Shown: piece after piece, positions 1 through 64,000 of the stretch
Layout: every line of letters begins with the position of its first letter
Position numbering within the stretch: position 1 is the stretch's first letter
Source: Gemmatimonadota bacterium
GTDB lineage: Bacteria > Gemmatimonadota > Gemmatimonadetes > Longimicrobiales > Gaopeijiaceae
DNA: 64,000 nt
Direction: 5' to 3'
NCBI GenBank assembly: GCA_015664885.1
Contig: DQPL01000064.1
Coordinates: 62,001-126,000 of the forward strand
The notes under the pieces: generated by a model
Database searches by the model: none
What the model was told of the DNA's origin: nothing
The model's input: the letters and a program-made list of their open reading frames with translations, nothing else
Position numbers and translations under genes: made by a program

Positions 1-1
1 G

Positions 2-1114
2 TTCCTTCGACTCACGGCAGCCACCGCAGGCACACTGGCGCTGGGAATCACCCCCCACGCACTCGCGGCCTCACCCATCCCGCGCCCGGTTCCCCCCGCA
101 AAGAGGGCGATCAGGATTCTCATCCTCGGAGGCACCGGATTCATCGGGCCCTACCAGGTGCGTTACGCGCTGGAACGAGGCCACACGGTCACGCTCTTCA
201 ATCGCGGACGCACCAACACACATCTGTTTCCCGGTGTGGAACGCCTCGTGGGGGACCGCAACGGCCAGCTCGCCGCGCTCGCGGGGCGGACCTGGGATGC
301 CGTAATCGACAACTCCCGCGCCAACCCGGAATGGGTGCGCCTATCGGCCGAATTCTTGAAGGACTCCGTCGACCGATACTTCTACGTCTCCTCGCGCTCG
401 GCGTACGCCGATACCAGCCGGGTGCCCATGACCGCGGACGCCCCGACGTTCACGTACGAGACGGCCGGTATCAGCCGGGATGCCGAGCCCCTGCCGTACG
501 GCTTGGCGAAAGCGCTCTCCGAGAGAGTGGCTCAGCGGATCTTCGTGGGACGTGTGAACATCGTGCGGCCCGGGCTCATCATCGGCCCCGACGACGAGTC
601 CGACCGCTTCACTTACTGGCCCGTGCGCATCCAGCGCGGCGGTGAGGTGCTGGCGCCGGGTGATGGGTCGGATCCCGTGCAGATCATCGATGTGCGCGAC
701 CTTACCGAGTGGATGATCCGCATGGCCGAGGACGGCACGGCCGGCGTGTTCAACGGCATTGGGCCCGGGACGCCACGGCCGATGGCCGAGCTGCTCTACG
801 GGATTCGGGGCGTGACTACCGCCGAGACGACCTTCACCTGGGTGAACCTCGAGTTCCTCACCGAGATCGGGGTTCGACCGTACTCCCACATGCCTGTCTG
901 GCGCCCTCCCACGGAAGGATACGAGGGCTTCGCGCGATTCGACCTCACGCCCGAGATCGAAGCCGGGCTGACATTCCGGCCTCTCGCGGTCACCGCCCGA
1001 GACACACTCGAGTACCATTTCTCCCGATCACCCGAGCGGCAAGCAAACCTGCGGGCCGGCATCTCCGCGGACCGCGAAGCCGAGGTGCTGGCTGCCTGGC
1101 ACGCCCGACGCTAG
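2..1114 (+). CDS. NAD-dependent epimerase/dehydratase-like protein, Tat-exported, 5' end outside window
   Basis: The reading frame is open from base 2, so the true start lies upstream. The first visible residues (FLRLTAATAGTLALG...) look like the hydrophobic part of a twin-arginine signal, followed by a Pro-rich linker. Next comes a Rossmann glycine motif GGTGFIGP (bases 128-151) and further on a YGLAKALSE stretch where the SDR YxxxK sits. A GTG at 158 would remove the glycine motif and is therefore not the start. This architecture fits secreted epimerase/isoflavone-reductase-like proteins, which probably bind NAD(P) and act on a sugar or other small molecule; the substrate cannot be told. 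A small hypothetical gene follows on the same strand. Confidence 0.85.
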   Translation, partial: FLRLTAATAGTLALGITPHALAASPIPRPVPPAKRAIRILILGGTGFIGPYQVRYALERGHTVTLFNRGRTNTHLFPGVERLVGDRNGQLAALAGRTWDAVIDNSRANPEWVRLSAEFLKDSVDRYFYVSSRSAYADTSRVPMTADAPTFTYETAGISRDAEPLPYGLAKALSERVAQRIFVGRVNIVRPGLIIGPDDESDRFTYWPVRIQRGGEVLAPGDGSDPVQIIDVRDLTEWMIRMAEDGTAGVFNGIGPGTPRPMAELLYGIRGVTTAETTFTWVNLEFLTEIGVRPYSHMPVWRPPTEGYEGFARFDLTPEIEAGLTFRPLAVTARDTLEYHFSRSPERQANLRAGISADREAEVLAAWHARR

Positions 1115-1146
1115 CGACGAGGCCAAGGAGCGTGCTACCGGAGTGG

Positions 1147-1419
1147 GTGGACTCCGCCGCATTGAGCAGAGTCGTGCGCATCGATCTGGGCCTTGAGGGT
1201 GCGTGGAGCGAGACAGTCTGTTGCGTCTGGGACCCGGAGCACGGCTTCCGCGGTGTCCCGACTGGTTTCGCGGTGCATCACGAGTTGCGTCCCGCACTCG
1301 AGCTCTACATGCCGGAGGGCCGGATCGGCATTCATTGCGCGCTCGAGATCGACGAGACCTTCGCGATCGACATCGAGCGCTTGCGGCAGATCGCGCAGCA
1401 AGTCGAACAAGCGGTTTGA
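1147..1419 (+). CDS. hypothetical protein, about 90 aa
   Basis: A short open frame follows the epimerase gene. An AAGGAG at 1125-1130 lies 16 nt before the GTG at 1147; another in-frame GTG at 1132 is too close to that site, so the start is uncertain. The product contains a plausible alpha/beta pattern (SRVVRIDLGLEGAWSETVCC...) and ends in an amphipathic helix (IERLRQIAQQVEQ). There is no signal peptide or membrane segment. I do not recognise a family. It may be an intact small protein or the tail of a decayed gene, since several nearby genes are truncated. Confidence 0.4.
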   Translation: MDSAALSRVVRIDLGLEGAWSETVCCVWDPEHGFRGVPTGFAVHHELRPALELYMPEGRIGIHCALEIDETFAIDIERLRQIAQQVEQAV

Positions 1420-1451
1420 CCAACGGCGGCGCGTAGACTGAGAATCTACGC

Positions 1452-1855
1452 CTATGGGTCCGGCGGCCCGTCCAGGAAAACGGTATCGGCGGCTAGCTCC
1501 TCGAAGCACAAGTTGACCGTGCGCCCTTCGGTACGGGTCCTGTGAACCGTGCCTGCCGTACCGTCACAGCTTGCCAGGGCTCGAGGCGAAGGGTCCGGCC
1601 GTCCGCCAAATCGACGAGAAGGCAGCCCTCGACGACCAAGAAGAGCTCATCCGAGGTTGGATGGTGATGCCAGGGGTAGTCCCCGTCGAAGACAACAAGT
1701 CGCAGGCAGTGCTGGTTCACACGATTGACCACGATGTTGCTGTAACCATCGGCCGCCTCAGTACTCTCGACGACCAGGTCTATTACTCGGAGAGGAGGAT
1801 ATCCCACAGGCTCGTCCCCGTACGACTCGGCAGTGACAGAGGGGTCGTCTACCAT
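1452..1855 (-). pseudogene. cupin-domain protein, interrupted by a frameshift
   Basis: The frame starts MVDDPSVTAESYG and shows a typical small cupin core: YPWHHHPTSDELFLVVEG gives the first metal-binding motif (H-H-x-E type), then a second strand pair ends at WQAVTV. Near base 1558 the reading frame breaks. The expected continuation (PAGTVHRTR..., ending FLDGPPDP and a stop at 1452) is present in the next frame, so one base (probably a C after GTAC) is missing. This is either a recent pseudogene or a sequencing error. It is the last gene of the minus-strand catabolic operon; its start codon lies one base after the stop of the SnoaL-like gene. Confidence 0.72.
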
Positions 1856-1856
1856 G

Positions 1857-2255
1857 CTAAAACATCGTGTTGGAGTGAGCCGCCTCTTCCGGAACGATCT
1901 GAAGCACGTCCCAATGCTCCACGATCCACCCATCCGCATCCAACCGAAAAATGTCGATCCCGGCCCAATCACTGTCTTTGTCCGTGGGCCATTCCTGATG
2001 GCAGTGCAAGACCACATGGTCCCCCTCGGCAAAAACTCGCTTGAAGGTGACCGGCTTGCCCGGATACTCGTCGGCCGTGCGCTCAAAATACTCGATGAAC
2101 GCCTCTTTGCCTTCCGCGACATGAGGGTTGTGCTGCGTGTAGCGCTCGCCGACGTAACGCTCGATCGCCTCCCGCGGGCGGCACTGGTTGAACATCAAGT
2201 CGTAGAACGCCTTCACCGTCTCCTTGTTCTGCTGCAAGCGCTCTCGGTTAGGCAC
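1857..2255 (-). CDS. SnoaL-like / NTF2-fold protein
   Basis: The product is about 132 aa from a GTG start ([23 protein letters not shown]), preceded by a good GGAGG at nine bases. The start overlaps the stop of the upstream VOC gene (GTGCCTAA), so translation is probably coupled. The pattern Y-x2-H-N-P-H-V-A-E-G, an aromatic-rich central sheet and the ending [19 protein letters not shown] are characteristic of SnoaL-like polyketide-cyclase/isomerase fold proteins. These form small cone-shaped pockets for hydrophobic ligands. The substrate is unknown. The company of a VOC protein, cupin and alpha/beta hydrolase suggests breakdown of a ring or halogenated compound. Confidence 0.82.
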
Positions 2256-2751
2256 GGAGCAAGTCCTCCAAATCCAGAGCTCGCGTGAACATCTGCAAGC
2301 CGCCAGCAGAATCCCGGGGCCAATCCTGCCACGGTCGGTCGTAGTAGAGCTCGACACCGTTACGATCAGGGTCCCGCAGATAGAGGGCCTCGCTAACGCC
2401 GTGGTCTGCTGCACCCTCCAGCGGGATGGAAGACTCGAGGAGTCGGCGGAAGGCGGTCGCTAGGGCAGCCCGGTTTGGGTAGCGAAAAGCAACGTGGTAG
2501 AGGCCGGTCGAGCCGGCTGGCGGCGGGTTACCCCCGCTCGATTCCCACGTGTTCAGACCAACGTGATGATGGTATCCCCCTGCCCCAAGGAATGCAGCAT
2601 CGTCCCCCATCCTTTGCGTGACCTCGAATCCCAGCGCATCGGAGTAGAAGCGGATGGACCGCTGCAAATCCGCGACCTTGAGGTGAACGTGACCGACAAC
2701 CGCTGCCGGATCTATGGCGCTCGATGGCGGCGACTCAATCTCGTTGCTCAC
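2248..2751 (-). CDS. VOC-family (glyoxalase/extradiol dioxygenase-like) protein
   Basis: About 167 aa from GTG at 2751, with GGAAGG nine bases upstream; an ATG at 2832 lies inside the preceding gene and is less likely. A single VOC domain is visible: [18 protein letters not shown] gives the first metal His, [10 protein letters not shown] the second and GVELYYD the Glu ligand. The spacing and the GLNTWES motif resemble CatE-type catechol-2,3-dioxygenase-like proteins. It likely binds a divalent metal and acts on an aromatic or keto substrate in the cytoplasm. It sits between the alpha/beta hydrolase and the SnoaL-like gene, overlapping the latter by eight bases. Confidence 0.86.
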
Positions 2752-2815
2752 GAGTCTCGTGCCTTCCGCGGGAGAAGAAGTCACAGGTCGAAGAGCTGGG
2801 CCCGGGCCCAACGCC

Positions 2816-3952
2816 CTAGCGCCTGATGTCATACCCCGCCGGACTGTATCTCACCGCCCCGGGAAATACCATGTCCTCAATGTCTGAGTGCCCCACAAAA
2901 ACGGCCGACGCAGGTGATCCTCGTCTAGCGTTGGATAGCAACTGGCCGCCTTCGTCATCTCTTGTCGGTATCTCACCGCTCAGCGCCAGGCGAACGACCC
3001 TAGCCATTTCCTCGGGTTCATCCCGCTGCGGGTAATGTCCCGCGGTCGGCATGTACCAAAGCGAGCTCTCGACGGGCCTGTCGTTCAGATAGGTAGACCA
3101 CACGTGGTTCGCGATGCGCACGGGATTCACCGGGTCTAACAGGCCCCAGATGTACGCCACCGGAATGGGGCTGCTCGGAAGAATAGCGAGCCAGCGATAC
3201 TCGTTCGCCACTCGCTCGAGCAAGTATTTGCCGACACCCAGTCTGGCACCAATCCCATCGTTGAACGCTTCAATATCGGCATACGCCAACTGCACGGGCG
3301 TGCCCTCGGTCCGGCGCGGAAGTGCTTGGCGCCTGGCCGTTTCCGCCGGTCCTCTGACCGGATCGAGTAGGACGGTCTGCTGCGGGAACAGATTCGCGAG
3401 CGGTAGGAACATCCCGCTGTTCGACATGAAGTGGTACGTCACTTCATACGGGTTGCTCTCGTTGGACAGGTAGTCGGACAGAAAAGCCAGACCCACGCTG
3501 ACGCCGCGGTCGTGGGTGAATAGGCTGAAGCTCGTTAGGCCCAGGATGTCCGTCACATAGTGGTCGACGAGCTTGGCGTCGTCCTCGAGCATGTAGGAGT
3601 AGCCGCCCTGGGGCTTGTCGGAGAACCCAAAGCCGGGGAAGTCCAGAGTGGCTACGAAATAGTCGTCCTCCAGGAACTCGATCATCTCCCGGAAGTCGAA
3701 ACTCGACGCGGGATATCCGTGCAATAGGACGAGCGCCGGGTTGGTGCGAGAGCCGAACGTCCGGTACGCGACCTGAACGCTCTGACCATTGTTGTTCGCG
3801 GTGGTAGAGGTCCACTCGAAGAACTGCGAGGCCTGATACCAGTCTTCCGCCAGGGGCGAGTGGAACGTGAAGTCTGTTTGTTGGGCAGAAGCGGGCACTG
3901 CGAGCAGGCTCGCGCCGCATAGCGCCGCTACTACCAGCTGTCGGGTCTTCAT
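2816..3952 (-). CDS. exported alpha/beta-hydrolase (epoxide hydrolase / haloalkane dehalogenase type)
   Basis: 378 aa beginning with a signal peptide (MKTRQLVVAALCGASLLAVPASAQ). The oxyanion motif HGYPASS is followed by a nucleophile elbow THDRGVSVG. The nucleophile is therefore an Asp, as in epoxide hydrolases and haloalkane dehalogenases rather than esterases. The acid Asp lies in the GLLDPVNP segment and the catalytic His in AGHYPQRDEPEE. The reaction is probably hydrolytic opening of an epoxide or a carbon-halogen bond in the periplasm. It is the first gene of the minus-strand operon that continues with VOC, SnoaL-like and cupin genes. The divergent neighbour is the amidase, with about 240 bp of shared regulatory DNA. 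Confidence 0.9.
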   Translation of the reverse strand: MKTRQLVVAALCGASLLAVPASAQQTDFTFHSPLAEDWYQASQFFEWTSTTANNNGQSVQVAYRTFGSRTNPALVLLHGYPASSFDFREMIEFLEDDYFVATLDFPGFGFSDKPQGGYSYMLEDDAKLVDHYVTDILGLTSFSLFTHDRGVSVGLAFLSDYLSNESNPYEVTYHFMSNSGMFLPLANLFPQQTVLLDPVRGPAETARRQALPRRTEGTPVQLAYADIEAFNDGIGARLGVGKYLLERVANEYRWLAILPSSPIPVAYIWGLLDPVNPVRIANHVWSTYLNDRPVESSLWYMPTAGHYPQRDEPEEMARVVRLALSGEIPTRDDEGGQLLSNARRGSPASAVFVGHSDIEDMVFPGAVRYSPAGYDIRR

Positions 3953-4192
3953 GGATCGTCGCCTCTGCGCAGTGTGAAACGGCCGCTGGATTTCCTAAAG
4001 AAGCATTCTATCGCCCAATCCAACAGGCGACCTTGGGTCAGAACTTCCACCACCGGACCGACCTTGACGCTGAGTCCGCCCGTACGGTTTCTGGAGCGCG
4101 TCGCCAAGCGCTTCAGCTGCGCGCAGACGGATGGCAGGGGGAGAGCAGGAGCTCGCCTGGCCAGTGGAGACACGTCGGCACACTTTGACGGC

Positions 4193-5779
4193 ATGCTCAA
4201 GACTATCTCGCGCGTGTGTGTGGTCACGCTGGCAGCCGTGGTGTCTGCCCCTGCCGCGTTCCTCGCCCCGCCCCTGGCCGCCCAGACCTTCGACGTCGTC
4301 GAGGCCACTATCGCTGATGCACACACGGCGATGGTGGCCGGTGACCTGACGTGCCACGCGCTCGTTCAGGGCTACCTCGACCGCATCGCGGCATACGACC
4401 AGGTCGGCCCCCGGCTCAACACCGTCCAGAACCTGAACCCGCGCGCGCTCGAGTTGGCGGACTCCCTCGACCAGGCATTGCAGTCGGGAGCGCCGACGGG
4501 GCCCCTACATTGCGTCCCGGTGCTGCTGAAGGACCAGGTGGAGACGAGCGACATGCCGACCACGTACGGCTCGGCGCTCTTCAAAGACTTCGTCTCCTCG
4601 CGGGACGCGACGATCGTCACGCGGATGAAGGACGCCGGCGCGATCATCCTCGCGAAGACCAACATGGGCGAGTTCGCGTCACGCTACGTGGGCTCGGCTT
4701 ATGGCATCATCCGCAATCCGTACGATCCTGACCGCAACCCGAGCGGCTCGTCAGGGGGCACATCAGCCGGCATCGCCGCGAGCTTCGGCATGGTCGGAAT
4801 CGGCGAGGATACGGGTGGCTCGGTCCGGGGGCCCGCAGCCGTGGCCAACCTCGTAGGCCTTAGGCCCACGCTCCAGCTCGTGAGCACGTTCGGCATGATG
4901 CCCGCGAACCCGACGCACGACACCATGGGGCCGATCACCCGGACGGTGACCGACGCGGCGCTCTTGCTCGATGCCATCGCGGGCTACGACCCAAACGACC
5001 CCATCACCGCCGAGGCCGCAGAGGAGGTTCCGAGCACGTACACGACCGCTCTGGACGTTGGGAGTCTCCGTGGCGCTCGCATTGGCGTCGTGCGCCAACC
5101 AATGGACCGCAGCGCTGACCCGTCCTCAGAGGACTATCTAATGGTCAAGGCGGTCATGGACCGCGCGATCGACGAGCTCAGAGGCGCCGGTGCCGAGGTG
5201 CTCGACCCGCTGGTGATCTCCGATCTCGATATCGTCGGTGGCATCGGCAACAACTTCGAGACCGAGCGGGCGACCAACGCCTATCTCGCGGAGCTCACGA
5301 ACCCACCGGTCAGCAGCTTCCGCGACATCCTTCTCTCAGGAGTGGTGGTACCCTGGCGGTCCAGGGGCATGTGGGGAGCCGCCGGCAAGACCACCGACGA
5401 TCCGGGCTACCTCGTGGTGATGCAGAAGCGAGAGAGGATTCGCGTCGCAGTGTACCAGGCGATGGCGGAGCACGAGCTCGACGCGATCGTGTACGCGACC
5501 TTCGACCACCAACCGACGTTGATCGCGCCGGACGTCGAGTCGAACGCGACGCCCAACGACGGATACGGCCGGGGCGACAACCGACAGCTCAGCCCCGCCT
5601 TAGGCTTCCCCGCGCTTACTGTGCCCGCCGGTTTCACGACGGACGATTTACCGGTCGGGCTGGAGTTCCTGGGCCGACCGTTCACTGAGGCGATACTGCT
5701 TGGATTCGCCTACGCGTATGAACAGGCGACCGACCATCGACGCGCGCCCGCGACGACGCCTCGGCTCGGGGGACGCTGA
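4193..5779 (+). CDS. secreted amidase (amidase-signature family)
   Basis: 528 aa from the ATG that begins MLKTISRVCVVTLAAVV, which gives a signal peptide ending in LAAQ; upstream in-frame starts add only low-quality sequence. The amidase-signature catalytic triad is complete: Lys113 in VLLKDQVE, cis-Ser187 in GSSGGTSAG and nucleophile Ser210 in DTGGSVRGPA. The enzyme hydrolyses an amide bond; the natural substrate cannot be read from sequence. Length is normal for secreted members, which resemble GatA but lack its partners. It is transcribed away from the hydrolase operon and ends just before a decayed kinase gene on the other strand. Confidence 0.92.
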   Translation: MLKTISRVCVVTLAAVVSAPAAFLAPPLAAQTFDVVEATIADAHTAMVAGDLTCHALVQGYLDRIAAYDQVGPRLNTVQNLNPRALELADSLDQALQSGAPTGPLHCVPVLLKDQVETSDMPTTYGSALFKDFVSSRDATIVTRMKDAGAIILAKTNMGEFASRYVGSAYGIIRNPYDPDRNPSGSSGGTSAGIAASFGMVGIGEDTGGSVRGPAAVANLVGLRPTLQLVSTFGMMPANPTHDTMGPITRTVTDAALLLDAIAGYDPNDPITAEAAEEVPSTYTTALDVGSLRGARIGVVRQPMDRSADPSSEDYLMVKAVMDRAIDELRGAGAEVLDPLVISDLDIVGGIGNNFETERATNAYLAELTNPPVSSFRDILLSGVVVPWRSRGMWGAAGKTTDDPGYLVVMQKRERIRVAVYQAMAEHELDAIVYATFDHQPTLIAPDVESNATPNDGYGRGDNRQLSPALGFPALTVPAGFTTDDLPVGLEFLGRPFTEAILLGFAYAYEQATDHRRAPATTPRLGGR

Positions 5780-5798
5780 GCCTACCCGCCGCCAGCGA

Positions 5799-7037
5799 TC
5801 AGTCGCCACCTCCCAACCGTGCCATCAGCTCGGTGAACCAGCCGGTCGACACGATGAGTCGTTGGGGGGTGCCGTCCGCCTGATCATTCTGCGGGGCTGC
5901 ATCGAACACCGGAATCAGAAGCCGACCGTCCGGATGAATGTCCTGCAGCCACCCGTTCGCCTCGAAGGGAAGGATGCGCGTGGAAAGCACCTCGAATCCG
6001 TCCTCGGTTCGAACGGACGCCGCGAATATCTGGTCCCGTTTCTGGTACTACAGGGTGGCGCCGTCGGCCGACCACTGCGGGTAGGACTGGGAGGTCACGT
6101 TCGCTTCCCCCTCCGAGACCAGGATCTCTCCTTCCAGATCGGGCCAGCTTCGCACGTAGAGCTGCCGGGTCTTGGTGCGATCGCTCGAATACGCCAGCCA
6201 TCGGCCGTCTGGCGATAGCGAAGCCCCCCGCTCCTGCCAATTGGCATCGAGCAGCGGGCACGCCGGCTCATCATCGTCAATGTTCAAAGCGAAGAGATCG
6301 CCGCTTCGCGCGCCCTCCGTCGAGACGATGAGCGTACCGTCAGCGAGCCACTCGATCGGGTTGTCCGGCTGGTCTGTGCTGGTGACTGGCTCCAAAACAG
6401 TCGACCGGTCTACGGGGCGCACCATGATGTCGTCACCCGAGCGATAGACGATGTGTGTGCCATCAGGCGATCAGATCGGGTTGTGCTGCCCCGAACCACC
6501 CTCGGTCAGGGCCACATCCAAGCCGCGATCCAGATCGAAGATCCACACGTCGTCCGCCCGCACATAAGCCAACAAACGGCCGTCCGGTGAGATTAGGGCA
6601 GCAGGATGTTCTCCGGCTTGATGTCGCGGTGGATGACGTCGCGTTCGTGCGCGTACTGGAGCGCACTCGCCACCGCCTTGGCGATGTGGATCGCCTCGTC
6701 GACCTCGAGCTGGCGCTCCAGGTCCAGCCGCGTGCGAAGCGACTCCCCTTCGACGTACGGCATCACGTAGTAGAGGAACGAGTCCGCTTCACCCGAGTCG
6801 AAGAGCGGCAGGATGTACGGGTGCTGAAACGCCGCCGTGGTCTTGATTTCGCTGATGAAGCGCTCGGCACCGATGACCGCAGCGAGCTCAGGCCGCAGCA
6901 CCTTCACGGGCTTTGCGCTCGTGCTTCAGATCGTCGGCGCGATACACTGTTAGCATGCCACCCGCGCCCAACTCCTCGCCCAAGTCATAGTGGTCAGCGA
7001 GCGCGGCGCGCAGGCGCTCGAAGGTCGATTCGCTCAT
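5799..7037 (-). pseudogene. Ser/Thr protein kinase with TolB/WD40-like propeller, heavily degraded
   Basis: The 5' end is kinase-like: MSESTFERLRAALADHYDLG, a glycine loop GAGGMLTVY, then a frameshift at HERK (about base 6905, two bases lost). It continues in another frame as MKVLRPELAAV through VMPYVEGESL to the catalytic HRDIKPEN. The gene then jumps straight into a C-terminal propeller (LISPDGRLLAYVRADDVWIF), so the rest of the C-lobe, the membrane segment and the start of the propeller are gone. In the propeller frame there are two nonsense codons: TGA at 6471-6473 where W of 'WSPDG' is expected and TAG at 6048-6050 after GATL. The tail ends ELMARLGGGD. Kinase-TolB fusions are frequent in Gemmatimonadota and Acidobacteria. 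It cannot make an active kinase. Confidence 0.86.
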
Positions 7038-7062
7038 GCGCGCATTCTGGCACGCCGGAGGC

Positions 7063-7084
7063 GAGAAGTCACGCGGCACTTCTC
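7063..7084. repeat. short inverted repeat upstream of kinase remnant
   Basis: GAGAAGT and ACTTCTC form a perfect 7-bp inverted repeat separated by eight bases. It lies between the 3' end of the kinase-lipoprotein gene and the start of the kinase remnant, both on the minus strand. There is no T-run, so it is either a weak Rho-independent structure or an operator half-site pair. Confidence 0.3.
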
Positions 7085-7152
7085 ACGATCGCCTTCAGGC
7101 GTCCGAGCAGGTAGCCGACCTGGCCGTGATGCCAGCGAATAAAGGAGAGACC

Positions 7153-7734
7153 CTAGTTCCCTGTGCCTCTGGCTCGGAACTCGCCGGACACTTCGACGTC
7201 TACGACGAAGCCACGGTACGTGGCTGGGATCTGGGCCGTCACCGCCGTGTCCGAACTGGCCAAGTAGACCTTGATGCACACGGCGTCTCCGCAAAGGCCG
7301 ACCGCAGTCCCAGTTACCCCGGACAGCGCCATCACCGTCGGGGTGAGCTCTTCCTGTGCGGCGATGATCGCGCTATCCGGCATGGCGTTCTCCCCTGCGG
7401 AGTCAATCGGGCCCTCGGCAGACTGCTCAGTGGCCGGCACACGGTCTACGCCCTGGCCCCCGCAGGCGGCGGCGCTCCATAGGAGCAGCGCCGCCAGGCA
7501 GAGCGCGAGGATGTTCGGATGCTGCAGCGCCGCTGTCAGCTTGATCTCGTGCAGGAAACGATCGGCCCCGATGACGGCTGCCAGCTCGGAACGAAGCACC
7601 TTGACCGCCACTTTGCGCTCGTGCTCGAGGTCCTCGGCCAAATAGACCGTCGCCATGCCACCCTCGCCGAGGTGGCTCACGATCTTGTATCGATTCGCCA
7701 GGGCGGTCGAGATCGGGCCGGTGTTTTGCGACAT
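7153..7734 (-). CDS. chimeric protein: truncated Ser/Thr kinase N-lobe fused to a lipoprotein
   Basis: The first ~75 residues are an intact kinase N-lobe: MSQNTGPISTALANRYKIVS, glycine loop GEGGMATVY, VAVKVLR Lys and the C-helix Glu in HEIKLTAALQHPNIL. Immediately after HPNIL the sequence becomes ALCLAALLLWSAAACGGQ, a lipoprotein signal with lipobox AAAC, followed by a ~100-residue acidic domain containing SGVTGTAVGLCGDAVCIKVY and ending VDVEVSGEFRARG. That small domain resembles the beta-alpha domain found in some Nal1-like trypsin-family proteins. HRD and DFG motifs are absent, so there is no kinase activity. An internal deletion has apparently joined two genes in frame. A start is supported by AGGGG nine bases before the ATG. 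Confidence 0.7.
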   Translation of the reverse strand: MSQNTGPISTALANRYKIVSHLGEGGMATVYLAEDLEHERKVAVKVLRSELAAVIGADRFLHEIKLTAALQHPNILALCLAALLLWSAAACGGQGVDRVPATEQSAEGPIDSAGENAMPDSAIIAAQEELTPTVMALSGVTGTAVGLCGDAVCIKVYLASSDTAVTAQIPATYRGFVVDVEVSGEFRARGTGN

Positions 7735-7909
7735 GAACGTGTCCCCTAGGTGGCTGTTAGCGCTGACAACATCCTTTGCGGGGCCGGCGGAGCGCAAGCT
7801 GGTCGCGCAACCAAGCTTGCTGCCCCAGTTACCCCCGCATACCGTGCTGCACTCCTTCCGCCATCCCCTCCGGGGGCCTAATTCTCGACCGCAGCATCGG
7901 GACGGATCC

Positions 7910-9850
7910 ATGGGACTTAGCACTGCAGCCATACCACTCCGTCGTCTTCTGCTCACCTGTACGACCGCCGCCCTCGTCAGTCCCTGTGCGGCGCTGGCTC
8001 AGGAGTCCTCCCTGGAAACCGCCGCTCAGGCCGATCTCTGGGAAGCGACCGCGTTGAATGCGTGGCTCGAGGGCTTCATGGCTTCGCACCTCAAAGAGTT
8101 GCCGTCTGCCGGGGCCAGCGTCGCCATCGTCAAGGACGGCGAGGTGCTCGTCGCCCGGGGCTTCGGCTTGGCCAACGTCGAGGCCGATCGCGCGGTCGAC
8201 GCGGGGACTTTGTTCCGCATCGGCTCCGTCTCGAAGCTCTTCACGTGGACGGCGGTGATGCAGCTCGTCGAACAGGGACGGCTCGACCTGGATACCGACA
8301 TCAACGAGTACATGACCGACGTCGAGCTCCCCGCGACGTACGACGAGCCGGTGACGCTGTCACATCTGCTCACGCATACGCCAGGGTTCGAGGACCACAT
8401 CATCGGACTCTTCGGAACCGATGAGGAGAGCTTGCGGCCGTACGCGCAGATCCTCCAGGAGGAGCTGCCACTGCGCGTCCGTCCGCCGGGAGAGGTGGCC
8501 TCATACAGCAACCACGGCACCGGAATGGCCGCCTACATCGTCGAGGAGATTACGGGCATGTCGTTCGAGGCCTACATACAGGCGAATATCCTCGATCCGC
8601 TCGGGATGACCGAGACCACGATCGCGCAGCCCGTGCCCGACGAGCTCGCGGACCAGCTGTCCCTCGGGTACTCGAGGGCCGCGAACGACGAGTTCGAGGA
8701 GGAGGATTTCGAATATGTGCCGCTCGCCGCGGTGGGCGCGGTCAGTTCGTCCGCGACGGACATGGCGACGCTCATGATGGCCTATCTGCAGAACGGTCAG
8801 TTCGGGGACGCCAGCATTCTGTCCGAAGAGACCGCGATCCAGATGCGTCAGCCGCTGTTCCGGCACGCGCAAGCGATGAATCCCGCGCTGCACGGCTTCA
8901 TGGATATGAGCCAGGACGGCCAGTGGATCATCGGACACGGCGGTGACACCTTCTGGTTCCACACGCTGTTCGCGATGCTGCCGGAGCACGATGTCGGCGT
9001 GTTCCTATCGTACAACACCGACACAGGTGGGGCGGGTCGAGGCCGATTCATCGACACCTTCCTCGAGCGCTTCTTTCCAGTCGCCGACCCGGAGACGCTC
9101 GAGCCCGACGTGGACGCCGTAGAGCGCCTTGAGAAGTACGCCGGCACGTACCGCGGGAATCGCTTCGTGCACTCGGACTTCACGAAAGTAGGGGCGGCGC
9201 TGGGTCCACTCACGGTTTCAATCACAGAGGAAGGCGCGTTGACGACGAGCGCCACGGGGTCAACCGAGTTCGTGGAGTCGAGCGAGGGCACATTCCGCGC
9301 CTCGGACGACCACGACGTGATCGCATTTCGCGAGAACGCCGACGGGGAGGTGGCATGGATGTTCATGGGGTCGTTTCAGATCACCGCCTTCGAGCGACTA
9401 CGAGGCTTCCAGCACCCTACAGTCCAGGCTGTTCTGGTTGGCCTGTCGCTCGTCATCTTCGCGCTCGCCGTAATCTTCTGGCCCGTCACAGCAGTCGTGC
9501 GCTGGCGTTATTCGGCCACGCCCGCTGCTGAGGTCCGACTCCCGCGCTTCGCGCGCATCACGGCGTGGATCGCCGCAGCCGGATTCCTGCTGTTCGTTGT
9601 GGGGTTCGCATCGATGAGCAGCGACTTCAACGAAATTGCCTTCGGCCATCTGGAGTCCGCCAAGCGGGTTCTGGCACTCGGATCGGTTGCTGCAGGACTG
9701 GGCGCAGTCACGGTGGCCCTGGCTGTCTGGTGCTGGATCAAGGGATTTGGTAGTACTTCGACACGCGTCGTGTACTCAGTAGTCGCATCCGCATGCCTGA
9801 TCGCCATCTGGCACATGGCCTTCTGGAACCTGCTCGGCTTCCAACTGTGA
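7910..9850 (+). CDS. serine hydrolase (class C beta-lactamase/PBP4* family) with C-terminal membrane domain
   Basis: 646 aa with a signal peptide (…PCAALAQ). The beta-lactamase-fold motifs are complete: S-x-x-K in GSVSKLF (Ser106), Y-S-N in ASYSNHGTG and H-G-G in IIGHGGDT. After the ~400-residue catalytic domain comes a small beta domain (YAGTYRGNRF) and then four hydrophobic helices (VLVGLSLVIFALAVIF and three more). The enzyme is thus anchored in the inner membrane with the active site in the periplasm. Such proteins hydrolyse peptides, esters or peptidoglycan-derived D-amino-acid bonds. It is monocistronic and ends three bases before the stop of the convergent DUF4159 gene. Confidence 0.9.
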   Translation: MGLSTAAIPLRRLLLTCTTAALVSPCAALAQESSLETAAQADLWEATALNAWLEGFMASHLKELPSAGASVAIVKDGEVLVARGFGLANVEADRAVDAGTLFRIGSVSKLFTWTAVMQLVEQGRLDLDTDINEYMTDVELPATYDEPVTLSHLLTHTPGFEDHIIGLFGTDEESLRPYAQILQEELPLRVRPPGEVASYSNHGTGMAAYIVEEITGMSFEAYIQANILDPLGMTETTIAQPVPDELADQLSLGYSRAANDEFEEEDFEYVPLAAVGAVSSSATDMATLMMAYLQNGQFGDASILSEETAIQMRQPLFRHAQAMNPALHGFMDMSQDGQWIIGHGGDTFWFHTLFAMLPEHDVGVFLSYNTDTGGAGRGRFIDTFLERFFPVADPETLEPDVDAVERLEKYAGTYRGNRFVHSDFTKVGAALGPLTVSITEEGALTTSATGSTEFVESSEGTFRASDDHDVIAFRENADGEVAWMFMGSFQITAFERLRGFQHPTVQAVLVGLSLVIFALAVIFWPVTAVVRWRYSATPAAEVRLPRFARITAWIAAAGFLLFVVGFASMSSDFNEIAFGHLESAKRVLALGSVAAGLGAVTVALAVWCWIKGFGSTSTRVVYSVVASACLIAIWHMAFWNLLGFQL

Positions 9851-9853
9851 CCC

Positions 9854-10645
9854 CTAGTGGGTCATCCCATAAACGAAGTAGTTCACGCCGATCCTGAACG
9901 CCACGCTGGTCGGGTCGACCGGATACCACCCCTCCGCGGCCCACTCCCACAGATCCCCGACGTCGGCCCCCGCGTTCGCGATGGCGAGTAAGCGCTTGCT
10001 CTTGTCGTTGTCCTCGAAAAGCCCCTGAAACTTGGGAATGCCGTACTTGCGTGGACCCTCGAGGTACATCGTCAACGGATCGATCCTGTAAAACGAGTCC
10101 CAGATCGATTCGGTGCCGTCTAGGTGGATGAAATGCAACTCGGGAAATACGCGGCTCATCTGCGCAATGAGGTTCGCCATCTCGAAGTCGAAGAAGTCGT
10201 CGAACATGACCAGACCACCCTTGAGCAGGTAGGCGCGTAAGCCTTCGGCTTCGCTCTCCGTGACACGCCACTCATCGGGCTCGGACACATAGGCAATCGG
10301 GAACTGCATCAGCCGCGGGTCGTCGAACGTGAGCACGTTGCCACCCATGCGCAGCTCTCGGGTGCGGATGTCGGTCAGCTCCCGCAGAATGGTCGACATA
10401 TTGAGGTCTGCGGCGGGATAGTCGTGCGACCACCCGCCCCACCGACCGTATCCATCGTAGGGCGAGGCAGTGTGGATCCGCACAAACGTCAGGGACCCCT
10501 CGTAGGGATAGTAGGCGCAGCACCCCTGGGGGGTGCGGTCAGGTGCAGGCGTGTACGCTAGGTGGCCGTCCCGCATCGAAACACCCCATGCGGTGGCGGC
10601 GAATGTCACGGTAGCGAGGCCGACGGCGGCGCTACGGAGCAACAT
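9854..10645 (-). CDS. DUF4159-domain protein
   Basis: 263 aa with an N-terminal hydrophobic signal (AAVGLATVTFAATAWG). The DUF4159 signature is clear: FVRIHTASPYDGYGRWGGWSHDYPAADLN, then LMQFPIAYVSEP, the turn GGLVMFDDFFD and the ending AFRIGVNYFVYGMTH. Members are probably glutamine-amidotransferase-like folds that sit next to membrane or secreted systems; a biochemical role is not established. It is the last gene of a minus-strand cluster (YVTN protein, PQQ dehydrogenase, DUF4159), 18 bases after the dehydrogenase stop, so it is likely co-transcribed. Confidence 0.85.
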   Translation of the reverse strand: MLLRSAAVGLATVTFAATAWGVSMRDGHLAYTPAPDRTPQGCCAYYPYEGSLTFVRIHTASPYDGYGRWGGWSHDYPAADLNMSTILRELTDIRTRELRMGGNVLTFDDPRLMQFPIAYVSEPDEWRVTESEAEGLRAYLLKGGLVMFDDFFDFEMANLIAQMSRVFPELHFIHLDGTESIWDSFYRIDPLTMYLEGPRKYGIPKFQGLFEDNDKSKRLLAIANAGADVGDLWEWAAEGWYPVDPTSVAFRIGVNYFVYGMTH

Positions 10646-10663
10646 AGGACTAATCGTGACGGC

Positions 10664-12508
10664 CTACCGCTCGGGCAACGCGAAGACGAACAGCGTGTGG
10701 CCTACACCCGCGCGGCCTGTCGGGGCTTGGATGCCGAGCTCACGCACATGCCCGGACGACGTGGTGGTCCCGCCTGGGGCGAAAACCGCTACGTATTGCC
10801 TGCCGTTCACCGAGTAGCTGATGGGGGCCATGTCGCTGACTCCGCTGAGCACCGTCTGCCACAGGATCTCTCCCGTCCACTGGTCGAGCGCGTAGAAGCG
10901 CCGATAGGTGTCGGCGGCAAAGAGCAGGCCGCCACCCGTGGTCAGCATGCCGTAGAGGGGGGCTTCGAGCTCGAGGCGCCATAACGTCTCTCCGGTGGCG
11001 ACATCGATGGCCTCCGGCTGCCCGAGATTCGCCGCCGGGCTCGGCACGGTGCGCACGTTGGTCGTGTTGTAGCCGTGCTCCAGCGAGGGCGTCAACGAAG
11101 TGACCCGCACGACTGTGCAGCGCCCGTTCCAGGCCGGGAGGTAGTACGCGTTCGTGAGCGGGCTATAGGCGCCCTGAGGGATCAGTCTGTTCTCCTTACA
11201 TACCGTGGTTTCGCGCTGCGAGTCAGCGCGCATCACCGCATCAGGGTTCGTTGTGTAGGCGCCAGTCCGTCCGTCGTAGCCCTCGATGACGGTCTGATGT
11301 GCGGTGGGTCTCGCGTACAGGAAGGTCCCGTCACTCCTGTCATACACGTAGAAAATCGCGTCCTTCGAGAAGGAGCCCACCACGAGGTCGCGGGGTTCGC
11401 CGGGTGTGATGTCCGGGTTCACTCCAAGCGGATCGGGCGGACTGGGTGTCACCGGAGAGTCGACCAGGATGCGGTCGAAGACCGCGTCGTTGTTCCACAT
11501 GTCCGTGTGGTGCTGCGCCCACCACACCAGCTCACCCGACCTGTAGTCCAGTGCGACTGTCGATCCCTGATAGAGTCGATCGGGCCATTCACCGTCCGTC
11601 CCGGCGAGCTCAGGTTGCTGCGGTGCGCTCGAGCCGAGCCCGAAAATGAACAACCCTCGTTCCGTGTCGACGGACGGAGTCATCCACGGCGACATGTTCC
11701 GCCTCGACGGGAGAGGATAGACCTGGGGATCATCTCCCCACGTGTCGTGCATGGGATCGTCTTCAGTCGGGCTGGTATACCAACGCCACATCCTTTGACC
11801 GGTCTCCGCATCGTAGGCAGACAGGTGACACGGCTCCGGCGCGGCCCAAGCCGTGCAATTGTAGGGCACGACGACGACGCCGTTGAACGCCACCGGCGCA
11901 CCGCTGGGCTGTTGGCCACGCCGGAAGTCAGTCATCTGCGATTCCCAGAGCAGCTCACCCGTCTGAGCGTCCAGGGCGAAGATCATCCCGTCTGTCGAAT
12001 GACTGATGAGCCTGTCCCCGTAGAGAAACACGCCTCTGCCTCGATGTACCGTGATGCCAGTGCGAGCCCCGGCGTTCGCGGCGGCGATCATCTCATCCGG
12101 CAGGGGCCGCGAGTACTGCCAGAGCACATCTCCCGTAGTGGCATCGTGTGCGCTATAGCGCTCGTTCGGGTGACGCACGTACATGACGCCGTCGTAGACG
12201 GTCGGCTCTACCTGCATGCCTCCGGATCCCGGTCCACCAGCCGCCAGTGCATACGACCACGCGAGCTGGAGCTCCCGCACGTTGTCCCGGGTGATGTGCT
12301 CCAGCGGGCTGTACCCCCACTGCCGGTAACCGCCGCGCCACATGAGCCAGTCCTCCGGGTCCGGGTCGTTCAGCGTCTCTTGGGTGACCGGGACGAAGTC
12401 GGCGCCAGGCCGCTGCGCGCGAGCTTCACGGCCGAGGCAGACCGTGAGGAACGCGGCGCCCAGGAGCCCGGCGATCGCACGGCCAAGCACGCGCATCATC
12501 CGGGGCAA
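10664..12508 (-). CDS. PQQ-dependent quinoprotein dehydrogenase
   Basis: 614 aa with a signal peptide (AIAGLLGAAFLTVCLGREARAQ). The opening WLMWRGGYRQWGYSPLEHIT and repeated tryptophan-docking motifs (LDAQTGELLWES, YDAETGQRMWRWY, IDVATGETLWRLE, LDQWTGEILWQT) define an eight-bladed PQQ propeller. HHTDMWNNDAVF contains the likely catalytic Asp. No vicinal-Cys pair is seen, unlike methanol dehydrogenases. It probably oxidises an alcohol, sugar or polyol in the periplasm with a cytochrome or quinone acceptor. Its start overlaps the end of the YVTN gene by 13 bases, suggesting coupling. A second dehydrogenase lies on the opposite strand. Confidence 0.9.
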   Translation of the reverse strand: MPRMMRVLGRAIAGLLGAAFLTVCLGREARAQRPGADFVPVTQETLNDPDPEDWLMWRGGYRQWGYSPLEHITRDNVRELQLAWSYALAAGGPGSGGMQVEPTVYDGVMYVRHPNERYSAHDATTGDVLWQYSRPLPDEMIAAANAGARTGITVHRGRGVFLYGDRLISHSTDGMIFALDAQTGELLWESQMTDFRRGQQPSGAPVAFNGVVVVPYNCTAWAAPEPCHLSAYDAETGQRMWRWYTSPTEDDPMHDTWGDDPQVYPLPSRRNMSPWMTPSVDTERGLFIFGLGSSAPQQPELAGTDGEWPDRLYQGSTVALDYRSGELVWWAQHHTDMWNNDAVFDRILVDSPVTPSPPDPLGVNPDITPGEPRDLVVGSFSKDAIFYVYDRSDGTFLYARPTAHQTVIEGYDGRTGAYTTNPDAVMRADSQRETTVCKENRLIPQGAYSPLTNAYYLPAWNGRCTVVRVTSLTPSLEHGYNTTNVRTVPSPAANLGQPEAIDVATGETLWRLELEAPLYGMLTTGGGLLFAADTYRRFYALDQWTGEILWQTVLSGVSDMAPISYSVNGRQYVAVFAPGGTTTSSGHVRELGIQAPTGRAGVGHTLFVFALPER

Positions 12509-13101
12509 GTGCTGCCCGTCAGCTCGCCTCGAACCCAGCTAGCCAGCATCTGCCACTCGGGGTTGTCCGGTCCAGGCGCCAGGCTGGCCACCGCCCACCG
12601 CTCGTCGTCGGTCACGTAGATGTTGTGGACTCCGCGGTGCATGCGGATGGTCCTGATCACCTCGTGCGTATCGATGTCGATGACGTCCGTGTAGGGCCCT
12701 CCGCCCCTGATCCCGACGTAGAGCTTTCTGATCTCCCTGCTCATCGAGATGTTGTTGGGCCGCCCCGACAGCGGGATATGATCGACAACCTCCAACGTGC
12801 GCGTATCGACTATGTCGATGGCCTCGTGCATCTCGTTGGAGAAGTAGTAATAGAGGCCCTCCGGATGCTCGGCGACGCCGTGCACGTGCGGAAGACCCTC
12901 GATCACACCCAGCACCTCATGAGTCTCGGGGTCGATGAGGTGCGCGTTCGTGCCGGCCGAGTTGGTCTGGATGATGCGCGCCACCTGGTCGGTTTGCGCC
13001 GCCAAGGGTGCGCCGACGATCGCGCCGCCCAAGGCTGACATCGAGACTGCCGACACGGACAGCGCCGACCTCAGGAATCGCTTGCTCCACAAGTCCCCCA
13101 T
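12496..13101 (-). CDS. YVTN-type beta-propeller protein, apparently shortened
   Basis: 201 aa from ATG at 13101, with GGAGG eight bases upstream. A signal peptide (…GAPLAAQ) is followed by YVTN-family blades: DPETHEVLGVIEGLPHVHGV, IVDTRTLEVVDHIPLSGRPNNI, DIDTHEVIRTIRMHRGVHNIYVT. Full proteins of this family have about 330-360 residues. Here the propeller stops after WAVASLAPG and a short tail of different character follows (NPEWQMLASWVRGELTG), which resembles the C-terminal helix of a c-type cytochrome. A deletion may have fused two genes. It leads the cluster with the PQQ dehydrogenase and may have been a periplasmic binding partner. Confidence 0.7.
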   Translation of the reverse strand: MGDLWSKRFLRSALSVSAVSMSALGGAIVGAPLAAQTDQVARIIQTNSAGTNAHLIDPETHEVLGVIEGLPHVHGVAEHPEGLYYYFSNEMHEAIDIVDTRTLEVVDHIPLSGRPNNISMSREIRKLYVGIRGGGPYTDVIDIDTHEVIRTIRMHRGVHNIYVTDDERWAVASLAPGPDNPEWQMLASWVRGELTGSTCPG

Positions 13102-13118
13102 GATGATGCCTCCGTCGA

Positions 13119-13320
13119 TCAGAAAACCGCGATCGGGTTGAGCGGCGAACCAGTGCCACCGGTTACCGGACTCGGACCCGCAGTCAGCAGGAATTCCCAG
13201 CGTCCCTCGCGCACCGCCGTCTCTGCAAGCGCCCCGAGGCGGCACACCTTTGAGCCGGGGGAAGTCGAGCAGGATGCCGGGCGTCACGATGCCACCAGTG
13301 TTGGGATCTGGACCGCTCGC
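13119..13320 (-). pseudogene. cyclase-family (kynurenine formamidase-like) gene remnant
   Basis: Two pieces of a cyclase-family protein are visible. Upstream in the minus direction is VTPGILLDFPRLKGVP, the conserved central motif. After a frame change near base 13230 follows LAETAVREGRWEFLLTAGP and PVTGGTGSPLNPIAVF with a TGA at 13119-13121, the characteristic C terminus. About 100 residues that should lie between them are missing, as is the N-terminal half, which would overlap the divergent PQQ gene. The remnant lies directly upstream of the YVTN gene and was probably the original first gene of that operon. Confidence 0.65.
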
Positions 13321-13395
13321 CACAAGGTCCTTGCTCACCCAACGCCCCACTCCTACCCTGGCCTCACGCTCCACTCCAGCCGCCAGGGCCCCGAG

Positions 13396-15204
13396 ATGAT
13401 CGATCGCCTTCGATGCGTCACGCCACAACAGTTGATTCGGGGAGTGGCCTGCGCCGCCTTCATGGGCCTGCTCGCCACATTGAGCGTCTCCGTTGCGGCT
13501 GGGCAGGCGGCTGGTCAGTCCACCGCTGCCGAGCGATCTATCGTGGAGGACTACGGGCCGGTGACTGCCGCAATGCTCATCGACCCGCCGGCCGGCGACT
13601 GGTTGATGTGGCGCAGAACGTACGGCCATTGGGGCTACAGTCCGCTCGAGCAGATCAATCGGTCCAACGTAGACGAGCTCCGCCTCGCGTGGGCGTGGAC
13701 GATGGAGCGAGGACTGCAGGAGACCACCCCGCTTGTGCACGACGGCGTCATGTTCCTGCCCCAGGCCTGTGATTTCGTCGAAGCGGTGGACGCCCGGGAC
13801 GGAACACTCCTGTGGACATACCGCCGGACGCGCGTCGAGCACATCGCGAGACTCGCGTGCGCGAACCGGAACGCGGTGCTCTTCGGCGACCGGCTTTTCA
13901 TCGCGACACACGATGCATTCCTGGTGGCTTTGAACGCGCTCACCGGGGAAGTCGAGTGGGAGCAGCAGGTCGGCGACTGGACGATCGGCCACCACTACTC
14001 CGGTGGTCCCCAACTCATCGAAGGCCAAGTCGTGGCTGGAATGTCCGGGTGCTACTACATCAACACGCGGTGCTGGATCTCAGCGCACGACCCAGAGACC
14101 GGTGTGGAGCTGTGGCGGACGCACACCCTCGCGTACTCCGGAGAACCGGGCGGTGACACCTGGGGTGATGTTCCGGACGAAGAGAGGCGCGGCGGCTCGT
14201 CCTGGATCGCGCCGAGCTACGACCCTGAGCTGGGGCTCATCTTCGCGGGCGTGGCCGTACCGGTCCCGTGGGGGTCGGTTCAGCGGGGCAAGGTGGGAGA
14301 TGCGCTGTACACGAACTCGACGTTGGCGCTCGACGCCAGCACGGGAGAGATCGTGTGGCACTTCCAGCACCTTCCAGGCGACGACTTCGACCAGGATCAC
14401 CCCTACGAGCGCGTCATCGTGGAGACGGAGGTGGCGCCCGACGCCAGCGCGGTCGAGTGGATCAACCCCGCGATTAGGCCGGGTGAGCGTCGGAAGGTGG
14501 TCACGGGCATCCCCGGCAAGCCCGGCATCATCTGGACGCTCGACGCCGCGACGGGTGACTTCTTGTGGGCTCGCAGCACGCACTTCCAGAACGTGATCGT
14601 CGGTGTGGATGTCGAAGGCCGAAAGGGGATTCCCAACCCAGAGCTGGCACGTCCCGAGATCGGCCAGGAGGTCATTGTCTGCCCCCACGCCAGCGGCGGC
14701 ACCAACTGGCAGGCAGCGGCTTATCACCCGGGGACGAATGCGCTGTACTCTTCGGGAAACAACACGTGCATGGAGTACACGCTCCTGCCGGTCGAACCGA
14801 CGACGGGCATGTACCATAGCTCTGCGGACTACAGGAAGATCCCGGTTCCCGGCCCCGACGAGAACGTGGGCGTGTTCACGGCCGTCAGCCTCGAAACCGG
14901 AAGGACGCTCTGGCAGCACCGTCAGCGGGCCGGAATGGGTGGTTCGGTGCTCACGACCGGGGGAGGTCTCGTCTTCACGACCGATGATGCCCGTCGTTTT
15001 CGCGCGTTCGACGCGGCGACCGGCGAGGTGCTTTGGGAGCAGATCCTCAACTCCACCGCCGGCGGCTTCCCGGTGAGCTACCTGGTCGATGGAGTTCAGT
15101 ACATCGCCATCGCAGTAGGCGGGGGACCGAACGCGCTCATACTCACGCCAGAGATCCGGCAGCGCTCGGGTGGCAATACTCTCTTTGTGTTTCGGTTGCG
15201 CTGA
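13396..15204 (+). CDS. PQQ-dependent quinoprotein dehydrogenase (second copy)
   Basis: 602 aa from ATG at 13396, giving a signal peptide (CAAFMGLLATLSVSVAAGQ). It is homologous to the dehydrogenase on the opposite strand: WLMWRRTYGHWGYSPLEQIN, then blades VDARDGTLLWTYR, LNALTGEVEWEQQ, HDPETGVELWRTH, LDASTGEIVWHFQ, LDAATGDFLWARS, VSLETGRTLWQHR and FDAATGEVLWEQ. HLPGDDFDQDHPYERV sits where the catalytic Asp region is expected. Periplasmic oxidation of an alcohol or polyol is likely. Upstream codons to 13138 stay open but do not resemble protein and overlap the cyclase remnant on the other strand, so the later start is preferred. Confidence 0.9.
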   Translation: MIDRLRCVTPQQLIRGVACAAFMGLLATLSVSVAAGQAAGQSTAAERSIVEDYGPVTAAMLIDPPAGDWLMWRRTYGHWGYSPLEQINRSNVDELRLAWAWTMERGLQETTPLVHDGVMFLPQACDFVEAVDARDGTLLWTYRRTRVEHIARLACANRNAVLFGDRLFIATHDAFLVALNALTGEVEWEQQVGDWTIGHHYSGGPQLIEGQVVAGMSGCYYINTRCWISAHDPETGVELWRTHTLAYSGEPGGDTWGDVPDEERRGGSSWIAPSYDPELGLIFAGVAVPVPWGSVQRGKVGDALYTNSTLALDASTGEIVWHFQHLPGDDFDQDHPYERVIVETEVAPDASAVEWINPAIRPGERRKVVTGIPGKPGIIWTLDAATGDFLWARSTHFQNVIVGVDVEGRKGIPNPELARPEIGQEVIVCPHASGGTNWQAAAYHPGTNALYSSGNNTCMEYTLLPVEPTTGMYHSSADYRKIPVPGPDENVGVFTAVSLETGRTLWQHRQRAGMGGSVLTTGGGLVFTTDDARRFRAFDAATGEVLWEQILNSTAGGFPVSYLVDGVQYIAIAVGGGPNALILTPEIRQRSGGNTLFVFRLR

Positions 15205-15297
15205 GGGCTCCACCGTAACAAGCAGCTCTTCCACGAGGGCAATTCGGTCGATACTCGACACAGACCGATCACCCACGATCCAGGACGGTAGTTGCCC

Positions 15298-15756
15298 ATG
15301 AAGTGGTCTAGCGCTGCTCTTTCGACAGTCCTCGTGCTAGGCGCCTGCGGCGGAGAGCAGGGCAACCCCACGGGACCGGGGGTTCCGGCAGACCGGCCGC
15401 AAACGCTGCCGGCGCTCGTTGAGCAGCTCCCAGGCAGCCGAAACCACAGCCCCGACTGAACTTGGTGGGGCTACAACATGCGCAAGGTGGTCCGGCGCGG
15501 GAATTTCGTCTTCACCTATGTCATCGAGAACGATGACGATCCCACCACCCCATCCACCTTCAGAGTCTACAAAAAGGAAGGAGACGGGAGCTGGATTGCG
15601 GGCGCGGGATTTGAGACGACCCGGCCGGGCACGGATGGAGGGCTTGGGTGCAGCGCCACCTTGACCTTCACGGAGCACCCTCCCACTCTGACTACCCCTC
15701 GCGATGAGCCCTGCCGGCTCTTCGCTCGATTCCACCCTCTTTCTGGGAGTCTGTCG
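15298..15756 (+). pseudogene. BNR/propeller-like lipoprotein, interrupted by TGA and lacking its C-terminal part
   Basis: The gene starts MKWSSAALSTVLVLGACGGEQ, a lipoprotein signal with lipobox LGAC. The frame continues for 53 residues to a TGA at 15457-15459 and stays open beyond it with protein-like sequence ([41 protein letters not shown]). This matches a secreted sialidase/BNR-like type of protein. After FETTRPG the expected several hundred residues are missing, and the frame runs without a stop into the ferredoxin-type gene that follows. One nonsense codon plus a large deletion make it non-functional. Confidence 0.68.
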
Positions 15757-16224
15757 ATGCCAACGGTGTCTCTGACCGTTAACGGACAGGCGGTCGAAGG
15801 CGAGGCCGAGGGAAGGACCTTGCTCGTCGACTTCATCCGCGAAACCCTCGGGCTCACCGGCACCCACGTGGGGTGCGACACCAGCCAGTGCGGCGCGTGT
15901 GTCGTGCACGTGGGCGGCGCCTCGGTTAAGAGTTGCACCATGCTCGCTGTGGAGGCCGACGGTGCCGACGTCACAACCGTGGAGGGCCTCGCCACGAACG
16001 GCACGCTGCATCCGATGCAGACTGCGTTTCACGAGCATCACGGACTGCAATGCGGGTTCTGCACACCCGGGATGATGTTGAGTGGCATCGATCTGGTGGG
16101 TCGCAACGCGAACCCATCCGAGCACGAAGTGCGCGAGTGGTTGGAAGGAAACCTGTGCCGCTGCACGGGCTACCACAACATCGTCAAGGCGGTTCAAGCT
16201 GCCGCCGCTGAGATGGGAGGATGA
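15757..16224 (+). CDS. molybdenum hydroxylase small subunit, [2Fe-2S] protein (CoxS type)
   Basis: 155 aa from ATG at 15757, preceded by GGGAG at eight bases. The N-terminal plant-type ferredoxin cluster is bound by [10 protein letters not shown] plus a later Cys (KSCTM); the C-terminal helical cluster domain has [11 protein letters not shown] and [11 protein letters not shown]. All eight Cys are present. It passes electrons from the molybdenum centre to FAD in a CO-dehydrogenase/xanthine-oxidase family enzyme. The stop overlaps the start of the large subunit (ATGA). The frame upstream is continuous with the broken lipoprotein gene but is not part of this protein. Confidence 0.95.
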
Positions 16225-18590
16225 CGATGCCCGAGACTGGAATCGGGGCCGCATTGTTGCGGAAGGAAGACAAGCGATTCATCACCGGGAAGGGCAAGTA
16301 CGTAGACGACATCAACCGGCCAGGGCAGGCTTACGCGTATATCGTGCGCTCTCCCGAAGCCCACGCCAGCATCGCCGGCATCGACGCGTCCGAAGCGCTG
16401 AAAGCGCCAGGCGTCGTCGCTGTCTTGACCGGCGCAGACATGGCCGAGGACGGTGTGGGTGGTCTGCCTGCCGGGTGGGGCATCCTCTTCCAAGATGGCT
16501 CTCCCATGATCGAGCCGGCGCACCCCCCAATGGTAGTGGACCGGGTCCGCCACGTCGGTGACCAGGTCGCGGTAGTGATCGCCGAGACCAAGGCACAGGC
16601 GAAAGAGGCAGCTGGGCTGGTCGATGTCGACTACCAACCGCTGCCGGCGATCGCGGGGCTCAGTCAAGCGAGCGCCGAAGGCGCCGCGCTGGTTTGGGAC
16701 GAGGCGCCAGGGAATATCTGCTACGACTGGGGACTCGGGGACGAGGCTGCTACGGACGCAGCCTTAGAGGGTGCGGCTCACGTCGTGACCCTCGATCTCG
16801 TCAACAACCGGCTAATCCCGAACGCGATCGAGCCGCGCGCGGCCATTGGAGACTACGACGCGACCGACGACTCGTACACGCTGTATACGACGAGTCAAAA
16901 CCCACACGTCATCCGCCTACTCATGGGCGCCTTCGTTTTGGGCCTGCCGGAACACAAGCTTCGAATTGTTGCACCTGATGTGGGCGGAGGCTTCGGCTCC
17001 AAGATCTTCCACTACGCCGAAGAGGCCATCATGACGTGGGCCTCCAAGCGGCTGGAGCGGCCCGTGAAATGGACCGCGGAGCGCTCCGAGTCGTTCATGT
17101 CGGACGCGCACGGTCGCGACCACATCACGCACGCTGAGCTCGCACTCGACGCCGATGGGAAGTTCGTGGGACTGCGGGTGAATACCGCGGCCAACCTCGG
17201 AGCCTACATATCGACGTTCGGGGCGGCAGTGCCCACTTGGCTGTACGCTACGCTCTTCTCAGGTTGCTACACGACGCCGGCGATCTTCGCGAACGTCAAG
17301 GCGTACTTCACCAATACGGTCCCGGTCGACGCGTACCGAGGTGCCGGACGTCCAGAAGCGGCCTTTGTGCTGGAGCGGCTCGTGCACAAGGCCGCGGTGC
17401 AGCTCGGGATGGATCCGGTGGAGCTTCGAAAGAACAACTTCATTCAGCCGGACCAGTTCCCGTACCAGACCCCGGTCGCGCTCGAGTACGACGTCGGCGA
17501 CTACGACGGGACGTTCGACGCTGCGCTCGAACTCGCCGACTACTCCGGTTTCGGGGCGCGCCGTGAAGAGGCGGCAACGCGCGGCAAGCTTCGCGGCATC
17601 GGGATCTCCACGTTCGTCGAGGCGTGCGGTATCGCGCCCTCGGCGGTCGCGGGACAACTCGGCGCGCGCGCAGGCCTCTTCGAAGTCGGGCACGTCCGCG
17701 TGCACCCCACGGGCAGTATCACGGTCTTCACCGGCTCACACAGCCACGGGCAAGGGCACGAGACGACGTTCGCGCAGCTCGTGTCCGACCGCTTGGGCCT
17801 GCCAGAGGATCAGGTGGAAATAGTGCACGGTGACACCGCGCAGGTCGCCTTCGGCATGGGCACCTACGGGTCGCGCTCGCTCGCGGTCGGAGGGTCGGCG
17901 ATCTACATGGCGATGGAGAAGATCATCGCGAAGGGCACGATCATCGCGGCGCACTTGATGGAGGCCGCCGTCGAGGACGTGGTTTTCGACAAGGGCAACT
18001 TCACCGTCGCGGGCACCGACAAGACCAAGGCCCTCGGAGAAGTCGCGTTCGCCGCTTATGTGCCTCACAACTATCCCGAAGACCTCGAGCCGGGTCTCGA
18101 CGAGACGGCATTTTACGATCCGAAGAACTTCACCTTCCCCGCCGGCGCGCACATCGTCGAGGTGGAGATCGACCCTGACACGGGGGTGGTCGACCTCTGC
18201 GGCGTCTCTTGTGCGGACGACGTGGGCCGGATCATCAATCCGATGATCGTCGATGGTCAGATGCACGGCGGGCTCGCACAGGGCATCGGCCAGGCTCTGC
18301 TCGAGTCGTGCATCTACGACGATTCGGGGCAGCTCATCACCGGCTCCTACATGAACTACACGATGCCGCGTGCGGCCGACCTGCCGTTCTTCAAGACCGG
18401 CCACCACATCACCAACTGCACACACAACCCGCTGGGCGTGAAAGGAGTGGGCGAGGTTGGCTCGATCGGGGTTCCCCCGGCGATCATCAACGCCATTGTC
18501 GACGCGCTGTCGTCGGCAGGTGTCGAGCACATCGACATGCCAGCTACGCCGGAGCGAGTCTGGCGCGCCCTCCAAGACGCCCAGGCCTGA
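16221..18590 (+). CDS. molybdenum hydroxylase large subunit (form-II CoxL-like)
   Basis: 789 aa, the usual length. Molybdopterin-cytosine-dinucleotide binding is shown by [27 protein letters not shown] and the C-terminal [12 protein letters not shown], which carries the catalytic Glu. The active-site loop reads [10 protein letters not shown]. True aerobic CO dehydrogenases have AYRCSFR, so this is a form-II or related hydroxylase and its substrate is not necessarily CO. It is the catalytic subunit and is probably cytoplasmic at the inner membrane. It is translationally coupled to the small subunit and followed after ten bases by the FAD subunit. Confidence 0.95.
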
Positions 18591-18600
18591 GGAGACGATC

Positions 18601-19395
18601 ATGGAAGACTTCGCTTTTCATCGTCCGGGCAGCGTAGCCGAGGCACAGGAGACGCTCCGGGGAACGGAAGACAGCAAGTTCATGGCGGGCGGCCAGAGCC
18701 TGATCCCGCTCATGAAGCTCGATATGGCGGCGCCTGGCGCGGTCGTTTCACTCACCGGCATCGACGAGCTCAGAGGCATCGAGCAGCAGGATGGCTCGTT
18801 GGTCATCGGTGCGGGCATGACGCACTCAGAGGTCGCCGAGTCGGACGACGTTCGCAACGCGATCTCAGCGCTCGCGGGTCTCGCCGGCAGCATCGGCGAT
18901 CCACAGGTCCGGAACCGCGGCACGCTGGGGGGCTCGGTCGCGCACGCGGATCCGGCCGCGGACTATCCGGCGGCGCTCGTGGCGCTCGGAGCGACGGTCA
19001 TCACCGACCGCAGGGAAATCGCCGCGGAGGACTTTTTCCAGGGCATGTTCGAGACGCCGCTCGAGACCGATGAAGTCATCACCTCGGTGCGCTTTCCAGT
19101 ACCCGACAGCGCCGGCTACTCCAAGTTCCCGAACCCGGCGTCGAAGTACGCGATCGCCGGTGTCATGGTCGCGCGTAACGGCGCAGACGTGAAGGTCGCG
19201 GTAACGGGTGCCGGTACGGGCGTGTTCCGGGCAACCGCCTTCGAAGAAGCGCTCGCGGGTGACTTCTCCGCGGGGGCGCTCGACGGTGCATCGGTCTCGG
19301 CCGATGGCCTGGTCTCCGACACCGACGCCAGCGCCGAGTACCGCGCGCATCTGGTCGGGGTCATGGCACGTCGAGCCGTGGAGGCGTGTGGCTGA
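18601..19395 (+). CDS. molybdenum hydroxylase FAD-binding subunit (CoxM type)
   Basis: 264 aa beginning MEDFAFHRPGSVAEAQ, with GGAG shortly before the ATG. FAD-binding motifs are AGGQSLIPLMK and GSIGDPQVRNRGTLGGSVAHADPAADYP. The C-terminal CO-dehydrogenase flavoprotein domain (FPNPASKYAIAGVMVARNG) is complete. It receives electrons from the [2Fe-2S] subunit and hands them to a quinone or another acceptor. Order S-L-M differs from the M-S-L order of classical CO dehydrogenase operons. Confidence 0.95.
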   Translation: MEDFAFHRPGSVAEAQETLRGTEDSKFMAGGQSLIPLMKLDMAAPGAVVSLTGIDELRGIEQQDGSLVIGAGMTHSEVAESDDVRNAISALAGLAGSIGDPQVRNRGTLGGSVAHADPAADYPAALVALGATVITDRREIAAEDFFQGMFETPLETDEVITSVRFPVPDSAGYSKFPNPASKYAIAGVMVARNGADVKVAVTGAGTGVFRATAFEEALAGDFSAGALDGASVSADGLVSDTDASAEYRAHLVGVMARRAVEACG

Positions 19396-19417
19396 TCCCG
19401 GTAACGGAAACGCAGAC

Positions 19418-20347
19418 ATGACGGAGTCGGGCGGCGTGCCCGGCTCCGTCGATTCCGTTCTGGAGCTGCTGCAGGGTCAGTCGTACATCGCCGACCGCGC
19501 GTTGGCGACTGCAATCCACCTTTCCCTCACGCTCGGCCGTCCGCTTCTGCTCGAGGGAGAAGCAGGCGTCGGTAAGACCGAGGTCGGTAAGGTCCTGGCC
19601 AAAGGACTCGGGCGTCGACTCATTCGGCTGCAATGCTACGAAGGCCTGGATGTCGCCTCAGCGGTCTACGAATGGGACTACGCACGCCAGATGATCGAAA
19701 TCCGTCTGGCCGAAGCGTCGGGACAGACCGACCGCACGCAGATCGAGCGTAACCTCTTCAGCGAAAATTTTCTGATCCGCCGACCGCTGCTGGAAGCGAT
19801 TCAGCCGTCCGACGGGATCGCACCCGTGCTGCTCATCGACGAGCTCGACCGCGCCGACGAGCCCTTCGAGGCGTTCCTGCTGGAGTTGCTGTCGGACTTT
19901 CAGATCACGGTGCCCGAGCTCGGAACGCTCAAAGCCGAAGAGCCTCCCGTGGTGGTCATCACGTCGAACCGGACACGCGAGATCCACGACGCGCTCCGGC
20001 GGCGCTGCTTCTACTACTGGCTCGACTATCCGGACGCCGCGCGTGAGCTCGAGATCGTGCGGGTGCGAGTGCCCGAGGCCGCGGCAGGCTTGCTGCGCCA
20101 GGTAGTGGCGTTCGTGCAGCAGTTACGCAACGTCGAGCTCTTCAAGCTGCCCGGCGTCGCGGAGTCGATCGACTGGACCCGCGCGCTCATGGCACTCGGT
20201 AAGGACGAGCTGGACGGCGCGACCATCGACGAGACGCTGGGCGTCCTGCTGAAATACGAGGAAGACGTCGGCCGCATTAGGGGTACGCAAGCGCAGGCGA
20301 CACTCGCCGAGGCTCAGCGCGAGCTCGCTGTTGCGCCCAGCGAATAG
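19418..20347 (+). CDS. MoxR-type AAA+ ATPase (CoxD type)
   Basis: 309 aa from the ATG (MTESGGVPGSVDSVL); an alternative GTG at 19388 overlaps the FAD-subunit stop and has GGAGG in front. Walker A GEAGVGKTE, Walker B VLLIDELDRAD, sensor 1 VITSNRTRE and the arginine-finger region DALRRRCFYYWLDYP are intact. In the CO dehydrogenase system CoxD, with CoxE, inserts sulfur/copper or otherwise matures the molybdenum site. The position between the structural genes and the VWA gene supports the same maturation role here. Confidence 0.93.
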   Translation: MTESGGVPGSVDSVLELLQGQSYIADRALATAIHLSLTLGRPLLLEGEAGVGKTEVGKVLAKGLGRRLIRLQCYEGLDVASAVYEWDYARQMIEIRLAEASGQTDRTQIERNLFSENFLIRRPLLEAIQPSDGIAPVLLIDELDRADEPFEAFLLELLSDFQITVPELGTLKAEEPPVVVITSNRTREIHDALRRRCFYYWLDYPDAARELEIVRVRVPEAAAGLLRQVVAFVQQLRNVELFKLPGVAESIDWTRALMALGKDELDGATIDETLGVLLKYEEDVGRIRGTQAQATLAEAQRELAVAPSE

Positions 20348-20351
20348 CCTT

Positions 20352-21572
20352 GTGCCAGCGCCGGCAGAAACGGTCTTGGCTGAACGCGTCACGCGATTTG
20401 GCCGCTTGCTTCGCGGTGCGGGTCTAAAGCTCGGACCCGCTCAGATCCTGGAGGGCATCGAGGCGCTCTCTGAGGTGGAGGTCACTGACCGCGGGGAGTT
20501 CTACTGGGCCTTGCACGCTGCCTGGGTCAAGCGAGGCGAGGACCGGGACGTCTTTCGCGAGGCGTTCCGACTCTTCTGGCGCCAGCCAGACCGACCTGTG
20601 AACCGAGTCCTGGAGGAGCTACTGGCGCTCAGCCGCATCACGCGCGAGCGGCGCTCGCCGCAGTCGCAGAGACGCGTATTGGACGCGTTGGACGACGAGA
20701 CACGACCGAATCGGGAGCTACGTGCAGAGGACGCGGACGTGGTGAGGCTGGCGTTCTCGGACGTCGAGGTACTGCGTCAGAAGGACTTCGAACAGATGTC
20801 GTCCGCGGAACTGCAAGAGGCGCAACGCTTGATCGCGCGCTTTCGCTTCCCTGTTCGGGATCTCGAGACGCGTCGCTGGACCCCGGTCACCGGGCGCGGA
20901 GACATCGACATGCGACGCACCATGCGAGCCAGCCTGCGCCAGGGACTGGATCACATTCCGCTACGGTGGCGACGCCGCAAAACACGTCCGCCTGGCGTCG
21001 TTGCGCTCTGTGACATCTCCGGCTCGATGGCCGGATACACGCGCATGCTGATCCGCTTCCTACACGCACTGAGCAACGACCGTGAGCAGGTTCATACGTT
21101 CCTTTTTGGCACACGCCTCTCCAACGTCACACGCGCACTCAGGCACCGGGATGTCGATGTCGCGCTCGCCGACCTCGGCGCCCGCGTCCGTGACTGGGAC
21201 GGCGGCACGCGCATCTCGTCCTGCCTGGGGCGCTTCAACCGGGAATGGTCTCGCCGTGTGCTCGCTCAAGGCGCATCAGTGCTGCTGATCACGGACGGTC
21301 TCGACCGCGACGAGACGGGTTCGCTCGAAGGCGAAATGGCGCGGCTACGTCGCTCGGCCAGGCGCGTCGTGTGGCTCAACCCGCTGCTGCGCTACGCCGA
21401 CTTCCAGCCGCAAGCACGGGGCATCCGGGCGATGCTTCCCCATGTCGACGACTTCCGCCCCGTGCACAACTTGGTGAGCCTCGAGGCGCTCGCGGCGGCC
21501 CTAGGAGGGCCGCACGCTCAGCTGCCCCATGGGCGATCCCTTCGCAAGAATCTCTCAGCGGCGGCCGAATAA
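20352..21572 (+). CDS. VWA-domain protein (CoxE type)
   Basis: About 406 aa from GTG at 20352, five bases after the ATPase stop; an in-frame TTG at 20331 is a weaker alternative. The N-terminal half is helical (VTRFGRLLRGAGLKLGPAQ, EFYWALHAAWVKRGEDRDVF). The C-terminal VWA domain has the MIDAS motif DISGSMAG, with T and D ligands in RDWDGGTRISS and LLITDGLDRD. CoxE works with the MoxR ATPase as a chelatase-like pair in cofactor maturation. Its 3' end overlaps the convergent SRPBCC gene by 18 bases. Confidence 0.92.
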   Translation: MPAPAETVLAERVTRFGRLLRGAGLKLGPAQILEGIEALSEVEVTDRGEFYWALHAAWVKRGEDRDVFREAFRLFWRQPDRPVNRVLEELLALSRITRERRSPQSQRRVLDALDDETRPNRELRAEDADVVRLAFSDVEVLRQKDFEQMSSAELQEAQRLIARFRFPVRDLETRRWTPVTGRGDIDMRRTMRASLRQGLDHIPLRWRRRKTRPPGVVALCDISGSMAGYTRMLIRFLHALSNDREQVHTFLFGTRLSNVTRALRHRDVDVALADLGARVRDWDGGTRISSCLGRFNREWSRRVLAQGASVLLITDGLDRDETGSLEGEMARLRRSARRVVWLNPLLRYADFQPQARGIRAMLPHVDDFRPVHNLVSLEALAAALGGPHAQLPHGRSLRKNLSAAAE

Positions 21573-22211
21573 GCGGAGGACCCACGAGCGGAACGCCCGA
21601 AGTAGGAGCGGCAGCAAGTTGAGGGTGTCGTCGCTATCGGCCGGGGCAGCTCCGGTGCTCGCCCCTCCGTCCGCTCTGCCACCATCCGCCCCGGCTGCGC
21701 TGCCATCTCCTCCGGCCATGCCATCCGCGGCGTCCGCAGCGTTCCCCTGCCCCTCTTGCGACAGCTTCGCAGCAAACCTGACCCGGAATTCCTTGAAGAC
21801 CTCAGCCGAGATCGACTCGATCATGCCACGGCCGAAACGCACGATCTTGCCGGTCAGGCGCACTTCGGAGTCGACGGTGACCTCGCTGCCGCCATCGTCG
21901 AGCGCGAGCACGCGACCCTCCATGGTCATCGTAACCGAACCGGACCCCGTTTTCTCTCGGCCCTTCCCCACCATGCGCACGTAGCGCCGATCTGCGTCGA
22001 TCTCTTCGAAAGTGAGCTTGCCGCGGTAGGACACGGTGACGGCCCCGACCTTGACCTTCATGGCACCGAGGTAGGTGCGCTCGTCCTCCTGGCCGGTGAT
22101 CTCGGCACCCGGAAGGCAGTCGACCGTGCGTACGGGATCGACGAGGTGGTCCCAGACCAGTGCCGGGGGAGCGTCGAGCGAGAAGCGCTCTTGGATCTTC
22201 AGAGTAGACAC
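21555..22211 (-). CDS. SRPBCC/CoxG-type protein
   Basis: 218 aa from GTG at 22211 (VSTLKIQERFSLDAPPALVW). The CoxG domain is recognisable by VWDHLVDPVRTVDCLPGAEI, GAMKVKVGAVTVSYRGKL and SEVTVDSEVRLTGKIVRFG. A low-complexity Ala/Gly/Asp linker (about residues 155-195) leads to a short hydrophobic, Arg-rich C terminus (LLPLLLRAFRSWVLRLFGRR). That fits the role of CoxG in tethering the hydroxylase to the cytoplasmic membrane. It is the last gene of the minus-strand accessory operon and overlaps the convergent VWA gene. Confidence 0.9.
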   Translation of the reverse strand: MSTLKIQERFSLDAPPALVWDHLVDPVRTVDCLPGAEITGQEDERTYLGAMKVKVGAVTVSYRGKLTFEEIDADRRYVRMVGKGREKTGSGSVTMTMEGRVLALDDGGSEVTVDSEVRLTGKIVRFGRGMIESISAEVFKEFRVRFAAKLSQEGQGNAADAADGMAGGDGSAAGADGGRADGGASTGAAPADSDDTLNLLPLLLRAFRSWVLRLFGRR

Positions 22212-22221
22212 GGCCGCTAAG

Positions 22222-22812
22222 CTAGCTCCGCTGCCTGATGCGCTCCAGGTCGTCCGCGTCGTCAACATCGGTCAAAACGGCGTCGTCGTCGGCCGGGAGT
22301 TCGATCACTGCCTCGGGGTAGCGCACCATGATCTGTTTGGCTCCAGCGTCCCCGTGCAAGTCGCACATCTCGTCGATGAACATCGCCGACCAGAGCACCG
22401 GATTTCCACGGCGGCCGTCGCGCACCGGGACGACGATGCTGCCCGGTCTCCACGCCTGGACCACGGCCTCGAAGTGCCGGGCCCGGACGAACGGCATGTC
22501 ACCCAACGAGACGACCACGGCGTCGAGATCCGGCGGTAGCGCTCGCAGGGCGGTGCGTAACGACGAGGCGAGGCCGTCCGCATGAGCGGAGTTGTGCACG
22601 ACGCGTGCACCTTCTGGCAAAACCGCCTGCACTTCGGCCGCCATGTGGCCCGTGACGACCACTACCGGCTCAAGGCCCGAGGCGAGCGCCGCCGCCACCG
22701 CCGACGTCACCATTGGTAGCCCACCCACGAGTTCGAGCAGTTTGTGCGAGCCCTGCATTCGAGTCGAGGACCCGGCGGCGAGTACGACCGCCGCGACCTT
22801 CGGACGGGTCAC
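22222..22812 (-). CDS. molybdenum cofactor cytidylyltransferase-like NTP transferase (MobA/MocA type)
   Basis: 196 aa from a GTG start (MTRPKVAAVVLAAGSSTRMQG). The nucleotidyltransferase signature LAAGSSTRM with downstream K (SHKLLEL), SLGDMPFVR for metal binding and the RRGNPVLW motif are all present. MocA-like enzymes add CMP to molybdopterin, giving the MCD cofactor used by CoxL-type enzymes; the location next to this hydroxylase supports that role. It lies between the XdhC gene (18 bases upstream) and the CoxG-like gene (10 bases downstream). Confidence 0.92.
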   Translation of the reverse strand: MTRPKVAAVVLAAGSSTRMQGSHKLLELVGGLPMVTSAVAAALASGLEPVVVVTGHMAAEVQAVLPEGARVVHNSAHADGLASSLRTALRALPPDLDAVVVSLGDMPFVRARHFEAVVQAWRPGSIVVPVRDGRRGNPVLWSAMFIDEMCDLHGDAGAKQIMVRYPEAVIELPADDDAVLTDVDDADDLERIRQRS

Positions 22813-22830
22813 CTAGCGTCTGCCTAGCAT

Positions 22831-23532
22831 CTAGGACGGGACAACAGGCTCGGCTCGCAGCACGGCCACGATCTCCGCCAGAATGGCGGCAGCGATCTCG
22901 CCCGGCGTGCGCGCTCCGATGTCGAGCCCGACGGGGGCGTGAATTCGCGCGAGATCCTCATCGTTGAAACCCGATTCCCGAAGGCGTTCCAAGCGCGCAC
23001 CCTGTGTGCGTCGACTCCCAAGCGCGCCGATGTAGAACGCAGGGCTCTCGAGCGCCGCGTGCAGCGCGGGGTCGTCAAGCTTGGGGTCGTGCGTGAGCGT
23101 GACGACTGCCGTCCGCCGGTCGAAGCCGAGCTGCGCGAGCCCCTCTGCCGGCCAAGCCTTGAGCAGAGGAATGCCAGGAAACCGCTGCTCGGTCGCAAAA
23201 GCCCCGCGCGGGTCCAGCACGGTCACAGCGTAGCCCGCCTTGGCGGCCATCGCTGAAAGGGGCTGTGCGATATGCACCGCCCCCACGATGATCACGCGCA
23301 CCGGCGGGTTGAACACATGCAGGAATGTGCATGCCGAGTCGGCTTCGAACGTGCGCGACCGGTCAGCGATCGCAGCCTCTCGCGCGGCCCGCACGAGCGG
23401 GTCACCGTCCCCCTCCGGGATCTGGAAGGGACGAATCAGCTGCTCCCGACCCGTCTCCAGGTCGGTGGCGAGAACGACCGCCTCTCCCTGCTCACGAGCG
23501 TCCAGCAACGAGCTCAGCGTCGAGCCTTTCAC
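22831..23532 (-). CDS. XdhC family protein, C-terminal Rossmann part
   Basis: 233 aa from GTG at 23532. The start overlaps the stop of the upstream XdhC N-terminal gene in a GTGA arrangement. The Rossmann-like domain shows VRVIIVGAVHIAQPLSAMAAKAGY (expected GAGHVA/I form), TVLDPRGAFATEQRF and AVVTLTHDPKLDD, then the typical YIGALGSRRTQGARLERL and GLDIGARTPGEIAAAILAEI. XdhC proteins bind molybdenum cofactor and insert the sulfurated form into hydroxylases. Together with the preceding gene it makes one full XdhC split in two. Confidence 0.92.
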   Translation of the reverse strand: MKGSTLSSLLDAREQGEAVVLATDLETGREQLIRPFQIPEGDGDPLVRAAREAAIADRSRTFEADSACTFLHVFNPPVRVIIVGAVHIAQPLSAMAAKAGYAVTVLDPRGAFATEQRFPGIPLLKAWPAEGLAQLGFDRRTAVVTLTHDPKLDDPALHAALESPAFYIGALGSRRTQGARLERLRESGFNDEDLARIHAPVGLDIGARTPGEIAAAILAEIVAVLRAEPVVPS

Positions 23533-23858
23533 TCCACGCGCTCCACGAACACTTCTACCTGACCTCCGCAGGCCAGCCCCACCTCCCATGCTTGCTCGTT
23601 GGTGATCCCGTAGGAGAGCAACCTGGTCCCGTCGCTCTCGAGCAACGCCGTGGCCTCCTCGATGACCGCCGCCTCCACGCACCCGCCGGATACCGAGCCC
23701 ACGAACTCCCCACGCTCGTTGATGCACATCTGTGAACCCGGCTGACGTGGCGCCGAGCCCCACGTCTTCACTACGGTGGCGAGTGCTACGCCCAGCCCGT
23801 CGTCGCGCCAAGCCGCAGCAGCCTCGAGCGGATCACTCAGGTCGGTTTCATCTTGCAT
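23529..23858 (-). CDS. XdhC/CoxI family protein, N-terminal part
   Basis: 109 aa (MQDETDLSDPLEAAAAWRD). The XdhC_CoxI domain is shown by GLGVALATVVKTWGSAPRQPGSQM, SVSGGCVEAAVIEEA (conserved Cys) and LACGGQVEVFVE. In most bacteria this domain and the Rossmann domain are one protein; here they are separate genes joined by a four-base stop/start overlap. It is the first gene of the minus-strand accessory operon (XdhC-N, XdhC-C, MobA-like, CoxG-like) that converges on the hydroxylase operon. Confidence 0.92.
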   Translation of the reverse strand: MQDETDLSDPLEAAAAWRDDGLGVALATVVKTWGSAPRQPGSQMCINERGEFVGSVSGGCVEAAVIEEATALLESDGTRLLSYGITNEQAWEVGLACGGQVEVFVERVE

Positions 23859-23983
23859 TCGCTTCTCTCAGCGTGTAGGCGGCAGAGTGCGCCGCCGATT
23901 CATAGGCCCTGGGGGACCAGAAGGCAAAGGCGTACGTTCAGCACCTGAACCCACGCAACCTCGGCATCGCCCCGGACCGCACC

Positions 23984-25312
23984 ATGCGCCTTCTCACGCC
24001 TTGCCTCGCTGCTGTCCTTCTTCTGATGTCACACGCGCCGCTCAGCGCCCAAGCGTCCCTGTTGATCGAGAACGTCACACTCATCGACGGCACAGGGCGT
24101 CCCGCCGTGCCCAACGCATGGGTTTTGGTGGAGGGCGATCGCATCACGCGCGTCGCCGTCCGTGAAATCGAGGCGCCCCGGGACTCTCGGCGCATCGACG
24201 GAAGCGGCAAGTTCCTCATCCCCGGCCTGATGGACATGCACATCCACCTGTCCGGAGGTCGCGGGCGCGGCGGCCCCGACGAAGGCGCGGGCACCCGTGC
24301 ACTTCACGGCTTTCTCTACAGCGGCTTCACGAGCGTCTTCGACGCGGGCAACAATCCCGACTACATTTTCGGCCTGAGGACGCGGGAGCGCGCCGGGCAG
24401 ATGGTCGCGCCGCGCATCTTCGCGACGGGCGGAGTCATTACCGCGCCCGGGGGCCACGGCGGGGGCGCGGGCGCGACGCTCGTCGACGAGTGGCCCGGCG
24501 ACATGCCGCTACTCGATGCGCACATCGAGCGCGAGCCAGATCTAGTGAAGTTGACCTTCGACGAGCACGGGTGGGGAACACGACCCCTCATTCCGCTTCT
24601 CGACCCCGGGTTGATGGCCGAGATCGGTCGCTATTTCAACGAGCACGGCATCCGCACCACCGTCCACATCTCGCATGAGTTCCGGGCCCGTCAAGCGATC
24701 GAAGCCGGCATCAACACGCTCGCACACCCCATCATTCAGGGTCCGGTCAGCGACGGCTTCGTCAGCCTCATGGCGGCCACCAAAGTGCCGATGGTGTCCA
24801 CGCTCACGATCGGTGAGGGATACAGCCGGCTGGTGGAGCACCCCGAGTTCCTCGATCGCCCGATCTACCAGGCGGTGTACGAGCCGGAGGTACTTGAGCA
24901 GCTGCGCACCACGGTTCGGGACGCTTACGCCGCGCGCACGTGGACGACGTGGATGAAGGTCATGACCCCCGTGGCGCAGGAGAACCTGCGGCTGATCGTC
25001 GAGGCCGGCGGCGTAATCGTGTTGGGATCGGACCAGTCCACCGGGCCAGCCTCCCACCGGGAGCTCGAGCTGATGGTCGAGGGCGGCATCCCCGCGCTGG
25101 AAGCGATCCGGATCGGCACGCTCAACGCGGCGATCTTCATGGGACGCGAACGCGAGCTCGGATCGATTGAAGAGGGCAAGCTCGCCGATCTCGTGTTGTT
25201 GTCCGCCGATCCGTTGGAGGACATCAGCCATACGCAGGACATCGATCTCGTGATCAAGGGCGGCAAGATCGTCGATCGATCCGCTTTGGACCTGCCGGTC
25301 AACCGACGCTAA
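23984..25312 (+). CDS. secreted amidohydrolase
   Basis: 442 aa with a signal peptide (CLAAVLLLMSHAPLSAQ). Metal ligands of the amidohydrolase superfamily are present: MDMHIHL (H-x-H), a Lys in DLVKLTFDEHGWG, HISHEF, TLAHPII and the Asp in VLGSDQS. The closing segment SIEEGKLADLVLLSADPLEDI is typical of imidazolonepropionase/prolidase-like members. It hydrolyses a C-N or amide bond of an unknown compound in the periplasm. It lies 15 bases before the pterin dehydratase gene and may share its transcript. Confidence 0.92.
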   Translation: MRLLTPCLAAVLLLMSHAPLSAQASLLIENVTLIDGTGRPAVPNAWVLVEGDRITRVAVREIEAPRDSRRIDGSGKFLIPGLMDMHIHLSGGRGRGGPDEGAGTRALHGFLYSGFTSVFDAGNNPDYIFGLRTRERAGQMVAPRIFATGGVITAPGGHGGGAGATLVDEWPGDMPLLDAHIEREPDLVKLTFDEHGWGTRPLIPLLDPGLMAEIGRYFNEHGIRTTVHISHEFRARQAIEAGINTLAHPIIQGPVSDGFVSLMAATKVPMVSTLTIGEGYSRLVEHPEFLDRPIYQAVYEPEVLEQLRTTVRDAYAARTWTTWMKVMTPVAQENLRLIVEAGGVIVLGSDQSTGPASHRELELMVEGGIPALEAIRIGTLNAAIFMGRERELGSIEEGKLADLVLLSADPLEDISHTQDIDLVIKGGKIVDRSALDLPVNRR

Positions 25313-25328
25313 CAGGAGCTAGACCAAG

Positions 25329-25691
25329 ATGGGCGAGCTAGCGCAGGGCAAGTGTGAGGCGTGTCGCGTGGGGGCTCCCAGAGTCACGGATGAAGAACGG
25401 AGCCAGTTGCAGCCCCAAATCCCCGACTGGACCGTTGTCGAGCGAGACGCGATCGAGCGACTGGAACGGAATTTCGCGTTCGGGAACTTCGTCGACGCCT
25501 TGCAGTTCACGAACGCCGTCGGCGCCATCGCCGAAGAAGGGGGTCACCACCCGGCCCTATTGACGGAGTGGGGCAGCGTTACGGTGACGTGGTGGACCCA
25601 CAAGATCGAGGGACTTCATCGCAACGATTTCATCATGTCGGCGAAGACCGACGAGCTGTTTGCCGACGTGGGGCCTTCTCAGGCGACCTGA
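25329..25691 (+). CDS. 4a-hydroxytetrahydrobiopterin dehydratase (PCD/DCoH family)
   Basis: 120 aa. The family core is clear: [30 protein letters not shown], the active-site [33 protein letters not shown] with the conserved His pair and Trp. The N terminus has a C-x2-C ([10 protein letters not shown]) found in bacterial members. It dehydrates 4a-carbinolamine tetrahydropterins. In bacteria it either recycles the cofactor of phenylalanine hydroxylase or acts in molybdopterin metabolism; the nearby molybdenum hydroxylase makes the second plausible, but no direct link is visible. Confidence 0.93.
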
Positions 25692-25746
25692 CGGAGCCCC
25701 CTAACAGGATAAACGCGAAGGAGGCGACCAACGTCGCGCCCATCAG

Positions 25747-25851
25747 CATTTGCCTGATTTCCCCGACTTGTCCGATTTCCCCGACTTACTCGATTTGGCG
25801 CTTTTGTCCGACTTCTTAGACTTGTCCGACTTCCTAGACTTGTGAGACTTC
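25747..25851. repeat. degenerate 9-bp tandem repeat (CGACTTGTC type)
   Basis: About eleven units with a period of nine bases, consensus CGACTTGTC with variants CGATTTCCC, CGACTTACT and AGACTTGTG. Read on the minus strand it would encode a Lys/Ser-rich string (units such as KSDKSGKSG) within a 61-codon open frame that ends TGA at 25743-25745. The ATG of a second short frame (25743 downwards, MGATLVASFAFILLGG, 36 codons) overlaps that stop as TGATG. Neither short frame is convincing as a gene. The repeat lies between the pterin dehydratase gene and tRNA-Ala. Confidence 0.6.
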
Positions 25852-25937
25852 ACGGATGCTGAGACAGTACTTCGGGTGGTCGAACACGGAGCGTGAGTGG
25901 GCGGCAAACTGAGACACATTCGAGACACACCTAGCCA

Positions 25938-25988
25938 GATAAGGGAAGCCCTGCAGGGCTGTAAATCCCTGCGGGGCTTTGCCTTATC
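25938..25988 (-). terminator. long inverted repeat downstream of tRNA-Ala (probable terminator)
   Basis: The arms GATAAGG-GAAGCCCTGCAGGG and CCCTGCGGGGCTT-TGCCTTATC pair over about 20 bases around an eight-base loop (CTGTAAAT). It begins three bases after the 3' end of the tRNA on the minus strand, which is the expected place for its terminator or processing structure. There is no U-run. It also separates the tRNA from the 9-bp repeat. Confidence 0.6.
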
Positions 25989-25991
25989 CAG

Positions 25992-26064
<73 letters not shown>

Positions 26065-26088
26065 TAGGCCGTAAAGGTAGTCACGGCC

Positions 26089-26316
26089 TCAAAGGGTCGG
26101 TAGCCGCTCAAGAAACGGCGAGAGTATCCGAGACTGAGGGCCATTGAGGCCCTTGTCCGCTCGTTCTTCGGAGCCCCCATGCCCTCGCTTGTCCCGGACA
26201 TCACCCTGTCTGGTCATCAGGCCGATCTCGCGTTCGACGAGGTGCCTGAACCCGTGTTCATCCCCCGTGCGAGCTTGCCCGACGAGCTCCTGGTCCGTGC
26301 AACCCGAGTAGTCCAT
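26089..26316 (-). pseudogene. fragment of an ECF-type sigma factor (N terminus)
   Basis: The first ~30 residues (MDYSGCTDQELVGQARTGDEHGFRHLVER) match the beginning of ECF sigma factors (D-x-E-L-V-x-x-A-x-x-G-D-x-x-A-F-x-x-L-V). After that the sequence (REIGLMTRQGDVRDKRGHGG…) no longer resembles region 2, and there is no region 4. The frame ends after 75 codons. It appears to be a truncated gene next to tRNA-Ala; a small real protein cannot be excluded. Confidence 0.5.
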
Positions 26317-26339
26317 TCGATCAGTTTAACAGCGCCGGA

Positions 26340-26714
26340 TTATCGACTCGTGCGCTTGGCGGTGAACGCCATGTTCGGCATCTCATGAGGCCCAGATATC
26401 TCGCCAACATACTCGTCACCGTTGACCCGACCCCGAAAGACCAGAGTGACTTCTTCCATCGACATCTCGAAGTAGAGCTCGTGGCCATCGAACTTCGCCG
26501 AGTGTACGGCCAGTCTGCCGTGGTCACCCAGTGTGATGAAGCCCGAGATGTTGTACCCGTCGACAGTGAGTTCGAGCATGCCGAATCCGCCCTCGACGCT
26601 CATTTCCCATTCACCGCTCACATCCGGCATCGCGCCGTGGTCCTGCGCCATTACCGGCTGCGCCACGATCACCGCCAGTGCCAACATCCCGCCAATCACC
26701 CGCCGTGCCATCAT
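26340..26714 (-). CDS. small exported beta-sheet protein, unknown function
   Basis: 124 aa with a signal peptide (GGMLALAVIVAQPVMAQ). The mature part alternates short beta strands: VSGEWEMSVEGGFGMLELTVDG, NISGFITLGDHGRLAVHSAKFDG, ELYFEMSMEEVTLVFRGRVNGDEYVGEIS. This looks like a small calycin-like or up-down beta barrel seen in many secreted Gemmatimonadota-type proteins. The ligand is unknown. It is transcribed divergently from the acyl-carrier-protein gene with about 150 bp between them. Confidence 0.75.
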   Translation of the reverse strand: MMARRVIGGMLALAVIVAQPVMAQDHGAMPDVSGEWEMSVEGGFGMLELTVDGYNISGFITLGDHGRLAVHSAKFDGHELYFEMSMEEVTLVFRGRVNGDEYVGEISGPHEMPNMAFTAKRTSR

Positions 26715-26866
26715 TGAATCATCTCCCCGAGCCTTGTCGGCTCCGTGGTTTAAAAGTAGCTGTTCACCAATCAGTACTCGGGGTTGGTCAGGACCGTTTA
26801 CATGGCGGACCCCTGACCTTAGACTGCGCGGCTTACCGCGTCGATGGCCGCATCAAGGAGTGAAGC

Positions 26867-27421
26867 ATGGAAGGGCGACAGGCCGCGCCATCGTTTGACG
26901 AGATCGCGGATCAGGTTCTGGAGATCTTCAACGGCGTCACAGACGAGGAGTTGACGCGTGATCTCCCGCTCATCGCCGAGCAAGGTGTGGACTCACTGGA
27001 TATGACCGAAGCAGCGTTCGACATCGAGGACCTCTTTGGCGTCGAATTCCCGGAACGAGATCCTCTGATTGAGTTGAGCAAGCGCCTTCCGCCTGACACC
27101 ATCATCAAGGAGGGGGTCCTAACGCCTCGGGGGAGAAAGCTTCTGCTCGAGCGGATGCCTGAACTTGACAGCGTCTCATTACCAGAAGAGCTCGCTGTCT
27201 ACGATGTGTCCCGATACTGGACCGTAGACACGTTCGCCCGGCTCGTCTCCGGTGTCTTCGCCCATGTGGTCCGAGAGCACGAAGCCGGCCGAACCCAAGC
27301 GGTCTGGGATGGAGAAGGATTCGTGCATCCGGATTCCGGGGAGTCCGTCGAACCGCCGCCCGGGGAAGAGCTGCTCGAGCTGTGGCTTGAACAAAAGGTG
27401 GCTGAAGAGCCGGACCCATGA
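26867..27421 (+). CDS. acyl carrier protein with C-terminal extension
   Basis: 184 aa, about twice the usual ACP length. Residues 10-85 form the ACP domain; the phosphopantetheine site is Ser43 in EQGVDSLDMTEAAFDIEDLFGVEF. The next ~100 residues (LTPRGRKLLLERMPE…SRYWTVDTFARLVSGVFAHVV…) are an unrecognised helical domain plus an acidic tail. The start is MEGRQAAPSF, with AAGGAG a few bases upstream. Its last four bases overlap the ketosynthase start (ATGA), so the two are translationally coupled. It should carry acyl intermediates for the following ketosynthases. Confidence 0.85.
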   Translation: MEGRQAAPSFDEIADQVLEIFNGVTDEELTRDLPLIAEQGVDSLDMTEAAFDIEDLFGVEFPERDPLIELSKRLPPDTIIKEGVLTPRGRKLLLERMPELDSVSLPEELAVYDVSRYWTVDTFARLVSGVFAHVVREHEAGRTQAVWDGEGFVHPDSGESVEPPPGEELLELWLEQKVAEEPDP

Positions 27422-28575
27422 CCTCTTTCGCGGTCCCTTCCCATGCCATTGTGGCTCCGGGAGACCTCGACTACCCAGACTTCGTCGCCGGTCGTTCGGC
27501 CGTGGTTCGCTTGCCCGAGACGTTTCCGGTACGCGTGGGCGCCCCGCTACCGGAAGACGTCTGCCCACCCCACGCCAACGCTGAGCTCATCATGCCACGG
27601 GGCGTGGCGCTCGCACTCGAGGCATGTGACCGCCTTGAGTACGACCCCGACGCCCACTATGGGCTCGTGCTGGCGCTCCCCACTTTGCGTGCCGAGCCAG
27701 AGTTCGTCGAGCGCTCGCTCGACGCCGTCGGAGACCCCAGCGGTTTGATTCCGGTGCGCAGCTTCTTCGGAGAAGCTCCGCTGGCCGAGGTTGCGGAGCA
27801 CCTGGGGGTGGACGGCCCCCGAGTGCGAGTTGATACCGCGTGCGCCTCAGGAAGCGACGCCTTGATCTTCGCCCATCAGTGGCTTGAAGCCGGTGCCGTC
27901 GAGGACGTGATCGTCGTTGCATCCACGGCCATGTTGAATCCCCTCGGCGTAGCCGGATTCAACAACTTGGGGACGTTGAGCCGCGACGACGACCTGCGCG
28001 CGAGCCGACCGTTCGACTTGGCGCGAAACGGGTTCGTCATGGGAGAGGGCGCCGCGGGCATGTGGCTGAGCAGCCGCTCGCACACATCCGCGCCGGGATA
28101 CCTGAGCGGCTACGGACAGTCGATGAACGCAACGCACATGACAGGGGTCCCCGAAGACATCGGCGTCATGCTGCGCGCCTGTAGGTCCGCGCTGGCCCGC
28201 GTGCCCAACCCAGGGAAGGACCTGGCCTACATCTCGGCCCACGGCACCGCCACCAGAGCCAACGACGCGGCAGAGATACGAGTATACCGAGAGTTGCTCG
28301 GTGAAGATCGAGCAGGGGTCGCCATCAGTTCCCTGAAGTCCATGATCGGCCACTGTCTCGGAGCCTCCTCACTCATAGAAGCGTGCGTCTGTCTGGATAT
28401 CCTGATAAACGGTCAGGCGACGCCTACCATCAACCTCGAAGTCCCCGAGCCGAATTCGGGCCTCGATTTCGTGCCCAATAAAGCTAAAGAGGTCTCGGGA
28501 GATTTCGTTCTGTCCAACGCGTTCGGATTCGGCGGGCACAACAGTTCGCTACTGTTCTCCCGGGGCCAATTCTAG
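27418..28575 (+). CDS. beta-ketoacyl-ACP synthase
   Basis: 385 aa, slightly shorter than FabF. The condensing triad is intact: Cys142 in VDTACASGSDAL, His275 in SAHGTATRAND and His312 in KSMIGHCLGASS with Lys307. The glycine-rich C-terminal SNAFGFGGHNSSLLF is typical. The N-terminal ~100 residues are more divergent than in fatty-acid FabF. It catalyses decarboxylative Claisen condensation on ACP-bound chains. It sits between the extended ACP and a second ketosynthase-like gene, with overlaps at both ends, so the three form one expression unit. Confidence 0.92.
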   Translation: MTSFAVPSHAIVAPGDLDYPDFVAGRSAVVRLPETFPVRVGAPLPEDVCPPHANAELIMPRGVALALEACDRLEYDPDAHYGLVLALPTLRAEPEFVERSLDAVGDPSGLIPVRSFFGEAPLAEVAEHLGVDGPRVRVDTACASGSDALIFAHQWLEAGAVEDVIVVASTAMLNPLGVAGFNNLGTLSRDDDLRASRPFDLARNGFVMGEGAAGMWLSSRSHTSAPGYLSGYGQSMNATHMTGVPEDIGVMLRACRSALARVPNPGKDLAYISAHGTATRANDAAEIRVYRELLGEDRAGVAISSLKSMIGHCLGASSLIEACVCLDILINGQATPTINLEVPEPNSGLDFVPNKAKEVSGDFVLSNAFGFGGHNSSLLFSRGQF

Positions 28576-29366
28576 TGCTGCGGCTGGCGGCGTTCAGCGC
28601 CGCGCTCACTCGGCCGCTCGGCACGTGCATGGATCTGCCGAACGTGACGTTGGTCGAGTACGAGGACGACGAGCAGCGACGAGCACCCGCATCGGCGTAC
28701 GCGCTCGACGCGCTCTCGCGCCTCGAGGTGCCGACCGACGCTCGTGTCGTGACAATTTCAGGACCGCCGGGCAAGTTCATTCATCACATGGAGCCAATCA
28801 GGCAGCGCTCACCGGACGGCCGCCTTATGGGCCCCAAGCTGGCCCGCCGGCTGCGCCGGCTCCATCCCTACGGGCTCCTGCTCTGCCTTCAGAACCAGGT
28901 GTCAGCTGCGATCTCGATGGAGTTCGGCTTGACCGGGCCGTGTATGAACTTGATCGAAGGCACCACCGCTTTCGCCGACGCGCTCTGCACTCTGGAAGGA
29001 GGCAAGGACCACGAGACCACGCTGCTCGTAATGTCCTCCGCCGCAGACCGCCCTGAGCAGCGTGAGCTCACCAAGCTGAAGTTCCCCGACAGCGTGCTGG
29101 TCGAGGGCGCCATCTGCTTCCTGTTCTCGCCTGACGGGGAAATGGGACTAGTGGGAGCAACCGCTTCCGGAAGGGCAACGTCAGAGCCGAAAAAAACCAA
29201 CCCGAAGGAGAGGCCCGCCAGCCTCCCTCCGGGTTGGCCACATGCACCCTGTCTCGAGGGCGGCATGTGCGTTCTGTGGGCGCTGGCATCCGGTATCCCG
29301 TCCAAGCGCTTTTGGCTCTCAGACGGTCACGGCTACCAGACGTCCTTCGACTGGCAGAAGCTCTAG
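28575..29366 (+). CDS. ketosynthase-like protein (chain-length-factor / ketoacyl-synt_2 type)
   Basis: 263 aa starting with a GTG that shares a base with the ketosynthase stop (TAGTG). Ketosynthase-fold features include LHPYGLLLCLQNQVSAAISMEFGLTGPCMNLIEGTTAFADALCTLEGG and the ending LSDGHGYQTSFDW. The nucleophile position has no Cys-in-TACSS motif (MNLIEGTT instead) and the His motifs are absent. It therefore resembles the short catalytically inactive partner proteins (PF13723 type) found in aryl-polyene and other type-II systems. It probably pairs with the active ketosynthase to set chain length. Its stop overlaps that of the convergent porin gene. Confidence 0.78.
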   Translation: MLRLAAFSAALTRPLGTCMDLPNVTLVEYEDDEQRRAPASAYALDALSRLEVPTDARVVTISGPPGKFIHHMEPIRQRSPDGRLMGPKLARRLRRLHPYGLLLCLQNQVSAAISMEFGLTGPCMNLIEGTTAFADALCTLEGGKDHETTLLVMSSAADRPEQRELTKLKFPDSVLVEGAICFLFSPDGEMGLVGATASGRATSEPKKTNPKERPASLPPGWPHAPCLEGGMCVLWALASGIPSKRFWLSDGHGYQTSFDWQKL

Positions 29367-29986
29367 TAGATGTCGAAGGTCTTCGAAACCGCGGAGACCA
29401 GAGTCTGATCCTGATTGCCGACGAGGTCGGCGGTACTGAAGATCCAGCCGATCGTGAGATCGAGGTCCGATGCGGTGAATCCGTATCCTGCCTCTAGGTA
29501 TTCACCGTCGAACCCGTCCCCGAAGTTACCCACCGTGGCGTAGAGACCGTTCTGCTCCAGTGTTGAGCCCACGAACCAGTAGTTCAAAGACGCCGGTGCA
29601 GTGTCGTACTGGCCTACCGAGAACTCGAGCGAGAACAGTCCCACGCCGGCGCCGAAATTGGCCTCCGGGTACGTATTGTCGAAGTCACCCGTGTAGAAGT
29701 ACCCGGTGCCGCCTACGCTCAAGCTCAAGTCGCCGATGTCGAGTCCGTACCCGCCATAGAAATCGACCTCGTTTCCCTCACCCACATCGGCGCCCCAGAC
29801 TCCGATGGACAGACCATTGGCCCCCTCCACGTCCAGTCCCGCGCTAGCGGACGAAGACTTCTGTGGTACTCCGCGGTAGAAGTAGTTGCTGGACCAACCG
29901 GCGTTTGCCGTCACCGAGGTCTGAGCGCTGCCCGCGAACGGCATGAGAAGCGCAGCCGCAAGCGCAGGCGCAATGAGTCTCTTCAT
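29363..29986 (-). CDS. TorF-family outer-membrane porin
   Basis: 207 aa from the ATG that begins MKRLIAPALAAALLMPFAGSAQ, a signal peptide. The mature protein consists of amphipathic beta strands with the family motif VTANAGWSSNYFYRGVPQ, then GADVGEGNEVDFYGGYGLDIGDLSL and a closing strand ending TFDIY with an aromatic terminal residue for outer-membrane insertion. TorF-type porins are about 200-250 aa. It lies directly downstream of the ammonium transporter gene (65 bases), so nitrogen-dependent co-expression is possible. Confidence 0.85.
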   Translation of the reverse strand: MKRLIAPALAAALLMPFAGSAQTSVTANAGWSSNYFYRGVPQKSSSASAGLDVEGANGLSIGVWGADVGEGNEVDFYGGYGLDIGDLSLSVGGTGYFYTGDFDNTYPEANFGAGVGLFSLEFSVGQYDTAPASLNYWFVGSTLEQNGLYATVGNFGDGFDGEYLEAGYGFTASDLDLTIGWIFSTADLVGNQDQTLVSAVSKTFDIY

Positions 29987-30051
29987 GAGCGTTCCAGTCC
30001 TGAGCAAAGTGGTCTCTGAATTGGCGATCCACATATCGCGCACCGTCCCGC

Positions 30052-31806
30052 TCAAGGCGCGACTGGCGTAACCGCCGCAGTACCCTTTTCCGCCGTCCGA
30101 ATCCTGTGCACGCCTTCGAGCGGAAGAACGAAGACCTTCCCGTCCCCGATCTCTCCCGTGCGCGCGGAATCGAGAATTGCCTGCACCGTGACGTCCACGA
30201 ACGGCTCCGACACGCCGATGTCAATCATGACTTTTTCGGTCAAGTCCATCTTCACGGAGGTGCCTCGATACGTTTCCACGGTTCCCGCCTCGCCTCCATG
30301 ACCCTGCACACGACTGACCGTAAAGCCCGCGACGTCTGCCTGATAAAGCGCCTTCAGGACGTCACCCAAGGTTTCGGGGCGTACGATGGCCCGCACCAAC
30401 TTCGTGTCGCCGCCGCCCGGCTGACTCTGTGACTCGCCGGCTTCGCGAGGGAAGGCGGCGGGCCCCTGGCCATCACCGTTTGCAGCGCTCGCGCTGAGCT
30501 CCTCGCGGAGTATGAGCACCGCGCCCTCACCGGTCGCGTAGCCTTCCTCGCCGTGGGCGAAAAGGTCCATGCCGCGCTGCTCGAGATCCGCGAGCGGCCG
30601 CAAGGGAGTCACGAACTCGATGCTCTTGAGGATGATCAACGTAGCGATTCCGCTGTACGCGGCGACGGCGAGGACTGCAGCGGCCTGGATGCTAACCTGG
30701 CCCGGGTTCCCGAATAGGAGCCCGTCGGCGCCGCCGAACGCCGCGCTGGCGAAGACGCCCGTAAGGACGGCGCCGGTGGCTCCACCGACTCCGTGCGCCG
30801 CGAAGACGTCCAAGGAGTCATCGAGCCGCGTGCCTGCCCTCCAACGGATGATCCCGTAGCTAGGAAGCGCCGCGAGCGCGCCGATTGCCAGGGCCGACAT
30901 GGGCGAGACGAAGCCCGCGGCCGGCGTTACTGCCACAAGACCGACGACGATCGCCGTGGCCGCGCCAACGGCCGTGATCTGCTTCGAGAAGAAAGTGTCC
31001 AGAAGCGCCCACGCGACCAGCGTCGCGCATGGCGCCACGAGCGTGTTCACCACTCCGAGCGCGGCAAGACCATCCGCCGCCAGCGCGCTCCCGCCGTTGA
31101 ACCCCATCCAACCGAACCAGAGCAGGCCCGCGCCGAGAAGGACGAAGGGCACGTTGTGCGGGAGCATGGCCTGACGGCCATAATCCGTGCGCGGCCCCAG
31201 AACCAAAGCGGCCACCAGCGCTGCGGCACCCGCGTTGACGTGAACGACCGTTCCCCCGGCAAAGTCCAACGCACCCAGCCCGGCCAACCACCCACCGCCC
31301 CAGACCCAGTGCGCGACCGGGGCATAGACCAGCAGGCCCCAGAACGAGATGAAGGCCACGTAGGCGCCGAAGCGCATCCGACCCACTATCGCGCCCGAGA
31401 TCAGCGCGGCCGTGATGATGGCGAACGTCGCCTGGAACCCCATGAACAGCATGTCGGGAATGGTTCCGTTCGGCTGCATCCCCACGCCTTTCAGGAAGGC
31501 CATCGAGAGGTCGCCGACCACCGCCCCCCCCTCGCCGAACGCCAGCGAGTATCCGACAACGGCCCAGAGCACGCCCGCGAAGCCGAAGGCGATGAAGCTC
31601 ATCATCATCGTATTCAGGACGTTCTTGGAGCGGACCAAGCCACCGTAGAAGAACGCGAGGCCGGCCGTCATTAGCAGCACGAGGGCGGTGGAGGTCAGCA
31701 ACCAGGCTGTGTCTCCAGCGGAGATCGCGGCTCCTTCCTGTGCCGCCACCAGATCGGGGCTCAGCAACAAGTAGGTGCCCGCAAGGGCCAAAGCCGACAC
31801 GCGCAT
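30052..31806 (-). CDS. ammonium transporter (Amt) fused to a PII signalling domain
   Basis: 584 aa from the ATG with GGGAG eight bases upstream. Signal-like first helix, then an eleven-helix Amt domain (about 30-425): AFFYGGLVRSKNVLN, twin histidines in TVVHVNAGAAALVA and FAAHGVGGATGAVLTG, conserved WFGWMGFNGGS. A ~45-residue linker leads to a complete PII domain (about 468-580): TKLVRAIVRPETLGDVLKAL, ETYRGTS in the T-loop, GEIGDGKVFVLPLEGVHRIRT. The T-loop Tyr51 (uridylylation site) is replaced by Val (YRGTSVKM). The PII part should gate the channel in cis, responding to ATP/ADP and 2-oxoglutarate but not to GlnD. No separate glnK is adjacent. Confidence 0.94.
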   Translation of the reverse strand: MRVSALALAGTYLLLSPDLVAAQEGAAISAGDTAWLLTSTALVLLMTAGLAFFYGGLVRSKNVLNTMMMSFIAFGFAGVLWAVVGYSLAFGEGGAVVGDLSMAFLKGVGMQPNGTIPDMLFMGFQATFAIITAALISGAIVGRMRFGAYVAFISFWGLLVYAPVAHWVWGGGWLAGLGALDFAGGTVVHVNAGAAALVAALVLGPRTDYGRQAMLPHNVPFVLLGAGLLWFGWMGFNGGSALAADGLAALGVVNTLVAPCATLVAWALLDTFFSKQITAVGAATAIVVGLVAVTPAAGFVSPMSALAIGALAALPSYGIIRWRAGTRLDDSLDVFAAHGVGGATGAVLTGVFASAAFGGADGLLFGNPGQVSIQAAAVLAVAAYSGIATLIILKSIEFVTPLRPLADLEQRGMDLFAHGEEGYATGEGAVLILREELSASAANGDGQGPAAFPREAGESQSQPGGGDTKLVRAIVRPETLGDVLKALYQADVAGFTVSRVQGHGGEAGTVETYRGTSVKMDLTEKVMIDIGVSEPFVDVTVQAILDSARTGEIGDGKVFVLPLEGVHRIRTAEKGTAAVTPVAP

Positions 31807-32159
31807 CAGTCGCACTCCCTTTTTAAATAGTGGATCGGTTGAATCGCGGGTTTTCTGCCCAGACCCTTTGGCAAGCGTCGTACCACACGCGAAGCGGGGT
31901 GATTCGGCGCGGGCAGGATGCTGTATCCGGTTGTGGCAGAACACTTTCGACGATGAGGCCGGGACGCTCAGCCTTCCGTTCTTGCGGTCGCCAGGACGCA
32001 TCATGACACTTTTGAAGGATCTTTGCCACACACCGACAATTTTGTCGTATCGCGCGGCGGAAGCGACCGCTTAGCCGCTGTGTCAGAATCTTTTCAGCTC
32101 ATGCGTTGACTTCCGGAACGTGCGATGGGCGACGTTCGCTCTAGGATGAGGGGGTAGGC
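31807..32159. other. divergent intergenic region, no gene seen
   Basis: About 350 bases between the Amt-PII gene and the TonB-receptor remnant. It should contain the promoters of both. It is AT-richer near 32020-32110. I looked for a sigma-54 site upstream of the transporter; the best GG/GC pair (minus strand near 31855) has 11 rather than 10 bases between the doublets, so I do not claim one. No RNA or conserved ORF is evident. Confidence 0.5.
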
Positions 32160-32575
32160 ATGGGTTGGTGGCGTTCGGGGAGGGTGGGATGGGCGGTCGT
32201 CTGCGTGTCGATGATGTTGGCCTCGCCACGAGGCGCGCACGCTCAAGACGAGACAGTGGTGGTCTCCGGCGTGATACGAGACTCTGGCACCAACGCCCCG
32301 GTCTCGGGCGTCATGGTCCGAATCCTGGAACGCAGCATTCAGGTCATCACCGGACTCGACGATCGCTTCGTGTTCGCGACGGTCCCGCCGGGCACTTATC
32401 GGCAGCGGGCATCTTGCAGGCTTACCTCGACGTCTTCAACGTGTACAATGGGGCCAATCTGAGGGGCTACTTCTTCCAGCCCTTCGTCAACAACGCCCGA
32501 GTCCAGGTCGTGCAGAGGCCCGGGGAGGAGCTGCTTCCCATCCTTCCCACCATCGGCTTCCGCGGGGAGTTCTGA
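32160..32575 (+). pseudogene. TonB-dependent receptor collapsed to its two ends
   Basis: The first ~80 codons are the start of a carboxypeptidase-regulatory/TonB receptor: a signal peptide (VVCVSMMLASPRGAHAQ), then ETVVVSGVIRDSGTNAPVSGVMV and FVFATVPPGTYR. In the neighbouring frame, right after this, comes the end of the barrel: GILQAYLDVFNVYNGANLRGYF, then VVQRPGEELLPILPTIGFRGEF, a typical last strand. Some 600-800 residues between them are missing and the frames do not match. The product, if made, is non-functional. It lies divergent to the Amt-PII gene. Confidence 0.75.
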
Positions 32576-32602
32576 ACGAATCAGACGCCCGGACTCCGGG
32601 CG

Positions 32603-33055
32603 TTATCGCCTTACGGCGATGCCCTGTACTTCGAAGCGCGCGTTGAACAGCAGAGTGCCGGCGCCGAGAAAGGCTCGCGCGGGGAACTCATCCTCGAAAT
32701 AAGTCCGGTACACCGCGTTGAATGTGTCGTAGTGCGCCACATCGGAGCAGAAGACCTGGACGGTGACGAGGTCGTCCATCGTCATGCCGGCCGATGCGAG
32801 CGTGTTGCGCACATTGTCGAGCACGAGCCTCGCTTCGGCTTCGGCCGTCGCCGGTACCTGCTGATTCGCCTCCAGCCCGATCGTCCCGGACAGATAAAGC
32901 GTATTGCCGGCCAAGACCGCGCCGCTGAACGGAGGCGCCGCCGCGTCCGTCGCGGAGCGCGCGTTGATGTACTCACGGGCCTGCGCGTGGGCATCTGTGG
33001 CGAGGCCTGCCATCGCGAGCAGGAGGGCGAAGCTGCTGAGGAATCGAATCCGCAT
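32603..33055 (-). CDS. exported RidA-family protein
   Basis: 150 aa. A signal peptide (FLSSFALLLAMAGLATDAHAQ) precedes the RidA domain: PPFSGAVLAGNTLYLSGTIGL, RLVLDNVRNTLASAGMTMDDLV, YFEDEFPARAFLGAGTL with the conserved Arg, and FEVQGIAVRR with the conserved Glu. Cytoplasmic RidA hydrolyses 2-aminoacrylate imines. The signal peptide indicates a periplasmic location, where the substrate would have to be another enamine or imine. It is transcribed divergently from the M14 gene cluster. Confidence 0.9.
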   Translation of the reverse strand: MRIRFLSSFALLLAMAGLATDAHAQAREYINARSATDAAAPPFSGAVLAGNTLYLSGTIGLEANQQVPATAEAEARLVLDNVRNTLASAGMTMDDLVTVQVFCSDVAHYDTFNAVYRTYFEDEFPARAFLGAGTLLFNARFEVQGIAVRR

Positions 33056-33147
33056 TGGTCATCTCCGGGATGGGTCGGCGAAACTAGCGAGACGATGTTA
33101 CCATCCCGGTCCATGTAGCGGCCAGGCTGGTTCACAAGGAGCGGAAT

Positions 33148-34944
33148 GTGCGGATCGACGGGAGGCGCGGCCGGTGGGCCGCATCAGGACTCTTCACGCT
33201 GGCGGCGGTATTCACGCCGCCCGGCATTGCGGCACAGAGCGCTGCCTACTTGGACTTCGACGATCTGACGGCAGAGCTACGCTCGATCGTCGACTCTTCG
33301 GACCGGGCCACGATGCGATCTCTGGGAACTTCACATCAGGGCCGTGAGATCTGGCTGGTCGAGATCGCGGATGCATCGGGACCGCCTCTCGCGAAACGGC
33401 CCGGGGTCCTGGTGGTGGGCAACCTGTCGGGTGACCACTTGGTGGGTAGCAGCCTAGCACTCGAGACAGTCCGATATCTCATCGACGCCGACGCGTCGGA
33501 AGCCGACCTGACTGAGCACGTCATCTACGTGGTCCCGCGGCTCAACCCGGACGGCGCCGAGGCGATGTTCAACGGTCCGCGGGACGGGAACCGGCTCAAC
33601 GCGCTCGAGTTCGATGCCGACAATGACGATCGCATGAACGAAGACGCGGCGGACGACTTGAACGGCGACGGCGTCATCACGGTCATGCGCGTGCCCGACC
33701 CGCTCGGTGCCTACATGATCGACCCGGACGAGCCACGCCTCATGAAAGAGGCCGACGCAGCCCAGGGGGAAACCGGGACGCACGCTCTCTACTGGGAGGG
33801 AATCGACAACGATGGCGACGGCTTCATCAACGAAGACGGCTTCGGTGGCGTAGACCTCGACCGCCATTTCCAACACGAGTACCCGTACTGGGAGCGCGAC
33901 GCCGGGTACAACATGGTGGGTCAGCCCGAGGCGCGGGCGCTCATGGACTTCGTAATCGGGACGCGCAACATCGCCGCCGTTGTAGCCTTCGGGCACAGCG
34001 ACAACCTGGTGACGCCTCCCAACTCGAGTGGTCGGCTGACTGACGCGACCGAGCTCGACCTCAACGGCTTCGCCGACGCGTCCAGCGACGAGATCTTCTC
34101 GCAGGGCCTGTTCGGAACGCCCTTCCAGCGGGGCGGCCTCCAGTTGCGCGGCGCCCAGCCCGGGAGGGATAACGATCCGAGCTCTGGGCAGCGCCCGGCG
34201 ACAACAGTCAACGATTCCGACATCGAGTACTTCGAGACCGTGTCCGAGGTGTACAAGGATATCACGGGCATCGAGGAGGTCGTGATCAACAAGGCCGCGG
34301 CCGGAGCGTTTTTCCAGTACGCCTACTATCACTTCGGCGTGCCGAGCTTCAGCACGCAGGGATGGGCACTTCCGAGGGGAGACGAAGAAGAAGACGAGGG
34401 TTCGGGCAGCGGGGACGCACGAGTTCTTTCAGGCTTCGACGCCGCCGGCGAGGACGTCTTCGTCCCCTGGTCCACCTATCAGCACCCGGACCTCGGTGAG
34501 GTCGAGATCGGGGGCTTCCGACCGTACGTGGTGACGAATCCGGCACCGTCCACCTTGCCGGACCTGGGTGCGGCGCATGGCGAGTTCATAGCCCACTTGT
34601 CGACGATGCTGCCGCGCGTGCGCATCGCGAGCACGGAGGTCGAAGCCCACGGCGGAGGCGTGTTCACGGTCACCGCCCACGTTCAGAACACAGGGTACTT
34701 CCCGTCGGCACTGCAGCACGGTGTGCGCTCCCGTTCGGTCGATCCGGTCAGCGTGCAAATCCAGGTCGAAGCGGAAGACATCCTTACCGGCGCTGCCAAG
34801 ACGCACATGATTCAGAAGCTCAATGGCTCCGGGACCACGCAAACCGTCTCCTGGGTGATCCAGGGCCGCGACGGCACTTCCGTGGAAATCCGGGTACGCG
34901 CCGAGAAGGGTGGATCCGACACCGCTACCGTGACGTTGAGGTGA
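33148..34944 (+). CDS. M14 carboxypeptidase-like protein lacking catalytic residues
   Basis: 598 aa from a GTG with AAGGAG six bases upstream; signal peptide ends GIAAQ. The fold matches the next gene (LGTSHQGREIWLVEIAD, PRLNPDGAEAMF). Two calcium-type acidic loops are seen: DADNDDRMNEDAADDLNGDGV and DNDGDGFINEDGFGGVDLD. However the zinc motif HGNE of the neighbour is here SGDH, the third ligand FHNSGG is FGHSDN and the catalytic Glu region SFSNELW is SFSTQGW. All metal and catalytic positions are changed, so it is probably a pseudoenzyme, perhaps a binding or regulatory partner. Its stop overlaps a GTG at the start of the next gene (GTGA). Confidence 0.88.
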   Translation: MRIDGRRGRWAASGLFTLAAVFTPPGIAAQSAAYLDFDDLTAELRSIVDSSDRATMRSLGTSHQGREIWLVEIADASGPPLAKRPGVLVVGNLSGDHLVGSSLALETVRYLIDADASEADLTEHVIYVVPRLNPDGAEAMFNGPRDGNRLNALEFDADNDDRMNEDAADDLNGDGVITVMRVPDPLGAYMIDPDEPRLMKEADAAQGETGTHALYWEGIDNDGDGFINEDGFGGVDLDRHFQHEYPYWERDAGYNMVGQPEARALMDFVIGTRNIAAVVAFGHSDNLVTPPNSSGRLTDATELDLNGFADASSDEIFSQGLFGTPFQRGGLQLRGAQPGRDNDPSSGQRPATTVNDSDIEYFETVSEVYKDITGIEEVVINKAAAGAFFQYAYYHFGVPSFSTQGWALPRGDEEEDEGSGSGDARVLSGFDAAGEDVFVPWSTYQHPDLGEVEIGGFRPYVVTNPAPSTLPDLGAAHGEFIAHLSTMLPRVRIASTEVEAHGGGVFTVTAHVQNTGYFPSALQHGVRSRSVDPVSVQIQVEAEDILTGAAKTHMIQKLNGSGTTQTVSWVIQGRDGTSVEIRVRAEKGGSDTATVTLR

Positions 34945-34949
34945 GGACG

Positions 34950-36734
34950 ATGAATACGATGAAGAAGCGCACGGTGACGGTGCTCACGCTCGTGCTGGGC
35001 ACGGTGTTCGCGGCTCCTATGCTGGACGCACCGCGGCTGCAAGCACAACAGCGCGGCTCGGACCCCGAGCATACGCTTCCGCTCACGTGGGACCGTTGGC
35101 TCGACCACGACGAAATCGGGGAGCGCATGCAGCTCATGCAGCGCACCTGGCCCGATCTCCTTTCGCTGCAGTCTCTGGGCAACAGCTTCGGCGGCCGCGA
35201 GATGTGGCTCATGACCATCAACAACCCCAGGACCGGTAGCGAGCTCGAGAAGGCGGGCATGTTCATCGAGGCGAACGTGCACGGCAACGAGATCCAGGGC
35301 GGCGAAGTCGCGCTCTACACGATCTGGTATCTCATGGAGAACTACGGCGAGATCGACGAGATCACGCGCCTGGTCGACGAGCGGGTGTTCTACATCCTGC
35401 CGACCGTGAACCCGGACGGGCGGGATTACTTCCTGGACAACGCGGGCTCGGGCGCACGCACCGGTCACATCCCGGTCGATTCGGATGGGGACGGCCTCTT
35501 CGACGAGGACCCGCCCAACGATCTGAATGGCAACGGCGTCATCGAACAAATCCGAAAATACACACCCGGTGCCGGCAATTTCCGCGAGAGCGAGCAAGAC
35601 CCGCGCATCATGGTCCCGGTGGAACCCGGCAGCGTCGGCGACTGGGTGATGCTCGGCTCCGAAGGCATCGACGATGACGGCGACGGCCGCGTCAACGAAG
35701 ATCCGGTCGGCGGATACGATCCCAACCGGAACTACGCCTCGGACTGGCAGCCCAACTACATCCAGGGCGGAAGCATGGACTACCCGTTCCAGCTTCCGGA
35801 GGCACGCGCGATCAACGATTTCATGGTGGCGCGCCCCAACATCGCAGGCTTCCAGTCCTTCCATAACTCGGGCGGCATGATCCTGCGACCGCCAGGATCC
35901 GCGTGGTACGGCCAGTACCCAAGCGCCGACATTCGTGTCTACGACGAGATCGGCGAGACCGGCGAGCGCATGCTGCCCTACTACGACTACCTCGTCATCT
36001 GGCGCGGCCTCTACACGGTGCACGGCGGCTCGATCGACTGGACCAACGACGGACTCGGCATCATCTCCTTCTCCAACGAGCTCTGGAACGGAGGGCAGTA
36101 CTTCAACAGCCCACTGCTGCAGGAGCAGCAGAGCGGCGACTCTCCGATTTCTGGGCAGCAGTCGCGCTACTTCTTCGATGACCTGCTCGAGTTCGGCGAT
36201 CAGTACGTGGAGTGGGCCCCGTTCCAGCACCCCACGCTCGGCGCGGTAGAGATGGGCGGCTTCCACAAGCTCTCGGGCCGCGTGAACCCGCGTTTCCTGA
36301 GTATGGAGCTCTTCCACCGCAACATGGCGTTCACGCTGTACCACGCAGATATGATGCCCATGATGTCCATGGGCGAGACATCGGTGGAGCTCGTGAGTGG
36401 AGACCTGTATCGCGTGAGGGTCGACGTCCGAAACGAGCGCCTCATTCCGACCATCACGGTGAAGGGACGGCAAAACAACGTCGTGCGGCCGGATATCCTC
36501 TCGGTGGACGGCGATGTGAACATCGTGGCCGCGGGCTGGGTCACCGACAAGAACCGGCCGGGCCCGACCCAGATGATCGATCAGTCGGAGCTGGACCGCA
36601 TCCTGCTGCGCAGCGGTGCGCCGGGCCGCCATACGCGAACCATCGAATACCTGGTGCGCGGCTCGGGTTCGATGACGGTCGAGTACTCGTCGATCAAAGG
36701 CGGGACTGTGCGCACGACCGTACAGTTGCGTTAG
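34950..36734 (+). CDS. M14 zinc carboxypeptidase
   Basis: 594 aa from ATG at 34950 (GAGG just upstream; another in-frame ATG at 34959). Signal peptide (TVLTLVLGTVFAAPM…LQAQ). Zinc ligands: HGNE in IEANVHGNEIQGGE and His in FQSFHNSGGM; catalytic Glu in ISFSNELWNGG. Calcium-type loops SDGDGLFDEDPPNDLNGNGV and DDDGDGRVNEDPVGGYD parallel those of the preceding paralogue. A C-terminal beta domain (RVDVRNERLIPTITVKGRQ) follows. It removes C-terminal residues from peptides outside the cytoplasm. It forms a coupled pair with the inactive paralogue, followed 61 bases later by a third family member. Confidence 0.93.
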   Translation: MNTMKKRTVTVLTLVLGTVFAAPMLDAPRLQAQQRGSDPEHTLPLTWDRWLDHDEIGERMQLMQRTWPDLLSLQSLGNSFGGREMWLMTINNPRTGSELEKAGMFIEANVHGNEIQGGEVALYTIWYLMENYGEIDEITRLVDERVFYILPTVNPDGRDYFLDNAGSGARTGHIPVDSDGDGLFDEDPPNDLNGNGVIEQIRKYTPGAGNFRESEQDPRIMVPVEPGSVGDWVMLGSEGIDDDGDGRVNEDPVGGYDPNRNYASDWQPNYIQGGSMDYPFQLPEARAINDFMVARPNIAGFQSFHNSGGMILRPPGSAWYGQYPSADIRVYDEIGETGERMLPYYDYLVIWRGLYTVHGGSIDWTNDGLGIISFSNELWNGGQYFNSPLLQEQQSGDSPISGQQSRYFFDDLLEFGDQYVEWAPFQHPTLGAVEMGGFHKLSGRVNPRFLSMELFHRNMAFTLYHADMMPMMSMGETSVELVSGDLYRVRVDVRNERLIPTITVKGRQNNVVRPDILSVDGDVNIVAAGWVTDKNRPGPTQMIDQSELDRILLRSGAPGRHTRTIEYLVRGSGSMTVEYSSIKGGTVRTTVQLR

Positions 36735-36795
36735 CTCGGAGCAAGTCTCGCCCCTACATTCGCGACCCATTTCACGACCGATTCCGGAGAGTCCC

Positions 36796-39609
36796 GTGCT
36801 CCGCATTTCGAGCAATCATGCCCTGTTGATGACCGCCGCCGCGCTGCTCGGCACAGCGCCGCTCACTGCTCAGATCCCGACGCCCGAGCAGCACTTCGGA
36901 TTTTCCATGGGCACCGACAAGCAGCTCGCCCGCTGGGACGAGATCCTGGAATACTTCACGCTGATCGCGGATGCCTCGGACCGGATCCAAGTCGATACCG
37001 CGGGGCCGACCACATTAGGAGCCGAATTCATTTCGGTTACGATGTCCTCGCCGGCGAACCTGGCGCAGCTGGACGAGATCCGGGACGCGTCGAAACGCAT
37101 CGCTGACGGGCGCATCTCCCGGGTGGAGGCACAGCGCATAGCGGACAACACACCCGCGACCGCCTTCATCAACCACAATATCCACTCGACCGAGATCGGC
37201 TCGTCACAGACGAGCGTGGACTTGGTCTATCTGCTCGCCACCGGGGACGACGACGTCACCCGGGAGATCCTCGACAACGTCGTCACCGTGCTCATCCCCT
37301 CGGCCAATCCGGACGGGCAGATCATGGTGACCGACTGGTACCGCCGGAACGTGGGTACCGAGCACGAGCGCGCGCGCATGCCCTGGCTCTACCACCACTA
37401 CGCCGGGCACGACAACAACCGGGACTTCTTCCAGGCCAATCTGGTAGAGACGCAGTACTGGATGGAGCTGATGTACCACAGGACCTACCCTCAGCTCTAC
37501 CTCGACCAGCACCAGATGGGCAGCAGCGGCCCGCGCATCTTCGTGCCGCCCTACCCCGATCCCATGAACCCCGACGTGCACCCGTTGCAGTGGCAGCAGC
37601 TGCGCTTCATGGGCGGCGGCATGGTCGCAGACCTGCAAGCCCAGGGCAAGCAGGGCGTGGTCACGGGTTCGATGTACCGCATCTGGGGCCAAGAAGGCGC
37701 GCTCACAGGGCGTTACCACAACATCGTCGCTCTGCTGACCGAGACCGCCAGCTCTCGCATCGCCAGCCCCGACACCGTCGAGCTCGCGGCGCTCGAGCGC
37801 GGTGCGGCGCCTGGACGCGGACTGGGCAACTACGGCTTCCAGATGGCGTTCGTCGACCCCTGGATGGGCGGCGAATGGAGGCTCGGCGACATCGTCGACT
37901 ACCAGACGATCGCCGCCATGTCCTATCTGGAGCAGACCGCCAAATTCAGCGAGCACTACATCATGGGTCGCTGGCAGATGTCGTCCGAGACCATCCAGAA
38001 AGGCGAGGACGTGGGGCCGCGCGCCTACGTGATTCCCCTTGACCAATCCGACCCGGTCGCGGCCGCCGAGATGGTCGACCGCCTTCTGCTGCAGGGGCTG
38101 GAAATCCACCGCACGACGCAGGCATTCGAGGCGGAAATCGAAGACGACCGGTGGAAGTCACCCGACGGCGGCGCGCTCGACGTCGAGGATGACGACGAGG
38201 GTGATGCCGATGAGGACGAAGGCCAGGACGAGGACGACGCGGGTCACGACGAAGACGATGACGAGGGCCACGACGACGACGATGAAGGCGACGAGGATGA
38301 CGCAGAAGGCGACGAGGATGACGCAGAAGGCCACGATGACGACGACGGCGAAGACGACGAGGACGTAGTGCGCAGTTTCCCGGCCGGGTCCTGGATCGTG
38401 TACGGAGCCCAGCCCGCGCGGGCAGCCGTGCTCGACCTCATCGAGCCGCGCCGCCGCGAGCTGCAGCATGAGTGGCCGGACGGCCCTTATGTGCGCAGCT
38501 ATGACGGGGCCGCCTATACCATGCCGATGCAGATGGGCGTCGAAGTGATGCGGGTGGACGACGCGTTCGACGTGGACACCGAGGTCGCAATGGTCGGTCC
38601 GCTCACGGTGCCGCCGGTTCCGAACGCGAGTGATTGGTATGCAATCAGCGCGCAGGTCACACGCAGCTACCAGGCCGTGAACCGCATGCTGGACGCGGGA
38701 CTCGCGGTCTCCAAAGCCGAATCGGATGACGGTCCGGTCTTCGTCGTGCGTGCCGCAGCGCCACAAGCGCTCAGCCTGATCACCGAGGCCACCACAGATC
38801 TGGGCATCTCCGTGACCGCCGACCCCGAGGGGCTGCGCGACGTCATGCCGCAGCAGCCGAACCGGATCGGGCTCTACCAGGGCTGGGCGGGCGCGATGGA
38901 CGAAGGCTGGACGCGCTTCGTGTTCGAGGACTTCCAATACGCCTATGAGACGCTCGCCAATGCCGATGTACAGGCCGACGACCTCTCCGATCGCTTCGAC
39001 GTCATCGTCTTCCCCTCGGAGATCCCGCTCAATCGGTTGATCAACGGCGATACTTCCGCGGTGGTCCCGGAGGAATTCCGCGGCGGCATCGGCGACGATG
39101 GCGTCGAGAACCTGAAGGCGTTCGTACGCGCTGGTGGTACGCTGATCACGCTCGACCGCGCGGACGAGCTCGTGATGGAGCACTTCGGCGTGCCGGTGCG
39201 CAACGCGCTTCAGGGAGTAGGTCAGCCTGACTTCTACCTTCCGAGTTCACTGCTGCGCGTCGAGCTCGACGGTGAGCATCCGTTGACTTTGGGCAGCCCC
39301 GACGAGGTCGCGGCGAAGTGGGCAGGCGGACGTGCGTACGAGCCCACTGACTTCGGTGGCGAGGCGGGCCGAGTACGCGCAGTGGGCAGCTGGGCGGAGG
39401 ACTCGGATCGGGTTCTGATGAGTGGTCAGCTCATCGGTGCCGAGTTCCTGGCCGGCAAGGGCGCGATCCTGGACGTGGAATACGGCAGCGGGCGGATCCT
39501 CATGTACGGATTCCGGGTGCAGCATCGCGGCCAGACGCACGGCACGTTCAAGCTGCTCTTCAACGCCCTGCTCAAGAACTCGCCGCGCACCGCGACGCAA
39601 GACGGCTGA
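36796..39609 (+). CDS. large M14-family peptidase with internal acidic tract
   Basis: 937 aa from a GTG preceded by GGAGAG. Signal peptide ends LTAQIP. Zinc motif HSTE in INHNIHSTEIGSS, third ligand in LYLDQHQMGSSG and catalytic Glu in ALLTETASSR are intact, so it is likely active, unlike the first paralogue. Residues ~458-522 are almost only Asp, Glu, Gly, His and Ala (an Asp/Glu linker coded by imperfect 21-bp repeats). The C-terminal third contains a Rossmann-like glutamine-amidotransferase-type domain (FDVIVFPSEIPLNRLING, LITLDRADELVMEHFG). The acidic linker may bind calcium or stay extended in salt. Confidence 0.92.
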   Translation: MLRISSNHALLMTAAALLGTAPLTAQIPTPEQHFGFSMGTDKQLARWDEILEYFTLIADASDRIQVDTAGPTTLGAEFISVTMSSPANLAQLDEIRDASKRIADGRISRVEAQRIADNTPATAFINHNIHSTEIGSSQTSVDLVYLLATGDDDVTREILDNVVTVLIPSANPDGQIMVTDWYRRNVGTEHERARMPWLYHHYAGHDNNRDFFQANLVETQYWMELMYHRTYPQLYLDQHQMGSSGPRIFVPPYPDPMNPDVHPLQWQQLRFMGGGMVADLQAQGKQGVVTGSMYRIWGQEGALTGRYHNIVALLTETASSRIASPDTVELAALERGAAPGRGLGNYGFQMAFVDPWMGGEWRLGDIVDYQTIAAMSYLEQTAKFSEHYIMGRWQMSSETIQKGEDVGPRAYVIPLDQSDPVAAAEMVDRLLLQGLEIHRTTQAFEAEIEDDRWKSPDGGALDVEDDDEGDADEDEGQDEDDAGHDEDDDEGHDDDDEGDEDDAEGDEDDAEGHDDDDGEDDEDVVRSFPAGSWIVYGAQPARAAVLDLIEPRRRELQHEWPDGPYVRSYDGAAYTMPMQMGVEVMRVDDAFDVDTEVAMVGPLTVPPVPNASDWYAISAQVTRSYQAVNRMLDAGLAVSKAESDDGPVFVVRAAAPQALSLITEATTDLGISVTADPEGLRDVMPQQPNRIGLYQGWAGAMDEGWTRFVFEDFQYAYETLANADVQADDLSDRFDVIVFPSEIPLNRLINGDTSAVVPEEFRGGIGDDGVENLKAFVRAGGTLITLDRADELVMEHFGVPVRNALQGVGQPDFYLPSSLLRVELDGEHPLTLGSPDEVAAKWAGGRAYEPTDFGGEAGRVRAVGSWAEDSDRVLMSGQLIGAEFLAGKGAILDVEYGSGRILMYGFRVQHRGQTHGTFKLLFNALLKNSPRTATQDG
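38290..38331 (+). repeat. exact 21-bp tandem duplication inside acidic tract
   Basis: Two copies of GACGAGGATGACGCAGAAGGC in direct tandem inside the M14 gene, coding DEDDAEG twice. The surrounding 200 bases are GAC/GAG/GAT-rich with looser repeats. The repeat is in frame, so slippage would change linker length without breaking the protein. Confidence 0.9.
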
Positions 39610-39635
39610 ATTCTGCCGCGGAGAGGGCCTGAAGG

Positions 39636-39755
39636 ATGCTCAAGTGGATACGCGACACGCGCTTCGACTTGAAGACGACGGTCATCGTGCTGGTGATCGC
39701 CGGCCTCATCTGGGCGGTGTTCATTTACGTGAACATCCGCGACTTCGTGCCCTAG
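39636..39755 (+). CDS. 39-aa single-span membrane protein
   Basis: MLKWIRDTRFDLKTTVIVL starts a 39-residue product with one transmembrane helix (about residues 14-32, VIVLVIAGLIWAVFIYV) and positive residues before it, so the N terminus should be cytoplasmic. GGAGAGG lies nine bases before the ATG. It follows the large M14 gene by 26 bases on the same strand. No family is recognised. Such small proteins often bind larger membrane complexes. Confidence 0.6.
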   Translation: MLKWIRDTRFDLKTTVIVLVIAGLIWAVFIYVNIRDFVP

Positions 39756-39792
39756 GAACTGACCCAGCCGGTGCAGGAGCGGACGCGCTAGC

Positions 39793-40794
39793 CTAGTCGG
39801 TCTCTGCCCGCTGCGACTCGACGAACTCCTCGGCACCCTTCGGCAGCAGCAGGTTGTCTGAGATCGCGGCGATCTCCTCGGCCTCCTCCCACGCGCGCTC
39901 GAGTCGCCACAGCTCGCCCTCCAGCGCCCGGCGCTCCTGCTCTTCGTGCAGAGCCATCTCGAGCGCGAGCTTGGTCGGCTTGGGCATCTTGTTGATGAAT
40001 CCCGGGAGTCCCGTCTTATCGCGGAAGTGGTCGCCCTCGGCGAGGTCGGCTAGGAAGTTGGTGGGGTGCCCGGCCGATTCGATTTCGTCCACTGCGTCCT
40101 GCACGGTCTGAGGCTTGCCGCCCATGGCGTTCATCTTGGGCAGAATCGCCCCCACAATGCGGCGAGCCTCGTCGCCCCTGAACCACTCCTTCTTCTTCCC
40201 CTTCCGCACCTCGACCTTGAAGCCTAGGTCGTCGTTCGCGGCGCGAACGCGGGTGCCGAGCAGGTCCATGCGCTTGAGCTTGAGCAGCTCGCCGCTCGGC
40301 CTGCGATGCTTCACCAGTGTGCGCCCGTTCGCCCAGGCGTTCCAGAAGTTGCCGGTCTGAGCGAGCACCGCGCCCGAAATCGCACCGGTAACAACGCCGC
40401 CGACTACGACGACGCCGATGATGGCGGCAGCGCCAACTCCGTACATGATTTGACGTTTGCGTCGGCGCCCGAATTGGTCGCCGTAGCGCCACGCTGCGAA
40501 CTCGGGCCGCATGGGCGCGCCAATGCGGACGAGCTCCAGCCCTTCGTGATGCTTGGCGAGACCTACGTTCTCGGTGGAAACACGGACGCGGGTATCGCGA
40601 AAGAGCTTCTCACACATCTCGACCGCTTCCCAACGCTCCTCCAGCGGCGAGAGGTTCCAGCGCTCACACTTCCGACACACGACCCAAAGACGACCCTGCG
40701 CGGCGTCGAACGCCAGACGGCGTCCCACCGGAAACGTCTCGATGACCTCGTTGCTGCCGAGAGGTCGATTGCAGAACATGCAAGTCTTGAACAA
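39793..40794 (-). CDS. zinc-ribbon membrane protein, unknown function
   Basis: 333 aa. The N terminus carries two C-x2-C pairs (KTCMFCNRPL and VVCRKCERWN), a treble-clef or zinc-ribbon arrangement. A single hydrophobic segment with many Gly and Val follows (IMYGVGAAAIIGVVVVGGVVTGAISG, about 115-145). The C-terminal half is soluble and ends in a long Glu-rich helix (LEMALHEEQERRALEGELWRLERAWEEAEEIAAI) likely to be a coiled coil. I do not recognise the family. It is convergent with the M14 cluster and lies 140 bases downstream of the symporter gene. Confidence 0.8.
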   Translation of the reverse strand: MFKTCMFCNRPLGSNEVIETFPVGRRLAFDAAQGRLWVVCRKCERWNLSPLEERWEAVEMCEKLFRDTRVRVSTENVGLAKHHEGLELVRIGAPMRPEFAAWRYGDQFGRRRKRQIMYGVGAAAIIGVVVVGGVVTGAISGAVLAQTGNFWNAWANGRTLVKHRRPSGELLKLKRMDLLGTRVRAANDDLGFKVEVRKGKKKEWFRGDEARRIVGAILPKMNAMGGKPQTVQDAVDEIESAGHPTNFLADLAEGDHFRDKTGLPGFINKMPKPTKLALEMALHEEQERRALEGELWRLERAWEEAEEIAAISDNLLLPKGAEEFVESQRAETD

Positions 40795-40934
40795 GTCTTT
40801 TGGCTCTCAGGTTGTCGTCATCAACTGCTCAAGTTACGACAGTTTCGGCGGCCACCTTCACTGCGACAAGCGACGCCGCGTTGAACCCGCCGCCCGGCGG
40901 AATGCCGCGCCAAATGCCAGCGTCAACGTCGCAC

Positions 40935-42461
40935 TCAGCGGAAGACCACGTACAACGCCACCGTAGCCAGCAATACACCCATGCCCAGCGGACGCGCCCA
41001 CGGGTCGGGCGTGAGGTCGATGTCGCTCTTCCGTTCGAACCGGAAGGGTGTCTCTCTGGGGCGCATGAAGGTCACGACCGTCATCGCTGCGATGACCACG
41101 AGGAAGGTGACCGCCATGTGGTTCAGGAACGCGACGTCCGGCAGCGCCCACAAGAGACCACCGTACACCGGCACGCCCAGTGCAAGTCCGACGAGCGCCG
41201 CCGCATGAGGAGCTTTAGGCACCAGGAAAGCGAAGCAGAACACAGCGACAACGCCCGGAGAGACAAAACCCCAGATCATCTGGATGTAGTTGAACACGCC
41301 CTCGAAGCTGGCCGGTAGCGGGGCCAGTAAGCAGGCGACGATCACGAGCGCCCCCGTGGCGATGCGGCCCACGCGCACGTAGTGCTCGCCTGACGCATCC
41401 GCTCGGAAGCGTCGCTTGTAGAGGTCCATGGTGAAAATCGTGGACGCCGAGTTCAGCATCGAGTCGAGGCTGCTCATGACGGCACCGAACAGCGCCGCAA
41501 AGAGGATTCCGCGCAGACCGGGCGGCAAGACCTCCTGAATGAGCACCGCGTAAGCCTGATCACCGTCGCTGATCCGGTCCCCGAAGAGCTGAAACGCCAT
41601 GATGCCGGGGAAGATGATGATGAACGGAATCAGCAGCTTGATCGCCGCGGCGAACATGATGCCGCGCTGCCCGGCACGCAGAGAGCGAGCCCCAAGCGTG
41701 CGCTGGGTGATGAACTGGTTGCAGCCCCAGTAGAACATGTTCGGGATCCAGATCCCAAGCAGAAGCGCGGTCCAGGGAATCTCGGGATGATCCGCCGGCA
41801 AGATCGTGTGCAGTTTGTCAGCGTTCGTATCCAAGAAGGCACGCACTCCGCCGACTCGCTCGAATCCCAGCACCATCACCACCGTACCGCCCACCAGCAA
41901 CGCCGCACCCTGGATCAGGTCCGACCACACCACGGCCTTGAGTCCGCCGTAGATGGTGTAAGCGCCCGCGAGCAAACCGATCAGCCAGATGCCGAGCACC
42001 AGGTCGAGCCCGAAGATCGTGGCCAGCCCCAACGCGCCGCTGTAGAGCACCGCGGCCATCGCGACGCCTACGTAGGCGAGCAACATATAGACCGCCATGA
42101 GCGTGCGCGCAGCGACACCGAAGCGATGCTCGAGGAACTCGGGCATGGTGTAGATGCCGAGCTCCAGGTACCTCGGTAGCAGCCAGAGTCCGACGAACAC
42201 GAGTGAAGCCGCAGCGATCCACTCGTAGCTGGCCACGGCGAGCCCGGAAACGCCGAAGCCGGAACCGGCCATACCCACGAAGTGCTCGGTCGAGATGTTC
42301 GACGCGATGAGACTGAAGCCGATCAGCCACCAGGTGAGGTTGCGACCGGCGAGAAAGTAGTCCTCGCTGGTGTCTTCCTTGCGGCCCTGGTAGAGGGAGA
42401 CGCCGACGACGAGCGCGATGAAGGCGCCGAACGCTGCCGCATCCCAGGAGACGAGCGCCAT
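40935..42461 (-). CDS. sodium:solute symporter (SSS family)
   Basis: 508 aa with about thirteen membrane helices. SSS hallmarks: SEDYFLAGRNLTWWLIGFSLIASNISTEHFVGMAGSG, YTIYGGLKAVVWSDLIQGAALL and FGAVMSSLDSMLNSASTIFTMDLYKR with the Na2-site Ser pair. The NFY motif FYWGCNQFITQRTLGA suggests the SGLT branch (sugars, inositol). It imports a solute with sodium, in keeping with a marine or saline habitat. It starts just after a decayed nuclease-fold gene. Confidence 0.93.
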   Translation of the reverse strand: MALVSWDAAAFGAFIALVVGVSLYQGRKEDTSEDYFLAGRNLTWWLIGFSLIASNISTEHFVGMAGSGFGVSGLAVASYEWIAAASLVFVGLWLLPRYLELGIYTMPEFLEHRFGVAARTLMAVYMLLAYVGVAMAAVLYSGALGLATIFGLDLVLGIWLIGLLAGAYTIYGGLKAVVWSDLIQGAALLVGGTVVMVLGFERVGGVRAFLDTNADKLHTILPADHPEIPWTALLLGIWIPNMFYWGCNQFITQRTLGARSLRAGQRGIMFAAAIKLLIPFIIIFPGIMAFQLFGDRISDGDQAYAVLIQEVLPPGLRGILFAALFGAVMSSLDSMLNSASTIFTMDLYKRRFRADASGEHYVRVGRIATGALVIVACLLAPLPASFEGVFNYIQMIWGFVSPGVVAVFCFAFLVPKAPHAAALVGLALGVPVYGGLLWALPDVAFLNHMAVTFLVVIAAMTVVTFMRPRETPFRFERKSDIDLTPDPWARPLGMGVLLATVALYVVFR

Positions 42462-42462
42462 C

Positions 42463-42770
42463 TCAGCCGGCCCCGGGGGCGTCTAGCGCGTCCACTCTGG
42501 AGATGCGGAGCTCAGAGAATACACCGTAGTGGTCCGAGAGGGCGTCGTTCCCGGTCAGAACCACGCGCCCTGTATTGACCTCGAGCTCGAAGCCAGGCGG
42601 TAGACGAACCATGACGTAACGGTAGGCCGAGGCGAGCCATGGGACTAGATGCCACGCCACGGTGCCACGAATCGGTCTAGCAAGATCGTCTGGCATTCGC
42701 CAAAATGGCGAACGAGCACGTGCCAGAGTCCTGAGTGCTCCGTAGTCGGCATGAGGGGTCCCGACCATGG
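42463..42770 (-). pseudogene. C-terminal remnant of an endonuclease/exonuclease/phosphatase-fold protein
   Basis: The last ~45 codons (AYRYVMVRLPPGFELEVNTGRVVLTGNDALSDHYGVFSELRISRV) end in the S-D-H-Y-G-V motif of DNase-I-fold (EEP) enzymes, with the catalytic Asp-His. The preceding 50 codons do not resemble the family, and the frame is bounded by the start of the divergent DUF3179 gene. The main catalytic domain is missing. The stop lies one base before the symporter start, so it was probably the upstream gene of that operon. Confidence 0.55.
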
Positions 42771-44101
42771 TAGCCAGATCCGTTCTCCTACTCTTGCTCC
42801 TGCTGCCAGCGTCCCTTGCAGCGCAAGCGACGGATACCCAGGTGTTTTTCGACCTGCTGCGCGGCCCCGCGCAAGCGCAGGTCGCAGAGCGAACAATTCT
42901 GGACGGGTGGCACGACTCCCATGCCTCCATACTGCTCGAACTCCATCGCTTCGCTCTGAGGAGTGCCCGCCCTCGCCTCGTCGCGTTGCTCGAGCGCGCC
43001 ACTGGACAGTCCTTCGCAGAAGACATCGATGCGTGGTGGCGTTGGATCTGGGCGACGAATCCCGGTACGCATCCCCAGTACTCGATTTTCAAGGCGCTGC
43101 TTTACGGGCTGACCGACCCAAGCTTCAGCGACTACTTCGACGACGACCCCGTGTTGAAAATTCGTCTCGACGAAGTCCGGTGGGGCGGCGTGCCGCGCGA
43201 CGGAATCCCACCGCTCGACCTGCCTGCGTTCACCAGCGTCCGTCGGGCTGGGTATTTGGACGACCAAGACATCGTGTTTGGCATAGCCATCAACGGGGAG
43301 GAACGCGCCTACCCCAAACGCATCATGGCGTGGCACGAGATGTTTAAGGACACCATCGGTGGCGAGCACTTCACAGGCGTGTACTGCACCCTCTGTGGTT
43401 CGATGATCCTGTACCGATCGGCCATCGACGGGCATCACTACGAGCTCGGCACCAGCGGATTCCTGTACCGCTCCAACAAGCTGATGTACGACCACGCCAC
43501 GCGGTCTCTTTGGTCCACCCTGTCCGGCGAGCCAGTGGTGGGGCCTCTCGCCCAGCGTGACCTGGTGTTGGAGCCTCTCTACGTCGTCACCACGAGATGG
43601 GGGGAGTGGCGGCGACGCCATCCACGCACAAAAGTGCTGTCGATCGATACCGGGCATGAACGCGACTACAGCGAAGGGGCGGCATACCGCGACTACTTCA
43701 GCAGCGACCGGCTCATGTTCGCCGTGCCCGAGCTCGACACGCGGCTCAAGAACAAGGACGAGGTCGTCGCGTTACGGCTGCCCGAACTTCCTGCGGAGCA
43801 GCTGGCCATCGCGGTCGACTTCCTTGCGGACCAGACCGTGTATCACGATTCACTCGGTGCCGTCGCTCTGGTCGTGTTGACCGACGAGAGCGGCGCGAGC
43901 CGCGTGTATGAAACACGCGGCCGGATGTTTTCCCGCTGGGACAGTCAGGACGGAGTCTGGGACGAATCAGGAGCGCGTTGGAAGCTGAGCGAACCCGCGC
44001 TCACCCGCCCCGATCAGACATCGCTACGACGGCTGCCTTCGCACCGTGCGTTCTGGTTCGGATGGTACGCACAGTATCCTGAAACCCGGCTCGTGTACTG
44101 A
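42767..44101 (+). CDS. DUF3179-domain secreted protein
   Basis: 444 aa with a signal peptide (SVLLLLLLLPASLAAQ). The DUF3179 signature is present: FGIAINGEERAYPKRIMAWHEMFKDTIGG, GVYCTLCGSMILYRSAIDG, LGTSGFLYRSNKLMYDH and TRSLWSTLSGEPVVGPL. Some members are annotated as extracellular Cys/His metal-binding proteins; no activity has been shown. An extra N-terminal ~110-residue region precedes the domain. It is convergent with the MaoC gene, three bases between stops. Confidence 0.9.
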   Translation: MVARSVLLLLLLLPASLAAQATDTQVFFDLLRGPAQAQVAERTILDGWHDSHASILLELHRFALRSARPRLVALLERATGQSFAEDIDAWWRWIWATNPGTHPQYSIFKALLYGLTDPSFSDYFDDDPVLKIRLDEVRWGGVPRDGIPPLDLPAFTSVRRAGYLDDQDIVFGIAINGEERAYPKRIMAWHEMFKDTIGGEHFTGVYCTLCGSMILYRSAIDGHHYELGTSGFLYRSNKLMYDHATRSLWSTLSGEPVVGPLAQRDLVLEPLYVVTTRWGEWRRRHPRTKVLSIDTGHERDYSEGAAYRDYFSSDRLMFAVPELDTRLKNKDEVVALRLPELPAEQLAIAVDFLADQTVYHDSLGAVALVVLTDESGASRVYETRGRMFSRWDSQDGVWDESGARWKLSEPALTRPDQTSLRRLPSHRAFWFGWYAQYPETRLVY

Positions 44102-44103
44102 AC

Positions 44104-44601
44104 TCACTCGGGCGTCTCTTCCCCGGACGGGTATACCAGCATCCCGAGTGACTCCGCCACCATCGCCGGCTTCTCGCCACCCTCGACCTCGATCGTGTGT
44201 TGCGTCTTGATCACGAACCGGCCCGCGCCCGCGCCCCGCACCTTCACGACCTGCATGCTGTCACGGATGCGCCCGCCTACGGGCACCGGCGCCATGAGGC
44301 GCACGCGATCCAGGCCGTAGTTGAGCACGTATTCCAAGCCTTCGGGATACTGCCATTCAGGAGTCGATCGCATGAAGTGACTGAGCATCGAGATCGTCCA
44401 GAAGCCGTGAGCGATCGTACCCTCAGCCGGACCCTCCCGCGTGGCCCGCTCCGGGTCGATGTGTAGCCAGTTCCAGTCCCGGGTGGCGTCCGCGAACTGA
44501 TCGATCGTCTTCTGCTCGACATCGAGCCAGTCGGAGACGACGGGCTCCCTTCCGACGGCGTCCCAGATTTCATCGGAGGTGTAGGTATGTGGTGCGCTCA
44601 T
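44104..44601 (-). CDS. MaoC-like dehydratase
   Basis: 165 aa with a hot-dog fold. The hydratase-2 motif is visible as QFADATRDWNWLHIDPERA (Asp and His) followed by GTIAHGFWTISMLSHFM. It probably hydrates or dehydrates an enoyl thioester, or acts as a NodN-like protein. It is the second gene of a minus-strand pair after the DUF819 membrane protein (12 bases apart). Confidence 0.9.
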   Translation of the reverse strand: MSAPHTYTSDEIWDAVGREPVVSDWLDVEQKTIDQFADATRDWNWLHIDPERATREGPAEGTIAHGFWTISMLSHFMRSTPEWQYPEGLEYVLNYGLDRVRLMAPVPVGGRIRDSMQVVKVRGAGAGRFVIKTQHTIEVEGGEKPAMVAESLGMLVYPSGEETPE

Positions 44602-44613
44602 CGTGTCCTCCCG

Positions 44614-45864
44614 TCAGGTAGCGATGGCCTGCATGACCAAGCCGCAAATCCAGGCAGCATAAGTGCCGATCCCGTACCCGAGCACCGCCAGCAGCACGCC
44701 CACGGGTGCCAGGCTGGGATGGAACGCCGAGGCGACGACAGGTGCCGAGGCGGCGCCGCCGACGTTGGCTTGGCTGGCGACCGCCATGTAGAAGGTCGGC
44801 ACCCTGAGGACACGCGCCATGATCAGCATCAAGGCGGCGTGGAATGCGATCCAGATGCCACCAATGGCAAAGAGGCCGGGGTTGGTGAAGACCGCCATGA
44901 TGTCCATGCCCATGCCGATGGACGCGACGAGCACGTAGAGCATGGCGGTCCCGACGCGGGACGCGCCAGCGCCCTCGAGGTTCTTGACCCTCGTAAACGA
45001 CAGCCCGATCCCGATTGTGGTGGCAATGACTACGAGCCAAAAGAACGTGCTGGTCAGGCTCATGCGCTCCAGCACCGGTGCGTTGAGACCGATCCATTCG
45101 GCGATGTAGGTCCCGGTCAGATGGGCAAAGCCAGTAACACCGAAGCCCACCGCTAGAATGAACATGAGATCGGTCAGCGTGAGGACCCGGGCGTGCTTTT
45201 CGCGGAAGGCCTCCACTCGCTTACGCAGGTCCACCAGGGCGGTCGTATCGGCGCCCATGCGTTCGTCGAGAACCGCCGCCCGGCCCGCCATGAAGAGCAG
45301 CACCGCCATCCACACGTTGGCCCAGATCACGTCGACCGCGATCATCTGCGAAAAGAGGGCATCGCCCACCTCAAAGACCTCTTTCATCGCCGTCTGGTTG
45401 GCGCCGCCTCCGATCCAGCTACCGGCCACGGTCGTGAGGCCCCGCCAGACCGCGTCCGGACCGGAGCCACCCACGGTCTCCGGGCTCACCATCCCGACGA
45501 TTATCAACGCCAACGGTCCGCCCACCATGATGCCGATGGTGCCCGTGAAGAACATGACGATGGCCTTGTAGCCCAGGCGCATGACGGCCTGGAGGTCGAT
45601 AGACAACGTCAGCAGCACCAGACACGTGGGCAGTAAATACCTGGACGACACGAAGTAGAGCCGCGACTGCTCCGCGTCCACGAGACCGAAGGTGTTGAGC
45701 AACGAAGGGAGGAAATAGCACAGAAGCAGGCCCGGCACATACGTGTAGAATTTCTTCCAGAACGGGTGCTCGCTGGCCTCGGTATAGAAGACGAAGCCGA
45801 GGATGAGCGCGAGCATGCCCAGAACTACGGCATCGTTCGTCACCAACGGCTGGGCAGTCTCCAT
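44614..45864 (-). CDS. DUF819 family membrane protein
   Basis: 416 aa with about eleven helices. DUF819 features: SEHPFWKKFYTYVPGLLLCYFLPSLLNTFGLVD, GSWIGGGANQTAMKEVFEVGD and PTFYMAVASQANVGGAASAPVVASAFHPSLAPVGVLLAVLGYGIGTYAAW. The family is thought to transport small molecules and includes YjcL; substrate unknown. It is probably co-transcribed with the MaoC gene. About 210 bp separate it from the divergent M20 peptidase. Confidence 0.92.
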   Translation of the reverse strand: METAQPLVTNDAVVLGMLALILGFVFYTEASEHPFWKKFYTYVPGLLLCYFLPSLLNTFGLVDAEQSRLYFVSSRYLLPTCLVLLTLSIDLQAVMRLGYKAIVMFFTGTIGIMVGGPLALIIVGMVSPETVGGSGPDAVWRGLTTVAGSWIGGGANQTAMKEVFEVGDALFSQMIAVDVIWANVWMAVLLFMAGRAAVLDERMGADTTALVDLRKRVEAFREKHARVLTLTDLMFILAVGFGVTGFAHLTGTYIAEWIGLNAPVLERMSLTSTFFWLVVIATTIGIGLSFTRVKNLEGAGASRVGTAMLYVLVASIGMGMDIMAVFTNPGLFAIGGIWIAFHAALMLIMARVLRVPTFYMAVASQANVGGAASAPVVASAFHPSLAPVGVLLAVLGYGIGTYAAWICGLVMQAIAT

Positions 45865-46075
45865 CTGTGCGTCTTCCCGGTGTCGGGATAGGCGGGCGCG
45901 GTAGCGACCACCCTAGTGGCGGGCCGCGACAATGTACGGCGTGGGCGGCCGGCTGAAAGGAGGCCCCGGTGAGGCGGTAGCTGCGCCATCCCCACCGCCC
46001 CTCGCGCCCAGCGCTCCTCACCGGCAAATTGCTCCCGCCTGAAACTGCGAACACGTTCGTCGGAGGAAAGATCGG

Positions 46076-47650
46076 ATGCAGAAGACGAGGGCAAGGCGGA
46101 TCGGTATGGCGGCAACTGCGACCCTGGCAACGGCCATACTGGCCGGCCCCGAACCGCTCGCCGCGCAGTCCGGCGCGGACGTCGCCCGCACGTACCGTGA
46201 GGCGCATGAAGTCGAGATCCTTCACGACTTCGCCGAGTTGCTCTCCTATCCGAACCGGGCGTTCACGCCGGACATCGTGCGTGCCGCCGAGTACATCCGC
46301 GGCGAGCTCGAGCAAGTCGGCGTCGAGGCAGAACTTCTCCGCATCGAGGGTGCCTCACCCATCGTCTACGGTGAACTGATGGTGCCCGGCGCGACACGCA
46401 CGCTCGGCATCTACGTGCACTATGACGGGCAGGCCGTCGACCCCTCGAATTGGACGCACGCGCCGTTTGAGCCCACGCTCTACTCGGCCGCGATGCCTGC
46501 GGGAGGCGAGCCTATTCCGATGCCGGATCCAGGGGATGCCGTCGATCCGGAGTGGCGCCTCTACGCGCGCTCGGCGGGAGACGACAAAGCGCCGATCGCA
46601 GCGATCCTTCCGGTGCTCGAGGCGTTTCGCGCCGAAGGGGTCCAGCCCACGTCGAATCTGATCTTCTTCTTCGATGGAGAAGAAGAGGCCGGCTCCCGCA
46701 ATCTGCCTGCGTACATGCGACAGCATCGAGACCGCCTCGAGCCGATCGATATCTGGTTGTTCTTCGACGGACCCGCCCACCCCAGCGGACGTCCACAGAT
46801 CACGTTTGGAGTGCGCGGCTCGATGGGCATGGAAGTCACCGTGTACGGCGCGACCCGGAACCTGCACTCCGGGCACTATGGCAACTGGGCTCCTGATACG
46901 GGCAACATTCTCGCGCGCCTCTTGGCGTCAATGAAGGACGAAAGCGGCCGTGTGCTGGTCGAAGGGTGGTACGACACCGTGGAGCCGCTGGGAGACGAGG
47001 AGAGAGCAGCGCTCGCGGCGATGCCCGACTGGGACCGAGAACTCATGCGTGAGCTCGGGATCATCCGCACCGAGGGTGCGCCGCAGTCACTGCCCGAACG
47101 GCTCCTGGTCCCCGCGCTCAACGTGCGCGGCATCACGAGCGGAAATACGGGGTCGCTCGCGCGTAACGTGATTCCGAACACGGCTGTGGCAGCGCTCGGA
47201 ATCAGGCTCGTATTGGGAAACGAATCTGGTCATCTGAGGCAGTTGATCGTGGATCACATCGAGGCACAGGGCTTCCACGTCGTCTCGGAAGACCCGGATA
47301 TGGAGACGAGACTCCGGTATCCGCTCATCGCGAAGGTTACCGGCGGGGGCGGCTCGCCGGCGGCGAGGACGTCGATGGCGAATCCGTTCGCTCAGAGCGT
47401 TATGGCCGCGGCGAGCCTGGCAGCCGATCGCGCCTTCGGACCCGGCTCTCTCGTGGTCGCGCCCGGAATGGGCGGTACGCTGCCGCTCACGCCCTTCACC
47501 GAGCTGCTCGGCAAGCCGGCGATCGTCGTGCCCGTGGCGAACCACGACAACAATCAGCACGCGCCGGATGAAAATCTACGTATCGCCAACCTGTGGTATG
47601 CCATCGACTTGTACGCAGCATTGCTTACGATGCCACGCACGATTTTCTAG
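46076..47650 (+). CDS. secreted M20 family metallopeptidase
   Basis: 524 aa with a signal peptide (…GPEPLAAQ). Di-metal ligands and catalytic residues: YVHYDGQAVDP (H-x-D), DDK after ARSAGDDKAP, the double Glu in FFDGEEEAGS, and HDNNQHAPDENLRI near the end. A dimerisation domain (GMEVTVYGATRNLHSGHYGNWAPDT) is inserted, as in carnosinase-type CNDP dipeptidases. It cleaves peptides or amides in the periplasm. It is convergent with a propeller-like lipoprotein gene. Confidence 0.93.
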   Translation: MQKTRARRIGMAATATLATAILAGPEPLAAQSGADVARTYREAHEVEILHDFAELLSYPNRAFTPDIVRAAEYIRGELEQVGVEAELLRIEGASPIVYGELMVPGATRTLGIYVHYDGQAVDPSNWTHAPFEPTLYSAAMPAGGEPIPMPDPGDAVDPEWRLYARSAGDDKAPIAAILPVLEAFRAEGVQPTSNLIFFFDGEEEAGSRNLPAYMRQHRDRLEPIDIWLFFDGPAHPSGRPQITFGVRGSMGMEVTVYGATRNLHSGHYGNWAPDTGNILARLLASMKDESGRVLVEGWYDTVEPLGDEERAALAAMPDWDRELMRELGIIRTEGAPQSLPERLLVPALNVRGITSGNTGSLARNVIPNTAVAALGIRLVLGNESGHLRQLIVDHIEAQGFHVVSEDPDMETRLRYPLIAKVTGGGGSPAARTSMANPFAQSVMAAASLAADRAFGPGSLVVAPGMGGTLPLTPFTELLGKPAIVVPVANHDNNQHAPDENLRIANLWYAIDLYAALLTMPRTIF

Positions 47651-47667
47651 GTCCTCGGACCCTCCGC

Positions 47668-48903
47668 TCATTGGCCTCCTGGCGCGTCGGATTCGGCGAA
47701 TGAGTAGAGTCGAACTCGTTCCACGCCGAGCTCATCGTGGTGCACGCCGAGCACATAGTCACTCCCGATCTCAAGCGGATGGAAGCCCGCCGGAAACGCC
47801 ACTTTGCTCAGCCACTCGCCCTCAACTGAGAAGACGTCCCAGGTCGTACGCTCCCGGTACGGTTCGGCGACCTGCGGGAGCGGATCGCGCGGCCCGTCGC
47901 CTCGCTCGACCCAGAGTTCGCCGTCCCTGGAGGCCAGAACTCGATAGTGCACCGGGAACGACTCGGGGTACTCCATCATGTCTACGATCGCCCGTCGAAT
48001 TGCGGCGTCCTCGTAGGGCGTGTCCCCGGCAGGCATGGGCCCGGTCAGGATCCGATCCACGAACGCAGCTCGAACGCCTGCGGACACCTGGGGAGCACTG
48101 GCGTTGTGTCGAATCCGCCTAACCACCACGCCACCCGGCCCCACGAGCGCAAGATCCATACGCTCCGGCCAGCCGAGCACGACTAGCTCTCCGAGCGCAA
48201 CTTCCACCAGGGTTGGCGAGAACGCCGCTGGAAAGGCGACCCGCTCGCCGCGTACCCAGCGCCCGGTAGGGAACGTGCCCAGGGTGTCCAGTGCGACCCC
48301 ATCGGGAGCTGCTCGCATGACCACACCCGTGAGCACACTGAGCCCTTGTGGCATCTGCCTTCTCGGGGCGTTTTGACGCAACAACAATGACCCGTCCTCG
48401 AAGACGTCGGTAACCAGCGCGACGCGCCCGCCGGGCCTGGGTATCGGAACGGTGCGGGTCAGTTCGCCGGCACCGTTGAATACCTTCAGAGGGAGCGCCG
48501 GCACCTGGTAGGCCCACGTTTCTCCGCCCCGCCGAATGCATCGGTTAAGCTGGCGGAGCTCAGTCGGCCCGGCCCCCTGCCCTGCACTCTGACGTAGGAA
48601 GCTGCCGCTCGCGTCGTAGTAGCGGACGGTCCGATCGGCTTGGTTGCACAGCACCAGGGCCCCGTCTTCCAGTCGACCTCCGCCGACGATCCCACTCAGC
48701 AAGTATTCGGGCTGGCCGACCTGTTCGCCGATCTCCAAGTCGGGCTCGTCGGCGAGCGCCCACATGCGACCGTCAGGCCAGGAGGGGCCGGACGATTCCG
48801 TGATCACGATCCCAGCGCTGTCGCGCGTGGCGAAAAGCGCCGGCTCGTCTTCGGCGGGCGCGCAGGCCGCAACGACGAGGAGTAGGGCGTAGGGCCGCAT
48901 CAT
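47668..48903 (-). CDS. lipoprotein with predicted beta-propeller
   Basis: 411 aa from the first ATG of the MMRPYALLLVVAAC pair (GGAGG eleven bases upstream); an ATG at 48921 lacks a good SD. The lipobox is VVAAC. The mature part has repeated four-stranded units such as RLEDGALVLCNQADRTVRYYDASG, VFEDGSLLLRQNAP and ASRDGELWVERGDG and ends VRLYSFAES. This matches the 6-bladed (NHL-like) propeller lipoproteins common in Gemmatimonadota. A ligand is unknown. It follows the amidohydrolase gene by about 20 bases. Confidence 0.8.
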   Translation of the reverse strand: MMRPYALLLVVAACAPAEDEPALFATRDSAGIVITESSGPSWPDGRMWALADEPDLEIGEQVGQPEYLLSGIVGGGRLEDGALVLCNQADRTVRYYDASGSFLRQSAGQGAGPTELRQLNRCIRRGGETWAYQVPALPLKVFNGAGELTRTVPIPRPGGRVALVTDVFEDGSLLLRQNAPRRQMPQGLSVLTGVVMRAAPDGVALDTLGTFPTGRWVRGERVAFPAAFSPTLVEVALGELVVLGWPERMDLALVGPGGVVVRRIRHNASAPQVSAGVRAAFVDRILTGPMPAGDTPYEDAAIRRAIVDMMEYPESFPVHYRVLASRDGELWVERGDGPRDPLPQVAEPYRERTTWDVFSVEGEWLSKVAFPAGFHPLEIGSDYVLGVHHDELGVERVRLYSFAESDAPGGQ

Positions 48904-48925
48904 CCGGTGAATTTCCTCCATGATG

Positions 48926-50185
48926 TCAGCGAACGACCTCGCCGCCCTTGACGACCAATCGGATATCGCGGAGCGCCGAAATATCGCGACTCGGGTCCGA
49001 GGCCACGGCGATCAGGTCGGCGAGCTTGCCGACGTCGATGGTCCCGAGTTCGTGTTCGACGCCCAGCATGCGTGCCGACTCGACGGTGGCTGTCCGCAGT
49101 GCTCGCAGGTCGCTCATTCCCGCGGCGACATAGTACTCGGCCTCGCGCACCGTCGAGATGGTGCCGTCGTTCTCCTCGTGCGGGAACTGGTCCGTGCCGA
49201 GCGCGATGTCGACGCCGGCCTCGACCGCGGCCCGCAGTGCGGCCCAGTGTCGCTCCCCCACCGCTCGGACGCGGTCGAGGTACCATTCGGGCGAGCCGAT
49301 TCGCTCGAAGAACGGCATCGTCGCGGGCTGACTGACGACGATCGTGGGCACGTACCACACGCCGTTGTCGCGCATGAGCTCGAATTCCGCGCGGGTCAGG
49401 AAATAGCCGTGTTCAATGCCGTCGATGCCCGCGGCAATAGCGTCCCGCGTGGCCTGCGGCGACCCGGAGTGGGCGGTGACCCTCGCGCCGTGTCGGTGCG
49501 CCATGTCCGTGACGGCTTGCAACTCTTCGCGCGTCATGAACGACGCCGCAATGTCTCCACCCGGCGTCGCGATCCCACCTGAAATGGCAATCTTGATCCA
49601 CGTGGCCCCAGCGCGCAGCTCGCGCCGTACGGCCTCACGGAACTCATAGGGGCCGTCGTTCGCGACTTCATCCACTGCGGATCCGTGCCCCCCCGTGACT
49701 TGAACCATCTCTCCCGCGGAGAAGATGCGTGGGCCGGTTGCGTCCCCCCGGTCGATGGCACGCATCAGCGCCAGGTCGACGTGACCCGCGTCCCCCGGAA
49801 GCCGAATCGTCGTCACGCCAGCTCTTAGGCTCGCCCGAGCATTGGCGGCCATGCGCAGAGCAAGTTCAGCCTCCGTCTCGTTTGCGAGCGCCGCGCCCGC
49901 CGCCCCGGGCAGTGTGAGCCCGAGATGAACGTGCATGTTCATCAGCCCCGGAACGAGCCAGAGCCCATTTGCGTCGATGACCTCGGCGTCGTCGGGAACA
50001 CGGGTGCTCACGGCGGGCCCCACCGCCGTGAAGCGTCCGTCATGCATGACGACCACCGCGTCCACGATGGCCGGGCCGCCCTCGAGGTCCACAACGTTCG
50101 CGCCCGTGATCGCGACCGGCCGGTCCTGCGCCTGCAGCGGACCGGCGAGGAGAATGAGCGTACACAGGACAGCTTGTGCCCGCAT
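48926..50185 (-). CDS. secreted amidohydrolase
   Basis: 419 aa from the ATG with GGAGG nine bases upstream. Signal peptide ends GPLQAQ. Metal ligands: MNMHVHLGL, a Lys in TWIKIAISGG, RVTAHSGSP, IEHGYF and the Asp of IALGTDQFPHEE. The ending LGTIDVGKLADLIAVASDPSRDI is standard. It is a paralogue, in family terms, of the amidohydrolase near 24 kb, but not a close copy. Substrate unknown. It is followed by the propeller lipoprotein and preceded by the quinohemoprotein gene on the same strand. Confidence 0.92.
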   Translation of the reverse strand: MRAQAVLCTLILLAGPLQAQDRPVAITGANVVDLEGGPAIVDAVVVMHDGRFTAVGPAVSTRVPDDAEVIDANGLWLVPGLMNMHVHLGLTLPGAAGAALANETEAELALRMAANARASLRAGVTTIRLPGDAGHVDLALMRAIDRGDATGPRIFSAGEMVQVTGGHGSAVDEVANDGPYEFREAVRRELRAGATWIKIAISGGIATPGGDIAASFMTREELQAVTDMAHRHGARVTAHSGSPQATRDAIAAGIDGIEHGYFLTRAEFELMRDNGVWYVPTIVVSQPATMPFFERIGSPEWYLDRVRAVGERHWAALRAAVEAGVDIALGTDQFPHEENDGTISTVREAEYYVAAGMSDLRALRTATVESARMLGVEHELGTIDVGKLADLIAVASDPSRDISALRDIRLVVKGGEVVR

Positions 50186-50229
50186 CGTGCGTTTACCTCC
50201 GCGGTTCAGGAAGTAGTAGGCCCGCCTCG

Positions 50230-52053
50230 TCAATCCATGCCGAAGGCGAGAAGCACGTTCCCCCCTCGGCTACCTAGGAAGGAGTAGCCGGCGTTGACGT
50301 AGACCATCCCGTCGACGATCACCGGTCCGGAGGCATTGAGCGAACCTCCTGTCGCCGGCACACCGTTCACCGTGTCGAAGTCCCCGTTCGTGTCGTAGAT
50401 CCAGATGACTGCGCCGGTCTCGGTCGAGTGGGCCCTGAGACCGCCATCGGTAGACCCCGAGAAAACGACCCCGGGAATCGCCGAGACGGCGCCCGGGAGC
50501 GATGCGTCACAGCCGCTCATGAAGCCGGTTCGGACGCCGAGATCCGCGCAGATCGGGGGTGGCGGCTCGGCGTGCCAGGCCAGCTCACCCGTTCTCAGAT
50601 GGACGGCCGACAACCCACCGGGTTCCGGCGTGAGCACGTCCGATACAGCGAAGTAGGCGTTGTCGGCATCGACCGCGAAGCCCCATTCGATCCCCCCGAG
50701 CGCACTGCCCGCACCCGCGCGGTACTCCCAGACGATGGCGCCGTCACGGTCTGGGTCGAGGCCGTAGGTCATTCCCGACTTCTGACCGATCACGAGCAGG
50801 TCGCTGCCGTTCGTCATCGTGACGAGTGCCGGTGAGGCCCCAAAATCGTGGTCGGGGCCCTCGTCCTGCGGACAGTTGGCGTTGCTTCCAGCGCACCCCA
50901 GGATGAACGCGTCTTCGGGGGTCAGCTGCTTCCACCAACGGATCTCTCCGCTCCCGAGGTCGAAGGCGACGATCGCATCGCTCGTCTCGGCCGCCGGTTG
51001 CGTATACGCGTTGCCGGTGGCCGCGTAGAGGAGACCGCGACTGGCGTCGATGGTGGGGGACGACCAGATCGCGGCCCCCGCTGGGCCCGACAGCGTGGTG
51101 CCTTCGGGGCCCGTGCCTCTGGACACCGGCTCCTCGGGAATCGCGAAAGTCTTCCAGATCTGATCGCCCGACGCCGCGTCGAGCGCTACGATGCTGCCGC
51201 GGAACGTGCAGCAGCCATAATCCGGATCAGCAGCCAGCACTTCCTCGATCGATGACACCGGCACATAGAGACGGTCCTCGTGCAGCGTCGGCGCCCCGGT
51301 GATACGGGCTCCGGGGTGGCTCTCGACTTTCTGGCTCCAGACCTCCGCACCGGTCGCCGCGTCGATCGCATAGACACGCGCACCAGTGTCGCCGAAGAAC
51401 AGTGCGTGGCCATCATCCAAGGCGCCGACCGAGATCGCCGTGCGCACGCCGCCACGGGCGACATAGGTCCAGTGGCTGCATCCGGTCTTGGCGTCCAGGG
51501 AATAGACGACGCCATTCTGGCTTCCGACGTAAACGCGCCCGCCGGCAACCGCCGGCTGCCCCCAAGCGGAGGTCGATTCGGGAAACCCGAACGCCCACTT
51601 GAGCGTGAGGCCCGGCACCTGGTCGACGCCGAGACCAGCGCTCTCGCTCGACTGGAAACGAAGGTTCTCGCCGCCCGCGCCCCATCCACTCCAGTGGGGA
51701 CCAATGAGCAGGTCCCCAATTGCCGGCGTGCTCTCACACCGACCGACGCTGGTGCCAATCGGATCGCCCGACGCAGCCCGGCCTGTGATGTACTCCGCCA
51801 CCGCGCGGCGGTCGAGGATGGTCAAATCCTGGCCCTGCAGGGCCATGGTCCCAGAGGTGAGCGCGGTCACGATGGCATCCGGTGAGCGGTCGCGCATCGC
51901 CTCGAGCAGCGGGGCTCGCTGCACCCCCGGCTCCGTGTGGCACCTCGCGCACTGCGCCTCGAACAGCGCCGCGCCGTCAGGCCCTTGCGCGGCAGCCGCG
52001 ACGGCGCCGTAAAGCACAAACATCAGGACCAACGTGCTCACTCGTCTTGTCAT
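50230..52053 (-). CDS. quinohemoprotein (polyvinyl-alcohol-dehydrogenase-like PQQ propeller with cytochrome c domain)
   Basis: 607 aa. After the signal peptide (LYGAVAAAAQ) a cytochrome-c domain with heme motif CARCH (about residue 35) and GTMALQGQDLTILDRRAVAEYI is followed by a PQQ propeller: GPHWSGWGAGGENLRFQ, YSLDAKTGCSHWTYV, AIDAATGAEVWSQ, ALDAASGDQIWKT, AFDLGSGEIRWWK, VHLRTGELAWHAE and STETGAVIWIYD. N-terminal heme plus this propeller signature is characteristic of PVA dehydrogenase-like proteins. It oxidises an alcohol polymer or secondary alcohol in the periplasm. Confidence 0.9.
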   Translation of the reverse strand: MTRRVSTLVLMFVLYGAVAAAAQGPDGAALFEAQCARCHTEPGVQRAPLLEAMRDRSPDAIVTALTSGTMALQGQDLTILDRRAVAEYITGRAASGDPIGTSVGRCESTPAIGDLLIGPHWSGWGAGGENLRFQSSESAGLGVDQVPGLTLKWAFGFPESTSAWGQPAVAGGRVYVGSQNGVVYSLDAKTGCSHWTYVARGGVRTAISVGALDDGHALFFGDTGARVYAIDAATGAEVWSQKVESHPGARITGAPTLHEDRLYVPVSSIEEVLAADPDYGCCTFRGSIVALDAASGDQIWKTFAIPEEPVSRGTGPEGTTLSGPAGAAIWSSPTIDASRGLLYAATGNAYTQPAAETSDAIVAFDLGSGEIRWWKQLTPEDAFILGCAGSNANCPQDEGPDHDFGASPALVTMTNGSDLLVIGQKSGMTYGLDPDRDGAIVWEYRAGAGSALGGIEWGFAVDADNAYFAVSDVLTPEPGGLSAVHLRTGELAWHAEPPPPICADLGVRTGFMSGCDASLPGAVSAIPGVVFSGSTDGGLRAHSTETGAVIWIYDTNGDFDTVNGVPATGGSLNASGPVIVDGMVYVNAGYSFLGSRGGNVLLAFGMD

Positions 52054-52224
52054 GCCAGCTCCGTGGGGGAAAGCCTACCGGGCAAAAAGGTTTACTAGGA
52101 GGAGAGGAAGAAACTAGGTCCCAGTACCGGATGGGCAATTACCCCGACTTTCCCAAGGGGCTGGCCCGCTGGAGTCCCCCACCCGATATTGCCGGCTCGA
52201 ACCTACCGTACACTCAGGAGACAG

Positions 52225-52815
52225 ATGCACATGCGCAAAGCAATCGCGCTGGGCCTTCTCGCGGGAGTGTTCGCGTTGGGCGCGCCGGTCAACGTTAGTG
52301 CTCAGGACTCGGGGCTACTCGCCGTGGGCGAGATGGCTCCGGACTTCGAACTCCCGGGAGCAACCCGTTACGGGGCGCTGGAGAATCCGGTTCGACTGAG
52401 CGACTACCTTGGCGAGACGGTCGTCCTCGCGTTCTTCTTTCGCGTCAGGACGCCTGGCTGAACAGTCCAAATGACAGCGTACCGTGATCAGTACGCAAGC
52501 CTGTTTAACGAAGGACAAAACGTTGTCCTCATCGGGATCTCCAACGATCCCGTCGAGGGACTCGGATCCTGGCTCAAGGACGCGGACTTCCCGTTCTTGT
52601 TCGCGAGCGATGCCGACAACGACGGCGCCACCTACACCGCGTTCGGTGGTGGTTTGCGTGGCAACGGCATGGTTGATAGCAGAGCCGTCATTGTGATCGG
52701 GCCAGACGGCCGGATCGCAGCGACGATCGAGGCCTTCAACCAGAACGACCCGATGGCCTATGAGGCATTGGCAGAAGTCATCGACCGCGTGACACCGGAG
52801 CCGGACGGCATTTAG
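52225..52815 (+). CDS. exported peroxiredoxin with in-frame TGA at the peroxidatic Cys (candidate selenoprotein)
   Basis: The frame is 196 codons plus stop, interrupted only by TGA at 52459-52461 (codon 79). AGGAG precedes ATG 52225 by four and the next in-frame ATG by ten bases. Signal peptide ends VNVSAQ. The Prx fold is complete: VGEMAPDFELPGATR, VRLSDYLGETVVLAFF, then RTPG-TGA-TVQMTAYRDQYA, VVLIGISNDPVEGLGSWLKD and AVIVIGPDGRIAATIEAF. The TGA is precisely where AhpC/TSA and Bcp-like proteins have the catalytic Cys (T-P-G-C-T). No other Cys exists in the product, so it would be a 1-Sec peroxiredoxin needing an external reductant. The alternative is a TGC-to-TGA nonsense mutation in a decaying gene. 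Confidence 0.75.
52477..52496 (+). promoter_or_regulatory. candidate bacterial SECIS hairpin
   Basis: GCGTAC and GTACGC form a perfect six-base-pair stem with an eight-base loop CGTGATCA. The stem begins 16 bases after the TGA and the second loop base is G followed by T. Known bacterial SECIS elements have a small apical stem-loop 16-37 nt downstream of the UGA with a G among the first two loop positions, so distance (22 nt to the G) and loop composition fit. The hairpin lies inside the coding sequence, as bacterial SECIS must. Confidence 0.6.
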
Positions 52816-52840
52816 TCCCGGCCTCGGTCATGAAATGCAG

Positions 52841-52874
52841 CGGGCCCGGCGCGGAGTGATCCGTGCCGGGCCCG
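52841..52874. terminator. strong hairpin between convergent genes
   Basis: CGGGCCCGGC and GCCGGGCCCG are perfect ten-base arms; the fourteen-base interior also pairs (CGGA/TCCG around GTGA). It lies 25 bases after the peroxiredoxin stop and 20 bases after the end of the convergent TlpA-like gene. It is likely a bidirectional terminator, though U-runs are short (TTGT on the plus side). Confidence 0.75.
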
Positions 52875-52894
52875 TTGTCGTGGCTCGGTGAGCC

Positions 52895-53443
52895 TCAGGT
52901 GCCGAACAGTCTCTCCACGGCACTGAGCAGGTCCTGGCCTCCACCTACGCCGGTGTAGACGACCTTCCCGTCCTCGTCGAGCATGACCACGATCGACGTC
53001 GTCGTCGCGTTGTAGGCGCGCACGGCCGCGCCGCGAGCGTCCCATAGGTACGGATACCCAGGGTTGTGTCCGTCGAGGTGCCGCTTCACCCGACGCACGC
53101 TTTGAGAAACCCCCACAGCCACAGCGATGACGTTGATGCGGTCCCCGTACCGCATCTGGACCTGGTCCATTTGGGGCTGCAGCGCCTCGCAGTTCTCACA
53201 CCACGTGGCCCAGAACTCGAGCAGCGCGGGACCGCCCTTCACGTAGTCGCTCAGGTCGACGGCATTGCCGTCCAAGTCCTCGAGCGCGGCGCCGGGCCCG
53301 ACGGTACCGTACGCGAGCGACACGGCGCCTTCTCCGGAGGCTTGTGAGTAGACCGCATCGGGTACCAGCAGCGCAGCACACGCCGCGAGCAGAGGCATCT
53401 GGAGAACTGCGCTGCATCGCGGAAGGAAAGCCCTGATTCGCAT
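52895..53443 (-). CDS. TlpA-like thioredoxin-fold protein
   Basis: 182 aa from ATG at 53443; GAGGATTTT precedes it and overlaps the stop of the CcdA-like gene. An N-terminal hydrophobic segment (LLAACAALLVPDAVYS) exports or anchors it. The active site is WATWCENCEALQPQ (C-x2-C), followed by ITVIAVAVG-like sheet and the cis-Pro region TSIVVMLDEDGKVVYTG. It should act in periplasmic disulfide exchange, reduced by the adjacent CcdA-like protein. It is a plausible reductant for the candidate selenoperoxiredoxin that converges on it. Confidence 0.92.
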   Translation of the reverse strand: MRIRAFLPRCSAVLQMPLLAACAALLVPDAVYSQASGEGAVSLAYGTVGPGAALEDLDGNAVDLSDYVKGGPALLEFWATWCENCEALQPQMDQVQMRYGDRINVIAVAVGVSQSVRRVKRHLDGHNPGYPYLWDARGAAVRAYNATTTSIVVMLDEDGKVVYTGVGGGQDLLSAVERLFGT

Positions 53444-53451
53444 AAAATCCT

Positions 53452-54189
53452 CTACAGGTTGTAGCCGGCGGTCATGAAGTAATACTCGGCCATGCCCAAC
53501 ATGAGCACGGCCGCGCCGCGTTTGACCCACACCATCCATGCTCCCGAACGCGGCATCAGCGCTACGGTTCCCGAAAAGAGCCCTACCGCGACGAGTAGCG
53601 CCGTCATTCCCAACGAAAAGACGAACAGGTAGACGAAGCCCATGAGGCCGGCTTCGGTCGCCGCCACCCACGTGAGCACCACCGCGAACGCGGGCGCGCC
53701 GCAGGGAGCGGCCACCACGCCGGACATCGCACCCATGCCGAAGACAGCCCCATACGACCCGCCTCCGCTCTGACTCGCGTACTCTAGCAGGCGTCGCGGC
53801 ACCGGCACGGGCAGCACGTCCAGCATCGTCAGAGCGAAGAGGACGAGCATGTTGCCGATCGCGAACAGCGCCCAAGGGCTCGCGCTCACGGTTCCGAAAA
53901 TCTGACCGGACAAGCCCGCGAGGGCTCCGAGCACCGCGTAGAGCGTGGCCAAGCCAACCGCATAGGTAAGTGTCAGCGCGACCGTACGTGACTTGGGTTG
54001 GTCGTCCCGGCTGCTGCCCGCGATCACCGCGGCTGTGATCGGGATCATCGGGTACACGCACGGCGTGAGGCTGGTGAGCACACCCGCGCCAAAGAGCACG
54101 GCGAGCGCCAGCAAGGGGCTTTGCGAGAGAGCCTCGGTGAGGCCGCCGGCGGGCTCGATCTGGAGAAGGACGTAGAGGGTCACGGCCAT
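53452..54189 (-). CDS. CcdA/DsbD-type transmembrane thiol transporter
   Basis: 245 aa from the ATG that begins MAVTLYVLLQIEPAGG. Six to seven helices with the two functional Cys in LTSLTPCVYPMIPITAAVIAG and GVVAAPCGAPAFAVVLTWVAATE. It passes electrons from cytoplasmic thioredoxin to periplasmic partners. It is directly upstream of the TlpA-like gene (eight bases), a common operon. Only the membrane domain is present, without the DsbD alpha or gamma domains. Confidence 0.93.
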   Translation of the reverse strand: MAVTLYVLLQIEPAGGLTEALSQSPLLALAVLFGAGVLTSLTPCVYPMIPITAAVIAGSSRDDQPKSRTVALTLTYAVGLATLYAVLGALAGLSGQIFGTVSASPWALFAIGNMLVLFALTMLDVLPVPVPRRLLEYASQSGGGSYGAVFGMGAMSGVVAAPCGAPAFAVVLTWVAATEAGLMGFVYLFVFSLGMTALLVAVGLFSGTVALMPRSGAWMVWVKRGAAVLMLGMAEYYFMTAGYNL

Positions 54190-54331
54190 AAAGTGTGGGT
54201 GGATGTGCCGGCCGTCCAACCCCGAGGGGGACGATCCGGTTCCGGGTGGCGGAACCGCGCTCGTTTCACCAGCGTACTGTCGTGTGACTGTAGGTGCAGC
54301 CGCAGCGCTCTCGCACCCGATAGGACGATCG

Positions 54332-54607
54332 ATGGATATTCGAGCAATCGCCGAACTAGTGATGATGGCGCTCGTGGGACTCTCGGTGCTGACGATCGCC
54401 GTCGGCTTCTCGGTGCGCATGTTCCTGTTGCCCGCTATGCGGGAACTACGGAGACTCTAGAGTGCAGAGGCGGACCAGGGCCAGACCCAGGTCGGGGCCC
54501 GCATCGACCATATCGAGGATCGCCTGGACTCGATTGAGAGCGGGATCAATCGCCTGCTGGCGACCAGCGAATTCGATCGCGAGCTGGAGGCTCCGAAACC
54601 GGACTAA
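54332..54607 (+). pseudogene. small membrane/coiled-coil protein split by an in-frame TAG
   Basis: MDIRAIAELVMMALVGLSVL begins a single membrane helix followed by RMFLLPAMRELRRL, then TAG (54458-54460). The same frame continues with a heptad-rich segment (GARIDHIEDRLDSIESGINRLLATSEFDREL) and ends TAA at 54607. Together they form the common 90-residue 'TM helix plus coiled coil' type of small protein. The amber codon would leave 42 residues. Either it is a nonsense mutation or the short product is the functional one. Confidence 0.6.
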
Positions 54608-54635
54608 GGCGAGCGCTCCATCGGCGGCGTCCTTC

Positions 54636-55400
54636 CTACGAGTGGCGCCGTACAGCCCCTAGCGGATGGCCGCCGTCCACCGGAATGACCACACCCGTCG
54701 TCATGGGGAGGTCGACCGCCACGGCAAGTACCGCTCGGCCTATGTCCTCGGGCAGGGCAATCCGTCCCAGCGGCGTCTGTTCGATCGTGCGATTCCGCAC
54801 CTCCGGCGCCCACCCACGCGTGAATTCGGTGTCGACGAGGCCCGGCGCCACTGAGACGACCCGGATCTCGGGCGCGAGCGCCCTGGCCAGGGACATCGAC
54901 ATGTTGTCCATCGCCGCCTTCGACGCGCTGTAGGCGATGTTACTCCCGTTCGCAGATCTGGCGGCCAGCGAAGAGATGTTGACCACAAGACCGCCCTCGC
55001 CACCAGCCAACAGGGCGCGGAATGCGCGTACTGTCGCGAACGCACCGCGTACGTTGGTCTGAAGGATCGTGTCGAAGAGCTCGTCGTCCAGCGCGTCGAG
55101 GTCGCTGTGTTGCACCACGCGACTCGTGGCGGCGTTGTTCACGAGGAGGTCGAGTCGGCCTTCGATCTCAGCGGTGGTGGTGGCCGCCGCGCGTAGCCCT
55201 TCTGAGTCGGTCGCAGAGACCTGCACGATGCGGTGGCCGTCGCCGCTCAGGCTGGCCAGAACCTCTTCGGCGCCCGCGGCGCTGTCACGATGCGTGATGA
55301 TGACCCGCGCGCCATGCTCGGCAAGAACCCGAGCCGTAGCTGCGCCGATGCCACGGCTGCCTCCCGTTACCAGCGCTACTTGTTCACTCAACGCGCCCAT
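54636..55400 (-). CDS. short-chain dehydrogenase/reductase (FabG-like)
   Basis: 254 aa from the ATG with GGAG six bases upstream (MGALSEQVALVTGG). SDR motifs: TGGSRGIGAATAR for NAD(P), LLVNNAATS, the Ser in VVNISSLAA and YSASKAAMD (Y-x3-K), and a typical VDTEFTRGW…VIPVDGGHPLG end. It reduces a ketone or oxidises an alcohol. Substrate not predictable. It is transcribed divergently from the PPIase gene. Confidence 0.93.
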   Translation of the reverse strand: MGALSEQVALVTGGSRGIGAATARVLAEHGARVIITHRDSAAGAEEVLASLSGDGHRIVQVSATDSEGLRAAATTTAEIEGRLDLLVNNAATSRVVQHSDLDALDDELFDTILQTNVRGAFATVRAFRALLAGGEGGLVVNISSLAARSANGSNIAYSASKAAMDNMSMSLARALAPEIRVVSVAPGLVDTEFTRGWAPEVRNRTIEQTPLGRIALPEDIGRAVLAVAVDLPMTTGVVIPVDGGHPLGAVRRHS

Positions 55401-55518
55401 CTTGATCTCCGTTCCCTGGTTGGCCATCAGCGGCTCGTCCTACGTGTGCTCGGCCATAATAGGGCCGAAGCTGGACGGACGCTTGGCACCTCGCTGGCCT
55501 AGGCCCAACTTGAGCCCC

Positions 55519-56547
55519 ATGCGAAAAACGATGCTGCCTGCGGTATTGCTGGCCTGGGCGTGCGGCGACGCCGCTCCCCCGGCGCTGGAGGTCGGTCCGG
55601 TCACTTTCTCCCAGGACGATCTACTGGGACTGTCCGACGCACGTCGAGAGACGCTGGCGCAGCTCACGGCCTTCGCACTCTCCGTCGCCGATTCGAGTAC
55701 CGCCGCGCTCGGCGCCCCGCTGGTCGCACGGTGGAGCCAAGACCGTCTGCTGGAAATCCTCGCCGCAGACATGACACTGGAGAAGAATGACGTCGGAGAT
55801 GACGTGCTCGAGGCGCGCTACCTCACCGACCCCGAGTGGAAACTCACCGTACGCCACATCCTCTTTTTCAGTGAGCGCTGGCGATCCGCTGAGCACAGGG
55901 CCGAGGCAAAGGCCAAGGCGGGTCGCGCCATGGAGCTGCTCAACGCCGGAGCCGATTTCGCCGAGACCGCTGCGCTGCTATCCGAGGAGCCTGGGGCTGA
56001 AGGGCGTCAGGGGCTGCTCGCCCCCGGCCGGGAAGGCTCGTGGGTTCCCAAGTTCTGGGCGGCGGCACTCGCGCTCCAGCCCGGCCAGATCAGTCCGGCC
56101 ACCGAGACGCAGTACGGGTATCACATCCTCAGGCTCGACGACCGACGGGTTGTGCCCTTCACGGAGGGCCGCAGCGCAATCGCTCGAGAGGTCGCCGACC
56201 GCATCGAGGACGCGCGCGCGGTGCTCGAGCGGTGGCTGGACCAGGCGGTCGGCGTGGGCTCACCGGATCGGCGCGGCGAAGCCCTCGCCGAAGCAGAGCG
56301 CCGGGGGCTCCATGTACCAGAAGGAGAGCAGGCTGAGCTGGCACGCGCCTGGGAAGCAATCACCTACCGGTGGGCGTCCACGCTCGGCTTCACGTACGGT
56401 CTGACGGCGGCCCAAATCGGCGCGGCCTCGCTTGCGGCGCTCGCCAACTCGGCCCAAAACGCCGGCATCGCGCGCACCGAGCTCGGCGAGCACGCCGAGC
56501 TGCTGAACGCCCGCTATTCGATCGCTTATGCGGCCGGGGGAAGCTGA
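55519..56547 (+). CDS. parvulin-type peptidyl-prolyl isomerase lipoprotein
   Basis: 342 aa from ATG (MRKTMLPAVLLAWACGDAA); lipobox LAWAC. The parvulin core is seen as KLTVRHILFFSERWRSAEH, AGADFAETAALLSEEPGAEGRQGLL and LQPGQISPATETQYGYHILRLDDRR. N- and C-terminal helical chaperone segments (SurA/PrsA-like) surround it. It assists folding of exported proteins at the inner or outer membrane. Codons upstream of this start are open to 55069 but overlap the divergent SDR gene and do not look coding. Confidence 0.9.
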   Translation: MRKTMLPAVLLAWACGDAAPPALEVGPVTFSQDDLLGLSDARRETLAQLTAFALSVADSSTAALGAPLVARWSQDRLLEILAADMTLEKNDVGDDVLEARYLTDPEWKLTVRHILFFSERWRSAEHRAEAKAKAGRAMELLNAGADFAETAALLSEEPGAEGRQGLLAPGREGSWVPKFWAAALALQPGQISPATETQYGYHILRLDDRRVVPFTEGRSAIAREVADRIEDARAVLERWLDQAVGVGSPDRRGEALAEAERRGLHVPEGEQAELARAWEAITYRWASTLGFTYGLTAAQIGAASLAALANSAQNAGIARTELGEHAELLNARYSIAYAAGGS

Positions 56548-56649
56548 GCGTGGCAGATTCGTTCAAGCCCGGATGGAACCCAACCCCCACCTGCAACCGT
56601 AGGGCATGCAGAGGTATCTCACTGTTGAGCCCTCCAACGGCAGGTACGC

Positions 56650-57321
56650 ATGACTGAAAGCTCGAGCGGCAAGCTCCGGTTTCTCCTGGGATTCGCGGCG
56701 TTCTTCGCGGCACTGTGGTTCCTGTGGGGCACGCCAATCGTGTATCCACTCAAGATCTTCGTGGTGCTGCTTCACGAGATCAGCCACGCGATGGCGTCGG
56801 TTGCGACGGGTGGAGGCATCGAGAAAATCACGCTCAATCCAGCCGAGGGCGGCGCCTGCTATTGTTTCGGCGGTAACGCGTTCATCACGCTCAGCGCAGG
56901 GTATCTCGGCAGTCTTCTGTGGGGCGCGGCGATGTTCTCCGCGGCCCGCTCAGACAAGGTGAAGACGAACTGGGTGAACGGCTTCATCGGCGTAATGGTG
57001 ATGGTGCTGACGATCTTCTTCGTGCGCACGAGCTTTGGCATAGTCTTCGGCCTCGCCTTCGGGCTCACGATGGTCGTCATCTCGAAGCAGATGGGTGGTG
57101 CGGTGAATCGCGGCCTGCTGTTGACGCTCGGACTCACCAGCGCTCTCTACGCGATCCTCGACATCAAGAGCGACGTAATCGACCGCTCGAGCATGCAGTC
57201 GGACGCCGCGATGCTCGCAGAGATCACGAACGTGCCTACGCTCGTGTGGGGGGGCCTGTGGATCACGATCGCGGTGGCTGTGTGCGCGTTGCTCATGAAG
57301 CGGGCTTACGAGGACGCCTGA
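56650..57321 (+). CDS. M50-type membrane metalloprotease-like protein
   Basis: 223 aa with six hydrophobic segments. H-E-x-x-H is present in VVLLHEISHAMASVATGG, with FITLSAGYLGSLLWGAAMF after it, as in the M50B-like family (PF13398). A second Asp motif is weak (ILDIKSDVID). It is likely an intramembrane protease or related membrane protein. It lies about 100 bases after the PPIase gene on the same strand; both concern envelope protein quality. Confidence 0.88.
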   Translation: MTESSSGKLRFLLGFAAFFAALWFLWGTPIVYPLKIFVVLLHEISHAMASVATGGGIEKITLNPAEGGACYCFGGNAFITLSAGYLGSLLWGAAMFSAARSDKVKTNWVNGFIGVMVMVLTIFFVRTSFGIVFGLAFGLTMVVISKQMGGAVNRGLLLTLGLTSALYAILDIKSDVIDRSSMQSDAAMLAEITNVPTLVWGGLWITIAVAVCALLMKRAYEDA

Positions 57322-57354
57322 CCTAGGCCTGACGCGCGTCTGCCAGACCCCTGA

Positions 57355-58487
57355 CTAGTCGGTGCTGAGCAGCCGGTAGAAGAACGCCACCCACTGTGGT
57401 GGGAAGTCCGTGCCGCGCTCCGCCGCCTGCTCGACCGTCAGTCCGTCCGCGAGAGCTGCTCGCACCAACACCATGCAGGCTCGCGACACCTCGATCTGGG
57501 CCCGCACCGCGTCGAGGCCAACCGGATCCTCGTGACCGCTCACGACGATCGTCCAGGATGCATGGAGTCGAGCAATGACTCGAGATTGTCGAGGAATGCG
57601 TCCGCATCCTCGTTGCCCGGAAACATCATCGGGTTGCCAGCGAGGTAGGTGTCCCCGAAATGAGCCACGCGCGACTCGGTGAAATAGACCACCAGGTCGG
57701 CCCCGGTGTGCGCGGGTGTGACCGCGACCCGGACTTCTTCTCCATTGGAGACGAACGCCGTGTCCGAGGCGATCTCCGAGTCCGGATAGGCGGTCTGTGA
57801 CTTCGGCGGCATCTCGACGCCCTCCATGAAGACGTACGGTTCGCGCATCGCCTCTGTTGTCCCGGGATGCGCGAGCATGTTGGCCGCGGCGCCCAGCGCC
57901 GCAGCCGAGCCCATGTGATCCTCGTGCGGATGCGTAAGGATCAGGCGCGCAACGCGACCGCCGCTCAGGCCCCCGAGCGCGTGCCGTAGCGCTGTCAGTG
58001 CGGGCGCGTAGCCGGTATCGACGAGTAACAGCCCATCCCCACCCACTTGGGCGACCACGTTCGAGCCGGCGCCACGGATGAGATGAACCGAGCCACCGAG
58101 TGACTGCACGGAGAACTCCATCTCGGCCGCGAGCCCCATCACGTGTCTGAACTCCCTCGAGTCGCTGATCGCGTCGAACGCCGAGTCGAATTCTGCGAAC
58201 GAGATCATCAGCGCTTCGATGCCTTCGTCCCACGCTTGCCGCAGGAAAGCGACCGCGGCCGTCGTATCGGCGAGCAGCGCGGCACCCCGTGCGGCGTGAT
58301 ATTGCGCGAAGGGCCGGTTCAGATGCCCCGCCGGCATGGTACGAACGACTTCCGCCATCTCCCCGGCATACGCCGCATGATCTCCGTCTGCGCGCGCTTG
58401 TTGGCCGGCGGCGAACGGGGCCCGCCAGGCGTTGGCGTCCTGTGCTGCGACCGGCGCCACGAAGGTCAAGAGCGCTGCGACCACCAT
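57355..58487 (-). pseudogene. secreted metallo-beta-lactamase-fold hydrolase, frameshifted near the C terminus
   Basis: The 5' frame encodes a signal peptide (MVVAALLTFVAPVAAQ), a helical repeat region and a metallo-beta-lactamase domain with THPHEDHMG (H-x-H-x-D-H), TPAHTGADLVVY and HFGDTYLAGNPMMFPG. At about base 57555 (after DSMHP) the frame breaks; the continuation TIVVSGHEDPVGLDAVRAQIEV… through FPPQWVAFFYRLLSTD is present in the next frame. One base is missing. The last metal-site His (SGHEDP) lies after the break, so a truncated product would be impaired. A sequencing error is possible because everything else is intact. Confidence 0.8.
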
Positions 58488-58705
58488 ATATCGTGCTACA
58501 CCCGCCCCATGACCCCTACCCTGAGTACTCAAGGCTTGGACTCCTTGTACCCAAAACTTGCACTCCCGAAAATCATTTCGTATGATGGCTTCGATCGTAA
58601 TCAATGCATTCGATCTGGGCCTTGACCGGCGTCTCAGAAAGTCACCGATTGAGGGCTGCGGGCCGCGAGCCCGCCGGAATTCTGCCTGATTGTCGACCCG
58701 AAAAC

Positions 58706-58717
58706 AGGAGGTGATCC
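58706..58717 (+). promoter_or_regulatory. extended Shine-Dalgarno sequence of tiny ORF
   Basis: AGGAGGTGATCC is complementary to twelve consecutive bases of the 16S rRNA 3' end (GGAUCACCUCCU). The AGGAGG core ends six bases before a TTG codon. Such long complementarity is rare and suggests very strong ribosome capture or a ribosome-sensing element. Confidence 0.7.
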
Positions 58718-58780
58718 TTGTCTAGTCCTAGTCCTCTGTCCAGCCTGGCATGGGCAAGCGATCGCTGGAACGGCTTTTAG
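58718..58780 (+). CDS. tiny ORF, 20 aa, TTG start
   Basis: The ORF reads MSSPSPLSSLAWASDRWNGF and ends in two adjacent stop codons (TAGTAG). It is preceded by the extended SD and followed by a structured segment and a strong terminator, all within 180 bases. Ser/Pro-rich start and two Trp are the only notable features; no signal peptide, Cys or PqqA-like Glu/Tyr motif. It could be a leader peptide of an attenuator, a small secreted or modified peptide, or a translated sRNA. No plus-strand gene follows for about 3 kb. Confidence 0.5.
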   Translation: MSSPSPLSSLAWASDRWNGF

Positions 58781-58783
58781 TAG

Positions 58784-58848
58784 CTGAGCCGCTGTTGTAA
58801 ATCGCTGTTCGCGCCGTACCCGGCTCTCGCGCCGGGCTGCGACAGTTC
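58784..58848 (+). ncRNA. structured RNA segment between tiny ORF and terminator (candidate)
   Basis: An imperfect long hairpin can be drawn: CTGTTCGC pairs with GCGACAG (one bulge) and an inner CCCGGC pairs with GCCGGG around the loop TCTCGC; outer CTGA/TCAG closes it. It directly precedes the terminator. The structure together with the tiny ORF resembles an attenuator or small regulatory RNA, but no known RNA family is recognised. Confidence 0.4.
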
Positions 58849-58849
58849 A

Positions 58850-58887
58850 GACGCCACCGAGGAGTGCGCTCGGTGGCGTCTTCTTTT
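58850..58887 (+). terminator. Rho-independent terminator after tiny ORF
   Basis: GACGCCACCGAG and CTCGGTGGCGTC form a perfect twelve-base-pair stem with a seven-base loop, followed by TTCTTTT. This is the clearest intrinsic terminator of the window and is oriented for the plus strand. It shows that a plus-strand transcript ends here. Confidence 0.9.
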
Positions 58888-58929
58888 ACAGGATGAGCTT
58901 GGAGAAGATGGTGCGCAGCCTGTCTGAGT

Positions 58930-59130
58930 TCAGCCCTGCACAGAACGGCAAATGCTCCAACTCGTTTGCCCCGACCTGCACGGGGTGAGCAGGATCGCCG
59001 GCACAACCAGCCACCACGCTGAGTAGATCGCTGCGTTGGCCCCAATGCCGAGCGCCAAGGAGAGGATCGCGATCCCCGTGATGAAGGGGGTCTTCGCGAG
59101 CGTTCGCATAGCGAGCTTGAGGCCGTTCAT
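58930..59130 (-). pseudogene. N-terminal fragment of a MacB-type (ADOP) permease
   Basis: The first 38 residues (MNGLKLAMRTLAKTPFITGIAILSLALGIGANAAIYS) are the conserved first membrane helix of ADOP-family ABC permeases. The rest (AWWLVVPAILLTP…) is unrelated and stops after 66 codons; the periplasmic domains and remaining helices are absent. Another frame continues a short way to TAA at 58886-58888. It is a deletion remnant of the same type as other genes here. Confidence 0.65.
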
Positions 59131-59247
59131 CGCTTCCCCGTCTACATGATTGAATCGATACCGAGGCGCCGACGTGGGAGCCGCCCAGGGGCCCCCGATC
59201 AACGCTGCTTTAGACCAGGTTCGTGGTGCTGGAGTTGCAGCCTGATT

Positions 59248-59829
59248 TCAGCCGAACCAAGGTGGAGCGTTGTCCGCTTTCCACTTGATGTTGCAGCCCA
59301 CGCTCGGCACCTGAACGTCGGCGAGGGCCACACCGGCCAGCAGAGCGTCACACGCGGCTCGCAGGTCCGACCCAGTGACCGGCATATCGAGGGAAGGCCG
59401 ACTCGGGTCGAACTGTCCTCTATAGACGAGCTTCCGGTCGCGATCATATAGGAAGAAGTCAGGCGTACACGCAGCCCCGTAGTCTTTTGCGACCTTTTGC
59501 GAGCCATCGAAAAGGTAGGGGAACGTGTACCCCCTGGTGTCCACCTCGTCGGCCATCTTCGACGGACTGTCCGCGGGGTAGTTCTCCACGTCGTTGGCGC
59601 AGACGCCCACCACCGCAACGCCACGAGCCTGATATTGGGTGGCGAAAACGGCGAAGTCGTCCGCCAGGTGCTTAACGAACGGACAGTGGTTCGACAAGAA
59701 TACGACGAGCAGAGCAGGAGACTCGGCGAAATCGTCGAGCGAGACGGTGTTCCCGGTCGCCGGCTCGGGCAGTGAGAAGTCCGCGGCGAGGGTGCCGAGC
59801 GCGGACATCGTCGACTGCGTCTTGCTCAA
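59248..59829 (-). CDS. thioredoxin-like (AhpC/TSA-type) protein
   Basis: 193 aa from a TTG start (MSKTQSTMSALGTL) with GAGGAG seven bases upstream; an ATG at 59808 has no SD. The fold is seen in AADFSLPEPATGNTVSLDDF, VVFLSNHCPFVKHLADDF and AVVGVCANDVENYPADSP, then GAACTPDFFLYDRDRKLVYRGQFD. The active site has one Cys (NHCPFVK), as in the widespread Prx-like '(A)NHCPFV' family with a later Cys pair partner in SVGCNIKW. It is probably a cytoplasmic thiol peroxidase or reductase. Confidence 0.9.
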   Translation of the reverse strand: MSKTQSTMSALGTLAADFSLPEPATGNTVSLDDFAESPALLVVFLSNHCPFVKHLADDFAVFATQYQARGVAVVGVCANDVENYPADSPSKMADEVDTRGYTFPYLFDGSQKVAKDYGAACTPDFFLYDRDRKLVYRGQFDPSRPSLDMPVTGSDLRAACDALLAGVALADVQVPSVGCNIKWKADNAPPWFG

Positions 59830-59911
59830 GATCGGACTCCTCTGTGTACACCAAGAGGGTGGCCCATCGGACCACCCGCCTGGTTGACCCCGGAGGGCCG
59901 TCGAGGTGCCG

Positions 59912-61350
59912 CTATTCGCTCGATAGCGCGGCGATAGGGTCGACCCTGGAGGCACGGTTAGCCGACAGATAGCGCGCGGTCAGCGTGACCAGCGTGAGTA
60001 CGGAAGCCACGGCGACGTACACGCCGGGGTCCCGCGCACCCACTTCGAAGAGCAGCGTGTCGAGCGCGCGACCCCGAGCGCAACCGTGACTCCGATCGTC
60101 ACGCCGAGGAATATCAGACGAACACCCTCACGCAGCACCAAGCGCCTCACATCCATGGCTTCGGCGCCCAACGCCAGGCGTATGCCCATTTCGCGCGTAC
60201 GCCGCGACACCGAATAGGCCATGACACCGGCGATGCCGAGTACGGCCAGCAGCAGTGCCGTGAGTCCGAAGGCTGCCATCAAGCCAGTCCGGAACCTGCT
60301 AGCCGACAGCGATTTACCGAGGTAGCCACCGAGCGCCTCGACAGTCCCTACCGCAATGGAGGCGTTTACGGCGGCCACGGCCGCCCGGATGGGCGCAACC
60401 AGAGAACCCACGCTGGATCCCCGGGCGAGAATCGTGAGCCCTCGTGAGACTCCATTCCACCCATCCTGCGCGGCATGCAGGTACAACTGAGGCCGCACCG
60501 TCCCTCCGGGACCGAAGTGCAGCAGGTTCCCGACGATGCCCACTACCTCGTGCACGTTCCCGTGCACTGCGAAACGCTTGCCAAGCGCGTCCTCTCCGGC
60601 CCACATGGCGTCCGCGAGGTTCTGGTCGATGACCGCCACCGGCGGCTGGTCCAGCAGGTCGGTCTCCAGTAGGAGACGTCCACGCACGAGTGGAACCGCC
60701 AGAGTGCTTATGGCCCCGGGCAGCACCATGCGCGTCTCCACGCCCAGGATGTGGAAGTAATTCGACGTGACCGTGGCTCCGCGCATCACAGTCGCGCCGC
60801 GATCGTCCTCGAGCGTAGGCGACCAGTACCGGGCCACGCCAATCATCTCGAAGCTCTGAGCGCTCTCGCCGATGTCGAAGATGTTCGGGTAGGTCACGTT
60901 GCCTGAGAAGCCAACGCGCCCGACTGTGTGGCCGAATACGGACACGACCTTGTCCGGGTACGGAAAAGGACGCAGCAGCACGTCCTTCGCCACGCTGAAG
61001 ATCGCCGTGTTGGCACCGATTCCGACCGCCAATGGCAATACGACTACCAGCGTGAAGCCGGGCCTGCGCATCAGACTGCGCACCGCGACACCGATGGCCT
61101 GCAACAGCCCATCCATGCTCCACCTCCCACCTTCGTAGAACAGCGCATCCACCAGGCTGCCACTTGCTCGCAGGAGCAGATCCAGCCGAGTGCCCAGGTT
61201 CAGATCGTCCTTCGCTTCGAGCTCATCCCAGTGGCCGAGCAGCTCGCCTTCCCACTCGCGCCACCAGTCGCGCCGTGCGGATCACGGCAGCAACCGGCTC
61301 ACAAGAGCGACGAACGCGAGCGCGGGGCGGGGGCCACGGGGGTTCGCCAC
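59912..61350 (-). pseudogene. ADOP-type ABC permease, internally deleted and frameshifted
   Basis: The gene starts GTG GCG AAC just after the PadR gene, with an N-terminal ADOP helper region (SRLLP, then TGA at 61282-61284, then SARRDWWREWEGELLGHWDELEAK). An ATG at 61116 with GGAGG five bases upstream could restart translation (MDGLLQAIGVAVRSLMRRPGFTLVVVL). The first MacB domain breaks off at NYFHILGVETRM and joins the second domain (ISTLAVPLVRGRLLLETD) in frame, a loss of roughly 400 residues. Near 60070 a frameshift separates GVTIGVTVALG from the true end (ALDTLLFEVGARDPGV…ASRVDPIAALSSE, stop at 59912). It is not a working transporter. Confidence 0.8.
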
Positions 61351-61352
61351 TT

Positions 61353-61670
61353 CTAGGTCTCCTGGACCGGAGCCGTCGCCGCAAGGAAGGTCCTCGCGCT
61401 AGCGAGCTTTTGGATTGCCTCCTCGAGCGAACGCTCTCCGGCGCTAGTGAGCTCATAGAGGCGGCGCTGCGGGCGACCACCACGGTGTGCAGCCGGTGCG
61501 TCTTCCCATTTGCCTCGCAGAAGCCGAGCCTCTTCGAGGCGCCTGAGCGCCGGATACACCGTCCCGCTCGCGAGGCCGGTGGCGTCCATGACGTCGAAGC
61601 CATAGCGGTGCCCGGCTCCTACCGCCTGTATGATCAGCGCAGTCACTTGGGTCATGCGAACTCGGCTCAT
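61353..61670 (-). CDS. PadR-family transcriptional regulator
   Basis: 105 aa (MSRVRMTQVTALIIQAVGAG). Winged-helix PadR features: GHRYGFDVMDATGLASGTVYPALRRLEEARLLRGKWE and RPQRRLYELTSAGERSLEEA. The small size is normal for the PadR-s2 class. In Acidobacteria and Gemmatimonadota such genes precede ADOP permease genes, as here (stop two bases from the permease GTG). It probably represses its own operon in response to a ligand exported by the permease. Confidence 0.93.
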   Translation of the reverse strand: MSRVRMTQVTALIIQAVGAGHRYGFDVMDATGLASGTVYPALRRLEEARLLRGKWEDAPAAHRGGRPQRRLYELTSAGERSLEEAIQKLASARTFLAATAPVQET

Positions 61671-61680
61671 CTCGACTCCG

Positions 61681-61725
61681 ACACGTGTCGTTTTCTGTAT
61701 ACGTCGTTATCTACATATGGTACAA
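61681..61725 (-). promoter_or_regulatory. candidate promoter and operator of the PadR gene
   Basis: On the minus strand TTGTAC (61725-61720) and TATACA (61701-61696) are separated by 18 bases, a fair sigma-70 pair. Between the -10 and the start codon lies ACACGTGT (61681-61688), a perfect palindrome within the larger CGACACGTGTCG. It is a likely operator for autoregulation. Confidence 0.45.
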
Positions 61726-61767
61726 TCGAGCCTAGCGTCAAGGGTTGGGAGGATCTATCTGTAGTCG

Positions 61768-63126
61768 ATGAGTTCACGGCACGGGGGTGTATCGCGCAGG
61801 TCTTTTCTTACGGGTGTTTCCAGCGCCCTCGCGCTGGGCGTGCCCTGGGAACTCCTGCGTGCCGAGGTCGTGCCCACGCTCTCGCTGCTTCCCTTTCTGG
61901 CGAGTCCCACGACGAGCTCCATCCTGGTGACTGCACAAAACGGCCATATGGATGCCGAGGCCTCGCTCCAGGTCCGCGCCCAGGGAGAGACCGGAACCGC
62001 CGCCTGGAGGAACGTGGAGCGGGCACGCTCGGTGGTCGCGGGAGAGTTCCTGAACTGGAGCGTGGACAACCTCGCTGCGGACTCCCGTTATGAATACCAA
62101 GTGCTGATGGCCACTCAGGGGGGAGACCCGGCCGCCGGGGCCACAGGGACCTTCACGACCCAGCGCACCGGTGAAGCGGGTTTCACGGCCGCCCTCATAA
62201 CAGACGCGCACACCGGCACGTTCATCGAAGGAAATCGGCCCATCGAAGTGTTCGATGAGGTGGTTCGCAATGTGCGGCGCGAGCGTGCGGACTTCGTGCT
62301 GGCCTTGGGGGACAACGTCGCGTGGCCGACATCGAGAAACAGCCCTCAGTTGGACGATGTGGGGGCGACACGGGCCTACGACATGTACCGGCGGCATCTC
62401 GCCCCGCTTAGCATGTCCTGTCCCCACTTCGGCTTGATCGGGAACTGGGAGGGCGAGTCAGGAAAGGTGCCCGCGGACAGTGCTGCCCGGGTTGCCGCAG
62501 TGCGTCACCGATACACCCCGAACCCCAACGACCGGACCTACGGACAGGGCGGCAGTGCCAACGAGGACTACTTCGCGTTTGACTGGGGGCCCGTACTGTT
62601 CGTGATGCTCAACGTCCAATCGTATACAACCCCGTCAGGAGAGACGGCCTCTGCCCGCGACGACGTCACCGTGGTCGAGGATTGGACGCTCGGTCCGGAG
62701 CAGTTCTCATGGATGGAAGCCGTTCTGCGCGGCTCCGATCACCCCTACAAGTTCATCTGTTGCCACCACGCGGTGGGCGGCAACGCGGGCAACGACAGCG
62801 AAACGCTGTACGGTCGGGGTGGTGGTCGGGCCGCCAAGGTCGGTGAACAGCGCTTGATCCACGAGATGATGCAGGATCTTGGGGTCCAGATCTTCTTCCA
62901 CGGACACGACCACGTATTTGTGGACGAAGTAGTGGACGGCGTCCACTACACGATGCCGGGGAGCTGCGGCGCACCTTGGAAGTTTGGCCGCGACATCACG
63001 GGTTATCGACGTCACTGGGCGGACTCGGGCCATGGCCGCCTGACAGTTCGTCCGGACCGGGCCACGACGGAGTTCGTGAACCAGGCGGGACAAGTGATCC
63101 ACGAATTCACAGTGTTGCCGCTGTAG
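61768..63126 (+). CDS. Tat-exported metallophosphatase
   Basis: 452 aa. N terminus SRHGGVSRRSFLTGVSSALALG is a twin-arginine signal. A fibronectin-like domain (about 45-130; ILVTAQNGHMDAEASLQVRAQ, SRYEYQVLM) precedes a calcineurin-like phosphoesterase domain with ALITDAHTGTF (D-x-H), FVLALGDNVAW (G-D-N), LIGNWEGE (family G-N-H-E with Trp for His), ICCHHAVGG and FFHGHDHVFVDE. The arrangement resembles purple-acid/PhoD-like phosphatases. The GNWE change may alter metal binding. The next gene begins 12 bases later. Confidence 0.9.
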   Translation: MSSRHGGVSRRSFLTGVSSALALGVPWELLRAEVVPTLSLLPFLASPTTSSILVTAQNGHMDAEASLQVRAQGETGTAAWRNVERARSVVAGEFLNWSVDNLAADSRYEYQVLMATQGGDPAAGATGTFTTQRTGEAGFTAALITDAHTGTFIEGNRPIEVFDEVVRNVRRERADFVLALGDNVAWPTSRNSPQLDDVGATRAYDMYRRHLAPLSMSCPHFGLIGNWEGESGKVPADSAARVAAVRHRYTPNPNDRTYGQGGSANEDYFAFDWGPVLFVMLNVQSYTTPSGETASARDDVTVVEDWTLGPEQFSWMEAVLRGSDHPYKFICCHHAVGGNAGNDSETLYGRGGGRAAKVGEQRLIHEMMQDLGVQIFFHGHDHVFVDEVVDGVHYTMPGSCGAPWKFGRDITGYRRHWADSGHGRLTVRPDRATTEFVNQAGQVIHEFTVLPL

Positions 63127-63138
63127 AGGCCCCTGGCC

Positions 63139-63906
63139 ATGCGCATCGTCTCGCTCGCCTGCTCGAATACCGAAATCGTCTGCGCCCTGGGTTGCGCCGA
63201 TTTGCTGGTCGGTGTCGACGACCACTCCGACCATCCCGAGGACGTGGTCGCTCGACTGCCCAAGGTCGGACCGGACCTGGATATCGACATCGACCGGGTC
63301 GCCGCACTCGAACCCGACTTGGTACTGGCGACACTCACGGTTCCGGGGCATGAGAAAGTTGTGGAGCGGCTGGAAGCCGCAGGGCTTCGATTCATCGCGC
63401 CCGAGCCGGTCTCGCTCGAGCACGTATACCGGGATATCCACGCAATCGGCGGGCTGCTCAGCGTGCCCGAGCGAGCCGACAGGCTCGTCGCCGAAATGCG
63501 CGAGGCCCTTGACACGCCCGAGCCCCCGGTCGATGCGCCGTCGATCTTGGTTCAGTGGTGGCCCAAGCCGGTCATCACCCCTGGCAAGCTGAGTTGGGCG
63601 ACCGACGTCGTGCGGGCCGCGGGAGCTCGCGCCCTGCTGGCAGACGAGGACGTCAAGAGCCGTCCGATGAGCGACGAGGAGGTGGCCGAGCTCGCCCCCG
63701 ACGCGGTGGTATTGTCCTGGTGCGGTGTGCACCCGGATAAATATCGGCCCGACGTGATTCTGAGGAACCGGCGCTGGTCGGAGCTCCCGTTCGTGCGTAA
63801 CGAACGCGTGTACTGCGTGGGCGAGCCGTATCTGGGTCGTCCGGGTCCCCGGTTGGTCGAGGGAGTTCGCCGCATGCGGGAGATCGTCGAGCAGCTGCGG
63901 ACCTGA
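63139..63906 (+). CDS. BtuF-like cobalamin/metal-chelate-binding protein without signal peptide
   Basis: 255 aa (MRIVSLACSNTEIVCALGCADLLVGVDDHSDHP). The periplasmic-binding-protein type III fold is evident in DIDRVAALEPDLVLATLTVPGHEKVVERLEAAG and LLADEDVKSRPMSDEEVAELAPDAVVLSWCGVHPDKYRPD. The lack of a signal peptide matches the cytoplasmic 'cobalamin-binding protein' group rather than BtuF of ABC importers. No riboswitch or transporter gene is next to it. It is probably co-transcribed with the metallophosphatase. Confidence 0.88.
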   Translation: MRIVSLACSNTEIVCALGCADLLVGVDDHSDHPEDVVARLPKVGPDLDIDIDRVAALEPDLVLATLTVPGHEKVVERLEAAGLRFIAPEPVSLEHVYRDIHAIGGLLSVPERADRLVAEMREALDTPEPPVDAPSILVQWWPKPVITPGKLSWATDVVRAAGARALLADEDVKSRPMSDEEVAELAPDAVVLSWCGVHPDKYRPDVILRNRRWSELPFVRNERVYCVGEPYLGRPGPRLVEGVRRMREIVEQLRT

Positions 63907-63953
63907 CGACGATCATCCCACAACCACCGCGAAAACAACCTGGTCCCCTCGCC

Positions 63954-63982
63954 TTGATAATACTTCAAGGTTGAAGTATCAT
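63954..63982 (+). promoter_or_regulatory. sigma-70 promoter with embedded MarR-type operator
   Basis: TTGATA (63954-63959) and TATCAT (63977-63982) are spaced by 17 bases. In the spacer and overlapping the -10 lies ATACTTCAAGGTTGAAGTAT, a perfect 9-bp inverted repeat with a two-base centre. This palindrome has the form of MarR-family operators. The controlled gene lies beyond the window edge, probably a MarR regulator or an efflux/detoxification gene. Confidence 0.65.
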
Positions 63983-64000
63983 CCCCGAGTCCAAGCAAGG

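Follow-up and report, generated by a model that had tools for sequence, protein, structure and literature searches.

A cassette of three genes occupies positions 26867-29366 on the forward (+) strand of the window (the whole 64,000-nucleotide stretch of Gemmatimonadota DNA analysed here). It encodes an enlarged acyl carrier protein (ACP), then a ketosynthase (KS), then a half-size inactive KS (gene 3). We read it, at a probability of roughly 0.6, as a stand-alone minimal type II polyketide synthase (PKS) composed of KS, half-size chain-length factor (half-CLF) and ACP, which would use housekeeping enzymes acting in trans; this reading is drawn from the sequences. The original prediction, of a stripped-down system for type II polyketides or specialised fatty acids, proved to be the best-supported description, with the qualification that kinship of the KS with FabF was not rejected. 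The individual parts are of known kinds; their combination, the isolation of the cassette and the tail of the ACP are new.

Organisation, surroundings and conservation

The three genes overlap at both junctions, as had been claimed: the ACP and KS genes share an ATGA (27418-27421), and the KS and gene 3 meet in a TAGTG (28573-28577), a one-base overlap. The sister species (G001) retains the ATGA, and its second junction is TAGCGTG, a 1-base gap. The cassette would be expressed as one unit. Ahead of it lie a Shine-Dalgarno sequence and a promoter-like site (Table 1); the scan for such sites found 1 against 0.4 expected, and the sister species too has a TAGACT in a comparable position.

Table 1. 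Cassette features and their coordinates in the window; orthologs are those of the sister species
Feature	Position	Strand	Evidence
Promoter-like TTTACA-17-TAGACT, 5' of the ACP gene	26797..26825	+	consensus match only
Shine-Dalgarno AAGGAG, 6 bases before the ATG of the ACP gene	26855..26860	+	sequence; identical in sister species
Enlarged ACP, 184 aa	26867..27421	+	PF00550 at residues 18-65; 79% identical ortholog
Phosphopantetheine Ser43 of ACP	codon 26993-26995	+	
ACP insert, about 48 residues (66-113), between helix II and the YWTVDTFARLV helix	27062..27205	+	hhalign homology
ACP C-terminal tail, residues 131-184	27257..27418	+	no family or PDB match
KS (KS-alpha-like), 385 aa	27418..28575	+	PF00109 + PF02801; 83% identical ortholog
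KS Cys142	27841-27843	+	
KS His275	28240-28242	+	
KS Lys307	28336-28338	+	
KS His312	28351-28353	+	
Gene 3, half-size inactive KS (chain-length-factor-like), 263 aa	28575..29366	+	hhalign; 80% identical ortholog
Gene 3 Thr130, at the nucleophile position	28962-28964	+	

The sister species carries the whole cassette in the same gene order and synteny. An Amt/P-II gene and a second conserved gene without a Pfam match are neighbours common to both species, and the other flank is a tRNA-Ala in both. Ratios of dN/dS between the window and the sister species were 0.197 for the ACP, 0.173 for the KS and 0.226 for gene 3, compared with 0.114-0.212 for four neighbour genes. All three cassette genes are under purifying selection, as their neighbours are. 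Synteny, dN/dS and the ATGA junction kept in the sister species together indicate a cassette under selection, neither a contaminant nor an assembly accident; the window comes from a 3.96-Mb assembly in 136 contigs that is 99% complete.

Pfam scans covered 40 proteins of about 60 called ORFs in the window, the other ~20 being mostly small. No ketoreductase (KR), dehydratase (DH), acyltransferase (AT), thioesterase (TE) or adenylating enzyme was found close to the cassette among these 40, which bears out the expectation that KR, DH, TE and AT are missing nearby. At distances of roughly 15, 23 and 26 kb lie, respectively, a MaoC-like ORF, an alpha/beta hydrolase and an epimerase-family ORF. The scanned window genes are of xanthine-dehydrogenase/Cox type, amidohydrolases, peptidases, transporters and similar. 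The Amt/P-II neighbour is a 659-aa ORF on the minus strand (30052-32031), an ammonium transporter with a C-terminal P-II domain (PF00909 + PF00543). Three consecutive large ORFs follow at 33148-39609, and the two that were scanned are M14 zinc carboxypeptidases. In the sister species only, ~3.4 kb are present between the tRNA-Ala and a pterin-4a-carbinolamine dehydratase gene (L037:11794-15243); this stretch is missing from the window and is a possible island at the tRNA. Elsewhere the genome contains a distinct FabF next to an ACP, a further KS accompanied by FabA/FabZ-like genes (so labelled from a reading of the sequences) and two PPTase-domain matches. Contig C88 of the same genome (G000; L001, L003, L004) holds a PUFA-synthase-like type I PKS, with a PfaA-like KS-AT frame and a double-KS frame.

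The distribution of the cassette is narrow. Within the family the gene 3 profile matched 2 of 121 genomes, each from this genus, and the gene 3 protein matched 3 of 395 genomes of the phylum, one of them probably by chance: the match in this third genome (G178, E 7.6e-4) fell in a transposase-like region. Only the two genus members, among 59 near relatives, matched the KS at full length; the next best match there was 43% over residues 126-382. At least 593 stretches, FabF-type KS genes, matched in a scan of genome contigs, and none of the 80 loci kept for the neighbour check had a gene 3 or long-ACP neighbour by HMM. No relative of the cassette appeared in scans of viral contigs; one full-length KS match at 27% (L091) was an ordinary KS without cassette neighbours. 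KS genes were also seen well inside IMG/VR contigs of 119-235 kb classed as viral (L081, L096, L100, L101). Two further sets of matches were set aside. A Cupriavidus plasmid match of the ACP lay inside an unrelated ORF, and matches in the Chloroflexi phylum (10/231 at E ≤ 0.01) look, by their ranges and frames, like short KS-core or low-complexity hits. The cassette does not form part of a larger known cluster, an outcome that had been named in advance as damaging to its interpretation.

The three proteins

Residues 66-113 of the ACP form an insert that separates helix II from the last ACP helix. The same layout was found in ACPs of 136-141 aa from Streptomyces clusters (three plasmid clusters from the search and a fourth locus, L220) and from G288, a genome of the same class as ours. 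An hhalign comparison of the window ACP with these enlarged ACPs, using a template of four rows of which one is the G288 protein, gave a probability of 94% with a score of 49.6, shuffled controls reaching at most 19.7. By pairwise BLASTP the match to two Streptomyces enlarged ACPs alone was not significant, and that to the G288 ACP had an E of 3e-8 over 113 residues. Insert-bearing ACPs in a 298-genome sample of the phylum came, among the matches listed, from G288 and the two genus members only. The insert points to an ACP class common to distant phyla, of which a full-text search of the literature returned no description.

The ~100-residue C-terminal domain once thought unrecognised is, by hhalign, mostly the known enlarged-ACP insert plus the last helix, and what stays unrecognised is the last ~55 residues. 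The profile comparison suggested for this domain therefore divides it, relating the insert region to enlarged ACPs and leaving the tail without a relative: family and PDB searches gave no match for residues 131-184, and the two species share 82% identity over residues 141-184. AlphaFold2 modelled the ACP from a two-row alignment with a mean pLDDT of 44. Insert and tail probably keep the ACP private to its own KS/partner pair.

Cys142, His275, Lys307 and His312 of the KS are invariant in both species, in agreement with the intact Cys-His-His triad (Cys142/His275/His312) ascribed to it from the start. Judged by these residues, it would count as an active KS in the sense used for canonical type II minimal PKSs.

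Gene 3 had no match in a Pfam scan, PF13723 included, and a PF13723 search of the 59 relatives gave 0 matches. Its two-ortholog profile nonetheless aligned with FabF-type KSs at an hhalign score of 38.3, the maximum of 100 column shuffles being 20.4. The match is a single stretch, residues 94-185, aligned to the KS N-domain; within it KS Cys142 falls opposite Thr130, or Ala in the sister species, in an alignment taken from a shared G-P motif. The description of the second KS as short, chain-length-factor-like and without the Cys holds on all of these points. Nothing recognisable corresponds to the second half of a normal KS, and the C-terminal 70 residues have no detectable KS homology; retention of the last KS helix and strands seemed plausible on visual inspection and failed the shuffle test. 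Half-KS modules of Myxococcota were the closest match (hhalign 42.3; shuffle maximum 22.4), and 4 of 217 genomes in a sample of that phylum matched at E ≤ 0.01, the best at 7.8e-6 (G692). A half-KS-like protein of G288, considered as the nearest relative of gene 3, was rejected (21.7, shuffle maximum 21.6). The AlphaFold2 model of gene 3, from a two-row alignment, had a mean pLDDT of 32.

Proposed mechanism and alternative readings

In the minimal PKS that we propose, Ser43 of the ACP would be converted to the holo-form by one of the genome's PPTases, and a housekeeping malonyl transferase would load it with malonyl. KS and gene 3 would form a KS/half-CLF heterodimer in which gene 3 may close the dimer face and shape the cavity, by analogy with ApeC for ApeO and AmcG for AmcF. 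This pair would carry out one or a few decarboxylative condensations on its dedicated ACP. Because no reductase is encoded beside the cassette, the direct product would be an unreduced beta-keto(poly)acyl-ACP, which may cyclise or be finished and released by enzymes encoded elsewhere. It speaks against a PKS that the cassette has no linked gene for tailoring, release or regulation, as biosynthetic clusters usually do. If active, the cassette would offer a type II synthase of unusually small size and genetic isolation, easily reconstituted from three proteins, and could show what a half-size partner is needed for and whether the ACP insert controls partner choice.

The lack of a linked reductase is in line with a specialised fatty-acid elongation module, an appreciably weaker candidate. 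The KS would then be a FabF paralogue with a private ACP, borrowing FabG, FabZ and FabI from primary metabolism to make an unusual fatty acyl chain, and gene 3 would tune chain length only. FabF models are indeed the best-scoring type for the KS, at 231.8 bits, under the TIGR03150 cut-off of 493.75. For phylogeny, 131 KS sequences were gathered and 73 retained, the L121-L199 FabF rows being thinned to one third and rows shorter than 250 aa removed; tree labels (aromKS, hrKS, ApeO, ApeR, AmcF) were assigned from gene context or NCBIfam score. Quick maximum-likelihood trees were built from 72, 55, 52 and 28 rows, the smaller sets omitting long-branch and near-duplicate rows. In the free trees the cassette KS stood outside the phylum's FabF clade and apart from AmcF. 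A joint clade with the phylum's FabF was nevertheless not rejected, with p-AU of 0.80 (55 rows) and 0.64 (52 rows), so that of the doubts first raised about the KS a place tightly inside FabF finds no support, but a sister-group relationship to FabF was not rejected. The very long stem of the cassette KS pair speaks against the fatty-acid module, at 3.8, 3.7, 2.3 and 2.1 changes per column in the 72-, 55-, 52- and 28-row trees against median end branches of 0.55, 0.53, 0.44 and 0.46. So do the separate FabF with its adjacent ACP elsewhere in the genome, the dedicated half-size partner and the enlarged ACP.

A divergent member of the cispentacin/coronafacate KS-CYF systems (AmcF-AmcG-AmcB), performing one C2 elongation and a cyclisation, is unlikely. 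The likeness lies in small gene number and in a short KS whose gene adjoins that of a motif-less short partner; a joint clade with AmcF was not rejected either (p-AU 0.33, 28-row tree). For AmcF-AmcG the available text of PMC10698177 describes a purified heterodimer and a predicted KS-CLF-like structure. The cassette matches the NCBIfam models only weakly, with AmcF (NF058662) at 157.7 bits and AmcB at 16.4 bits, far under the respective cut-offs of 325 and 80 bits. Compared with AmcG proteins from Streptomyces loci, gene 3 scored 17.8 by hhalign, which is background, shuffles reaching 23.6. Furthermore, no AmcH-like adenylating acyltransferase occurs among the 40 scanned window proteins, and the cassette ACP belongs to a different type.

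That the cassette is a decaying or non-biosynthetic FabF/ACP duplicate with gene 3 as a degenerating copy, as loss of the nucleophile and C-terminal half and the lack of a linked pathway among the scanned window proteins might suggest, is very improbable: each of the three genes is under purifying selection, the two species match in what is lost and what is conserved, and the junctions are conserved in both.

Comparison with known systems

Like the aryl polyene pair ApeO-ApeC, the cassette joins an active KS (by its residues) to a half-size partner in which only the first thiolase half is detectable. Gene 3, however, has no match to PF13723, of which we take ApeC to be a member. The cassette also differs in lacking a KR, DH or second KS (40 window proteins scanned) and in its enlarged ACP, and its KS did not group with ApeO in the tree, in which branches are long. 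In the part of PMC8358021 available, ApeC is described as the half-size partner of ApeO, with one thiolase domain kept and the other almost lost.

The canonical type II minimal PKS shares an adjacent KS homologue without the Cys (T130/Ala here), but its CLF is full-length, ~400 aa versus the 263 aa of gene 3. Against the model for housekeeping FabF, the cassette KS falls short of the TIGR03150 cut-off already given.

Type II PKS clusters of Streptomyces (NZ_CP108708, NZ_CP109562, NZ_CP108465, NZ_CP108801) have ACPs of 136-137 aa with the same insert. These adjoin KS genes in clusters with MCAT and holo-ACP synthase; unlike the cassette, the clusters include tailoring genes as well as MCAT and several full KS genes, and their ACPs are without the 55-residue tail. 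At L243-L245:13500-15900, also in Streptomyces, a KS protein of ~790 aa (a double KS match in L243) has an enlarged ACP and two single KS genes as its neighbours.

The Myxococcota half-KS modules (G692/G702; L246, L261) give gene 3 its best sequence match; they differ in being N-terminal fusions to a second KS, within a multi-KS locus. The fusion proteins, of 722/723 aa, have the inactive half-KS before a full KS and come directly after another KS; the one in L261 is itself followed by one more KS and an SDR-like ORF.

Similar in layout is the G288 cluster (L262:3536-13922), which unites an enlarged ACP and a KS with a half-KS-like protein of 251 aa. It runs from a radical SAM gene through a 102-aa ORF without a Pfam match, PPTase, the 251-aa protein, KS, SDR, enlarged ACP and FabA-like dehydratase to a 433-aa protein without a Pfam match, a zinc dehydrogenase and a divergent KS. 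The 251-aa protein is called half-KS-like by layout, has no Pfam match and is not detectably related to gene 3. The additional PPTase, SDR, FabA-like dehydratase and other genes set the cluster apart, and comparison of the two gene sets suggests that the cassette is, in layout, a reduced relative of it.

The literature searched, including the accessible portions of PMC10132072 and PMC9582728, yielded no description of a stand-alone cassette of this type or of the ACP insert; the catalogue in PMC10132072, as far as available, names 14 phyla, Gemmatimonadetes not among them. We tentatively raise the possibility that the cassette represents a third, independent KS/half-CLF lineage beside ApeO-ApeC and AmcF-AmcG, and the smallest complete set known (KS, half-size partner and ACP), in which insert and tail of the ACP would act as the specificity element and the product might be short, unreduced or cyclised, and specific to the genus.

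Follow-up and report, generated by a model that had tools for sequence, protein, structure and literature searches.

Peroxiredoxins (Prx) that carry selenocysteine (Sec) in a TxxU motif have been known since PrxU of Eubacterium acidaminophilum and the Sargasso Sea study. The gene described here resembles members of this PrxU/Prx TxxU family (COG1225/PF00578) in having the AhpC/TSA fold and Sec at the peroxidatic TxxU position, but its product is predicted to be exported and is free of Cys, and the Sec forms of its own family mostly have Phe or Tyr in place of the Pro of the PxxxTxxU motif. Its score against the NCBIfam model for PrxU (NF040737) is 40.1 bits, compared to a curated cut-off of 270, and therefore it is not a PrxU equivalog. 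Fold and active-site layout are likewise shared with PrxQ/BCP proteins and with AhpE (PDB entries 3hjp, 3drn, 5epf, and 1xxu), the latter also being a 1-Cys type. However, those enzymes use Cys where Sec is predicted here, and structure alignments give about 23-31% identity. AhpE and BCP are cytosolic. For an exported peroxiredoxin, the closest described arrangement is the Caulobacter ScsB-TlpA-PprX system, in which, as far as the account of Cho et al. (2012) given in PMC5403849 goes, a membrane transporter delivers electrons to TlpA and TlpA to a periplasmic peroxiredoxin.

The window analyzed in this study is a 64,000-nucleotide stretch of DNA from a Gemmatimonadota bacterium. On its forward strand, the reading frame spanning positions 52225-52815 is interrupted only by one TGA (52459-52461, codon 79) and ends with TAG at 52813-52815. 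We conclude, with a probability of roughly 0.9, that this gene encodes an exported 1-Sec peroxiredoxin made by hairpin-directed UGA decoding and likely recharged by TlpA/CcdA partners. A Shine-Dalgarno-like AGGAG, found by direct reading of the sequence (52216-52220), precedes two possible start codons, with 4 nt separating it from the ATG at 52225 and 10 nt from the ATG at 52231. The second is the likelier start because related proteins begin with MRK. Pfam matches to AhpC-TSA (E = 3.9e-21) and Redoxin (E = 1.4e-16) identify the product as a peroxiredoxin, and it contains no Cys at all; among the 145 Sec proteins assembled below, 140 have no Cys after residue 35. Reading of the sequence also reveals a predicted signal peptide of the n/h/c type (52225-52302), namely MHMRKAIALGLLAGVFALGAPVNVSA-Q, with cleavage expected between NVSA and Q. 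An N-terminal hydrophobic segment is present in 187 of 193 family members, and the six with a weak segment perhaps reflect start choice or missing ends. These features agree with a sequence-only reading of the same DNA, which had proposed an exported, Cys-free peroxiredoxin.

A profile search of 395 sampled Gemmatimonadota genomes (E <= 1e-25) located this peroxiredoxin family in 319 of them. More distant members were sampled too, giving a final set of 145 Sec and 48 Cys proteins, all distinct, with TGA and Cys, respectively, in the same codon column. This alignment places the TGA of the window (AFFFRVRTPG-U-TVQMTAYRDQY) at residue 79, the peroxidatic position, and so bears out the earlier proposal that the codon coincides exactly with the catalytic Cys of a T-P-G-C-T motif. 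Among protein matches in 118 relatives, nearly every close ortholog has TGA at this codon, and the close matches among named genome records are nearly all from Gemmatimonadota. The frame past the TGA stays open in close relatives, and the extra “TAG” seen in some homolog rows is the normal terminal stop among those aligned, so the additional nonsense codons or frameshifts that could have undermined the proposal were not found there. On each side of the TGA, dN/dS has a value of about 0.1, with a range of 0.02-0.20 across twelve pairs. Therefore, the downstream half is constrained and appears to be translated.

These data bear on the possibility that the TGA is a nonsense mutation, a mark of a pseudogene, or a sequencing error at a single Cys codon. 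One TGC or TGT to TGA change would give an identical sequence in one genome. However, 145 distinct homologs from many separately assembled genomes share this TGA, its presence in about 100 relatives already speaks against a read error, and the sequence downstream of it has a dN/dS of about 0.1. This combination is more than chance would produce, as the sequence-only reading had argued from the single gene. Furthermore, a downstream hairpin described below is fixed only in the TGA genes. The homologs refute this explanation, and we give it hardly any credence.

The source genome (a 3.96-Mb assembly, 99.3% complete) encodes the machinery expected for Sec insertion, which had been named as a check on the proposal. 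It carries a tRNA-Sec (67.9 bits, above cut-off) for which ARAGORN reports the anticodon tca (UCA), along with SelB (327 bits), SelA (545 bits), and SelD (381 bits), all above curated cut-offs. Of 60 genomes that carry the Sec gene, 57 have SelA, compared to 17 of the 58 that lack the Sec gene (Fisher p = 1.6e-14, with relatedness among genomes ignored). Three genomes with the Sec gene lack SelA, and two of these assemblies are less than 75% complete. Genome G078 has a Sec form with an intact hairpin (L160) but no SelA match in a 95%-complete assembly, possibly because of an assembly gap. Within one genus, genome G053 has a Cys form and no SelA match, whereas G028 carries SelA together with two copies of the Sec gene.

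A genome-wide reassignment of TGA to Trp or another ordinary residue would leave the frame equally open. We regard the chance of this as vanishingly small, because TGA serves as the terminal stop in several orthologs of the same gene (for example, L031 and L034), the genome has Sec machinery, and the alternative residue at the site is Cys rather than Trp. The SelD gene of the same genome (L020; G000:C51:8526-9452) also contains one in-frame TGA (GTG-U-ACKLG) at locus position 1531, followed by a stable hairpin, and its sequence makes this SelD a candidate selenoprotein in its own right.

A predicted bacterial SECIS hairpin, GCGUAC-CGUGAUCA-GUACGC, lies at 52477-52496, beginning 15 nt past the TGA. 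It has a 6-bp stem and an 8-nt loop (52483-52490) with G at the second loop position followed by U, a UGA-to-loop distance of 21 nt, and a free energy of -9.7 kcal/mol. Published constraints for such elements (PMC13188914) specify a loop of 3-9 nt, a stem of 4-16 bp, a G at loop position 1 or 2, a distance of 16-37 nt from the UGA, and an MFE of -7.5 or lower, and the hairpin falls within all of them. We rejected the hairpin as stand-alone evidence, given a folding z-score of -0.94 and the comparable hairpins that follow 23 further in-frame TGAs of the window. What distinguishes this one is its conservation only. Rfam has no credible match at the hairpin site.

That conservation is extensive. 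All 20 nt, synonymous sites included, are identical in 132 of the 145 Sec genes, and the rest have one or two changes. The 48 Cys genes, in contrast, have 46 different sequences at this site and have lost the hairpin. When 45 Sec genes less than 80% identical were compared, codons 85-90 (Ala GCG, Tyr TAC, Arg CGT, Asp GAT, Gln CAG, and Tyr TAC) were 93-100% fixed, whereas the top codon frequency was 35-65% at most other conserved fourfold-degenerate residues. Therefore, selection acts on the RNA and is tied to the UGA. Because the stem is near-invariant in Sec genes, covariation is uninformative.

The hairpin is also relevant to a different explanation, in which the UGA truly terminates translation and a restart at the ATG at 52471 (Met83) yields the downstream half as a product of its own. 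This ATG lies three codons past the TGA and is usually conserved, but Met83 is replaced by Phe, His, or Val in other Sec forms, for example L143, L233, and L258. Moreover, the two halves are predicted by structure modeling to form one Trx fold, Cys relatives have a continuous protein, and a restart leaves the hairpin without explanation. We therefore consider a restart very unlikely. Sec decoding fits the TGA/Cys homologs, the SECIS conservation, and the Sec machinery together, and these comparisons of sequence support the gene as a candidate selenoprotein, as first suggested.

In an AlphaFold model computed from the family alignment (pLDDT 90.2), residue 79 lies at the N-terminal end of a helix, the arrangement seen in peroxiredoxins. 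The best PDB matches of the model include the BCP/PrxQ and 1-Cys AhpE entries listed above, and a sequence search also yields BCP-type thiol peroxidases. The window protein retains TxxU and an invariant Arg (Arg153). The Pro of PxxxTxxC is described as highly conserved, Sec peroxiredoxins included (PMC13188914). In this family it is present in 48/48 Cys forms and in only 23/145 Sec forms; the remaining 122 have mostly Phe (100) or Tyr (17), the others having Ile, Val, or Ser, and the residue in the window protein is Phe72.

The AU test rejects a tree in which all Sec forms make up one clade (p = 3e-7), and thus Sec and Cys have been interchanged more than once. Three Cys genes are nested in the Phe-type Sec clade. 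They are compatible with one clade (AU p = 0.80) and may be one lineage, so three independent returns from Phe to Pro are not claimed here. Well-supported independent Sec/Cys pairs number only three, of which two agree on average and none contradict. The counts therefore associate Sec strongly with loss of the Pro, but on the tree the association is no more than suggestive.

The missing Pro in 122 of the 145 Sec forms, a residue of the peroxidase motif, would suit an exported selenoprotein that acts mainly as a thiol/selenol-disulfide reductase or redox sensor rather than as a peroxide scavenger. Relatives of TlpA and CcdA, whose genes adjoin this one, also act in disulfide reduction and cytochrome c maturation. 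However, the Thr of TxGU and Arg153 are kept and, together with Sec, constitute a predicted Prx active site. Likewise, there is no CxxC or UxxC motif, and the closest folds are peroxidases. A reductase or sensor is thus unlikely, though deserving of more weight than the other alternatives, and we favor a peroxiredoxin.

Downstream and convergent with the peroxiredoxin gene, the reverse strand encodes a TlpA-like exported thioredoxin with a WCENC motif (52895-53443), which is the proposed reductant. Next to it is a CcdA/DsbD_TM-like membrane electron transporter (53452-54420), whose true start is probably inside the ORF. Of 71 loci examined by tblastn, 52 had a match to TlpA and 49 had both TlpA and CcdA, with the pair on the opposite strand in 48 of these 49 and mostly less than 200 nt from the stop. 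Being convergent, these genes share no operon with the peroxiredoxin gene, and the pair is absent from 22 of the 71 loci, among which L093 and L165 are divergent loci of the Sec type. The neighbors nevertheless suggest a route of enzyme reduction. The Caulobacter system, to the extent that it is covered in the source cited above, similarly joins an exported peroxiredoxin to a TlpA-like thioredoxin and a DsbD-family transporter. Here, by contrast, the peroxiredoxin carries Sec, a CcdA-like protein takes the place of ScsB, and the evidence for the electron path is gene neighborhood. The conserved neighbors and this analog thus point to electron flow from CcdA to TlpA to the Sec peroxiredoxin. 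On the other side, the divergent upstream gene (50230-52053, reverse strand) encodes a PQQ-type beta-propeller with an N-terminal cytochrome c domain, and it has no match near the peroxiredoxin gene in the loci of 71 relatives.

We infer a series of steps comprising Sec insertion, export, peroxidase activity, and a TlpA/CcdA electron path. The UGA at codon 79 would be decoded as Sec by tRNA-Sec and SelB, directed by the hairpin within the coding sequence 15 nt downstream. The product, presumably a 1-Sec peroxiredoxin of the PrxQ/BCP-AhpE fold, would be exported by means of its signal peptide, and its selenolate would then reduce peroxides in the cell envelope. Because the protein has no resolving Cys, another protein would have to reduce the oxidized Sec. 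The TlpA-like thioredoxin encoded next to it is the most likely candidate, and the neighboring CcdA-like transporter may in turn recharge this thioredoxin from the cytoplasm. The broader proposal, that this is a phylum-wide selenium-based peroxide defense of the envelope (CcdA to TlpA to 1-Sec Prx) in which Sec frees the enzyme from a near-universal Pro, we hold at about even odds.

The sequence-only reading had also suggested that an exported, Cys-free Sec peroxiredoxin would be new. This holds for the branch, as the literature searched, from which subscription journals were largely absent, yielded no description of a Sec peroxiredoxin that is exported, free of Cys, and spread across the Gemmatimonadota. 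It does not hold for the chemistry, which is known because TxxU Sec peroxiredoxins have been described since PrxU. As far as that literature shows, four aspects are new, namely an exported branch without Cys that extends across the Gemmatimonadota, a SECIS that hardly varies within it, the TlpA/CcdA neighborhood, and the missing Pro. The last three had not figured in the sequence-only reading. Within the same literature, the phylum has almost no selenoprotein record, and this selenoprotein is widespread in it; the single paper there that mentions selenoproteins, peroxiredoxins, and the phylum together is, by its title, about a kinase-like selenoprotein. Annotation risks splitting such genes into two fragments or labeling them pseudogenes. 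The Sec/Cys ortholog pairs, in which the catalytic residue and a nearby Pro differ together, are a natural experiment that bears on why enzymes use Sec and on what the conserved Prx Pro does. The almost invariant 20-nt hairpin could serve directly as a probe, both of how SelB recognizes its target and for locating such genes.

Several individual loci deserve mention. Genome G001, from the genus of the window genome, is 99% complete and has SelA but no match to the peroxiredoxin, making a recent loss in this sister species possible. Four records titled Euryarchaeota archaeon or Gammaproteobacteria (L055, L072, L073, and L075) carry a gene 73-83% identical to the window protein, and for this reason their titles are probably wrong. 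In five genomes of one genus (g81; L213, L215, L222, L244, and L247), Cys and Sec forms occur in tandem on the same strand. Finally, an Acidobacteriota record (JAFBAJ010000828.1; L131) encodes a distant peroxiredoxin of ~32% identity with a stop at the peroxidatic site (FYPLAWTPV-stop-TAQM) and the Pro kept, a candidate Sec peroxiredoxin outside the Gemmatimonadota family.
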